From Dermatophagoides farinae (Eukaryota > Arthropoda > Arachnida > Sarcoptiformes > Pyroglyphidae), in the NCBI RefSeq assembly GCF_024713945.1, contig NC_134683.1, forward strand, positions 4,403,501-4,467,500: a stretch of 64,000 nucleotides of DNA. The letters run 5' to 3'. Shown here in pieces: positions 1 through 64,000 of this stretch. Both the position numbers and the translations under genes were made by a program. The notes under the pieces are model-generated. The model did not search any database. It worked only from the letters and a program-made list of their open reading frames with translations, and was not told the origin of the DNA. Positions within the stretch are counted from its first letter, which is position 1; each line of letters opens with the position of its first letter.

Positions 1-82
1 TATGATTACATTTTTGATTGTTTTTTTTTTAACAAATTTTTTTTTCATTTCGTTTTCTTTTTTTTTTTTGTTTGCTAAATAG

Positions 83-134
83 GGAACACAAGTAAAAGTA
101 AAAAGTGATTTGGATTCGTGAAAACAAAAAAAAA
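83..134 (+). promoter_or_regulatory. 5' UTR of Sans, probably starting at a splice acceptor
   Basis: A long T tract followed by TAAATAG at 76-82 looks like a 3' splice site, so the visible leader probably begins near 83 and the first exon lies left of the window. There is an in-frame stop at 99-101. This rests on sequence inspection only. Confidence 0.4.
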
Positions 135-2269
135 ATGGAAACATCAGCTGAACGTATTCGACAAGCAGTTCGTGATGGTTATCTGGATATATTACGTAAT
201 GCAACACGTAAAGAATGTAATCATCAAGATGATGATGGTATGACAGCAACACATTGGGCAGCATATAGTGGACAATTGAATGCATTAAGAATAATTGTCG
301 GTAGAGGGTTAGTTTTTGTTTTTTTTGTCTGTTGATTTTTGAAAATTAAATTCAAATTTTTTTTTTTTTTTTTAGTGGCGATCCAGAAAAATGTGATTAT
401 TTTGGCAATACATCATTACATTGGGCTGCACAGAATGGCCATTTGAAATGTGTATCATTTCTAATATCATTCGGTGTGAATCTATGGTCAATGGATAATG
501 AATATCATATGGCTAAAGAAGTGGCAGCATTGAATAATCGTGATAAAATTGTCCAATTAATTGATCATGTTGTTGCACAACAAAGTGCATTGAATTCCAA
601 GACTGTCATAAAATTAAAGGAAAAAGCACGTTTGGAAGCGGAAAAACGGATAAAATTATTTCGAAAAATGCAACAAAAAACCATACGACAAGCGGAAAAA
701 GATGAACGTAAAAGAGTGGAAAAAAATTTAATGAAAAAAAATTTTTGCCTCATCAATACAACAATGGCCGGTTCGACAACAATCATTGATAATGATCAAC
801 AGGCTGATGAATTATTCAATATTTATGATACATTGGATAAAGCGGCAAAAAATGGCCAACATTCTAACAACAATAATAATGTTTTACCAAAATTTTCCGA
901 TCTTGTCAATGGTAATGGTGGTGGTGGTGGCGGTGGAAACGGAAAAACATCCATTACAAAAATGCCAAAAATTCTATCAAATGTCACACGTAAAGTACGT
1001 ATGACAAAAAAACATGATGATAATGACCATGATAATAATTCCATCGATACGATAAAATCAACAACGACCACCACAGCGAAAAAAGGAACATGTCGTTCAA
1101 TACAATCAATGATGATGATTGGTATACGTCGTGATGATCATATTGTTTATGTTCCGAAATTTAATTCATTAAGTGTAAATGATTTAGTTGCAGCAGCAGC
1201 AGCAACTAGAAGTGAATCTAAGAAAAAAGATTCCACTGATGATGATGATTCATCTTCAAACAACAATGGTATTGGTTCAAGATTACCATTAAAAAATGTT
1301 TTCGATTTTCAATTACAGCAACAGCAAGAGAAGCCAGAAAGATCAACTACGAATAATAAATTGACAAGTACATTCAATAGAAATCATATCAAGACAACGT
1401 TGAAAAATAAATTATTCCGTATGAATAAATTGGCCAACAACAACAACAACTCAACAACATCGAAAACGAAACTGATTCGTACAAGATCGGAACCAGATTT
1501 TCTTCAAATTGATTCGTTGTATAATAAAATGAATGATGATCATGAAGATGATGATAAAAAAATCAATATGGAAACAAGCAGTATATTTGAAAGACCAGGA
1601 TTTGGATCGGTTGCATTTCGTGGAAAATTTACACCTGATTTATTGTTTTCAACAACATCCAATCGATATTATAATCAACATTCAGATGTGGATGATGACG
1701 ATGTTGAAGATGATAAAGAATCCAAAGATTCAGGTCAAGATCATAATAGCAATGATGATGATGATGATGATGACGATAATAGTAGTTTGATAAAAAATAA
1801 TCATCAAATAATATGGCAAGAACGTGACAATAGTTTAACAAGTGATAGTATTGGTAGTGCTGGAAGTCTTTTATTGAATTATTCCGATATTATTGATCAT
1901 CATTCAGATTTTGTTGTTATCGGCGGTGACGATGATGATGGTGATGATGGAACTAAAAATGAAAAACCAACAAAAACAACAACAACTACTACTACAACAA
2001 CAACAACAGAATCGAAAACCATTTCGGTGTTATTATTTTTATATGCACATGGTCTAAAAGATTATTATGAAATATTTGAACAAGAACAAATCGATATTGA
2101 TACATTAATGATGTTGAATGAAAATGATTTAATTACATTGGGAATACCGTTACAACCACGACGTAAATTGATGACTGCTATTCATTTAAGAAGAAAAATT
2201 TTATCAATGAATAACAATGATGATCAAAAATGTTGCTCAGAATATGATGTATTTGAAACAAGATTATGA
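135..2269 (+). CDS. Sans: Sans / USH1G-type scaffold protein (ankyrin repeats plus SAM domain)
   Basis: Two exons, 135-307 and 376-2269, encode 688 residues. The 68-bp intron has a T-rich acceptor, and splicing completes an ankyrin repeat across the junction. An in-frame TAA at 99-101 precedes the first ATG at 135. Visible parts are ankyrin repeats in the first ~120 residues ([21 protein letters not shown]), then a basic, helical central segment ([19 protein letters not shown]), a long Asn/Asp/Ser-rich linker, and a SAM domain at about 608-668. The protein ends in ETRL, which fits a class I PDZ ligand. In the family, SANS links harmonin and myosin VIIa in actin-based protrusions such as stereocilia and microvilli; the PDZ ligand and SAM bind harmonin. 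The protein is longer than human SANS (about 460 residues) because of the linker. The related ANKS4B is the alternative; the order of parts fits both, and arthropods generally have one such gene. Confidence 0.88.
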
Positions 2270-3032
2270 TGAAAACAGTTTTGCTCTTGTTGTTGTTGTT
2301 TTCTGACTTTTTAGAATTTTATTTTCAATTTTTTTTTTAATGATGATGAATAACAAACAAACAAAAACAATCTCAATCAATCTGATGACAATTTTTTTTT
2401 TCGTTATTGTTAATTTTTACCTTGGGAGAATTATTTATAAATCGAAATGTTCAATATTTAACAGAATAATTTGCAGAAATGAAATGAAATGATGATGAAA
2501 TTCAAAAAATGAGCACTATTTATATGAATGTTTCTGTATCTCTGTGTGTTCGAATATTTTAGTCAGGTTAGGCACACTTTTTTTTTGTTTTTTTTATGAT
2601 AAACTTGTGAACTTGTGTATGCTAAAAAATATCAATCAAGCTAAATAAATTAATCAATTGATGAATTATGATGACGATGATGATGATGATGATGATGATG
2701 ATGATATGATATGGAACATACCATGCCTATAGAATTATTTTTTAAAAAAAATTCTTGTCATAATGTTCAGAATCAGTGGGTGTAATAGGTGGCTATTTAT
2801 ACTGGAAAATCAACAAATCAAAAGCTATTTTAATCGATGATTCGAATGTTTTTTTTTGTTCGTTATATTTGTGTCTGTGTCTGTGTGAATATTCTTGTTG
2901 ATGTAAATGATTTATATGCTATCCGATACGATACGATACAATAAGATGGTGATATAATGAATAAAGATGGCTGATTTGTGATTCGATTACTACTTTTAAA
3001 AGGTAAGTTTTTTTATTGCTATTGTTTGTTGA
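2270..3032. other. Convergent 3' flanks of Sans (+) and synaptogyrin (-)
   Basis: No coding potential is seen. AATAAA at 2644-2649 is a candidate poly(A) signal for Sans. On the minus strand AATAAA (TTTATT at 3012-3017) lies only about 16 bp past the synaptogyrin stop. A GAT/ATG microsatellite occupies about 2671-2705. The two genes share a short tail-to-tail spacer. Confidence 0.6.
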
Positions 3033-4026
3033 TCAATATGATGGTTGTTGATAATTAACATTTGATTCTTGTGTAGCCATTGCTGTAAATGGATTTGAAT
3101 GATAATTTGGATCATTATCATTTGCAGTTGTATATTGTTGTTGTTGATAATTATTATTTGCTGTCATATCTGCGGCTGTTGTTCCGCTTTGTTGTTGTCC
3201 ATATCCAGCTGTATAACCATCACCACCACCAGGAACACCCATATTATTATTATTATTGAATGCTGATGGATCAAAACCGCTTGTAAATTCTGTCATATCG
3301 GCTCCTTGTTGCCAACGTGCGTGAGCTAAATAGGCGCAAGCACCCTTTTCAAAGTTGGAAAAAGTAATATTCAGCAAATAATTTGTGATAAAAAAAAAAT
3401 CACACAACATACCCAAGCAGCAATGGAAAAAAATGAAAAAACAATAGCTGCACGACAATTATTGATACCATTGCCAAGATATGGATAATCAGCTTTGCCC
3501 CAAGCAATGCCCAAATAACCGAAAACAATCAGATAAAGTATGGACCATGATGCGGAGAATCCAGCATCAACCAATACAGCACGACGACGTAATTTAATAC
3601 TGGATAAATTCTGAAATATTGCTTCCAATACCAAAAATGCGGTTGCAGCTAAAAAACCAATGAAACCTATTGTTGAACCAAAACGACATGCAGCATTATC
3701 ATTATTGTAGAGACAAAATTCTTTGCGTCCTTTTCGATGCCATGCATTGAATGAAATACAACACCAAACAATTATTGAGCATAACTATAGGAATTCAAAT
3801 GAAATCAAATCAATTGATCAAGTTTCTCATGTCAATCGCGACTACTTACCCAGCAAATAATTCTCAATATAACTTGTGGCCGTGTTAAATATGTGATTGG
3901 ATCAAATGCGGCTCCTATTGATAATACAGATTTATTGAAATCCGGTTTTTGTTTTGGTTGCACAAGAATAAAAAAAAACTTACCCGTTTTACCTGCACCA
4001 AATGCTACATTATTCATACTATTCAT
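3033..4026 (-). CDS. Syngr: Synaptogyrin (four-transmembrane vesicle protein)
   Basis: Four exons on the minus strand, 4026-3984, 3914-3850, 3784-3413 and 3344-3033, encode 263 residues. Introns are 65-69 bp and all junctions keep frame. The N-terminus (FGAGKTG, then AAFDPITYLTRPQVILRIICW) is the typical synaptogyrin start and leads into the first membrane segment. Further hydrophobic segments follow, with a conserved loop (CLYNNDNAACRFG) and the segment AAIVFSFFSIAAWGACAYLA. The tail is cytoplasmic and rich in Gln, Asn, Gly and Tyr, ending QQPSY. Synaptogyrins are MARVEL-domain proteins of synaptic and other small vesicles that modulate exocytosis and vesicle biogenesis. Length is close to vertebrate family members (about 230 residues). 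Start ATG at 4026 is supported because it gives the conserved N-terminal motif. Confidence 0.93.
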
Positions 4027-6831
4027 GGCTTGGAATCAAATTATTATTTAGATCAACACCAGCACTTGGAATTTAAAGAATTTTTTTTCTGAAAAAAATT
4101 GTTGTTTTTTCTTTCTTTTTTTTGAAGAATTAAACAACGAAAAAGAAAAATCTCAATTCCAAATATTGCTTCTGCTATGGCTGGATTAATATTTCCATCA
4201 ATAAATAAGAAAAATACACAAGAAACCAAGAAAAAAGAATATTCTTTGAGATGCTCAATTGTGCAAATATTGATTGTCATGGACGGTCACACGCATATTT
4301 TTTTTGTTGGTCTACTTTTTCCAATTCAAAATCATTCACATTCATCAGCGTCGTTGATATAATAATAGTCAACAATATTCAACTCGACTCAAAAAAAAAC
4401 AGAATTTGCACGTTCCAGAATTCCAGAATTTCGTCTATATAACACACACACATACACAGAGAGAGACTGTGTGATCTTGTGTCCTAGCCCATGTGTATAT
4501 ATAGAATAGACATCAATATTCCTATAGGACGATAAATTTCGGCTAACTTGAAACACACACACACAATTGGACATGATCATGTTTTCAATCATCATCGATA
4601 ATGGATTGCTATATAGAATTATTCGAAGTTTTTGGTTAAAATTAGAATTTGAAAAAAAAATATTCCGTGTGTTAACGGATTTTTTTTAATTTTTTTCAAA
4701 TTGAATGAAATGAAAACAAAATGAAAAAAAAATTTGTCAACAACAACAAAAGGCATTGAACCAAGAAAAAAAAACATTCAAATTAAAAACATTTCAAGGA
4801 TTTTTTTGCACAGAAAAAAAACAAAACTTTCCACCATGATTATTTTTTTTTTGTTGAAATATTTCCAGTCTCAAGGTCACAATCACCATTATCGTCTGGC
4901 CATATTTTACATCATGGTTATGGTTATGGTTATGTTTTTTTCGTTGTTGGTTGACAAAATTTACGATGATCCCGAAATAGAATCTGTCGCATGTGTGATA
5001 ATAATAATAATAATAATGATGGTGACGATGGATTGTGTATTTTTTTCATGCCAAAAAAAAAAAATGTCCAGATTCACCACAACGATGATCAATGAATATC
5101 CCAAATGGTGGTGCTGAATGAATGAATGAACCACGCCTGGATATACTGGCAGTATAAAATTAATCATCATAACCAATCGATTGAATTGATTGATCCAATT
5201 AAAATCAATTCATGATTATTGATGCCATTGATCTTTTTTTATTTTATTTTTGTCAATGAGATGATTGAATATTGGGCAGGATCAAATTCATGATTTCCAA
5301 TATTTGACCCTTAAATAGACAAACAGACCAGACATACCAGAAAAAATATCCAATTGAAAGATTCGAATTTTTTTTGTCCGAGAAATCCTACCACAACCAT
5401 AATTCAATTTTAAACAAAAAAAAATTCAATTAAATCGTAGTGGTAGCAATAATGTTATTTACGTATCTCTAATATTATTTTTAACTACGAATGTATTGTG
5501 ACTTTAACAAACATAATTTAATTCATACACTCTCAGCAGTTGACGAATAATCAATATTTTAACATTTATAAATGCTACTACTATTGAACGTTTAACGAAA
5601 TGGACATGATGAAATCATATCAATTGTGGCCATTACTCATTCAATATATTTATTTATTATACAGCTATATTTTGTTTGTTGAAAGTTGAAAGTTGATGAA
5701 CTTTTGTTTTGGGTCACTACTACTATTTATTTATGTGGTTTTTTTTTTGCTTTCGATGTTTTCTCTGCTCTTCATCCATCCATCTATCTATCTATCTATA
5801 TCTTTGTGTATTGATATGCTGCTCTGTGAAACAAACTATCCATCCATCGAGAGAGAAAAAAAAATCTGCGCGGATTTTTGTTTGGATCTTGAGATATTGT
5901 GAGTTCAAACCACCACCAAACAACCAACCAACCAACTATCCATTCCATTTCATTCAAGCGATCCAAAAAAATAGAGAGAAAGGGAGAGTTTCTAGTTCAT
6001 CAACCGACAAACGAATGTAGAAAAAAAACACTTTCGAAAGTTTTTGTGCTGCAATTTTTGTTTCCAATTGGAACTTTTTTTTTGTCTATTCAATTCAATT
6101 CAATTCAATTGTATCCTTTATTGTTGTGGATGATGTTGTTCAATCAATAAAAAGGGAGGAAACATTGTTTTGTTGTCGTGTCGTCGTCATCTTTATCATC
6201 ATCAGGGGATGTCTTGAAGATGTTTTGTTGTTGTCGTTGTATTATTTAAATTTTGAATGGATTACAATGGCGAATGTTTTTTTTTTTTTGTTTGGTTGAA
6301 TATAGAGGGATTAACGACGATGGATTTAAAATAGAGACATGAATGAATGAATGACTATCTCTCCATCTCATCGATGCTTAATTGTTTTCATGAATTAAAA
6401 TTCAGATTAATAGATGGTTGATCATCATCATCATCATTGTTTCATCATTCGAATCCTCATTTTACCACAGCCACATTTTACAACCGCAAACCAACTTCAT
6501 ATTTCGAATGTTTTTGTCTGTCTGTGTGTATATTAATCTGCCTTTGTATTTGCAAATTTTCAAATTGAAAAAATCCCAATATATATTCTATTTATTCAAA
6601 TTCATTTTTTTACAATTAAAATAAAAACCAAAAACAACCCGATAAATCAATTTGCTCAAAATAAAATAAAAATCACATTAGCCAAAGAAAAACACTCAAC
6701 AATAACAACAATTTCAATAATGCGACTATATTGATCATCATCATCGACTGCCATTGATTTCAAGGATCAAACAACAATTTCATTTTTCAATCCCCACCAA
6801 CCAGAAGATTAGTGAAGAAATATAAAAAAAA
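4027..6831. other. Intergenic region between divergent synaptogyrin (-) and Ack (+)
   Basis: 2.8 kb with no convincing coding exon. It should hold the promoters and 5' leaders of both divergent genes. It contains short CA/GA runs (4441-4470), AT-rich tracts and small ATC repeats. No clear TATA box or conserved block could be singled out. An extra 5' exon of the kinase gene could lie here, because the family often has an N-terminal SAM-like region not seen in the first coding exon. Confidence 0.5.
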
Positions 6832-9800
6832 ATGAAAGTCATTTACGATACATATCGTCGTCATCGACATAATAGCTCAAATAAGAATAATAATAACAAC
6901 AACAACAACAACAATAATAATAATAATAATAATAATCATATTGAAATCTGTCATCCAAATTCATCATTGATGAATAACAGTAGTGATAATAATGGTATCG
7001 GTAATAATCATCATCAAAATCATGATTCATCATCATCCACGATAAATGTTGATCATCATCATCATATGATTGGCCGTGTACAGCAAACAACATGTCGTCA
7101 TATTATATCGGCTGATTCATTGGTCATTAATAAAGAACTTGGTATCGGTGAATTTGGTGTCGTACAACAAGGTATGATTGATTGATTTTTTTTTGATTCA
7201 AATTTCATTTTCATCATCATCATCATCATCATTATCATTATTATTAGGTGTTTGGACCAATGAAGATGGACAACGTATACAGGTGGCCATAAAATGTCTT
7301 TCGGCAGCACGTTTAGAAAATTCAAGAATTGAATTCCTAAAAGAAGCATCAATTATGCATTCAATTTCACATGAAAATATTGTAACATTATATGGTGTTG
7401 TGTTGGAACCTTCGGTTATGTTAATCACAGAATTGGCCCCATTACGTTCATTATTAGAATGTCTTAAAGAACCGACATTGATTGCACATTTTCCATTAAC
7501 ATCATTGTGTTTATTTGCTGCACAAATTGCTGATGGTATGTCATATCTGGAATCTAAACGACTTATACATCGTGATCTTGCTGCACGTAATTTACTGGTG
7601 TTTAGTAAAACAAAAGTGAAAATCTCTGATTTTGGTCTTTCACGTGCATTGGGTGTCGGTAAAGATTATTATCAGAGTAATTTTAATGTTAATCTGAAAT
7701 TACCGATTGCATGGTGTGCACCGGAATGTATTAATTATTTGAAATTTACATCACAATCCGATGTTTGGGCATATGGTGTCACATTATGGGAAATGTTTTC
7801 ATTCGGATTTCAACCATGGGCTGCATTAACTGGACAACAGATTCTTGAAGCTATTGATATGCCAAATTATCAACGACTAGAGCGCCCAGAATGTTGTCCA
7901 AAAGAATATTATCAATTAATGTTAAATTGTTGGACACATGAACCAAATTTACGGCCAAAATTTTCCGAAATTGTCACACTATTACCGGATTGTAAACCAG
8001 AACTATTACAAGCAATCAAAAATTCCGATAACGCGAATATGAAAGATTATCTTTCATATAAATCTGGTGATATTGTCACAGTAATCGATAAAGATAATCT
8101 GGATGATGATGATGATTTGAATGATAGCAGCAATGGTAATGCGAAACTTTTATGGAAAGGTGTTACTAATGATAGAAAAACTGGCCTAATTAATCCAAGT
8201 GATTTTGTTGCATATTTGGGACAAAATTTACCATCATCTAATAGTCATCATAGTCATTATCAATCTTCAAGCTCATCATTTGTTCATTCATTACTTTCCG
8301 GTGGTGGTAGTGGTAGCGGTGGTAGTGGATCCGGAAATTCAAATGCTAACCAAAATCATCACAATAACCACCACAATCATCATCATCATCATCATTCACA
8401 TTCATTAGCATCAACAATAACATCAACTGTTTTACAATCATCGAGATTTTTACGTGGATTTTTGGAATCAAAAAATCATCAACATAATGGTGGTAATCAT
8501 CATCATAATTCACCACATGGTCAACGTAAACACCAGCACCATCAACAACAACAACAACAACGTTTACGTCCAGAAATGATTTCTCGTCCACAAGGTGATC
8601 TCAAACATACTGGTCATGTTGGTGCTGATGGTGTTTTTTTTGGTGATGTTTCATTTCTTGAAGGTAAATATCATCATGTTCCACCATCATCATGTTCATC
8701 AACTAAATCAAATGGTGCATCCAATAATGATATGGATACGAAATCTTCCAAGATTAATAATCGTAAATTAATCATTTCTGGTCCTATTCCGAATTTCAAT
8801 CGAAACAGTATAATTGATTCAAAAACAGCAATCTATTCAAATTACAAATCATGAATATCATGAAATTAGTGATGAAGAAAATGATGATATGGTTGGGGCA
8901 TTAGAAAGTCCACCGTTTGAGGTTTGTTATTATAAATCAATAAATTGATGATGTTTTGTGATTGTTTTTTTTTCTTGTAGGTTCTTGATTTTGGTCCATC
9001 ATTAATGGAGGAAGTATTCCGAGAATTGGATCACATAAAACCAGATTTAAATAATGATGCAGCTGAAAGTGAAACAGCTATCAATGAAAACAGTATAAAT
9101 GTTAAAAATGAAGTTCGTGAATTAAACCTGAAGATTAGTAAAGAAACGAATAATTTGAAAAAGAAACAATCAACCGTGAAACCAATTTCAGAAGCTGAAC
9201 AAAATGAACTTGATTCAGCCATTGCAATGGCTAAAGATATTGCTAATCGAACAATGATGGAAGATGATCTTGATATGACGAAAAACGACTCACCGAAAAC
9301 ACCAAATTCACCAAATAAACAAAAGAAATTTTCATTCAAATTTCCCGTTACTGGACATCGATCACCAAAAAGTGAACGTCGAACATTTAGTGAAGAAACC
9401 GAATCGATTGGAAACATAATCGAAAGTATTACACCGGCAGCTAAAGAAGCTTATATGTCATTAGTAGACAAAGGTGTATCATCCAGTAATAATGTTGTTT
9501 GTCCACCATCATCGGCACCACCACCACCACCACCACCTTCGTCTACAACGACACATAAAGAATCAACGACTTTCAGCGATTATGATCCATCATCATCCAC
9601 CACTATGAATTCAATGTACAATGTTGATAATGATCATCATGATCATTGCGACGATGGAATCGAAAACAATCCATTACGAATGTTACGAACAGCCGGTATT
9701 GGTAAAGTTTTACGGCCAAAAGTTCGTGGTAATCGATCATTTTCACAACCACGATTACCAACTACAGCACAAACGGCTGGTCTTGCCCGTGTAGCGTCAT

Positions 9801-11280
9801 CACGATCACCATTAGGTTTGTTTGTTTTTCATTTACATTACCATAATTCTGATAAATTTTTTCATGTTTAGAAACTTCAAGCCATTCATATGGTGAAACA
9901 AACATCAACGATCAACAAAGAATACAAACACAACAACAACAACAATCGCAACAGTCAACATTAATCAATCAAAATCAGAATGCATTACCATTACCACCAA
10001 GAGATCGTAGTCGACCTTTGATACAGCTAAAAACACATCAACGTCGTCATCCATTGGTAATACCAGCCGAATTATCGGATAAATTGAATGGTTCATCATC
10101 AAGTAATTATCATCAAAATGTAATGGGTGAAAATGGCTTATCAGTTGATGCAGGTTATCATCAACAACAACCATATGAATCATCGTCATCGGGATATAGG
10201 CACGTTCCAGTACTCAAACAAGTATCATGTCCACAAGTACCAGCTGCTTTCCTAAATAAAACTAATCAAAACTCAGGCAAAAGCTTTGATGTAATAGAAA
10301 CAAATTCAGGTGATGATCATAAATCAATTGCTTCAACAATTCAACCAACACCACCATCGAAACCGACACGAACCTATCTGTACGTGATTATTTATTAATA
10401 AAACATCTGGAGATTTGTTTTTTTTTATTAATCGCTTTCTGTTTTTAGGTCGAGTGATTTAACCGAATCATTGGAAAGTGAAATACAAAAAGCATTTGAT
10501 AATATTAAATTGGCTGTATCTTCCTCATCATATATGCCACCGATTACTTCATCATCATCATCATCATCGACAACAACAACAGTTACATCACAACAGAATG
10601 GCAAAGAAAAATCAAATGCTGAACCGATTAAATCATCGGTTACAACATTTACCGTTCCTACTGCTTCTGCTGCCAATAGTAATGGTCAGATTATGGATTT
10701 GAATAGTAGTAAAAAAGATTCAAATGTACAGAATAATGTTACGATTAAACTCAATCCCACTGTTAGTCAAACGAATTCATTTGAATCAAAAAGTCAAAGT
10801 TCATCATCAAAGTCATTGAATGCTGCAGCGCCACAACAACAACCACAACCGCCGCCACCACCACCAGTACCGAGACATCGAAATATTGATAGTGATGAAA
10901 TTCGAGTCATGCAAAAAGTTCTTTCAAATGAGGTATAATGAATAAATGAATGAAACCAATAGATTCATCATTTATTTAATTTTCATCATAGATAAACTTA
11001 AAGGCCGAAGAATGTGCTAAAATTTTAGATTCAACCGATTGGGATATACATAAAGCCATCAAATGTATTGTAAGTACCAATCGATTTGATTTGATTTGAT
11101 TGATTGTTAATCAAATTCCACTATTCAAAATAGCGATTACGACAACAACTTCGTAGCCATAATATTCATGTTGATTGTGATTGGGCACAAATGTTAACGA
11201 AATTTAACTGGAATATACGACAAGCATCAAATTATTTGATTGCAACACAAGGAGTTCCTGAAGATACAACCGAAGTTTAG
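6832..11280 (+). CDS. Ack-like: Ack-family non-receptor tyrosine kinase (TNK2 / Ack-like)
   Basis: Exons: 6832-7171, 7248-8921, 8981-9815, 9872-10379, 10449-10932, 10992-11069 and 11134-11280. An Asn-rich N-terminus is followed by a tyrosine kinase with P-loop GIGEFGVV, VAIK lysine at about residue 128, HRDLAARN, DFGLSR and APECINY. An SH3 domain follows (to about residue 440), then a CRIB motif near 557 (ISRPQGDLKHTGHVG) for Cdc42/Rac-GTP binding. Downstream are proline-rich segments and a PLPPRDRSRP motif, and the C-terminus has a UBA region. The family links Cdc42 and receptor signalling to endocytosis and actin. A kinase-first, SH3, CRIB order is diagnostic. The second exon needs one base skipped (see the frame-break entry at 8821-8825); with it the product is 1354 residues. 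The ATG at 6832 follows an in-frame TAA at 6823-6825. No N-terminal SAM domain is visible. AATAAA at 11701 is a candidate poly(A) signal. Confidence 0.93.
8821..8825 (+). other. Apparent one-base frame break in the Ack gene
   Basis: After the CRIB region the kinase frame runs into TGA at 8852-8854. The +1 frame is closed by TAA only up to about 8810, and from there it reads QQSIQITNHEYHEISDEE and splices in frame to the rest of the gene. The switch must therefore occur between about 8810 and 8852. The AAAAA run at 8821-8825 is the natural place for a surplus base. An intron is less likely: the good donor at 8663 (GAAG then GTAAAT) is in phase 1 and gives a stop with the only available acceptor. 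The cause could be an assembly indel, an allele or a real truncation. Confidence 0.6.
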
Positions 11281-12011
11281 TTATTAGTAGCTCGCTATCG
11301 GGTGAACAAATTCAACGCACAACAAATACAAGACAATAGAATATTATTACAATCAAATATAGCCAAAAATGATCAAAAAAAAATCCTATTTATAATCCAA
11401 TTTGGTAGCTTTGTTTTTTTTTTGTTTACAAAAATTATAATCAAAACAACTATTGAACACACCCCCACTACTACTATGAAAATGATCTACAACCACACCT
11501 ACAATACACAGCTAGTCTATCCATTTATTTGAAAAAAATTTTTGAATTTTTTTTCTATTTACTCTATGAATTTTTTCACAATTTTGATGTGACATTTTTT
11601 TTATATTTGAAATTTTTTTCTCTATTATTATCATCGATTTTCTACAATTTTTTTTATATTGATTTTTTTTTCATTATAAAATACAAAATTCTTTTTTTCA
11701 AATAAAATTGAAATTTCGGTAACGTCATTTATGTACGTACAGATTCTGGATTCTGTTTTTCGTTGTGTGTGTGTTTCTGGAACATTTTTTTTTTTTGGTA
11801 TTGTTTTGGCTGGTTGATCCATTCACTCGAATTGTCGAATGCGGGTTTTTTTTGTATTTGTTGCGAGCGTAAAAAAATGTTTCTCAATCACCATCATCAT
11901 TATTTGATTTGCAATATGTCTAATTTATGCCGTTTTTTTCGTTTGTTTGTTTCTGGTTCACCGGAAAAAGAAGATGTTCAATAATATCTGACATTTGGAT
12001 CCGAGAAAGAA
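11281..12011. other. Ack 3' UTR and spacer before Megf8
   Basis: AT-rich and T-tract-rich sequence without a coding exon. AATAAA at 11701-11706 is the likely Ack cleavage signal. The remaining ~300 bp must hold the Megf8 promoter or leader, unless Megf8 has an upstream exon; no TATA box is obvious. Confidence 0.5.
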
Positions 12012-15000
12012 ATGAAACGACCATTTATTGGAAAATATAATTTCATTTTATTTTCATTCATAATTTGGATTAGTTTTTCATTCATACTGGATTCGTATGC
12101 AATATCCGATTATTATCGTCGAATAATATCATCGAATGATACAATTTTCGGTACAATTACCAACGATCGTGATGGTGAACATGAATGGCTATTCAAAACG
12201 AATGATCCTCTATCCATCATCAAATTTATTAATATTCAATTTATTTGGATTAATTTATCAACTTGTAATTCAACAACGGATACAATCTATTTGTTCAATG
12301 GTGATTCTTATGAAGATCGTCTCATCGGTTCTATTCATGGTCCATTTTATGGCCAATCATCACAATTGAAACCATTTGTTGGTAATCGAAATCGATTATT
12401 GATGATATACCATCGTCAATCATCATCATATGATGATTTGCCAACATTTTCATTGCAATATTCATTTACGAATTGTCCATTGAATTGTACGAACAATGGA
12501 CATTGTATCAATAATCAATGTCACTGTAATGATCACTATGGTGGTGATGCTTGTGATTTAGATACACGTACTGAATATGATTGCCCCACCAAACGTATTG
12601 GTTCATCATGCAATATCAATATCAATGATGTACAGTCAACCAAATGGTTCGAATTATTTTCTAATCAACACATTTTCTCTGCTCGTGCATCTCATGATTC
12701 AGTTTATGATCGCCATACTGATCAAATCTATACATTCGGTGGACGTAGCTATGAATCAATTTATGGAGATTTATTATCATTTTCAATTACGAAAAATAAA
12801 TGGTTCAATTTAACTGACTGTGATAACAAAAATACTTACAACAACACCAACAACAACAGTACAAATCAACCAAAACCACGATGGGGTCATACCATGAATA
12901 TTATTAATGATTCATTGATTATATTTGGGGGAATCGGTGCAGATGGACATCAATTCAATGATATTTGGATATATAATCTAACCAATTGCCGATGGATCCA
13001 ATCAATAGACAATAATATTCCGGCACTTGCATTTCATGTTGCAATCATTGTAGATAACCAATGGCTTCATATTCATGGTGGTCGTTTCGAGAATTCCACA
13101 TATTCATCAAATATTTATCGTATCAATTTATTATCATCATCAAATTATCAATGGGAATTGGTTCGATCATTGAATAAAGGTCGAACATTAGCTGCACATA
13201 CTGCCATTGTTTATAATCGATCTATAATTGTATTTGGTGGAATCAGTGGCACAAATGGAAAGCTTTCGAATGCAATGTATCAATATGATATCGATCACAA
13301 TTATTGGTCCAAATTACGGTATTCACAAGAAACGAAAAAAAATGTTGTTGTGCCAGAAAAACGTGCATTTCATTCCATGATACTTGTTGATGATGATGAT
13401 GATTATCTTGTGATTTTTGGTGGATTCATTCAAAACAATGATTGTCTTGGTGATGGTTCGCTAACATATGCTTTCTCGTTGAAATCTAGATATTGGACTA
13501 AATTGAATGATATCAGTGAAAAATTTCCATTCAAATCAATCATTTCACATACCTTGGTACGACGAAAAAATTTATTATTCATTATTGGTGGTTATTATGG
13601 CCAGATTCGTAATGAAATTTTTGTCACACAGATACACTGGAACAGCAGCAGCTATTTCCATCATTATCATCACGTGGACAACAAGAATTCTGAATTAATC
13701 ATATGGAAATATTTTAATGTGCCAAACATTTCAATGCCTGATGTGATGACAATTCAGACAGTGGATCAAATGACCATTCCTTGCCAATTACTGCCAAATG
13801 AACAAATGATACGAATTTTTGGCTTTATTCATCCATTTGGCGCGCAAACATTTGATAAAAATTCTCTAAGAATTTATCTTCATAACGATGTTGATAATGA
13901 TTCCAAGAACAATAATTCTACATTCGAATCGATTGCAATCAATACATCATCATTTGTTAATCATCAATTTATTGATTATATAATTCACTTACCGATTCGA
14001 ATTGTAATGGATCAATTAGATTATGACAGTGATATTCAAATGACTTGGAATGTAATTACTACCGTGATGACGAATGAATCGAATAATTTTCAGCTATCAT
14101 CATTCATCCATGCTCAAGACCAATGTCATTCATATTCAGATTGTTATAGATGTCTTACGAACGTTGCTTGTGTATGGTGTCCATCCCGGTCACAATGTTT
14201 GATTCGTAATCATTATGAAATGAATTTATGTTCCGGGTATAATGAACATAATTTAATGATTGATCCAGAAGAATGTATCCAATGTTTTAATGTGGATAAT
14301 TGTCAACAATGTCTTCAACAATGGCCATATTGTCAATGGCTTGTTGATTATGAATTGTGTGTACGTCGAGGCCGAATAATCAACAATTCGATTATGATTA
14401 CAAATATTGAAAATTGTCCAATGGATTGTGCTCAAAGAAATCAATATGAACATTGTGTCGATGGAAACGGTAATTGTATTTGGTGTGAATCAATGAACAA
14501 ATGTCTCCGGTGGTCACAGCGAATCATTAGCGAATTATCATTATTTGATTTTTGTCGAAATTCATCATCATTCATCATAACCAATGATCGTAATGTACGT
14601 TCGACAAATGAATGTGCAATGGGAACTTATGGCAATAGCAATTCTGGTTGTCTGCCTTGTAATTGTAATGGACATGCTAATCTTCATCATGGTGTATGCC
14701 ATTCACAAACCGGTATCTGTTTCTGTCAAGATAATACCGAAGGTTATCATTGTGATCGTTGTCGAACCGGTTATTATGGTGATCCACGAAATGGTGGTAT
14801 TTGTTTTCAAGAATGTCAAAATAAAGCATTCATTTCGATGGCAACATTTGGTCATTTTGGATCATACATTCGTTCTGATATTTATCGAAATTTTTATTCA
14901 ATGAAAAAATCTGAATCACAATTGTTGTTGACCACCAAATCACATTGTATGTGGATTATTTCAACTGGTGATGAACAACAACAAAATGAATTTCAATCCG

Positions 15001-18000
15001 AATCAGATGGCCATAGAAACCCAGTTCAAATCAATATATTTCAATCATTTAAATTGAATTGTTCACATAGTACATTAATCATTTATGATGGAATACCCGA
15101 TATCGTTTCGGCCGATAATCGTATTGCGAATCCTCAAATTTTAGCATCAATTTGTGGTGCTAATCAACGATATGATTTACAATTTATTGCTTATTCTGGT
15201 ATTGCAACCGTTTTATATAAAACCGATAACCATCAACAACAACAAGGATTCAATGCATCATATCAATCATTAATGTCTTCCAATTTAACGGCAACAACAA
15301 CAAATCAATCGAATTCATCATCATCATCAATATTGATGACAAAAATTCAATGGCCACTACATTCACATACACTTGAATATTTTGATAATTTTCTAATTTT
15401 TATTGGTGGTCATCCGCATTCAAAACATCATCTTGGTTTGTCATTATATTCACTAGATAATAATCAATGGATTCAATCAGATCTTGAATCAAATTCGAAT
15501 GGACTTTTTTTCCCATCGAATCGATATCTTCATGCAACAGCATTAATTCAGAATAAACTTTATGTTTATGGTGGATTAGATATTCGTACGAATGAGATTT
15601 TATCAGAATTTTGGTGTTTATCATTTGCCAACGATCACCATAATTCCCTTAATCCAATATGGATCAACCTAACAGCAACAGTTAATTTTACCAATCCAAT
15701 GAATCATCGAATACCACCATTAGTTGGCCATACATTGACCAAGATCAAATTTGGTGAATCATTGAAAAACAATAATGATGATGGATATGCATTGATTTTA
15801 ATCGGTGGTTTCTCTACCACCAATGGTTATTCTTTCAATCAATACATTTACAGACCACATCAGAATGAATGGATATTATTGATGACTAAAGGACCATCAC
15901 CATTAGGTATTGTTGGCCATTCAACTGTTTATCAGTCCGAATCAAATATGATTTATGTATTTGGTGGATTAGATTTTAAAGAATCACATAAAATGGCCAT
16001 TTCGAATACGTTGTATACACTTGATTGTCAATCATTGGTTTGGCATCGTATACAACCACGTTCGGTATTGAATTCTATAACACCGCTTTATCTACATTAT
16101 TCAATTTCATTTAGAAATTATATGTTTGTATTTGGTGGTAAAAAAATCATCAACGATTATCGTAACGATGACACAACGACGACAATGAAGAAATCAAAGA
16201 AAAATGACTATCCAATATCATATGCCTATTTCTATAAATGTAATCGATGGATTGCAATGATTAATGTTTCCACGTCATCCTGGTGGAATACATCGATTTT
16301 AAATCATCACCACCAACATGGATCATCATCATCATCATCATCATCATCATGGTCAATGACTATTGATTCGAATGATTCAAAAACTATTTATTTGTACCAG
16401 TCATCATCAAAATCGTGGTCAATTGAAACAATTCGATTACCAGATGATTTTTGTAAATTTTTTTCCAACGATCAAAAACGATGTTTATCAACTGATGGAT
16501 GTTCATATTGTCAACAACAACAACATTTGAATGAAACTTTAACCGGTGTTTGTTTTGATCAATCATTGTCATCACAAAAGTCAACGGGTATTGAGACTTT
16601 GGATTGTTTGAAAATAATAACAAGTGATAAAACAACAACAACAAATTGTGCAACGAAAAAAGAATGTAATCAATTTACAAATTGTGGTGATTGTACGGCA
16701 GCTAATTATGAATCATCGAGGCGGCATGATGATGGATGTCAATGGTGTGCTGATTGTCATATGGCTAATGGACAATGTTTACGTATGAATGATACATGTC
16801 AATGGGAAAATGAATTCACATCGTCGGTTGGTGGTGTTGTTGTTGTTGGACCGACAACATGTAGTAATATTAGCCTAATTGAAACGGATCATTGTTCTAC
16901 TCGTCGTTGTTTAGCCACCGATTGTCAGAAATGTTTATTACTTAATGAACGTCGTTTACGATCATCATCATTTTATCATCACCATTCACATCATAATCAT
17001 CAGCTTGGTGATTGTATATGGACCAAACAGGTATATAAATTTATTCGATTTGGCCATTCAGCAATACCAACGAATCCAATATTTGATTGGGCATGTATTG
17101 ATTCATCGATTGTTAAATATTCGGATAATGAAAAATGTTCCCACAATACCACCATTAGATTGTCCTAAACGATGTAATGATTACAATAGTTGTACAAGTT
17201 GTTTGGAAGAAACCAACCACCGGTGATGAAAGTGGTAGTCATGAATGTGTATGGTCCGAATTAACCAATGAATGTATGTCACCAACATATATGGCCATTA
17301 AATGTCAACATGGTTTTTGTGGCATCGGTGGTGGTTTTATTTATCGTCTTCATCATACAACACAACAATGTCCACCGGAATGTGAAACATTTGAAAAAGC
17401 CGTCGATTGTCTTTCATTATTACATTGTGGTTGGTGTGCTATCGATGGTTTAGCTATCGATGGTGTTGGTTTCTGTTTGCAAGGCGGTTTGTTTGGTCCT
17501 AAATATCAATCATGTTCAAATCAATCATCAATAGATTTATTAAGTCAACTTAATCACAAACCTTATTATGTACCAATGACTGTGTTGAAAACATCATGGC
17601 ATTATATACAATCACCACCGGAGAATGAATGTCTTAATGGTCATCATACATGTGATATGAAATCACAGAATTGTATTGATCTTGATGAAGGATTTATGTG
17701 TCAATGTAAAAGTGGTTATCGAATGTATGAAAATAATAATATTTGCAAACCAATCTGTCAACAAGGTTGTGTTTATGGCATATGCGCCGTACCAGATGTT
17801 TGTCGATGTCATTTTGGCTATATTGGGGATGATTGTTCTATCGAATGTCAATGCAATGGTCACAGTACTTGTCCATCGGCTGATCAACGAAACATTTGTA
17901 ATGAATGCCATAATAATACACAAGGAAAATGGTGTGAAAAATGTAAACCATTTTTTGTTGGTGATCCAACAACAACATCAACAACAACAACAACGAAAAA

Positions 18001-19840
18001 TCGTCTATCATCATCATGTCAACCATGTTTTCGGTTTTGTCATAATCATTCAGAATTATGTTTCGATGAAAATGATTTACAGAATTTAACGACAATGGAA
18101 ATAACCAAATTCGATGATGATTATTGGCATGAATATGGTCGAACAAAAATCCAACATGGCCCATTATCGGAACCATCGACAATCTGTGTGAATTGTAAAA
18201 ATAATACCGAAGGGGAACGTTGTGATCGTTGTCGACTTGGCTATTTCAAGATCAGTGATAATATTCATGATGGTTGCCGTAATTGTATGTGTAATGGCCA
18301 TGGTACTGTTTGTAATCCATATAATGGTGAAAATTGTGATTGCCACAATAACACCGAGAATGATCGTCAATGTAATTATATGAATTCAAAAGAATATAGT
18401 AATTACATAAATAAGACTTATTTTTTTAAATCATCACAAATAATGACCACATATTCATTGCCATGTTGGATGTTACAATGTTCAAAATGTAAAGATTATT
18501 TTTATGGTCAACCAACTGGTGGTCATCAATGTTATCGTCATATGTATTTGGATAAAGAATATTGTATTGATCCACAGACACAAGAAAATTGCCTACATCA
18601 TCGATTACAACAACAAAAACCATTGCTAAATGGTCGTACAATGTTTTTTGGAATACAACCACGTTATATGAATGTTGATATTCGATTAATAGTGTATGCT
18701 ATTGAAGGCCGTATTGATCTTTATTTGGCATCAAGAGATGATATTTTTATCGTTAAAGTTGATCCAGAAAATGGATTTCATCGTTTGTTTATTGATAAAA
18801 AATATCTGCGTAATATTTCACAGTATAATATGGCCAATAATGATTCTAGCAATGTAATGATGACAACAATGAATGAAACAAAAATTTCTGATCTTTTGGA
18901 TTTGGGCGGCTCAACCAATGTGACATTAAAATCACCATATCAAATGATTTTGGCCGATATGAATGGTGAGATATCATCATATTTTACAATGAAAAATTTA
19001 TATGAAATTATTGTGGTGAAAAATATTGAAAATCGTCTCGAAATAACCATACCATATCGATATCATGATCTTCGAACGACACGTTATTATATAATGATTC
19101 GTGGTTCATTCCATAATGATTCGGATGAAAATCAAGCGTTCATTGTACTACGACAAGATCAAAGCCGTATTGATTTATTTATATTTTTTTGTGTTTTTCT
19201 TTCATGTTTTTTTCTTTTCTTGTCCATGTCGATAATGTTTTATCGTGTAAAACAAATAATTTCCGTATATCGTGCAAGACATTTACAAGAAATTGAATTA
19301 GAATATATGGCTAATCGGCCATTTACATCGATAACCGTTCTCATGGATGATGATATAAAGAATCGACGCGAATCATCAGAAATGATATTTCGGCTATACA
19401 ATGAATCAACAACAGCGATGATGATGACACCACCATCAAAACAATATCGTCGAACAACTACGACACAATCAATTTTTCGTCAATTAACATCTGGTTTTAA
19501 AGAATCACCAAGGAAAATTTATCCAGCAGATCATCAACATCATTCAATGATGAAAGAACAGATGAAAAATCGTAATGAAAATCTTGTGACACCGATGCCT
19601 GTATCGATTGAATTTACAAATGATAATATGGCAGCAATATTTACAACATTAATTCGATTTCCAAATGATGATAATAGTAATCGACGACCTATACAGATGG
19701 CAGCTGCATCTACATTAGTAAGAAATTGTCCATTATTATTGCAAAAATTATCAACAACATCAGCAGTTACCAGTAACAACAACAACAACAACAACAACAA
19801 TCCAGGATCTGTTGCTGGTGATGAAAATAATGCAAGATGA
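12012..19840 (+). CDS. Megf8: MEGF8 (multiple EGF-like domains 8), apparently intronless
   Basis: A type I membrane protein of about 2608 residues after allowing two one-base corrections. Order: signal peptide (residues 1-30), CUB-like domain, EGF (CTNNGHCINNQCHC), Kelch repeats (~195-550), PSI domains (~705-860), laminin EGF (CNCNGHANLHHGVCH), second CUB, second Kelch set (~1110-1480), more PSI repeats, a calcium-type EGF, laminin EGFs, and one membrane span near residue 2385 (IDLFIFFCVFLSCFFLFLS). The cytoplasmic tail has MANRPFTSITV at 19307-19339, matching the MASRPFA-type motif. In vertebrates that motif lets MEGF8 recruit the ubiquitin ligase MGRN1 to lower Smoothened levels. Drosophila Megf8 acts at synapses and in the epidermis. 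Two frame breaks lie at 17140-17142 and 17220-17221, inside one PSI repeat. The first frame reads 1718 residues to a stop at 17168, and a third frame runs 17177-19840. AATAAA at 19966 is a candidate poly(A) signal. Confidence 0.93.
17140..17221 (+). other. Double one-base frame break inside a Megf8 PSI repeat
   Basis: Three frames are needed within about 80 bp to read the conserved PSI repeat: frame 1 to NEKCS, frame 2 for PPLDCPKRCNDYNSCTSC, frame 3 for ESGSHECVWSELTNECM. Skipping one C in CCC (17140-17142) and one C in CC (17220-17221) restores a continuous product. No splice sites fit without removing conserved cysteines. Conserved residues (PPLDCP) lie upstream of the first in-frame stop, so the slip precedes that stop. 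Confidence 0.75.
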
Positions 19841-22800
19841 TTATGACATTTCCGTTCCAAATTCTACAAATAAGAAAATTATTTTGTAATTAATTATATG
19901 CTCATTATATACATTCATCATCATCATCATAATGTACAAACATTTTTTTTTTGTTCAGAAAAATCAATAAAAAAAACTTTGAAATTTTTGAAAAACCCGG
20001 ATCTGAATGATTCGAACAAATATTTGTTGTCCACTGGTTGTTGTTCTCGTATAAATGATGGTGATGCAAACGACATTTTTTTGTTTACTTTGAAAAAAAT
20101 TTCCATCCATTTTTTTTTCGTTTTCGCCAAACAATCACCAATCATTTGTCACACACACACACAAACAGACATTTTGAATCGAAATAGCATCGAATTTTTG
20201 CTTGATTTTTTTTTCTCACAAAAAAACTATTCCATCATCATCATCATCATCACCATCATCTAAAATCGGTAATTTCAACAACAACAAAAAAATCGGTGTT
20301 GATTCGATTCAAGTATTTTTTGTATATTGTGTTTCATTCATGTTTTTTTTCATTTCTTCACTACTAATTCACTACACTACTACTACTACACGCACACACG
20401 TTTCTCCCCGTTTTTTGTTTGATTCACAATCAATTTAATGGGCCTGTTAATAGGTCATCGTTTTTTTTGTTGTTGTTTGTATACTGTCTAAACACATGTG
20501 TGTCTATCAAACAAACCGATAAGCCGTAAAATAAGATGAAAAATATTCGAGCTTTTTTGGATGGATGGATGGATTGATGATGATGATCATCATCTGCAAA
20601 TTTTTCGTTGAAATACAGAAAACATTAACGATTCACACCATTCATGATTGTTGTTAACAACACAGCTTTTTTTCAACAACAACAAAAAAAAAAATATCAT
20701 TATATGATCATGATCAACATGTTTGATTGAACAATATTCGAATTTTTTTTGTTGTTCTGTGTTGATTAGACAACGAAGATGATAGAAAAATTCTTAAATG
20801 AAAATCCTCATCATCATCATCATCAATTGATTGATTCATTCAAAATATAAAATAGCCGGTAATGATCCACACACACACACACAATGTTGTTATTGATGAT
20901 GATGAAGATAAAAAAAGTATGAATCAAAAGAAGAAAAAAAAAACCATTTTGATTCAATAATCAATCTTATCGTCGATCAATCTTTGAATTTTTTTTCCTT
21001 ATGTTATTCATTCATCTTTTTCTGTTGTTGTTGATCATCATTCTCATTAGGTTTTTTTTTGCGGAGATATTTTTTTTTGTCCATAATCTACAGGTGATCA
21101 TTATGGTGTGGTTTGTTGTACCAAATTGATTGATTTTATTTTTCTACATATGATAGGGGGATTTTACCCAAATGCATTGATCGGTCATTGATATATGATG
21201 ATGATGATGTCAGTTATTAAAAAAAAAATTTCCATTGTAACTTTATTACAATGTTTAAGAGCCACAGAAATAGAAAGTTAAAGCCAGATTTTTTGTTTGT
21301 TTGTTTTGTGAATATTCGATATGGTTCAGATTCAGATTCAGATTTTTTCATATAATGGTCTTATCATCATCATCATCATCATCATCATCGAATGATTCGA
21401 ATCGAATTATTTTTCCTCCATCACTATCGATATATCGATCTCTTCATCATCATCATCATCATTAATAAATAGTAAAAATAGACATATATCCAATAGATCA
21501 GATCATTGAACCATCATCATCATCATCATCAATATTCATTTCGATTTATTCATAGATTTTTTTTCTGTGCAAAAAAAAATCATTAATGATTTTTTTTCGA
21601 GATTTAGATATGGACATCATCATCATCGTGTCCATCAATAATTCCAATGATAATAATAATAATAACATTCATTTATGTTACTAAAATTGGAAGAATTCCA
21701 ATTTGAATTGATTGAAATTAATTTTTGTTTTTTTTATTTCTCGCTCGCTTAATTTGGATATATTATTATTATTAGATTGATTTCAAATTTGATTTGATTT
21801 AATTTACTTAACATTGACATAATACTAATGTAATGATTAATTTCTGATTTCATGGTGTGTTCATAAATGTCGTGTTCCTACTCGTTCTGTAATATATACA
21901 GAATTTTCATTTGATTGATATTGATATTGATGTGAAATGATTAAATTGTGAAGAGAAAAATTGTGTCACCTTGATGATGATGATGATGATGATGATATGC
22001 AGCCTTGATTTTGAATGATTTGAATGTAAATGAAATCAATTACTACAAACTTGAATTTATTTATTCATAAGGAATTTGTTTCGTTTCGTATTTTTGTTTT
22101 CTTGTTTTTCATACAAACTTGGAATGCATAATGATGATGATTCAAACACGCCCTGTTTTGACCATCATCATCATCATCCTGTCCGAAAAAAGGCCATCAA
22201 TCGATACTATCGATAGTAACGATAAGATTTTTGTTTTTTTTTATTATTATTATGTTAAATAATAATTAACATTCAACGTTAATCAACATTCTCCATGTCT
22301 TCAACATGGATTCATTCATTATCATGATAATGATGATGATCATCATCAAGATGTTAATGATGATCAGACTCATTAAAAAAATGATGATGATGATCGCCCT
22401 GTGCATCATCATCATGTGTGTGTATGTGTTTCAATTTCACAGATCGAAGGTCCATCTGTTTCATCCATTTTTTTGTTTCTCGTCAACAACAGCAACAACA
22501 ACAACAACAACAACAAACGATAATTGAGATGAAACTGAATCCTGGTTAGTGATGTAAATTCAATGGAAAATAAAAATACCAGCAGCTTTTTTTTCCATTC
22601 CAGCAAAATTAGTATTCAGATTTAGCCTATTTTTTCCAGAGAAGCAAAAAAAAAAAAATGATAAATTTGACGCGCCGATAAAAAAAAATTATGCCTCTTT
22701 ACCTCGTGATTATCTTCATACTAGTGTGTTGAATCTGATTATTATTATAATCTAATAAAGTCTAAATTCACCAACCAGAAAGAGAGAGAGAGAGAAAGAA

Positions 22801-25443
22801 ATGGTAGCCATCATCGATTTGGTCAAGGTTTGTTGATGCTAAATAAGGGAAAAAATTTCTTTAAAAATCATCTATTGTCTTGTCTATATTTGTTTTTTTT
22901 TGTTGACCGGTAAATGCAAAGAAAAACGTCAATCAAATTTGTTTTTTTCTTCGTTCTTCTTTTCCGTCGATTGATGTATGTGATCCAAATAAATGATGCT
23001 GGTTGAATCAAAATAGTCGCCCGAGTAAAAAGAACCGATTTTTTTTTGGTTAGTTTCCAGCCACCAATGGTAGGTAAATTATATGGTTGGTTTAGTTTAA
23101 CAGTGAAACAGGTATTTTAGATATAAAAATTATATATATGGCGTGTTTATTTAAAATGACACATTCAGCAAGAAGAAAATCCTATTTATCAATCAATCAA
23201 ACAATGTTGAATATTCAACACAATAACACACAAAAAAAAACCCGCACGCACATCAAATCGAATCTTTTTTTTCTGATTCATCTCATAACATTGTTTTGAT
23301 TGTTTGGGTTACACACACACATACGTCGTATATGAAAAATTCTGGAAAATTTCTTCATCATTTTTTTTCTCAAAAAAAAAAATTATCTTGTCAAATTGTT
23401 TATTGAATAATCGTTTTCGATTAAATAATGGACATTTTTTTCTGTTTTGTTTTCAGCATTCCTTGCGTGAGTCTATTATGTAAATTTGTCATTTATAAAT
23501 GGCGATATAAATGGAATGATGATGATGATCGATATCTTGTTGCATATATATGTGTGACAAAAATATCAATGTCCTTAACGAACACAACAAATCATGTCGT
23601 TGTTTCGAAATGAGAAAACAAAAACGACCTGAACTGTGATGGCCGACAAATAATAAACAAATACAAATACAAAAATTTTCCCGTTAAATTGTCGAAGAGA
23701 AATGACGAGGTAAATTTTTTTTTTTAATTTCAAATCAGAAAAACTGATTGAACTTGAATGTTTTCGTTTTCGTTTTCATTTTTTTTTTTTTGCTTTTGAA
23801 ATGTGAAACTAGATCCTGATTATTACTGATGATGATGATAATTATTATTGTTTGACTTTGAAATCGAAATGAGTTTTTTTCCTTCTTTCTTCATCATCAT
23901 CATCATCGTCTTATTCGTCATTTAATCATTTTTTGTTTTGTTCAAAAGGCCACAACAAATTTTTTTGTTTGTTTTTTTTGGACATTTAAGGGCCAAATAG
24001 AGAACGACAAATAAGCATTGAGATGACAACAACAACAACAACAAACAACGATGATGACAAGACAAACGAGCAATGTCAATTAGGTCGAATGATTATTGAT
24101 TTTTTTGTTTTACGGTCGTTTTGACGATTTTTTTTAAATTTCATTATTACAATACATGGAATTCGATACAATCGATATTTATAATAATAAAACATAATCA
24201 TCTCTATCCATATAGACAGCGATTAATTCTCATTCATTGAACCATTGAACATAATCAATCAATCAATCAATCAAAAGAAATTGAATAAATTCAAAAGACA
24301 CCATTATTATTTGTATCCGACTGGAAAGAAAATGAAAATTATTATCATCGGATATTAATAGAGCTGGAAAACAAACTGGATGCCACGCCGGTTCTCGAAA
24401 CATAACATTCGAAATAATGGTAGAAAGCAAGCTAGCAAGCAATGAATAAACAAATATCAGGTTAGAAAATGAAATTTTCGTTTTGATTTGTATGTTTTTT
24501 TTTCTTTACTTTTTTTCAGATCCAATCATCATCATCATCATCATCATCTGTATATCAACCACATTCACTATAGTGAAATTCAATTGAAAAAAAAATTCCT
24601 GTATAACTCTTGTCCAAACCAAAACCAACATTAATCTCTTCTTCTATGTGTATGTCTAAAATGTTGAATTTTGATTGAAGCACCCCGTTAAGATTTTTTT
24701 TTCCCGTTGTTGTGAAAGTGGTCATCATCATCATCATCATCATCATCGTTAAAAAGTAAACAACAACAACCACGAGAGATGATCGTCTTTAATAGAAAAA
24801 AAATATACCCGAAATAGAGTAGTAGAAGTAGAAATGAAATATAAATCAAATCAAATCAAAATATTATCAGGCCACACACACCATTCATCCATTCATCTAT
24901 ATATCCATTTATTATCCAAACAAACGAACGAAAAAAAAATCAACAAACGGAAACAACAAATTGATATATGAAGAAGATGTAAGTAGCTATTTTGATTGTT
25001 TGAATTAAAAAAAAAATGTCTGTCTATTCTATAGAATTGAATAGAATTTTTTTTGGTTTAAATTTTTTTTTCACATCGAAGAAAAACACCCATTTTTAGG
25101 ATTTGTTGTTGTTGTTGATATTAGTCTAACTGAACATTTAGCTTAGTTTATTTTTCTTCCTTTCTCTCTCTCTCTCACTCTTTTTTTGTTGATAATTTAC
25201 TTGTTGCTGTTTGTTCAGTTAGCTTGTTGATCGTCGTAATAATTCTCTTTTAGTAATAATCATCGTATTTTTTTTCATTTCGTTTCGTTTTGTTGATGTT
25301 GTTGTTGTTGTTGTTGGTAGGTAGACACTACTTTAACAAGCTTTTTTTCGAAACGAAAAAAAAACTCTTAATAATCATCATCATCATCATCATTGGAAAT
25401 CAGCATTCACCATCATTCATTCGACAGGCAGAGTGATTCGAAA
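19841..25443. other. 5.6-kb intergenic region, no gene seen
   Basis: Megf8 3' UTR at the left (AATAAA at 19966-19971), then AT-rich sequence with many ATC/ATG trinucleotide runs (for example 21364-21390 and 22381-22394) and CA runs. Two TATCGATA octamers match the core of the insect DREF element. The first, at 21425-21432, is followed by a second ATCGAT. The second, at 22208-22215, sits inside the palindrome TACTATCGATAGTA (22205-22218). Short open frames here are repeats in translation. Part may be regulatory sequence of the gene at 25.5 kb. Confidence 0.45.
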
Positions 25444-25561
25444 ATGGTAAGGATTTTGTTTGTTTGTTTGAATTTTTTTTCTGGACTAATCATGATTTTT
25501 TTTTTCATTTGATATATATATAGTTTAAAGCATATCATCTCAAGTCTAATAATTAATAATA
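25444..25561 (+). promoter_or_regulatory. Spliced 5' leader with a possible 11-codon upstream ORF
   Basis: ATG at 25444-25446 sits directly on a strong donor (ATG then GTAAGG at 25447). A matching acceptor (ATATATAG) ends at 25523. Splicing gives MFKAYHLKSNN followed by TAA, ending about 10 bases before the main ATG at 25562. If used, this uORF would dampen translation of the main frame. The intron is 77 bp, like most others in the window. Without splicing the upstream ATG gives a different short frame. Confidence 0.45.
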
Positions 25562-27790
25562 ATGGCATCGGATCCGAAATTATCATCACAACGACAATCG
25601 CAACCACAACTACAACAACAACAAGATTATTTCGAATGTCAAGTTAATAAAGTATCATTATATTCATTACCAACAAACGTAAAAATTGATTCCATTGATT
25701 TTGAACAATGTATACTTGAATGTATAACACATAAATTGGATGATAAAAAACCGGATAATGGCCTAAGTAAACGTTTAATAAATGAATTGATTATACAATC
25801 AGATTTATTATTATATCTACCTGATAGTGGTAAAGATAATAATCAAAATCATAATGAACAATTAATCTATACAGTCGGTATACATCGTAATCGATTACAA
25901 TGGTCAGTAATGTCACCACCATCTTTATCATCAACACAATTAATTGATGATGATGATGATCAACAAATATCAACGAATCGTCATCAACAACAACAATGTC
26001 ATTGTTATATGCAATCAACATTTGATCAGATAAAATTGTGTTATGTAAACTATGAAATGCCAACAATGATTATTTGGTTATTATTGTCATTACCTAAACG
26101 TGTGGTGAAAAATGAATTTTCCGTTACTAATTATTGTGATATTCATCATCATTCTACGTCCACACAATCTTTGTCTTCCTCATCATCATCATCGTCTTCC
26201 GAATCATCGACATTATTTGCGCTAGTCTGGAAATGTTTCAATGAACAGGATGTTGTACAATTACGTGAAGTTTATAAATATTTACAATCATTGAGACGTT
26301 TGAATCAAACACCATCATCATCATCATCATCATTGATTAGTGATGGTCATTTAGATTTATCATTCATTGATCATTATCATAATCAACAACAACACGATGT
26401 TCATTCATACATTTATCCACCATCATCACAATTCACTGTTGGTGGTGGTGGTTGTGGCAACGGTTGTTCTTCATCAACTTCAATCATCACGTTGAATCGA
26501 TTAAATCATCCAAGGTGCATTATCAACAACAATATCATTCGTAATGATGAGATTGTTGAAACAGCAACAACAAGAGAGTCATCATCGCCGTCGTCATCTT
26601 CCTATTTGAACATTACCACCACCAATACAACAATGAATAATAACAAAATATTTTCACCAATCGACATTAATGAATCAAATAATAATAATGGCGGTAATAC
26701 GTTAATGATGATTTCGACAAAGACCTTTTCCGGTCATCATCATCGATCATCATCATCATCATCATCATCGTCGTCTTCGACATTAATTGCTTTGGATGAA
26801 CAACAACGTATAAGACAACGACAACCGGCTAAAATTATTCATGAATCTAAAGATGATGATAATAATAGGAAATCGACAAATATTGGCAATCAACCACAAT
26901 ATTTAGTAGAAACAAAAATGATGGATAATAAATCTATTAAAAAATCAAATGTAAATAATAATACACAGTCAACAACAATGTACAATGGATATCATCGAAT
27001 GAATGGTTCAACAATAAATACACAAAGTGAATCAGAATTTGATACAACACAAATTAATTTATATCTAAGACAGAAAAGATTTCCAAAAAGAATATTACAT
27101 ACACGATCACATTCTGTGGATTCATCACGTCATCATAGGCAATCATCGTCGATGAATATTTTGAAAACATTTGACCAGGAAAATATTTCACCCATATCGA
27201 ATACGACCTATACGATACCGATAAAATCGTCAACACAACCAAAAACAATATCAATATTAAAATCGTCGAATAATAATAAACGTAATAATCAGATGGAAAA
27301 ATTACAATCAACAACAACGATGGATATTCATCTTAATTCTGAAGGTTCATCAATATCTGGAGAAGAATCATCATCCGGTGAATTTAATGATTGTAATAGT
27401 GATGAATTAAATTGTAAATTGAAATATCAAAATCGAATTGATTACCATGGTGACAATATTTCCACCCATGTTAATTGTAATAGAAAAAAGCCTACAACAA
27501 TAATGAAATCGGTATTGAAGAAATCAAGTAGTGAAGATTCGAATACAACAACGACGACAACAAATTCCTCATCATCAAGCCATTTTACTGCACCATTATC
27601 ATCGTTGTTTGGTATTACGGATCGATTTAGATTTGGAATAAATCAACAACAATTAAAAAATTCCAAACAACAGCAAACGAATTCGGCAATCGTTTTGAAT
27701 TATAACAACAACAACAACAACAACAGTAGCAACAATAAAAAGAATGTTACATTCAGCGCCTATGCAACAATTCAAATGGTCGATACATGA
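25562..27790 (+). CDS. Unrecognised low-complexity protein with a possible PTB-like N-terminal domain
   Basis: A single coding exon of 742 residues. I do not recognise the family. Residues ~20-235 look like a folded domain interrupted by low-complexity inserts: a strand-like start (YFECQVNKVSLYSLP), a core with IYTVGIHRNRLQWSV, FDQIKLCYVNYEMPTMIIWLL, and LFALVWKCFNEQDVVQLREV leading to a helix. The spacing resembles a phosphotyrosine-binding (PTB/PID) fold, where such a last helix is usual; this is inference. The rest is rich in Ser, Asn, Gln and His. Islands that look conserved are RFPKRILHTRSHSVDSS and the C-terminal KNVTFSAYATIQMVDT; the latter looks like a short linear motif. A spliced leader is predicted just upstream with its own short ORF. 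No membrane segment or signal peptide is seen. Confidence 0.6.
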   Translation: MASDPKLSSQRQSQPQLQQQQDYFECQVNKVSLYSLPTNVKIDSIDFEQCILECITHKLDDKKPDNGLSKRLINELIIQSDLLLYLPDSGKDNNQNHNEQLIYTVGIHRNRLQWSVMSPPSLSSTQLIDDDDDQQISTNRHQQQQCHCYMQSTFDQIKLCYVNYEMPTMIIWLLLSLPKRVVKNEFSVTNYCDIHHHSTSTQSLSSSSSSSSSESSTLFALVWKCFNEQDVVQLREVYKYLQSLRRLNQTPSSSSSSLISDGHLDLSFIDHYHNQQQHDVHSYIYPPSSQFTVGGGGCGNGCSSSTSIITLNRLNHPRCIINNNIIRNDEIVETATTRESSSPSSSSYLNITTTNTTMNNNKIFSPIDINESNNNNGGNTLMMISTKTFSGHHHRSSSSSSSSSSSTLIALDEQQRIRQRQPAKIIHESKDDDNNRKSTNIGNQPQYLVETKMMDNKSIKKSNVNNNTQSTTMYNGYHRMNGSTINTQSESEFDTTQINLYLRQKRFPKRILHTRSHSVDSSRHHRQSSSMNILKTFDQENISPISNTTYTIPIKSSTQPKTISILKSSNNNKRNNQMEKLQSTTTMDIHLNSEGSSISGEESSSGEFNDCNSDELNCKLKYQNRIDYHGDNISTHVNCNRKKPTTIMKSVLKKSSSEDSNTTTTTTNSSSSSHFTAPLSSLFGITDRFRFGINQQQLKNSKQQQTNSAIVLNYNNNNNNNSSNNKKNVTFSAYATIQMVDT

Positions 27791-30338
27791 ATTTCAATTT
27801 GAATTTGAATGGATTTCTTTCTTTTTCCTTTCAATCAATCTATGTATCTATTTCTGATGTTAATTAGGTTTTTAGCCAATTTTTTTCCATGTGTATAATT
27901 AATTCATAAATCGATTTTTGCTTTGAAAAAATTTACATTTTTTTTTTGTTTTCATCTCAAATTATTATTATCATCATTATGATTATGATTAACCCTCGCC
28001 TATATATACCAATATTTGTATAAATAGAAATCGAATGTGTTCGGATATATAGAACCATTAAAAATACATGATGATGATGTTCTTTCTCTTATTTGTTGTT
28101 TGTTTACTGTAAACATGTGTTCATAATTAATCATTTGATTTTTCATTTCTTGTTCGATTTTACATCATTTCAAAATCTTGAATTACAATCACCGAAATGC
28201 TATCATGTTTGCTACACATACACATATGACCCTATACCCGTAATGTTATATTGGCCGATCGCGTTTCGATTTTTTTTTTGGATGGATGGATGGATCAAGA
28301 TTTTTATTATCGTCGTTTTTTAATTAAACTTTGCAACTTTCTTTCGTTCGTTTGTACATGTGTGTGTAATAATCGACTGTTAAATAGAATCTATTTATAG
28401 ATAGGAAAAAAAATGAAAATGTTATATATGTGTGTGCGTGTATTTGGTCAATCGAAAACAAAATAACTGCTTGGTACTAGAGGTGAAACAACAACAACAA
28501 CATGAACCTGTTGAAATTTTTTTTTTGGATACCTGACGGGTCAATTGGTCGAAATGAAATCGCAAAATTTATCTACAACCAAGATACGAAACGATTTTGG
28601 TGAGAAACGAAGAAATATTTATATATTCCAGAGACAGAGAGCGTGTTTTTTTTTCATTTTCATCATTCATTCATTCATTCATTCCCATCTTCTTTAAACA
28701 ATTTAATTTTCGTATTCGATTTCAAATTCGATAATGATTTTCTTCCCTGGACTATCTATGATGAACATCTCATATATGGTTGCCTCTCCAAAGGTTTATG
28801 TTTTTTTTTCTAAGGTGTGAATGATTGGGTCAACTATACGCTGTTCTGTTATATGATGATGGTATTAACGATTTTTACATAAGACAAAAAACAGGTTAAC
28901 TTTTAAGACATGACTATCATTTTACCGGCTTATTTTTTTTCTTTTTCTTACCTAGTGACCCAGCTTGACTCTGGTCATACACTATCATCATCATCATCAG
29001 GCATCAAGATCATCGTCATAATAATAATCATCATTATCATGATCATCATTTACTAACTAAATTTATGATTCGCTTGATGGTCAACATTGGATTGGATTTT
29101 TTTTTTATTTAATTCGAAAGATATTCTTATCTTTATTAATTTAAATATCAACGATGACCGAATATATTTAAATGGATAAAATGAAGCAAGCGAAAACAGG
29201 TTAGATGATCTATCATTCGATCGATCCAGTTAACCATTTTTTTCTGTTTTTTTTTTCGTTCATAAGTTTTTGATGAATCAATTGATGTAATAATTATCAT
29301 CCGTAGTTAATATTCAGCAAGAAAAAAAACAACTGTCCAGACTAATTATTAATTAAATAAGATAATAACAGGTATGTCTTATTTTCATGTATTTGTATAT
29401 ATATCGATTATTTTTTTCAAATACGGAAGCATCGATAAATAATATCGATTGTTATGATTATCGTCGTCATCATCATCATCGTTAGAATGTTTGCCCAATG
29501 GGCAAATTTTCATTACACCACCACCACCACCATCGAATTCAAAAGATACCAAAAATAAACCATTTCCGTTACAATAATAATAGTGATAGATTCAAAAAAC
29601 CGGAAATCCTGTAGCTAAGTGTTATTTGTTGCTGGATGTAGATTATCATTAAAACAACATCACCAATGATAATTAGCATTGCATACCATTGCAAATCATG
29701 ATGAGATAATAATCATGTGATATGGATCTTATGTACATACAACATTCAATTCATTGATTAGATTTTCGATGTTATTGTATAATTTGTAATAATGTTCGAT
29801 GGATATCCGAACATTATCCGATCATCATCATCATCATCATCATCAATAATAATGTTTTTATTTTATTTTATTTTGTTTTGTTTTGTTTTGTTTTGTTAGA
29901 TTCAAACACGATTTCGTGATCAACAATTTCGAATATCAAATCAAATGAATACCTTTTCGAAGAATTTTTTATTGTAAACTTTCTCTTTCGAAATAACAAT
30001 AACAATGCCTATATGTGATATGATGTACGTCCTGATGTTAATGGTGAATTGTTTGGATGAGATTTTTATGCAACTTCACGCTATCGATTGGCACATTCTT
30101 TTCTGGTAGATTATTGAAACAATCCATTTTTTATTATTCTATACTAGCCCTTGCCTGGCACTTCAAATCAATCAGCATTATTCTTATGTGATATATGAAG
30201 AAATTTCTGATTATGATGCTATTTTTTTTATTATAATTTGTGATTGTCTTAAAACTCAAATAAAATTTTTTAAAATAAAAATTGAACTCAATGTGCCTAT
30301 ACTTTGCCCATTAATTCAAATTTTTACACAATTTAATA
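27791..30338. other. Intergenic region between two convergent genes, no gene seen
   Basis: About 2.5 kb of AT-rich sequence with ATC runs (28983-29000, 29821-29845), a TTTTG run (29865-29897) and the imperfect palindrome TTTGCCCAATGGGCAAA at 29491-29507. The only longer open frame (30188-30436) runs into the inverted repeat and has no recognisable features. Confidence 0.45.
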
Positions 30339-30579
30339 TTTTTCTGAACCATGTGCTGCCATCTATTGATAACAAAAACAACCACGTTTCCGAGGTACCG
30401 AAAGTGGCGACGCCTAGCGGATTTTTACTGAACTAAAATTTTGCGAAAAAATGACAAAAATTGCCAAAAAATGCAAAAATTTTAGTTCAGTGAAAATCCG
30501 CTAGGCGTCGCCACTTTCGGTACCTCGGAAACGTGGTTGTTTTTGTTATCAATAGATGGCAGCACATGGTTCAGAAAAA
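30339..30579. repeat. 104-bp near-perfect inverted repeat (foldback element)
   Basis: Arms 30339-30442 and 30476-30579 are reverse complements over 104 bp with a single non-Watson-Crick pair (T30426 against G30492). They are separated by a 33-base A-rich loop. Each arm contains CTGCCATCTATTG (30356-30368; reverse complement at 30550-30562) and a relatively GC-rich block with GGTACC and GGCGACGCCTAGCGG. It has no coding potential and no clear target-site duplication. It lies 179 bp past the stop codon of the TRPM gene. It could be a small foldback/MITE element, a hairpin-RNA source or a paired boundary element. Confidence 0.95.
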
Positions 30580-30757
30580 AAATTGGCGCGCAAATACTTG
30601 TAAACATTTGACTAAACAGCGAACATGAATTGATGTCCCAGATACAATACAATCAAAACATGAATTATCATTTAGACATTATCAGAATAAAGGTAATAGA
30701 TAGATTTATTTATTATTTATTTTTTGGTTTTGAAATTATTATTTATATAACAATAAA

Positions 30758-33700
30758 TCATATCCAATTAGTGTTAATCATTCGAATAGCATTATCAATG
30801 AATTGTACCTGTTCCATTGGCATCTGTACAAGCATATCTTCATTATAACTAATCCATGATAATTGTGAACGCGTTGATGATGGACAATTTGAATGACGAT
30901 AATCACCATCATTCATATCATCATTTTGATCATCATCTCGTGTAATCATTGTATCGGTTAATTTCCAATCAATTTTATCATTAAAATGAAAATGATAAAT
31001 TTTCACTTCTTTCCATCCATTATCCGTATTATCTGGACTGTCCATATAATATGCTTGTGCTGGTATCACCGATTTTATCTGTGGATCGATTGAGCGAAAA
31101 TATTCCAACAAATCATTATCATTATTCCATTTATTGTAGATGGAATTTTTGTCAAACTTTCGAAATAATTGTCGTAAATCACTGAACATAATATCATCAC
31201 CAATAAATCTCATCGGTGCGAATAATGAGCTATATTTTCGTTCCAAAGCAAATTCATGTATAGCATGAATTTGGCCACCACCACCATTAATAATTCGAGT
31301 TCTTGATACTAATAACATCACATAATGATTTGGTCCCCAACGTGGTAGATTTCCTTTGCCACGTAATCCGGTACGGCCCCAAACATTTAATGGTATACCA
31401 TCTTCATCAAGTTTATAAATGATAAGATTATTTATTGGCTGTTCATTAGTAGCCATGATTTTCGGTGATAAATTACAATCAAGTAGGTCCCATGCACCTA
31501 AATCTTCTTTGATCCACGAACGACGATCGATAGTTAATCCGGCCGGATTAACCGAAACGGCATTCCAATTGAATACAGGTAAATGAGATGAGATATTGGA
31601 AGAGGTGAAAGAACGTTTAACAATTGTTTTTAAACGTTCTTTCACAGCCAAAAGATCTTCATCTACCCATTTTTTCAATGATGTTGGAAAATTTTCACGT
31701 TTCCTCGAGTAAATAACTGGATCATAATTAATCCAGATAATATCCCAGGATACGAATTTATCCGCTACAGGAAATCGTTGAATTCTTGTACCAGCATATG
31801 GTGATAATCTAGCCAGATAATGTAAGCCAATCGCTTGTATTTGTGATTGATTTGTCAAATCCATCATTGTGGTTGATCGTTGAATTGTTGTTGTGGCTGT
31901 TGCAATCGTACGTTTATGCAGTTGTTGTTGTTTTGGTCGCAATAATGTTTGACAAGAATCACCAATGATGCCAACACCACCAACATTGGCGGATGATGTA
32001 TCGATATGTTTAATTGTTTCCAAACAGATTTGTGTCTGATACATCATTCTTTCAAATTCATTCATTTTAGTTTTAATTGTACGCAGAATAGTTTTTTCAT
32101 GTTCCAATTCTTCACAAATTAATTGAATCGTATCAGTTTGTTTACTGATAACATCTTTTTCATCTTCTTTACGTTGTTGTTCATCATAAATTGCTTTAGC
32201 CAAATGACGCCAATAATTATAATCTTCTTTTGATAAACGTTTTTTGTAATTATCGCCACTACCACTACTACCATCATTACCATTATCATCTTGAACAAGA
32301 AATACTCCTTCTCTTGAAGAATCGATTGTATCACCGATACGATTGTTCTTCTTTTTCAATCGATTTCGACAACAATTACAAGGGAATGTTAGGATATTGT
32401 ACCAAAATTTGAGAAGAACATAGCCATATTTAAATAAACTTAATGGTGCATGTAAAGCAGGACGATTAGCAAAATCAATGACTAAAATATAACGTTGATA
32501 TTTCCAAATATTATCCGTCTCGGTTTGTAATTTAGTTGCAGTAGATGCAAATAGTGCATACAGCAGTGTCATTAGGATCAGTTTTAGACAAATTAAAAAT
32601 TGAAATGTAAATGCATATGACCAAAAACCGGATACTGGACATGATTGTGACATTGGTATCGGTTTCACTGGACATAATTCTTCACGATTTATCGGTTCAT
32701 TCAATGATTCAGTACCAAGTATGACGGTTTGAAGAAAAATTGATGTCAAATTAGCCATCGATTTAAATGTATTATCTGCATCGTTTGTTTTTGGTGTCGT
32801 CGTTGTTGTTGATAGATGTTTCGGTGGTTTAATCGTACAATTACGTGTCAATTCATCAACAGGTGTTGTAAATAATGAAACAATAGATCGATGGATGGCT
32901 TTATGAAACATTTCACGACTAAGTTCGGTATTTGGATATAACAATGCTTGAATTATTATACCCGAACTAATCAATAGGATCAGTGCCATTCGCATAAAAT
33001 GAATAAAATCAACAGATACCATCAATTTGAAACGATACAATAATGGACCCAGCGTTGGTGATATAGGCAGATAAATGTAGAATAAACGATAATAAAAATA
33101 AAGTAAACCGGCACTAAGTATAACTTTCATTGTGTATGGATCAATATTATAACGAGAAAATAGATGACCATGTATTGAATATGAATAAACGATCAGTACA
33201 CGTCCCCATGTATACGTAAGCCAGAATATTATCAATAGAATGCTTTCCAAAATACGAAAAAACATTGGTACCGATGTATAACGACGATAAAGAACATAAA
33301 CACGACGTATATGTTCAATTATGTTTAAAACTGGTGAAGAAATTAAACGAAAAAAAAATTCAAATTATTTTCATTTAAATTAATCATTACAAATAAATAC
33401 TAACAGGTCCAAACACAAACGGTTAAATCTAATCGCCATTCACCACAGCCAGGCCATATTAATGCTAAACTTAAAAGAGCTAAAAAAATAAAATTTAAAT
33501 AAATAAATTTATGATCAAGTAATAACGAAATATTCATATACCAAGATAGATAATATAGAAAACATGATAGGTCCAAAATTTCGTAATCGGTGAATTCCAA
33601 AGTAAATTAATCATCTTAAATAATGGTGGCTGTTTATCGATGAATAGATTGTTTCTTTCACGATCATATGATGATTTATTTTTACTACTACTGCCATGTT

Positions 33701-36700
33701 CTTGATCAGTACGATGATGGCCGTAATGTTTTTGTCGTTTACGATTCCAACGTGTTAATGCTGCACGTACTTTATCGTCCAATGATGAAATTGTTAATTG
33801 ATTATCAAATAATTGTTCATTCAAGTTTATGTTGGATTTTTTCACATTTTCATCGGGATTTCTTCGTCGTCGTTCATCAATAGCTTTATGATCAGAATTC
33901 AATGGTATTAATTTCAATTCATCTACTGCTTTCGCTAGGAAATCATCATCATCATCATTACTATCGTTTGAATCATCAGCTTGATTGAATTCTTCTAAAA
34001 GTTTTGTTTTATATTCAGTCCATTTATGATTTGTATCAAGAAATCGAATCCAAATATACATTGGCAATATGAAAAAAGCCGAAACAATAATCTTGATGAC
34101 TGGTGGTATTGTCAAGAAGCCCCAGCTTAATTCACGTACACGAATACGTCCATTGAATGTATTAGTGAGCCATTTCTGACAGCAAGGATGTGCAATAAAT
34201 GCACGATGACTACCATTCGCTGCTATATCCACTGCGGTTTGTTGATCCCAATCGGAATTTTTTTGGTCCAATAAATCATAACCACGTTGTTCATCATTAC
34301 GATAACATGCGTCCAATACATCGATAGCAAATTTAGCGAAAATTTTCGATTCATTTTGTAAATCATCTTTGATATTTTGTTCCGACACAAACCATGCCAT
34401 ACGATCGAGTATCATCGATAATATCAATCCGAGGTGGATAGGTTGATCCGAATGTTTCCAAAGAATTTCAGCCAATTTAAAACGACGATTAAAAACCGCC
34501 CACATAGCTAATGTTGCTAATGCTTTACGTTCAGAGGAACCGGCATCCACCTGATACATTCCCATTATGTTTAGACACATATCATGTGGACTAACAAAAT
34601 TATGTAACGATGTCGTAGTAAAAATTAATTGATTAAATTCATTGGAAATAAATTTTTCCGGATCAATATTCGAATGACTAGGTGATGCTAAACGTCCTAA
34701 TAATTCTTCAAAATTATCTGACCATACTGGTACACCAAGTATGGCTTCCATACAAACTGTACGAAAGAAATCCGATTCCAACAGACTATAACGAATTAAA
34801 CGAATCAAACGAAATGGTGTTAAGTATTTATGTATTTTAAAACCATGCGTGAGAAAAAGATCAACAAAATCTTCACGATTTGATTTCAATACGGCTAATT
34901 CAAATATTGATTTTTCCAATTGAAGATTATATGATGGATTACGTGATAATACTTCATCCAATGCAACCAATGGACAATTCCAATCCAATGTTAGATAGAG
35001 ATCTTTTCGTATTAAACTAGAATCTAATTTATCACGACGATGTTGTGATTTAAATAATGATAACAATATAAATTCTGATAGATTTGTTAAATCACAACTA
35101 GAATTGTGCATATTCAATATGGAAAGATAAACACGTCCACGTGGTGATCCAGATTCACGGACACATTCAATAATACGATCACGAAATGTATTTCTTGCCA
35201 TAGCATTATTACGAAATTCAGGAAATTGTTTGACAATTTTCTGCACTAGTAATGGTTTCAATGTTTGTTCAACAAATTCAGCGTCCCATGCATGATACAA
35301 ATCACGGCAACGATGTTGCATTTCAATATAGGCATAGGAAAGAAGATCAGCAAAACCGCCGGATCCACGAAGAACAATAATTGGATTACGGCGACGTATA
35401 TTATCCAATACTAGTTTAGCACAATGATAATCACCTTGTATTACCAGACATACGACTGGTATCATTTTTTCATTCGTTTCTTTCATTGATCTTGAATCAT
35501 TTTCCAACATTGGTGACATTGGTCTTGCACCACTTACATCATCTTCATAAACCACAGTACCTTCTGGGCTAATGAATGAATGTTGATCTTCATCAAATTT
35601 TTCATCATCACTATTATCATCATCATCATCATCTGATTCGGCATCAACCATATCTTGATCGTAACCAAAACAATTGGTTTTCTGTCCATATGATGGACGA
35701 ACAATTATATCTAAATTGGTGGCTTGTTGTTGTTGCGATTTTTGAGGTAGTTTTTTCGATGATGAATGCATTTTTCTTCGTCGACGAATAATATTTGATT
35801 GTTGACGATCACCAGATGATGGTATATAATGTGAACGAAATTGTGGTGGAATATTTGAATCACGATAATGGTGGTCATGATCATCATTATCATTATCATT
35901 GTATAATTGTTCCGTTGAAGATATCGTTCGTTTAGTTAGATGATCAATAAGATTAATCATTAAATTATGATAACAATCATCAGAATTTGAACTTTGAAGT
36001 ACGATGAAATTTGTATGCATTGGATTCAATTCATAACGACGTTGATTTGGTATTGGGCCCGGTTTACTGAGCTGAATATTTGGACCGAAAAATTCTTGTG
36101 TATAACTTAGATTAAAATCATTTGTAATGCCAATGATGGGGAAATGTTTTCGTGATTTTTCAAATGACGAACGATAGGTTTGCATTTCATTTTGTTCTTC
36201 AATCAATGCATCACCAATCAGTTTACCAACACCGATATCAAGACCATTGGTTACAAGCCACATACTTGTAGTTTTAGCTGCCTAAGAAAATAAATGGAAA
36301 AAAATTATGAATATTTCTCATTACCAACAACAGCAACTTACTTTCATAACACCGGTACGAAATGAAGCCATTTGTCTTGGATTATTCCATGTACGAAAAT
36401 GATCTGGATCGGAAAGCAGGAATAATGCAATACGTGGCATTGATACGTGCCATTCATCGAATAAAATTTCTGTAATATTTTTCATTTCAACATCCGCTGT
36501 TAAATAGATATATGGACGTGAAATAGATCGTTTTGAATCACTAATCGACAGTGGATAATCAACATCGAATACAAGATTACCGCCACTAATGACACCTTCT
36601 TTAACATTACCATCTTGATCATGATAAAATTGTTTGCTCTGTTGTTGTTGCTGTTGTATGAAAGGTGATAATTGTTTTTGGATTTTTTTAATCGATTTGG

Positions 36701-37022
36701 TTCGACAACTTGGTTCTTCCAATAATGTGCCAGCATTGATCGCCATATTTTCCTCTTTACGTTTAGCCTTGGATAATTTATTAGCCACCTGTACTCTGGT
36801 TGCAAACTGTTTGAATGTTTGATCAATACGTGAACTAACACGTGAAATATTTGACATTGATACAGTTCGTGATAGATTTGTTGTTGATATATTCTGTGGA
36901 GCATCTTTTGATGTTGTTGCATTTGTTAATGGTGATGGTGTTTCATCTTCATCATCATTTTGATTTATTGGTGGTGATTTATTCGACGACGATGATGGAT
37001 CCATTTTTTTCGTAATATTCAT
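30758..37022 (-). CDS. TRPM2-like: TRPM2-type cation channel with C-terminal NUDT9-H domain
   Basis: Four exons on the minus strand, 37022-36342, 36281-33542, 33479-33405 and 33330-30758, encode 2022 residues; introns are 60-74 bp. The N-terminal TRPM homology (SLOG/LSDAT) region spans exons 1-2 (RPYIYLTADVEMKNITEILF, WLVTNGLDIGVGKLIGDAL, VCLVIQGDYHCAKLVLDN). It holds a long Asp/Gln/His-rich insert. Six membrane segments follow: S1 across the exon 2/3 junction, S2 EWRLDLTVCVW, S3 RILESILLIIFW, S4, S5 near IHFMRMALILLIS, and S6 FLICLKLILMTLLYALFA with the TRP helix (DNIWKYQRY). A coiled coil comes next (IQLICEELEHEKTILRTIK). The end is a NUDT9-H-like domain (GRTGLRGKGNLPRWGPNH, SPDNTDNGWKEV). 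In TRPM2, ADP-ribose binding at SLOG and/or NUDT9-H opens a Ca2+-permeable channel. Insect Trpm lacks this domain. Confidence 0.9.
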
Positions 37023-38169
37023 TCAATGTATTTCGGCAAAAAATAAATCGATTGATCAATCAATCAATCATAAGCGGTAATGGTTTTCATCAATAATTCA
37101 TTCGATTGAATTAATTGACGATGATCAAATGATGATAAGGCAATGATAAAGCAAAAAAAAAATATTGATGATGATGAAATTCGATATTACTAAACAAAGG
37201 CCATTATGGTTATGAAGTGAGTATTTAGAAAATCACAGAATCTCGGTACATAAATCGAAATGTTTAGTTAAAGTGATGAAGATGATGAAGATGAAGAGAG
37301 ACAATTGTTGCATGTGGTGAATGAATGATGTTTTTGGCGCCGCACGAATAATCACGATTCAATAAAAACATTGAGCGCATTCAATCATGCATGATAGATA
37401 TTTCAATGAATCATATGGAAATCTATTAATCGTGTTGAATCCATTGTCTTGAAACACACAAACACAATGCACTGGATTTTTTTTTCTTCTATTTTTGGTC
37501 AATAAATGATGAACGGTCAACACAAAGGATTTTCTCTTTTTCGTTTCACGTTTGCTTCCAAGGATACTAGATGGCATAACAACAACAGCAATGTTTTGGA
37601 AAAAATTCGAATCTTTTTTTGTTGTTGCTGAGTCAATCGATTCTTTATTCGAATTTTTTCGTTTTTATAAAATCAAAAAAAAATGATGATGATGAAAACA
37701 TGTCTTATTTAGAAAGAAAAATCATTTTAATGATGACATAATAAAATCGAATGGCGTTTCTGTTGTTGTATTTATTAATCGGTTCAATATTCTCGTTTTG
37801 AATAGAATATAAATTGATAAGTGATCATACAAAGAGAGATGATAAGCAAATTTTTTGCCATCTTAAGTGTGTGTGTGTGTAGATGTTACACCATGGAAAC
37901 CGATATAAAACAAACGTTATATTAATCAATGACAATTATAAAACAATAATAATTAATTATATGATGAAAAAATTGAGCAACAGGTATGGTATGGTGTATA
38001 GGGAAAAAAAACATCGAAAACATTATGAAAACAACAAAAAAAAATCATCATCATTTTTTTCTTGATTTGATTTGATTATCGAAATCATAATGATGATAAT
38101 TTGTTTGTTTGTTTGTTTTTTATATCAAATATCGATTTCGAAAATGAAAATGAGAATGAAAAAAAAATG
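37023..38169. other. Spacer upstream of the TRPM2-like gene
   Basis: About 1.1 kb of AT-rich sequence with no coding exon seen. It should contain the TRPM2-like promoter and the 3' end of the secreted-protein gene to its right. Short ATG/ATC runs occur; no TATA box near the TRPM start stands out. Confidence 0.4.
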
Positions 38170-38661
38170 TTAATCAAAAATTAAACTTCGATCTTGATTA
38201 TTGCTATTGCGGATATAAAAATCATTCGATATATCGATTGTAACAGGATCATTCGTTGTTGTTGTTATCATTGGTTGGTTTTGTTGTTCGATATATTTCG
38301 ATTCGTTCATCACCATTCTTCGAATTATATCATTATTTTTCAATAATTTTCCAACAACATTTGGATATTTATCAATAACATAACCGATAAGAAATTCACG
38401 ATATTGTTCCCGGTGTTCTGGATCCATTTGTTCAATAGAAATATCGATCAATTTCTGTACAGCAATACCACGACATTTTGGATGAAATGGATTTTTCATT
38501 CGACAATAATCACCCCATGTATCATATGGATTTGGTAGGGCGATTTCACGACGATTTTTCACTGGTAATGCATCGACAATGACAATATAATCGTATGGAA
38601 ACAATAATAATGGGATTAAAACCGTGATAATAACCATCTTGACGAACATTATCATCATCAT
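38170..38661 (-). CDS. Small secreted protein of unknown function
   Basis: An intronless frame of 163 residues. The N-terminus is a signal peptide (hydrophobic stretch to about residue 31, cleavage plausible near VDALPVKNRR). The mature part has only two cysteines (GDYCRMKNPFHPKCRG), which could form one disulphide. Then comes an amphipathic helical stretch (KLIDISIEQMDPEHREQYRE, LIGYVIDKYPNVVGKLL) and a polar tail. KNRR just after the signal peptide is a possible dibasic processing site, so a peptide precursor is conceivable. I do not recognise the family. A minus-strand TATAAAA (38747-38753) lies about 90 bp upstream of the ATG and is a plausible TATA box. The frame is not low-complexity, which supports a real gene. 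Confidence 0.65.
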   Translation of the reverse strand: MMMIMFVKMVIITVLIPLLLFPYDYIVIVDALPVKNRREIALPNPYDTWGDYCRMKNPFHPKCRGIAVQKLIDISIEQMDPEHREQYREFLIGYVIDKYPNVVGKLLKNNDIIRRMVMNESKYIEQQNQPMITTTTNDPVTIDISNDFYIRNSNNQDRSLIFD

Positions 38662-39059
38662 TTTAATTGTTTAGATTCGCGAAAAAAAATGTCAAACTAA
38701 AAATGAGTGAATGTAGCTTGCAAATGAAAAAAAAACAAAAGCATTTTTTTATAATTTAAGCATCTTGATGATGTGAGCAAAGTTTAAAAAAATTGAAATT
38801 TTATTCATTTTTACACATTTATAAAAAAAACGTGTGTGTGTGAGGGAAGAGGTTATTCATCAGTTTTTTATTTGATTCAAAGTTCAAATTTTGAAAAAAA
38901 AGAAAAAGACACACAAACACATAAGTAAGAGACTTGGGTGTGTTATTTTTTTTGTTATGATAAGAATTTTTAAATTCTTTGGAACTGTTGTTTGTTTATT
39001 TGTTGTGAAAATATTTACACACAGGTGAAAGATTAAGATTTTTTTTTTGTTTTCAATAT
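38662..39059. other. Spacer with candidate TATA box and ubinuclein 3' UTR
   Basis: About 400 bp without coding potential. TATAAAA on the minus strand at 38747-38753 probably serves the small secreted-protein gene. Minus-strand AATAAA (TTTATT at 38995-39000) is a candidate poly(A) signal for the ubinuclein gene, about 60 bp past its stop. Confidence 0.45.
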
Positions 39060-42000
39060 TCATCTAGGCTGATTTGGTAATCCAATTTTATTCGATGATG
39101 ATGCATTTTGTTGTTGTTGTTGTTGAGGATTTTTAATGAAATTTACAACCGAATTTATTAATGTCTGTGTTGTTGGTTGACCATAAGATAATGGTTGTGT
39201 TGTTGTTGTTGGTGATGATGATGATAATTGTTGTTGTTGTTGTTGTGGTGGTGGTGATTTTGCTATCAATGATGATGCCGAAAATGATGATGATGGTGAT
39301 ATTTTGACAGATGATGCCGATGATTGTGTGGATGAAGTTGGTGTTTGGTTATTCAATAATAATGAAGGATTTTTATTCATCATTTGACTTGTGGATTGAT
39401 TCGATGGTTGTTTACTATTCACAGTCATCGATGATGATGATTGCGATGGTGATGGTGATATTCGATTATTCGATGGTGATGATGGCGATGGAGAGGATGA
39501 TGGTGAATTGTTTAGAAAATGGCTTATTAAATTGGCATTAGTAAACATGTCGGGTATTTGAAAAAAACTTGAAAGAATATCATTACGTGTGACTGTTGTA
39601 TTCGATGTAGATTGTGATTGTGTTGTTGATGGTGATGGTGATTGTTTCGAATTTGATCTATTCGATGATGATGATGATCCGCTAGTATTAAGATTCGTTA
39701 CGCCGAAAGCCGCTAATAATGAATTTGGATTCGGTACATTCATATTACGAGGCATCGATGTTGTCGGTGTCGTTGTTGATGAACGAAGTTGTTGTTGCTG
39801 CTGTTGTGAATGATTTGTAGATGATACGGAAAGTAAACTTGATGGTGATGGTATCTGTGGCGGTGGCATCGATGTTATTGTAGCCGATCGTATCGATGAT
39901 GGAGATGATTTATTATTATTCGATGATGATGATAATGTTCCAGAACCAAGAAGCATTGATGATGCCGATGGTGATAAAGATGATGAGGTAGTGGTAGAAT
40001 TTGTTGATGATGATGCTAAACAGGCTAATGATTGAAGCATTGCTAAACCACGATGATTTGACATTGAATATGGATCATGAATACCGGATTGTTGTTGTGG
40101 TTGTTTGATTTTTCCAATCTAGTGATTTTAAAAAATTGAAAATTTTTGAACTCAACAAAATACAATTCAAAATACACATACCGATAATGAATTGGATTTA
40201 TTGCTGCTGTTGCTGCTTGACGATTTCATCTGATTATTGGAAATTGTTGCTGTTCGATTTGTCAAAATTGATGAATTATCATTTGGACTACCGCCACTAT
40301 TATTATTGGTGACCATTAATTTACCAGCCAATCCTTCATTAAATGAAGATGATTGTTGTTGACTATTATTCGATGTACTAAGATTAATAGCTTGTTCAGT
40401 TGTTGACTGTTGTTTTTGTATTGACGATTGTTGTTGTTGTTGTATTGATGATGATTTTGATTTTGATGATGATGATAATTTTTGTGATTGTAACGATAAT
40501 GGTAACATTGAATTTTCCAGACATAAACGTTCCGAATATCTACATAATGCCTCTCCAGAAATACCATCATCAATATATTTGGCTAAATATTCATAAATAT
40601 TGGTTCGATTTTTCGCCGATGTTGCTGTTTTATGATAGACACTAAAATTGGAAAGAAGGAAAAAAATCAGAATTACTTTTAAATTAAAAACTAAAAACAT
40701 TGTTGTCACTTACTCGATGAGAAAACGATTCCATTCATTCGTAATGATTCCTTTTTTATTCATTGGTTTTGATATTGGTATACTGGATACAATATCATAT
40801 GGAGTTTTTAAACTCAACAATCTAGCTTTAAGTAGAGCTGAATTTTGTATCAATTGTGATGGTGATGAATATGGATTCGTTGTCGTAGATGATGACGATG
40901 ATGATGATGATGACAATTTAGATTGTTGTTGTTGTTGTTGTTGTCCAGATATAGTGCCCAGTAAACTATCCGTTATCATTTGATGATATAGATTTTGTGC
41001 AACAAATGAATTTACAGCAGCAGCTTGTTGTTGTTGCTTGATAAGTGATGATGATGATGATGATGATTGGTCCAATACAGAAATTTTATTACTCGATTTT
41101 CGTTGCTAAAAGAGAAAAAAATGATTAGTTTTTTCAATTTTAAAAAATTTCAATCAACGTCACTACCTTTGTTGTTGTTGTTTGACCATCCGATTCGGTG
41201 GTTGATGCATTCTTTTTCATTGTTGTTGATATTGTAGCATTCAATTTGGATGATGATGGTTCTTTTTTGATTTTCTGATTATCAACTGATGATGATGATG
41301 GAACTTTTTTACCACTGGTGGATTTCTGTTGTTCAAATAGTAACGATGTTTCAACTAAATGACCAATAATATCATTATGATGATTTGCAGTTTGATTATT
41401 CAATTTTTTCGACATAACATTCGATGATGATGATGGTATTGTCGATTGTGATTCTTTCGATGATTTCGTATGTGATGACGATGATGTTGCATTCAAAGTT
41501 GATTGTGATGATAATTTTGCTTGTTTCGATTGTTTTCGACTACGATTCTGATTATGATTATTTTCCATTTCCATATCATCATCTTCAATTTTATTTGGTT
41601 TTCGCTATGTTTTTTGAATTTCAATAATTAGAAACAACATAACATAACATGATAGATTAATTCTTACCTTTAATTTTTGTAAAATATTTGCCTTTTCAAA
41701 TTCATCATCAACATCATTATTATTATTATTATCATCATCATCATCGATTGGTTTAAATTCTAATTCACCACAATTAATATAGAAACCACCATGTAATGCA
41801 GTCATATTATGTGGAATAAGTTCATCATATGCTTCAGAATTATCAACAAATGAATCATTTTCATCGTAACCATCGCCTTTATCAATATAGCCATCATCAT
41901 AACAGGAACCATATTTTTGTTCAAATGATGCGGCAATTCTTGCCACTTCCTTCATCAGAATCTTCATCATCAAACTAAATTGGAAATATGAGAATAAAAA

Positions 42001-42342
42001 CGAAAATTAATACAAATTCAAACATTCGAACCAAGTTTTACAACATACTAATTTTGGTGGCCGTTTTGGATCATGATCCACCGATGATGATTGTTTATTT
42101 TTCATTTTCTTTTTATTCTGTTTTTGTTCATCATGATCAGTAATCAATTTTTTCAACGAAAAATGTGGATAAAATGTTTTCGAATCATCGTTTGATAAAT
42201 TTAAATCAATCGATAATCGTAATGCTTTTTGTTTTATTTTTGATTTTTTCGATATCATCGTTGGCGTTGATGATGTTGCTATTGTTGATGATGGTGATGA
42301 AATACCAATTTTAGCCGCCATAGCCATAGTTGCTGGATGCAT
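39060..42342 (-). CDS. yem: Ubinuclein / yemanuclein (HIRA-complex histone H3.3 chaperone subunit)
   Basis: Six exons on the minus strand: 42342-42049, 41974-41668, 41604-41167, 41105-40714, 40641-40182, 40118-39060. The product is about 982 residues with one base removed at 41949-41950. The N-terminus has the ubinuclein block RLSIDLNLSNDD and DPKRPPKL. The Hpc2-related domain follows (ARIAASFEQKYG, then FVDNSEAYDELIPHNMTALH and GGFYINCGELEFKP), which binds H3.3-H4 in this family. The centre keeps part of the ubinuclein middle domain across the exon 4/5 junction (NEWNRFLID, NRTNIYEYLAKYIDDG, LCRYSERLCLEN). The C-terminal half is low-complexity Ser/Gln/Thr. Ubinuclein works with HIRA and CABIN1 in replication-independent H3.3 deposition. 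Introns are 61-74 bp. Confidence 0.88.
41949..41974 (-). other. Apparent one-base frame break at the start of ubinuclein exon 2
   Basis: With the clear acceptor (AATTTAG, exon from 41974) the frame reads FDDEDSDE and then leaves the conserved frame. Skipping one G of the GG at 41949-41950 gives DDEDSDEEVARIAASFEQKYG-type sequence, as expected for ubinucleins. The alternative is a later acceptor (GATGAAG, exon from GAAGTGGCA), which is in phase but lacks a pyrimidine tract and drops the acidic block. Confidence 0.6.
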
Positions 42343-43479
42343 TTCGTGGCCACTGCTACTGTTTGCTTGTTTGATTGATTGTTATCGATTTTTTTTTCGC
42401 TCCTTTTCAATTATTATCTAACACTGGAATTTATTTGATTTTTATAAATAATGACGATGAATGATGATTGATCAATCACTGAATATTAATTGATTTACAT
42501 CCATTTAATTATCAAATGGATTGAAAATGAACGATGAAATTGAATCACTTTAAATCAAACAAAAATATACACATCAAACACACGAATCAAAAAATTGTGC
42601 AGACAACAAACATATAAACAACAACAAAAAAAAAAATAAAAAATAAAAACAAGACACGAATGCCCATTGTTGTTGTTGATGGTGATGGTGGTGGTGGTGG
42701 TGGTCGTTTATAATAATCACACACACACACAGCCAATTCAATGGAAAAAAGAAAGCAAAAAAAATCCAATTTCGGGCAACTATTTTAACATGGATAGTCT
42801 TTCCGCTATGTTGACGGGTTTTTAAAAAAATTTCATTTCACGGAAAAAAAGAATCATTTTCGATAAATCAAATGAAAATCAATTGAATTTACCAAGGGAA
42901 CAAAAAAATTGAAACCAATCAATTTGGAATACTATGGATTCACACACACACATACACACAAGGTTATCATTACAATGAGGAAAAAACAATTCCAGAACGA
43001 AAAAGAAAAAAAATCTTATTGATGCTCAAATCATCATCATCATCATCATCATCATAATCAGGTCATTGGCTATCGATTGTTTTAGGCCATTATCATCAAT
43101 CAGTTATACAATGTTTGTTTGTTGTTGTATGATGATATAAACTGTCAAATCATAGCGGTGAAGATGTTACCATAAAATACGTTGATCGTAACCTTTACCA
43201 CAAAAAAAACGTTGATGATGATGATGATGATTTCCCGTTTCGGTTTGTCGGTGAATCGCGATTGAACGTTGTATGTGTGCGTAACGAAATTATATCGATA
43301 TTAATATCAAAATTTTCGTCGAGTCGTTCATCTTTCGAATCATCGTTATATAATCGATTATGTCATATTCTCTTCCGCATATTTATAACTGTGTTTTACA
43401 TCATCATTTCCCTACACCGAAAACAACAAAAACAAAAAGAAAGAGAAAAGTAACTTTCTCTTGTAGACCAAAAAAAAAG
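42343..43479. other. Divergent spacer between ubinuclein (-) and His-rich peptide (+)
   Basis: About 1.1 kb without a convincing coding exon. It contains CA runs (42720-42732, 42942-42958), an ATC run (43032-43053) and a TATCGATA octamer (43293-43300) matching the DREF core. It should carry the promoters of both flanking genes. Confidence 0.45.
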
Positions 43480-43487
43480 TATAAAAG
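43480..43487 (+). promoter_or_regulatory. TATA box of the His-rich peptide gene
   Basis: TATAAAAG lies 102 bp upstream of the ATG at 43582. A start site about 30 bp downstream (near 43510) would leave a leader of roughly 70 bases rich in ATCAAAT, typical of short arthropod leaders. A TATA box suits a tissue-specific secreted product. Confidence 0.6.
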
Positions 43488-43581
43488 ACAAGGATGAATT
43501 TCTCCGAGAAAATCAAATCAAATTATTCATTCATCAACAAATTAAATCAACAAATCAATTTAAATTTTTATTTAAAAAAAA

Positions 43582-44009
43582 ATGTCCAAGGTTTGTCTAA
43601 TAAACGTTGTGGTCGTTTTGTTTGACATTTTCAAACACCAGATGGTCACACATTTGACATTTAATTTCATTTTCGTTTTTTGTTTGATTTTAATTTTTTT
43701 TTATAGAAAATTTTCATCGTTTACTTTGTTGCCATCATGTTATTCGTGGCTCAATTTCAATTTCCTATGGTACAAGCTGGTCGTAGTAAAAAAAGCATGA
43801 TGATCGGTGTTGCATTAGGTGCAGCTATTGCACGTTCACAACATCATGATCTGAAATTATTACATGTATTGATACCATTACGATTGGCTGCTGAAGCATG
43901 GCGTCAAATGGGTAAACATCATCATCATCATTTTGATCTTTTAGGTGGACATCATCATCATCATGATGATTATCATCATGGTCATGGTTATTATCGACGA
44001 CGACGATAA
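43582..44009 (+). CDS. His-rich secreted peptide of unknown function
   Basis: Two coding exons, 43582-43590 (only ATG TCC AAG) and 43707-44009, encode 103 residues. The 116-bp intron has a T-rich acceptor (TTTATAG). Splicing creates a clean signal peptide (MSKKIFIVYFVAIMLFVAQ, cleavage plausible after PMVQA), which the unspliced frame lacks; this supports the model. The mature part has a small Ala-rich stretch (MIGVALGAAIARSQ), an amphipathic segment (LLHVLIPLRLAAEAWRQMGK) and two His clusters separated by DLLGG, ending in GYYRRRR. There are no cysteines. The His clusters could bind Zn or Cu, and the helix plus basic tail could suit an antimicrobial or cuticle-associated role. Both are guesses. 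AATAAA at 44275-44280 is a candidate poly(A) signal. Confidence 0.7.
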
Positions 44010-47000
44010 TCAAGTTTTCATCTATCAATTATTTAGCCATCATATTCATTCATGTCTTGACCGTCAATCAGAAATCGTCATCAACATTCGTTGTGTTCAT
44101 TTTATCTCATTATCGATCATCATCATCATTCATATATAACGTAACCTCAACATTATTGTCCTCTGTGTTATAATCATTATATCCGGTGCGGAAAAAATAT
44201 TTTTTTCTGTCTTGTCATCATCATTTTATTTATTCAAATTTTTTTTTGCCACTGACGAGATGTTTTGTTTTTTAAATAAACACCCCTGTAAGATATTAGA
44301 TTCACACACATCCAGCCAAACACCCAGCCAGCCACCCACCCACCAATTCTTAGCTTTTGTTTCATCGATGTTGTCGTTGTTTTGTTTTAATTTTTAGCCA
44401 GCAGCATAAAACCAGACTATGTTGATTCTTTGATTTAAATAAAAAAAAAAACGAAAATTCATTAAATATTCCTGTCTAATTAATGATGATGATGATGGTG
44501 ACTATGAAAAATCAACGGGGTTTGTATATTAAAATATTAAGAAAGAGAAAAAAAAATGAAAAAAAAAATTTCAAGCGGGTGGTCCATAGACCAAATTCTC
44601 GGGATTCATTTTGAAAAAAGTCAATGGAATCGTCGTGTTGTTGTTTTTTTTCACATCCATCAAACACGTGTGTGCGTGTGTGTGTGTGCAATGTCCACCA
44701 CCACCATCACCACCATCATCGATAAATGGATGAAATACAGAAACAGCGTTATTATTTGGCCATTGAAATGCAAATTTCTTTTTCTTTCCACCAAAACCTC
44801 GTAATAAGGATTATGATGATGATGATGATGCCGTTATGTGACAGTGACGATTATCATTATATTTCGTGAAAAAAAAACATATTGTTATCGCTGCTTATAT
44901 TTTCTGTTTCACTGAACTATCATTTTCGTCTAAATGATGATTATTACATAACAGCAAACAAAACAGAAAACAGAAAAAAAAACGAAAATCGAACCTTAGG
45001 GACTACACAACAACAACAACAACAAATGAACTGAGATGCATGTATCTATCATTTTGCACAATAAAACATCAATTACCGAATGATGGTGATCCGAAATTGG
45101 AATATAGTGAGAGATGAATGAATGGATGGTTGGATGGTTAACCTCGATCGTTGTTGGATGTTAGAATATCCCCGACAATTTCAGTGAAACATTTTAGAAC
45201 CAGAATCTGAGCTGAATTCATATTCGAATAGGAAAATCTTTTTTTTTTTTTATTTGCATTTCATATGACGTTGTTCGTTTTGCCCAAATGGGAATTTTCA
45301 ATGTGACAACAATAACACATATACATACGGTTATTATTATTATAAATTCGAGATATATGGATGGAATGGAAAATTTTTGAAGTAAAAATGACAGTTTTTT
45401 TTGTTGCGATTCTGTGTTTCATTTCTCTAGATTTTTGTTTTATGTTCCTATTCAAGCATCATCATCATGGGATTGATGATTAAAAAAAAAACAGTCAAAC
45501 ACAAACCACCACTACATGATGATCAAGAATTTGTTGTTGTTGTCGTTTTTTTTGAAACTAAATCACAGGTGCCATTATCATCGATTCTGGTTCCAAAATA
45601 TAAATGTCCAGAATCCAGAATTGGATACGTAATCAATAATGTTTTCCATCTAATTTGATCAATTGAATGAGAATTCGGAAACATATACAAAACAAAATTA
45701 TTTTCGCATGATGTGATCAAGATTGAAGAATAATTACACAAAATACGAAACACAAATAGGGTAGAGGAAGGGCGTGTGTATGAGTGTGTATTTCCAGTTG
45801 AATAATTGCACCAAAAGAAACGAATTGTAACGATATCTATGATAGGATCATCATTTGTGTGACACACACAAAAAAAAAATATTTGAATGGTTCAATGAAT
45901 TGAATTGAATTGAATGATCAAAATATAAATTGAAAGGTTAATTTTCTGTCCATTCATTCAGTCATACGAAAATTTTCTAATTCATGAAACAAATTGACTT
46001 TCTCTCTCTCTCTCATTCCATTTTTTACAATAAAATGTTAATCACACACACACAAACACACAAAAATGGGCGAAACGAAACGAAATGACATCTTTACATC
46101 ACATAAATATACACATGCACACACAAAAAAAAATCTCATTTAAACCCAAAAGAAATTTATATTTTATATCCGATTATAAATCGTGGATTCATTTTGGAAC
46201 ACACACACACACACACACACATCGAACGACCAACCAAAGAAAAAAACACTTATTACGCGTCAATTAGCATTCGATTATCGAAAGAAAAAAAATACGCGTG
46301 CGCGTTCAAAATTCTTATTCTGTAAATGATTTGGTCGGTCGTTGTTGTCGTTTTTTTGTTGTTGTTGTTGTTGTGGATCATAATATGGATCATGATCATC
46401 ATTGTAATATTCCAAAAATTTGATGTGGAAATCTATTCTATTCTAAACAAAACAAAAAAAACTTGTCACATTTTTCACTCTCTCTCGTGGGACACGTGAC
46501 TCAAATTTGATGGCTTTGAAATCTTTTTTTATTATTATTATTATTATTTGGAAACCAGGAAAAATACCAGATTTCTTTTTTTCTTTGCATGTAATACGTG
46601 CTTGTGATTACCCGAATAAATTCAATGTCAATTTCATCATCATGATCATGATCATGATCATTGCATTGGTGGCTTATTATGGTGTATAATACCGGCCGGA
46701 TATTATGATTATATTATATGAGATGCTCAACGGGATTTCGCAAAATTTTTTTTGATTTTCATGTTCAAAAACAACAGCAGAAAGAAAAAGGATCAATAGA
46801 TTTTTTTTTCTCCAGACCGCTCCAAATATTTCAAGTTCCTTAAAGGGCGTTACCTTCCTTCTCCTTTACTGTCTGATGATGGAATTAAGTTGTCTTAGTC
46901 TGTATGTGTGTGTGTGTGTATGGCAGACAATCAACCAACCAACCAACCGACCAATGGGATACCACCATCATCACATCATTATTTGGATATTTCAAGGTTT

Positions 47001-50000
47001 CTAAAAATCAATTTTTCTCTTTCACTTTATTTCAACATTAACCAAATGACATTGATGACCATCATCATGAAACAGAACCAAAAATCGTGCACGTTTCACG
47101 AAATGAAACAAAAAAAAAAATAAAACGGTCGATCACCCTCATCAACCCCACCCGCCGTTCATCATCATCATAATCATCCACCTACACTTTTACAACATTG
47201 GAAAATGAAAATTAATCCAAGACAATCCCTTCACACATTCGGTTATTGTTCGGAGAAATTAGGAACGAAGAAAAAAACCGATGTGAATCAAACAGGAAAG
47301 AAAAATATCGACATTGAACTCATTCATTCATTCAAAAAGTGTGCTGTTGTTGTTGTTGTTGTGTAATAAAAAAAAATCAAATTTTTCGCTCCAACATGCA
47401 ATTTGAATTCAATTCTAAATTCAGAAGCTGAATGAGTGAGAGAGAGAAAGATCAACTTAAATAGGATCAATTTTATTTTCCTTTTTTTCTCTCTCTCTCT
47501 CACTCACTTTCGTTTGTCTGTGTTTATTTGGAATTAATCTTTATGGATTTATTTTATTCAAAAGAAGAAAATCCCAACAAGTGACGATGATGATGACACT
47601 TATTGTGTTAAAAATTGCCATACAAATTACCGGGATATATGTTATGAAACGAAATCAATTTATTGATAATAATCGATTCAAAAAAAATTCGGTAATTAAT
47701 CGATTATTCTGGCTATTGGCTTTTTTAAAAAAAAAAATTTCTTTGTGTCCACACACGTACAGACCAAGAGGATCAAGTTGATCCTTTACTGTAGTATTGG
47801 TGAATTCACTCACTCACTCACTCATTCATCATTTTTTTTCTCTCTCGAAAATGAAAATTTGATTGTGTCACGTGAGTGTGAAATCATCTGTTGATGAAAA
47901 AACTTTTGATGAAATGGAAAAAAAATTTTTTAAATCAAAAAAAAATAAATGAAATTCATTCATTTGATGATGAAATTCCGTTTCCGTGTATAATGACAAC
48001 AAAAACTCATACGATTCGAATCGAATATGCGCAAAGCATCATCATTTTCAACAACACTGTGATTTTAGGCAAAAAAATGGTTATGATGTGAATCTATAAT
48101 AAAACAATTCGAACCAAAAAAGTGAAAACAACAACAAAAAAACTAAAAACAAAAATGACAGAAAAAAAACACCCACCATCAGTACACACAAACACCCAAG
48201 AAAGTTTCACATTTCTCCAAACTATATAAAATGCTAAAACAGAGAATAATTCTCTCTACATACAACGAAAAAAATAGAGATTCAGAATTGTTTTTTTGCT
48301 GACTGTTTGTTTGTTTGTTTGCACTTGTTTTGCACAAAAACAGAATCATTTGACATTTTTTTTCTACTATAGTTTCATTTCCATTTTCAAACGAACGACG
48401 ACAAACGATCGGTCCAAACTCATCATCATCATCATCATCATCATTTTTCCAATTTTCTTTTTTTTCCATCTACAAACACACACACTAACATTCCAAAAGA
48501 GAGAGAAAAAGAAAAACATTTACAGAATCAGATGGAAACACAAATGGAAAAACGGGCCAAATGTGTCATATATAGCGTATTTCGGATTCCAGAATGAACC
48601 TCCTTTTTCGTTCTATGATGGGGAAATGAAGGGGGTAGTACTTTTATTATTCTGTCCTGTGGATGCTATTCGATGATGATGATCATCATCATCGTCGTAG
48701 TCGTTCGTCATTTGATGATGGTAGTAGTGTTGGTTGGTTGGTGGCTGTTTTTCTCTGTTCTACTGTCTCTTTTTCTCTACTACCAACTAATCCTAGTTAA
48801 TCCTTCTTCTTCGACGTAGTTAGAATTTTTTTTTCTTCATCGTTTGTTCGTTTTCGTTTTTCGTCATCATCATTGCCATTCGTTTGGTTGGTTCATTTGG
48901 AAAAAATTTTTTTCGTTTTCCTTTTCGTTGTTGTTGAGAATTTTGGATCGACTTTGATGATGGTGGTAGCGGTGGTGGAAAACAAACGACTGGCAAAATG
49001 TATCATCATCATCATCATCATCGTGGATAGCGAAAAAAAGATAGTGAAAAACAGCAAAAAAAAAACGTAGAGATTTGACACATTTGTCAGATATTTCTCA
49101 AATCGATTCAATTCTTTTTTTTCTGGTTGTTGGTTTTCGTTGTCGTTATTTTATTTTTTTTTCTACGTAGAATGGTCGAAATATTTATTATTGTCTGTCT
49201 GTGTGTTTTGTTTCTTGGAGAAATTCTTGAAGAATAATGTTTCGACGAGCAAAAAAAAATGAAGAAGAAGAAACTTTACAAATACGGCTATTGTGTGACA
49301 TTGTTTTGTATTGAAATTTTTCTTCGTTAAATTATAAATTCATTCACTAATTCAGAACCCAAAATCATTGATCCAACTGGAAACCATTGGAAGAATTCTT
49401 TCAAATGGAATTTTTTTTTATGTATCGAGAATTCAATGACAACAAAAACAAAAAACAAAAATCAAATAAGAAAACAGCAGGAATAGTGTTTATGATCATC
49501 ATCATATGATGCTTGATGATGATGATGATGATTCTAAAACAAAACAAAAAAATTCAAATAATGTGTGTGTGTACGTTGTATTTTATTATATGTAGATCTC
49601 ATATAGTTTGATTTTGATTTGAAATTTCATTTTCTCTCTGCTGATCACCAACATTTTCGATTTACCGATAATCATTAGTTGGTAATAATAGATACCACCG
49701 ACCAATATTGACTTTGTGTGTGTGTGTGTGTGCGTATTTATTCACCATAGGTGGTATATATATTCAAAATAGAAATGGGGGCCATTCATATATATAAATG
49801 AATCATACAGTGATAATATTTGCCAACATCCAATAAGATGATGATGATAGATTCATCATGTAGACATCATCATTATCATGGAATTATGGTGAAAGAAAAA
49901 GTGAAAACAAAAATGAATTTAAATTCGTGAAAAAAATGATGATAAATTATTTATATCAACCACCTGCAATGGAATGAAGTTTGATTGATGAATTTTCATC

Positions 50001-51972
50001 ATTTCGATTTTTGTTTTTTTTTTGTGACACACACACACACAGTGATTGACGATTTGTTCGTGTCATTCAGGAAAAAAATCTTTAAAAAATTTTTCAAAAG
50101 AAAAATAAAAGCCCAGTAGCCAGAAAAATGAATGAATGAATGAAATGTATACGCGCTGGAAATGGGATTAAAGTGGATTTAACCATCTTTTACCTCTACT
50201 CAAAATGTCCACATGCACACACACACACACACATTCATTCATTCATTCATAGCTGTCCAATATGTTGTCTACTGTGATGGTCAGAACCATGACCATAGGA
50301 TGTGTGTGTGTGTATTTTGACCCAAGCAAACTTTTTTCAGAAACGAAAAAAAAATTTCTTCGGTTTCGGGAATATCAAATTAGCTTTTGAGCTTGTTTAA
50401 AAATTTTTTTTTTTAAATTCAGTTTAGTTCAATCTGTTCAAATTCATTCACATTGGATGTTTGGGATTTAAAAAAAAAATCTCATTTTTCCTGTATCACT
50501 GGTGTTTGTGAAACATTGATTTATTGATGAATTCATTCATTTTCACTTTGTACAATATACAATTCAAACATGAATGACAATTTTCGATTGTGACGATACT
50601 ATCGAATGATTCGTCCTTTATCAATTTCTCATTATATCCAAAGACCAAAACAAAACAAAAAAAAAAAAAAATGTTGAAACATTTTTATTCATATAAATGA
50701 AAATCCTCTCGCGATTTTTTTTGTTGTTGTTGTTGTTGCAGATATAGAAATCATCATCATCATCATCATTATTATTTGAATAAGAAAAATGATTATTTTC
50801 TTTTATTATTGTTGAAAATATAATTGGATTCTAATCTACACCAGTGTCTGTCTGTGTGTGTTTTGTTCATTTCTATTTTCTGATAATAATGGTGATGGCT
50901 TTCAAAATTGAATTGAATCCTAGAATATCCTGGAATTCATATATAAAATAAAGTAAGTAAACGAAACGAAACAAAACGAAAAAAAAACAATGAGAATCCA
51001 ATTGCAATTTTTGTGCTGCATTTCATTTTAGACATGGACAATGGCCAAATGTTTGTTTGTTTTGTATCTTTTATGGTTCGAATAAAATAAGCAGAAAAAA
51101 AACAACAACAACAACAATGATGATGATGGTGATGATGAAAATTTTTTTTGATGAGATTCAGCATCCACACACTATCTATGCAATGTGAAGACAACAAAAA
51201 TTCTTCATCATCATTGATTCTGGATGGATACAGAATTTGTTGTAATTTCTGGGAAGATAAAAAAAAAAAAATTCAATACGAATGAAAATCATGGTGAAAC
51301 AAAAAAAAAATCATTTTTGATTGGCCATTCAAAATGATTGGCCACACCTTCATATAAACCTTGTATGTGTGTTTTGGTCATATGAATTCTGAATGTTTTA
51401 GGTTACGCCCCTATCACTTTTTTCAACACATATGTGTGATATGTATATGTTTTCTCCGTTATCAGTAAGTATGCGCGCACGCATACAAATTATATGAGCA
51501 GACTCCAAACCCAAAAAAAAAAAATTAATTTTTTTCGTTTCTTCCATGTTACACACACATTTTGCATTCAACATTACTACTGCTGCTGCTGTTATCGTTG
51601 TTGGTTGATGCATCATCGACAATGATCAAAGCAAATATCAACAAAACCAGATCCAAAAGAGAACAGAAAATAAATATTTTGGAAAATTCGTGAGTAAAAT
51701 AGTGATGAACATGATGATTATAATAATAATAATGATGATGATGATGATCAGTACAAAAACATTTTTTTTTGCTCCTAAATTCTGATCGTATAGAATTTGT
51801 TTGATGAAAATTTGTTCATTTTGATTCTTTATTCTGGGTATGGTGTGTGTGTGAAAAGTGTTGATGTTTTCATTTAATATTCTATATCTGTGATTTGTGT
51901 GTTTTTAGTGTTGGTGTATCATTTTTTTTACGATTTTTTTTTGTTGAAAAAATTCAGAAATAATCAACAACA
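44010..51972. other. 8-kb intergenic region upstream of Pitx, no gene seen
   Basis: The left end holds the His-rich peptide 3' UTR (AATAAA at 44275 and 44438). The rest is AT-rich with many microsatellites: CA at 46199-46220, 49717-49732, 50028-50041 and 50218-50232; ATC near 44814-44830 and 48421-48443; TC near 45999-46014. Open frames here are short and biased by these repeats. Given its position beside a developmental homeobox gene, it probably holds Pitx enhancers and the promoter, but I cannot point to individual elements. Confidence 0.45.
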
Positions 51973-60889
<8,917 letters not shown>

Positions 60890-60948
60890 TTGGAAAAAAA
60901 AATCAATTCAAATCTATAGATTTTCTTTTATAGAAATATTTTCATCAA

Positions 60949-60982
<34 letters not shown>

Positions 60983-61071
60983 ATCATCATCAATCTTTTG
61001 ACCAATGGCCAATAATCAATATAACAAGAACAAATTTATTAAAAATTTCATTTTTTTGTTTTGTTTTCATC

Positions 61072-61113
<42 letters not shown>

Positions 61114-62684
61114 CCTCTACGTCCATTGATCATTGATTGTAATTTGACCATATATATTGTATACAATTAATTATTATCAACATTGAAAAGATTCTGTAGC
61201 TATATATTAAAAAAAAATGAAATGATTCTTTGAAAAATTCATCTCTGTGTATGTGTTATAATGATAAACAAAAACAAATACAAACCATTTGATTTCGGTA
61301 TATTTCGTGGTTCAAAAAAAAAACTTAACGAAACGTGACATGACCTTTCATCTTTTTTTTGTTGTTCTATCACCATCATTTCTACTGATACTGCTAAGGT
61401 CTCTTGTGGGCTGTCTATATCGTCTTGTCATTGTTGTTGTAGAATTAGAATTTACAGCATCGATGATGATGACATGTCATATGACGACGAGTTCTGTCAT
61501 CGCTTATAATTCTCTTTTTCTCACTTCATTCATTCATTCATTCTCAAAAACACACATGTATTACGATCAATGTTGTTTTGGGTGGCAATGGCAGTCAATA
61601 TTATACTACGGAAAAAAATGGAGACATTTTATGATCTCATACGTTGACATTTGACACTTTTGTATGTGTGTGTGTGTGTTTCTTTTATTATTATTTCACG
61701 ATCTGATCGATGCAATTTAGAAGTTTTCGGGTTTTTTTTCTCTCTCTCTCTCTCTGGAGGAATCGCGGATATCAATGATTACTGATTACTGATGATGATG
61801 ATGATGATGACAAAACCATTCGGTGTTGACTACACATATATGACACATTATATTTGGAGAGGGTGTGGAGCATGATGACAAATCGTTATTATTATTATTA
61901 TTATTAGATGAACCAAAAATTTGGTCCGATATATAGATCGGTTTTTGTTTTCATTTGGTTGTTGATGTTTCATATATTTATGATTAATGGATACTTGATG
62001 AATATATGATGATTCGATTTGATGTTTTTCTCGAGTAAAAAAAAACCTTTTCACAATGTGTGTGTGTGTGTGAAGTAATGCACATGTTTCATATTCGAAA
62101 ACTTGAACATTCGAATTTTTGAATCACGTTATGATATAAACATGTCTGATGATGATGATGGTGTACTGTTGTGCGATATGGATACATTAACAAAAAAAAC
62201 TACTTGTTACTATAAACAAAGAATTATTATGATGAACAGAAAAAAAATACTTGACACTTGATACATAATCAAGGGTCCTAGTCATTTGTTTTTTTTTCTG
62301 TTGTTGCTGATTTGATGATCGTCATCGTCATCGTCGTCGTCGTCGTCGTTTGGGAATGTAAACATATGTTTTTTTTCTCTTTATGAAAATAGAATTCAAG
62401 TTTTTTCATTGTTTTCTTGGGGTTCATATGACGATGATGGTAAAAGATTTTGATTTTGATCATGATTGAAGAAGGAAATTATGGATAATTGATACTCAAC
62501 ATCAATGCACAACAACCACTGCTGCTACACTGCCATCTATTGTTGGTGGATTAAATTCAACAATTCGAAATCGACTATTTCGACCGTATGATTTGAATAT
62601 TGTTGAATAGCCAAAACACTCATGTGTTGTTTTTTTTTTTTTTTGGTTTAATTTTCAAAAATTTTTATTTTATTTGAAAAAACA
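60890..62684. other. Pitx 3' flank and spacer before the TRMT10C-like gene
   Basis: No coding exon seen. Contains (AC)15 at 60951-60980, a long TC run at about 61076-61108, the 10-mer TGACATGTCA at 61470-61479, a TC run at 61738-61755, ATG and ATT repeats (61791-61809, 61885-61906), GTC repeats (62320-62350), and CTGCCATCTATTG at 62530-62542, about 140 bp before the next ATG. Confidence 0.5.
60951..60980. repeat. (AC)15 microsatellite
   Basis: Uninterrupted AC dinucleotide repeat 62 bp past the Pitx stop codon, so probably within its 3' UTR. It is followed about 95 bp later by a long TC run (61076-61108). Confidence 0.95.
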
Positions 62685-64000
62685 ATGTTTAAAAAATTGT
62701 CTAATTTGGTGATTTTTATGAAAAAATCTCATCATCATCACCGAAAAGCTGATAAAATTCTCAGCAATCATTTATTGATTAGTTCATTGTCATCGAAAAG
62801 TCATAATGAAGAATATAAAAATCATGATCAACGAATTAAATTATATGTTGATGAATTATTCAAACGGAAATTACTTCCATCTAGAAATGTGCAATATAAA
62901 TCAATGAATGAATTACAACAACGTGTGGCAACTATATTGGAACGTTTCGATTATGGAATGTATAAAAATAATTTAAATAACGAGGAATTTGATCAATACG
63001 AATCGACTAGGGAAAAATTTCATCTGAAATCTGAAGAAATTTTTGAAATTTTATCCACACAAAATGATGATGATGATCAATTATTGAAATATTTTATCAA
63101 TAATCGTTGTCAATTGTATGAAAAATTTCTTCGTCGATTAAATCGATCCCAGATACGTCAACGTCGTAAACAAGATCAACATGCTGATGATGGTGATGAT
63201 AATTTACGATCAGGAATTTGGTCCGACCAGAATGAACTTGCATACGGTCTATGGCATAATTGTTTATTTACAAAAATGAAACGTTCATCGTTATCACATC
63301 TTTATGATCGTCGATTAACGAGCCAAGCTATGTATTGTCCATCAACACCACGTGTATTGATCGATTTGGATTACGCAATGGACCAGGATTTTTTTCATAC
63401 CCGAAAAATATTGAATGATGTGCGAAATTTATTAGCCGTCAATAAATATCACCATATCAATCCATTTCGAATTGAATTTGTTCGCAGTAGTCACCATGGT
63501 TTAAAAAATAGTCGTTTCGATAAAATTGTTCACACTTTTATGAGCTGGTGGAATGACCCGAAACAATATCAATACACCATTCATCATGTTGCAAAACCAG
63601 TGAATGTATTGGAATCGGATGAAAAATTAATCTACTTTACGCCGAATGCAAAAATACCATTGACAATGTCTGAATTATTGGATGAACGTAATATATTCGC
63701 CATACCTTGTCATAATTCACGTAGTCTACGTGATCCAGTATTTAATCGAATTAATCGTCTACAATATCAAAAATCATCATCACAAAGGATAATGGTGCGT
63801 CGATTACCAACAACGGAACATATTGTTTGGAATAAATTTCATGGTGTAATATCATGGTCATTATTTTTGACAATTTTACACGATATTCGCCATAATCAAC
63901 ATGATGATTGGAATTCTGTGTTTAAACGTTATCTACTTGAAAATGAATTAATCAAATCAGATGATGAATTATCACGGGAAATGCAGAATAGACAGCAAAT
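62685..64000 (+). CDS. TRMT10C: TRMT10C-like protein (mitochondrial RNase P subunit 1), 5' part
   Basis: An open frame from ATG 62685 runs off the window (438 codons, no stop). The N-terminus is basic with few acids (MFKKLSNLVIFMKKS), as in mitochondrial presequences. A helical region follows, then a TRM10-type SPOUT methyltransferase domain from about residue 220. Its landmarks are PRVLIDLDYAM, NPFRIEFVRS, LIYFTPNA, MVRRLPTTEHIVW and ISWSLFLTILHDIRHNQHDDW. TRMT10C (Drosophila Rswl) methylates position 9 of mitochondrial tRNAs and forms the tRNA-binding core of protein-only mitochondrial RNase P with SDR5C1 and PRORP. The position of the expected catalytic Asp reads IPCHNS (His at residue 343, codon 63711-63713). 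TRMT10A/B are alternatives, but the presequence and long N-terminal region favour the mitochondrial type. The ATG is the first in this frame near the start of coding-like sequence. Confidence 0.8.
   Translation, partial: MFKKLSNLVIFMKKSHHHHRKADKILSNHLLISSLSSKSHNEEYKNHDQRIKLYVDELFKRKLLPSRNVQYKSMNELQQRVATILERFDYGMYKNNLNNEEFDQYESTREKFHLKSEEIFEILSTQNDDDDQLLKYFINNRCQLYEKFLRRLNRSQIRQRRKQDQHADDGDDNLRSGIWSDQNELAYGLWHNCLFTKMKRSSLSHLYDRRLTSQAMYCPSTPRVLIDLDYAMDQDFFHTRKILNDVRNLLAVNKYHHINPFRIEFVRSSHHGLKNSRFDKIVHTFMSWWNDPKQYQYTIHHVAKPVNVLESDEKLIYFTPNAKIPLTMSELLDERNIFAIPCHNSRSLRDPVFNRINRLQYQKSSSQRIMVRRLPTTEHIVWNKFHGVISWSLFLTILHDIRHNQHDDWNSVFKRYLLENELIKSDDELSREMQNRQQ

Follow-up and report, generated by a model that had tools for sequence, protein, structure and literature searches.

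A probable TRPS (soromelastatin) channel with a NUDT9-H domain that has lost its catalytic residues in the house dust mite Dermatophagoides farinae

The gene described here is probably the TRPS (soromelastatin) channel of Dermatophagoides farinae, with a NUDT9-H domain that keeps several motifs of its family and has lost its catalytic residues. The same genome encodes Der f 2, matching at 119 of 120 residues, which points to D. farinae or a species very close to it. The channel looks like a TRPS from its anatomy, from the exclusion of other melastatin families and from the literature, rather than from direct sequence comparison with TRPS proteins. Many of the features that seem odd in the mite channel are already known from the TRPS of other animals.

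Gene structure and domain order

The gene lies on the minus strand of the window (the whole stretch of 64,000 nucleotides analysed) between positions 37022 and 30758, and was predicted from the DNA as four exons with GT-AG borders, giving 2022 codons and one terminal stop. Exon 1 (36342..37022, residues 1-227) encodes a low-complexity N-terminus with a single cysteine and the start of MHR1/2 (SLOG); exon 2 (33542..36281) the remainder of SLOG with a low-complexity insert, the melastatin repeats and the start of S1; exon 3 (33405..33479) the end of S1 to the start of S2; and exon 4 (30758..33330) S2-S6, the TRP helix, a putative coiled-coil-like linker, NUDT9-H and the stop. The reading frame of the 2022-residue predicted protein is unbroken from SLOG through the melastatin repeats and the channel to the terminal NUDT9-H, which supports the original prediction that SLOG, channel and NUDT9-H form one fused gene. 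The six membrane segments also proposed there were assigned from alignment to TRPM channels, and the product would be a melastatin-kind cation channel with six membrane segments, probably tetrameric.

Pfam recognised LSDAT_euk and the TRPM2-like domain in exon 2 (TRPM2-like domain, E 2e-28; SLOG in TRPM, 8.8e-21; prokaryote relative of SLOG, 1.3e-9); exons 1 and 4 gave nothing above the cut-off, with Ion_trans and NUDIX unrecognised in exon 4. With exon 2 as query, one scan of a prokaryote contig collection and one of a viral collection gave no relatives.

Comparison with TRPS channels

Morini et al. 2026 (PMC13143021) reported dust-mite TRPS, naming that of D. pteronyssinus, and described TRPS channels as retaining NUDT9-H with its catalytic residues lost, as having an N-terminus that is not cysteine-rich and as carrying two pore-loop cysteines. 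Judged by that description, the mite channel resembles the TRPS family (including C. elegans ced-11 and D. pteronyssinus TRPS): it combines a melastatin region with a TRP channel, retains a NUDT9-H whose catalytic residues are not conserved, and has an N-terminus poor in cysteine (only C106 in residues 1-168 of the gene model, to which a further 5' exon is possible). Its S5-S6 pore loop (32621..32941, minus strand; alignment and cysteine count) holds three cysteines, C1330, C1385 and C1396, with 10 residues between the last two, and so includes the two expected. According to the same paper the NUDT9-H catalytic residues were unconserved in every TRPS checked, in a list without arthropods.

The S5-S6 loop contains HRSIVSLFTTPVDELTRN, and in the alignment FTT stands where TRPM channels have the selectivity filter FGQ or FGE (F1319-T-T-P-V-D-E-L1326; 32849..32872, minus strand), in agreement with the divergent filter noted earlier. 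Such a filter would give a pore of unpredictable selectivity, and the unusual ion selectivity proposed in the original prediction is an inference.

Nudix box and ligand sites

The NUDT9-H domain, delimited by similarity search and alignment (residues 1661-2022; 30761..31846, minus strand), shares exon 4 and its frame with S2-S6. Nudix hydrolases have the consensus GX5EX7REUXEEXGU. The mite domain departs from it: the Nudix position carries SSLFAPMRFIGDDIMFS, and similarity search and alignment place a box remnant at R1873-F1891 (31154..31210, minus strand) in which REFGEE has become QLFRKF and the GG is also gone, so that the earlier description of a box without GG and catalytic glutamates holds. 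Nor does QLFRKF correspond to REFxEE of the canonical invertebrate TRPM2 box, the boxes of invertebrate TRPM2 being described as canonical in PMC6461439. The mite genome's own NUDT9 ADP-ribose pyrophosphatase (C3:2188417) is intact, with REFFEE and the D, R and Y kept; it is identical to the channel domain at 72 of 262 aligned residues and has the motifs GRTG..G.L.RWGPNH and NTDN.W in common with it, whereas the catalytic box and the named substrate contacts are lost in the channel-fused domain. Hydrolysis of ADP-ribose by this NUDT9-H would not be expected.

Within the Nudix box 2 of 12 columns were kept, compared with 44 of the 94 outside it that are invariant among three box-intact sequences (p 0.064); a stricter column set gave 1/7 and 36/62, respectively (p 0.044). 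These counts only suggest that loss in the box exceeds the background loss of conservation. A single-sequence structure prediction of NUDT9-H returned a mean pLDDT of 32 and a pTM of 0.19, too low for use.

The residues E843, Q846, N869 and D872, which we take to be those of the TRPM2 Ca2+ site, are H1172, R1175, R1191 and E1194 in the mite channel. At the SLOG site the ADP-ribose contact R302 is replaced by I, L or N and R358 by G536, and in NUDT9-H D1431 is replaced by S1930, R1433 by D1932 and Y1485 by P or Q. None of these nine ligand-site residues (five for ADP-ribose, four for Ca2+) is kept, as against 74 of 137 TRPM-invariant columns, Y295 being left out of the count as unalignable and the alignment being shaky near Y295, R302 and Y1485. 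H1346 is retained within the motif GRTGLRGKGNLPRWGPNH. Not all nine positions are specific to TRPM2: E843 and Q846 are replaced in TRPM3 and TRPM7 as well, and R358 in TRPM8.

Because the residues forming these sites in TRPM2 are replaced, the mite channel would not be expected to open in the TRPM2 way, by cytosolic ADP-ribose plus Ca2+, and the ADP-ribose sensor of the original prediction becomes doubtful. Replacement of contacts is no proof that ADP-ribose binding is lost, and NUDT9-H, the SLOG cleft or both might still bind it in a remodelled pocket and thereby open the channel, as happens in vertebrate TRPM2, hydrolase activity being dead; PMC6461439 describes human TRPM2 as ADP-ribose-gated despite its dead box and nvTRPM2 box mutants as retaining normal ADP-ribose gating, and the conserved motif around H1346 is compatible with this. 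We nevertheless regard such a sensor as unlikely, given the replacement of the five named ADP-ribose contacts and the Ca2+-site residues and the loss of the GG. In the probable TRPS channel, NUDT9-H may instead link the subunits structurally or allosterically, perhaps with a different ligand.

Family placement

With the whole protein as query, phmmer matched TRPM channels, the top PDB match being Nematostella TRPM2 (E 7.9e-57), and the last 362 residues alone matched Nematostella TRPM2 (E 1.1e-18) and human NUDT9 (2e-17). The first rank of TRPM2 is due to NUDT9-H, since TRPM3 leads once that domain is removed: taking the best chain per channel, with NUDT9-H and the low-complexity inserts left out, the channel part scored 200 bits with TRPM3, 175 with TRPM5, 173 with TRPM1, 164 with Nematostella TRPM2, 153 with TRPM7, 148 with human TRPM2, 132 with TRPM8, 124 with choanoflagellate TRPM2 and 104.5 with TRPM4.

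The mite channel fell outside the beta rows (Nematostella, human and zebrafish TRPM2, and TRPM8) in all three tree runs containing its sequence, with support of 94/96, 99/99 and 100/98 for the separation; the trees are unrooted, comprise rows without TRPS, TRPM-gamma or insect sequences, and give the mite a long branch. AU tests rejected its grouping with vertebrate TRPM2 in every run (p-AU 1.4e-5, 1.3e-4 and 2.9e-5). For grouping with Nematostella TRPM2 they gave p 0.084, 0.012 and 0.018, a rejection in two runs of the three, and for grouping with vertebrate TRPM2 plus TRPM8 they gave p 0.027. The label 'TRPM2-type' was thus not sustained, TRPM3 scoring best without NUDT9-H and the trees placing the channel outside the TRPM2/TRPM8 side.

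The channel shares domain order, C-terminal NUDT9-H and TRP box with TRPM2/TRPM-beta (Nematostella, human, zebrafish) but stands apart from them in the tree, and its filter, its ADP-ribose-contact and Ca2+-site residues and the glutamates of its Nudix box are replaced. That it is a very fast-evolving TRPM-beta orthologue, a true TRPM2 surviving in some mites, seems quite improbable: the best full-length PDB match and the single run at p 0.084 for Nematostella TRPM2 speak for it, while the rank lost without NUDT9-H, the AU rejections and the report that arthropods lack TRPM-beta (PMC13143021) speak against it. Two other identities were set aside, insect-type Trpm, as the tree position is apart from TRPM3/TRPM7 and bilaterian TRPM-alpha is reported to lack NUDT9-H, and TRPM-gamma, also reported without NUDT9-H (PMC13143021).

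Other TRP genes in the assembly

TRPS is reported as single-copy save in some molluscs (PMC13143021), whereas the mite genome has a second relative, a paralogue without NUDT9-H at the C6 locus. Although the domain's absence there, the degenerate Nudix box of the channel described here and a gene model known from DNA alone would fit a decaying NUDT9-H stretch outside the transcript or protein, this is highly improbable for 362 codons without stop or frameshift in the channel's own exon and frame, with nearly half of the invariant columns retained outside the box.

No canonical TRPM was found in the mite assembly; C1:7445052, matched by the TRPM3 query, was read by eye as a TRPC-type channel, and a weak C4 match as TRPN-type. 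Our literature search met no earlier report of the NUDT9-H-less paralogue or of the apparent absence of canonical TRPM, and the passages of PMC11479946 consulted, on a choanoflagellate channel, hold nothing on arthropods. Tentatively, no canonical TRPM may be left in house dust mites, the melastatin functions being carried instead by two diverged channels of the TRPS type. Both would have an F-T rather than F-G filter; one would be without NUDT9-H, and in the other the domain would have given up both hydrolysis and binding of ADP-ribose and been rebuilt as a structural or new-ligand module.

TRPS channels are seemingly little studied in the literature surveyed. If real, the combination of two TRPS-like channels, only one of which has NUDT9-H, with an apparent lack of canonical TRPM would offer a natural experiment on the role of a domain that is not an enzyme and probably not an ADP-ribose receptor either. 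The mite would also test how an animal copes without TRPM-alpha, a gene that Drosophila retains.

Gene structure and domain content

The four exons of the gene (minus strand; exon 1, 37022-36342; exon 2, 36281-33542; exon 3, 33479-33405; exon 4, 33330-30758), when joined across GT-AG introns, gave 2022 codons with no internal stops, a single open frame that codes for both a channel and a NUDT9-H domain with a dead Nudix box. Pfam searches assigned two domains to exon 2, SLOG and the TRPM2-like melastatin domain, with nothing above cut-off for exons 1 and 4; phmmer searches of PDB sequences matched TRPM channels along the whole protein. From the N- to the C-terminal side, SLOG/MHR1-2, which carries a low-complexity insert, is followed by melastatin repeats, S1-S6, the TRP helix, a coiled-coil-like linker and NUDT9-H; this last domain, searched alone, matched Nematostella TRPM2 (E 1.1e-18), human NUDT9 (2e-17), human TRPM2 (7.3e-13) and choanoflagellate TRPM2 (6.8e-7). 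The gene coordinates and both sequence strings of the original prediction were correct.

Relationship to TRPM2 and TRPS

The gene had been called TRPM2-type, and with NUDT9-H included the top PDB chain was indeed Nematostella TRPM2 (195 bits). With NUDT9-H and the low-complexity stretches removed, the best chain of each kind scored 200 bits for TRPM3, 175 for TRPM5, 173 for TRPM1, 164 for Nematostella TRPM2, 153 for TRPM7, 148 for human TRPM2, 132 for TRPM8, 124 for choanoflagellate TRPM2 and 104.5 for TRPM4. Our main tree (8 rows, 867 columns, LG+C20+F+G4, unrooted; TRPS, TRPM-gamma and insect sequences left out; Nematostella and TRPM3 rows incomplete, in pieces; TRPM7 row channel only) joined the protein to its paralogue on contig C6 (100/100), and the mite pair was separate both from the alpha side, TRPM3 with TRPM7 (99/99), and from the beta side, formed by TRPM8 and the TRPM2 of Nematostella, human and zebrafish (94/96). 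Variant trees supported the beta and alpha sides at 99/99 and 87/93 (C6 copy omitted) and at 87/89 and 100/98 (C6 copy alone), and the beta side at 100/98 when TRPM7 was omitted. AU tests rejected a grouping of the mite sequence or pair with vertebrate TRPM2 (p 1.4e-5, 1.3e-4 and 2.9e-5) and, in the main tree, with vertebrate TRPM2 and TRPM8 together (p 0.027); for grouping with Nematostella TRPM2, p was 0.084, 0.012 and 0.018. The TRPM2-type label is therefore not supported, since the tree sets the beta rows apart, grouping with vertebrate TRPM2 is rejected and TRPM3 leads once NUDT9-H is removed.

According to Morini et al. 2026 (PMC13143021), TRPS is the family sister to TRPM, with a melastatin region, a retained NUDT9-H, two pore cysteines, an N-terminus that is not Cys-rich and substitutions at pore positions; residues for ADP-ribose hydrolysis are conserved there in none of the TRPS species checked (molluscs, C. 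elegans, amphioxus). Because all of the TRPS traits checked were present in our protein, we regard it, by likeness to this published description, as TRPS-like and not TRPM2. The divergent filter reported earlier was confirmed by alignment, F1319-T-T-P-V-D-E-L replacing FGQ/FGE. Morini et al. also list a D. pteronyssinus TRPS sourced from Himmel et al. 2020, move a mite 'TRPM3-like' protein to TRPS, give TRPM-beta as missing from arthropods and assign TRPM-gamma, which lacks NUDT9-H, to arachnids.

Ligand, calcium and catalytic sites

The ADP-ribose contacts of TRPM2 given in Huang et al. 2019 (PMC6759353) were mapped by alignment, with numbering confirmed. In MHR1/2, R302 aligned with I (a shift would give N or L), R358 with G536, and Y295, where the alignment is unsafe, with H in one alignment; in NUDT9-H, D1431 corresponded to S1930, R1433 to D1932 and Y1485 to P2003 or the adjoining Q, while H1346 was kept in all five aligned rows, ours included. 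E843, Q846, N869 and D872, which we take to be the Ca2+ site of TRPM2, read H, R, R and E in our protein and Y, H, K and E in the C6 copy. Two of them, E843 and Q846, differ in TRPM3 and TRPM7 as well, as R358 does in TRPM8; these residues therefore mark TRPM2-like sites and not all TRPM.

The Nudix box had, as predicted, lost its GG (RF) and catalytic glutamates (REFGEE to QLFRKF), whereas in the mite's stand-alone NUDT9 GG and REFFEE are intact, as are the contact residues D, R and Y. Among columns invariant in the TRPM rows present, our protein kept 74 of 137, the C6 copy 77 and both 59. Within NUDT9-H, its retention of invariant columns was 2 of 12 in the box against 44 of 94 elsewhere in the domain (p 0.064; human TRPM2, 7/12 and 62/94), or 1 of 7 against 36 of 62 with a stricter column set (p 0.044), so the loss in the box appears only modestly above background. 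None of nine ligand residues was kept, which would be unlikely at about 50% retention (~0.002 by rough multiplication, for sites that are not independent and include two uncertain alignments). The proposed role as an ADP-ribose sensor is made doubtful by these replaced ligand residues.

According to Iordanov et al. 2019 (PMC6461439), Nudix box mutations leave nvTRPM2 gating unchanged; a dead box alone is therefore uninformative on gating, and it is the replaced contacts that carry the argument. The protein would be a cation channel, probably tetrameric, presumably not gated by ADP-ribose and Ca2+ through the TRPM2 sites, and its NUDT9-H would not hydrolyse ADP-ribose and may act as a structural or allosteric module.

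Related genes in the assembly

Searches of the assembly (62.4 Mb, 22 contigs) with PF18139 and PF25508 found SLOG-in-TRPM and TRPM2-like domains at two loci, the present gene (contig C7) and the TRPM/TRPS-type paralogue (C6:3986334-3990755; loci L005 and L006), whose protein is 35% identical over 1134 columns (39% over 514 in an overlapping alignment). Its pore reads GIVSLFTGP, its S5-S6 loop has one cysteine, and no NUDT9-H match was found within 6.3 kb downstream (E up to 1) or genome-wide; none of the three intron positions of our gene was common to it, judged from its open frames. As the tree is unrooted, it does not separate a late TRPS duplicate from TRPM-gamma; the two mite proteins are separated by a path of 1.27, shorter than the roughly 1.6 (added branches) that separates human from Nematostella TRPM2, which favours a late duplication.

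No third TRPM-type gene was found among the best candidates scored with TRPM3 pieces, PF18139 and PF25508 as queries, so that the assembly, whose completeness is not established, showed no canonical TRPM; the TRPM3 channel query itself failed to recover the C6 copy, which limits the sensitivity of this negative. Remaining matches were TRPC- and TRPN-like by eye. The stand-alone NUDT9 (C3:2188417; L010, 1369-2294) has an intact Nudix box and the named substrate contacts.

Dust-mite TRPS and the non-conserved catalytic residues of TRPS are already published. Among the literature matches listed, supplementary files excepted, none treated the D. farinae gene, a second mite relative lacking NUDT9-H or the absence of a canonical TRPM, although all three may already be known.

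Genomic neighbourhood

Directly 3' of the gene lies an inverted repeat (30339-30579; arms of 104 nt, 99% complementary, 33 nt apart) that appears MITE-like; contigs C1, C7, C8, C9 and C10 carry similar copies (at least 20 matches, both strands and self counted). Neighbouring open frames resembled, by eye, a USH1G/Sans-type ankyrin protein (350-2269), an Ack-type tyrosine kinase (7178-8854), a MEGF8-type protein (11985-19840) and a homeodomain piece (59700-60437). The assembly belongs to Dermatophagoides farinae or a very close relative, since a group 2 allergen encoded in it matches Der f 2 (1ahk) in 119 of 120 residues.
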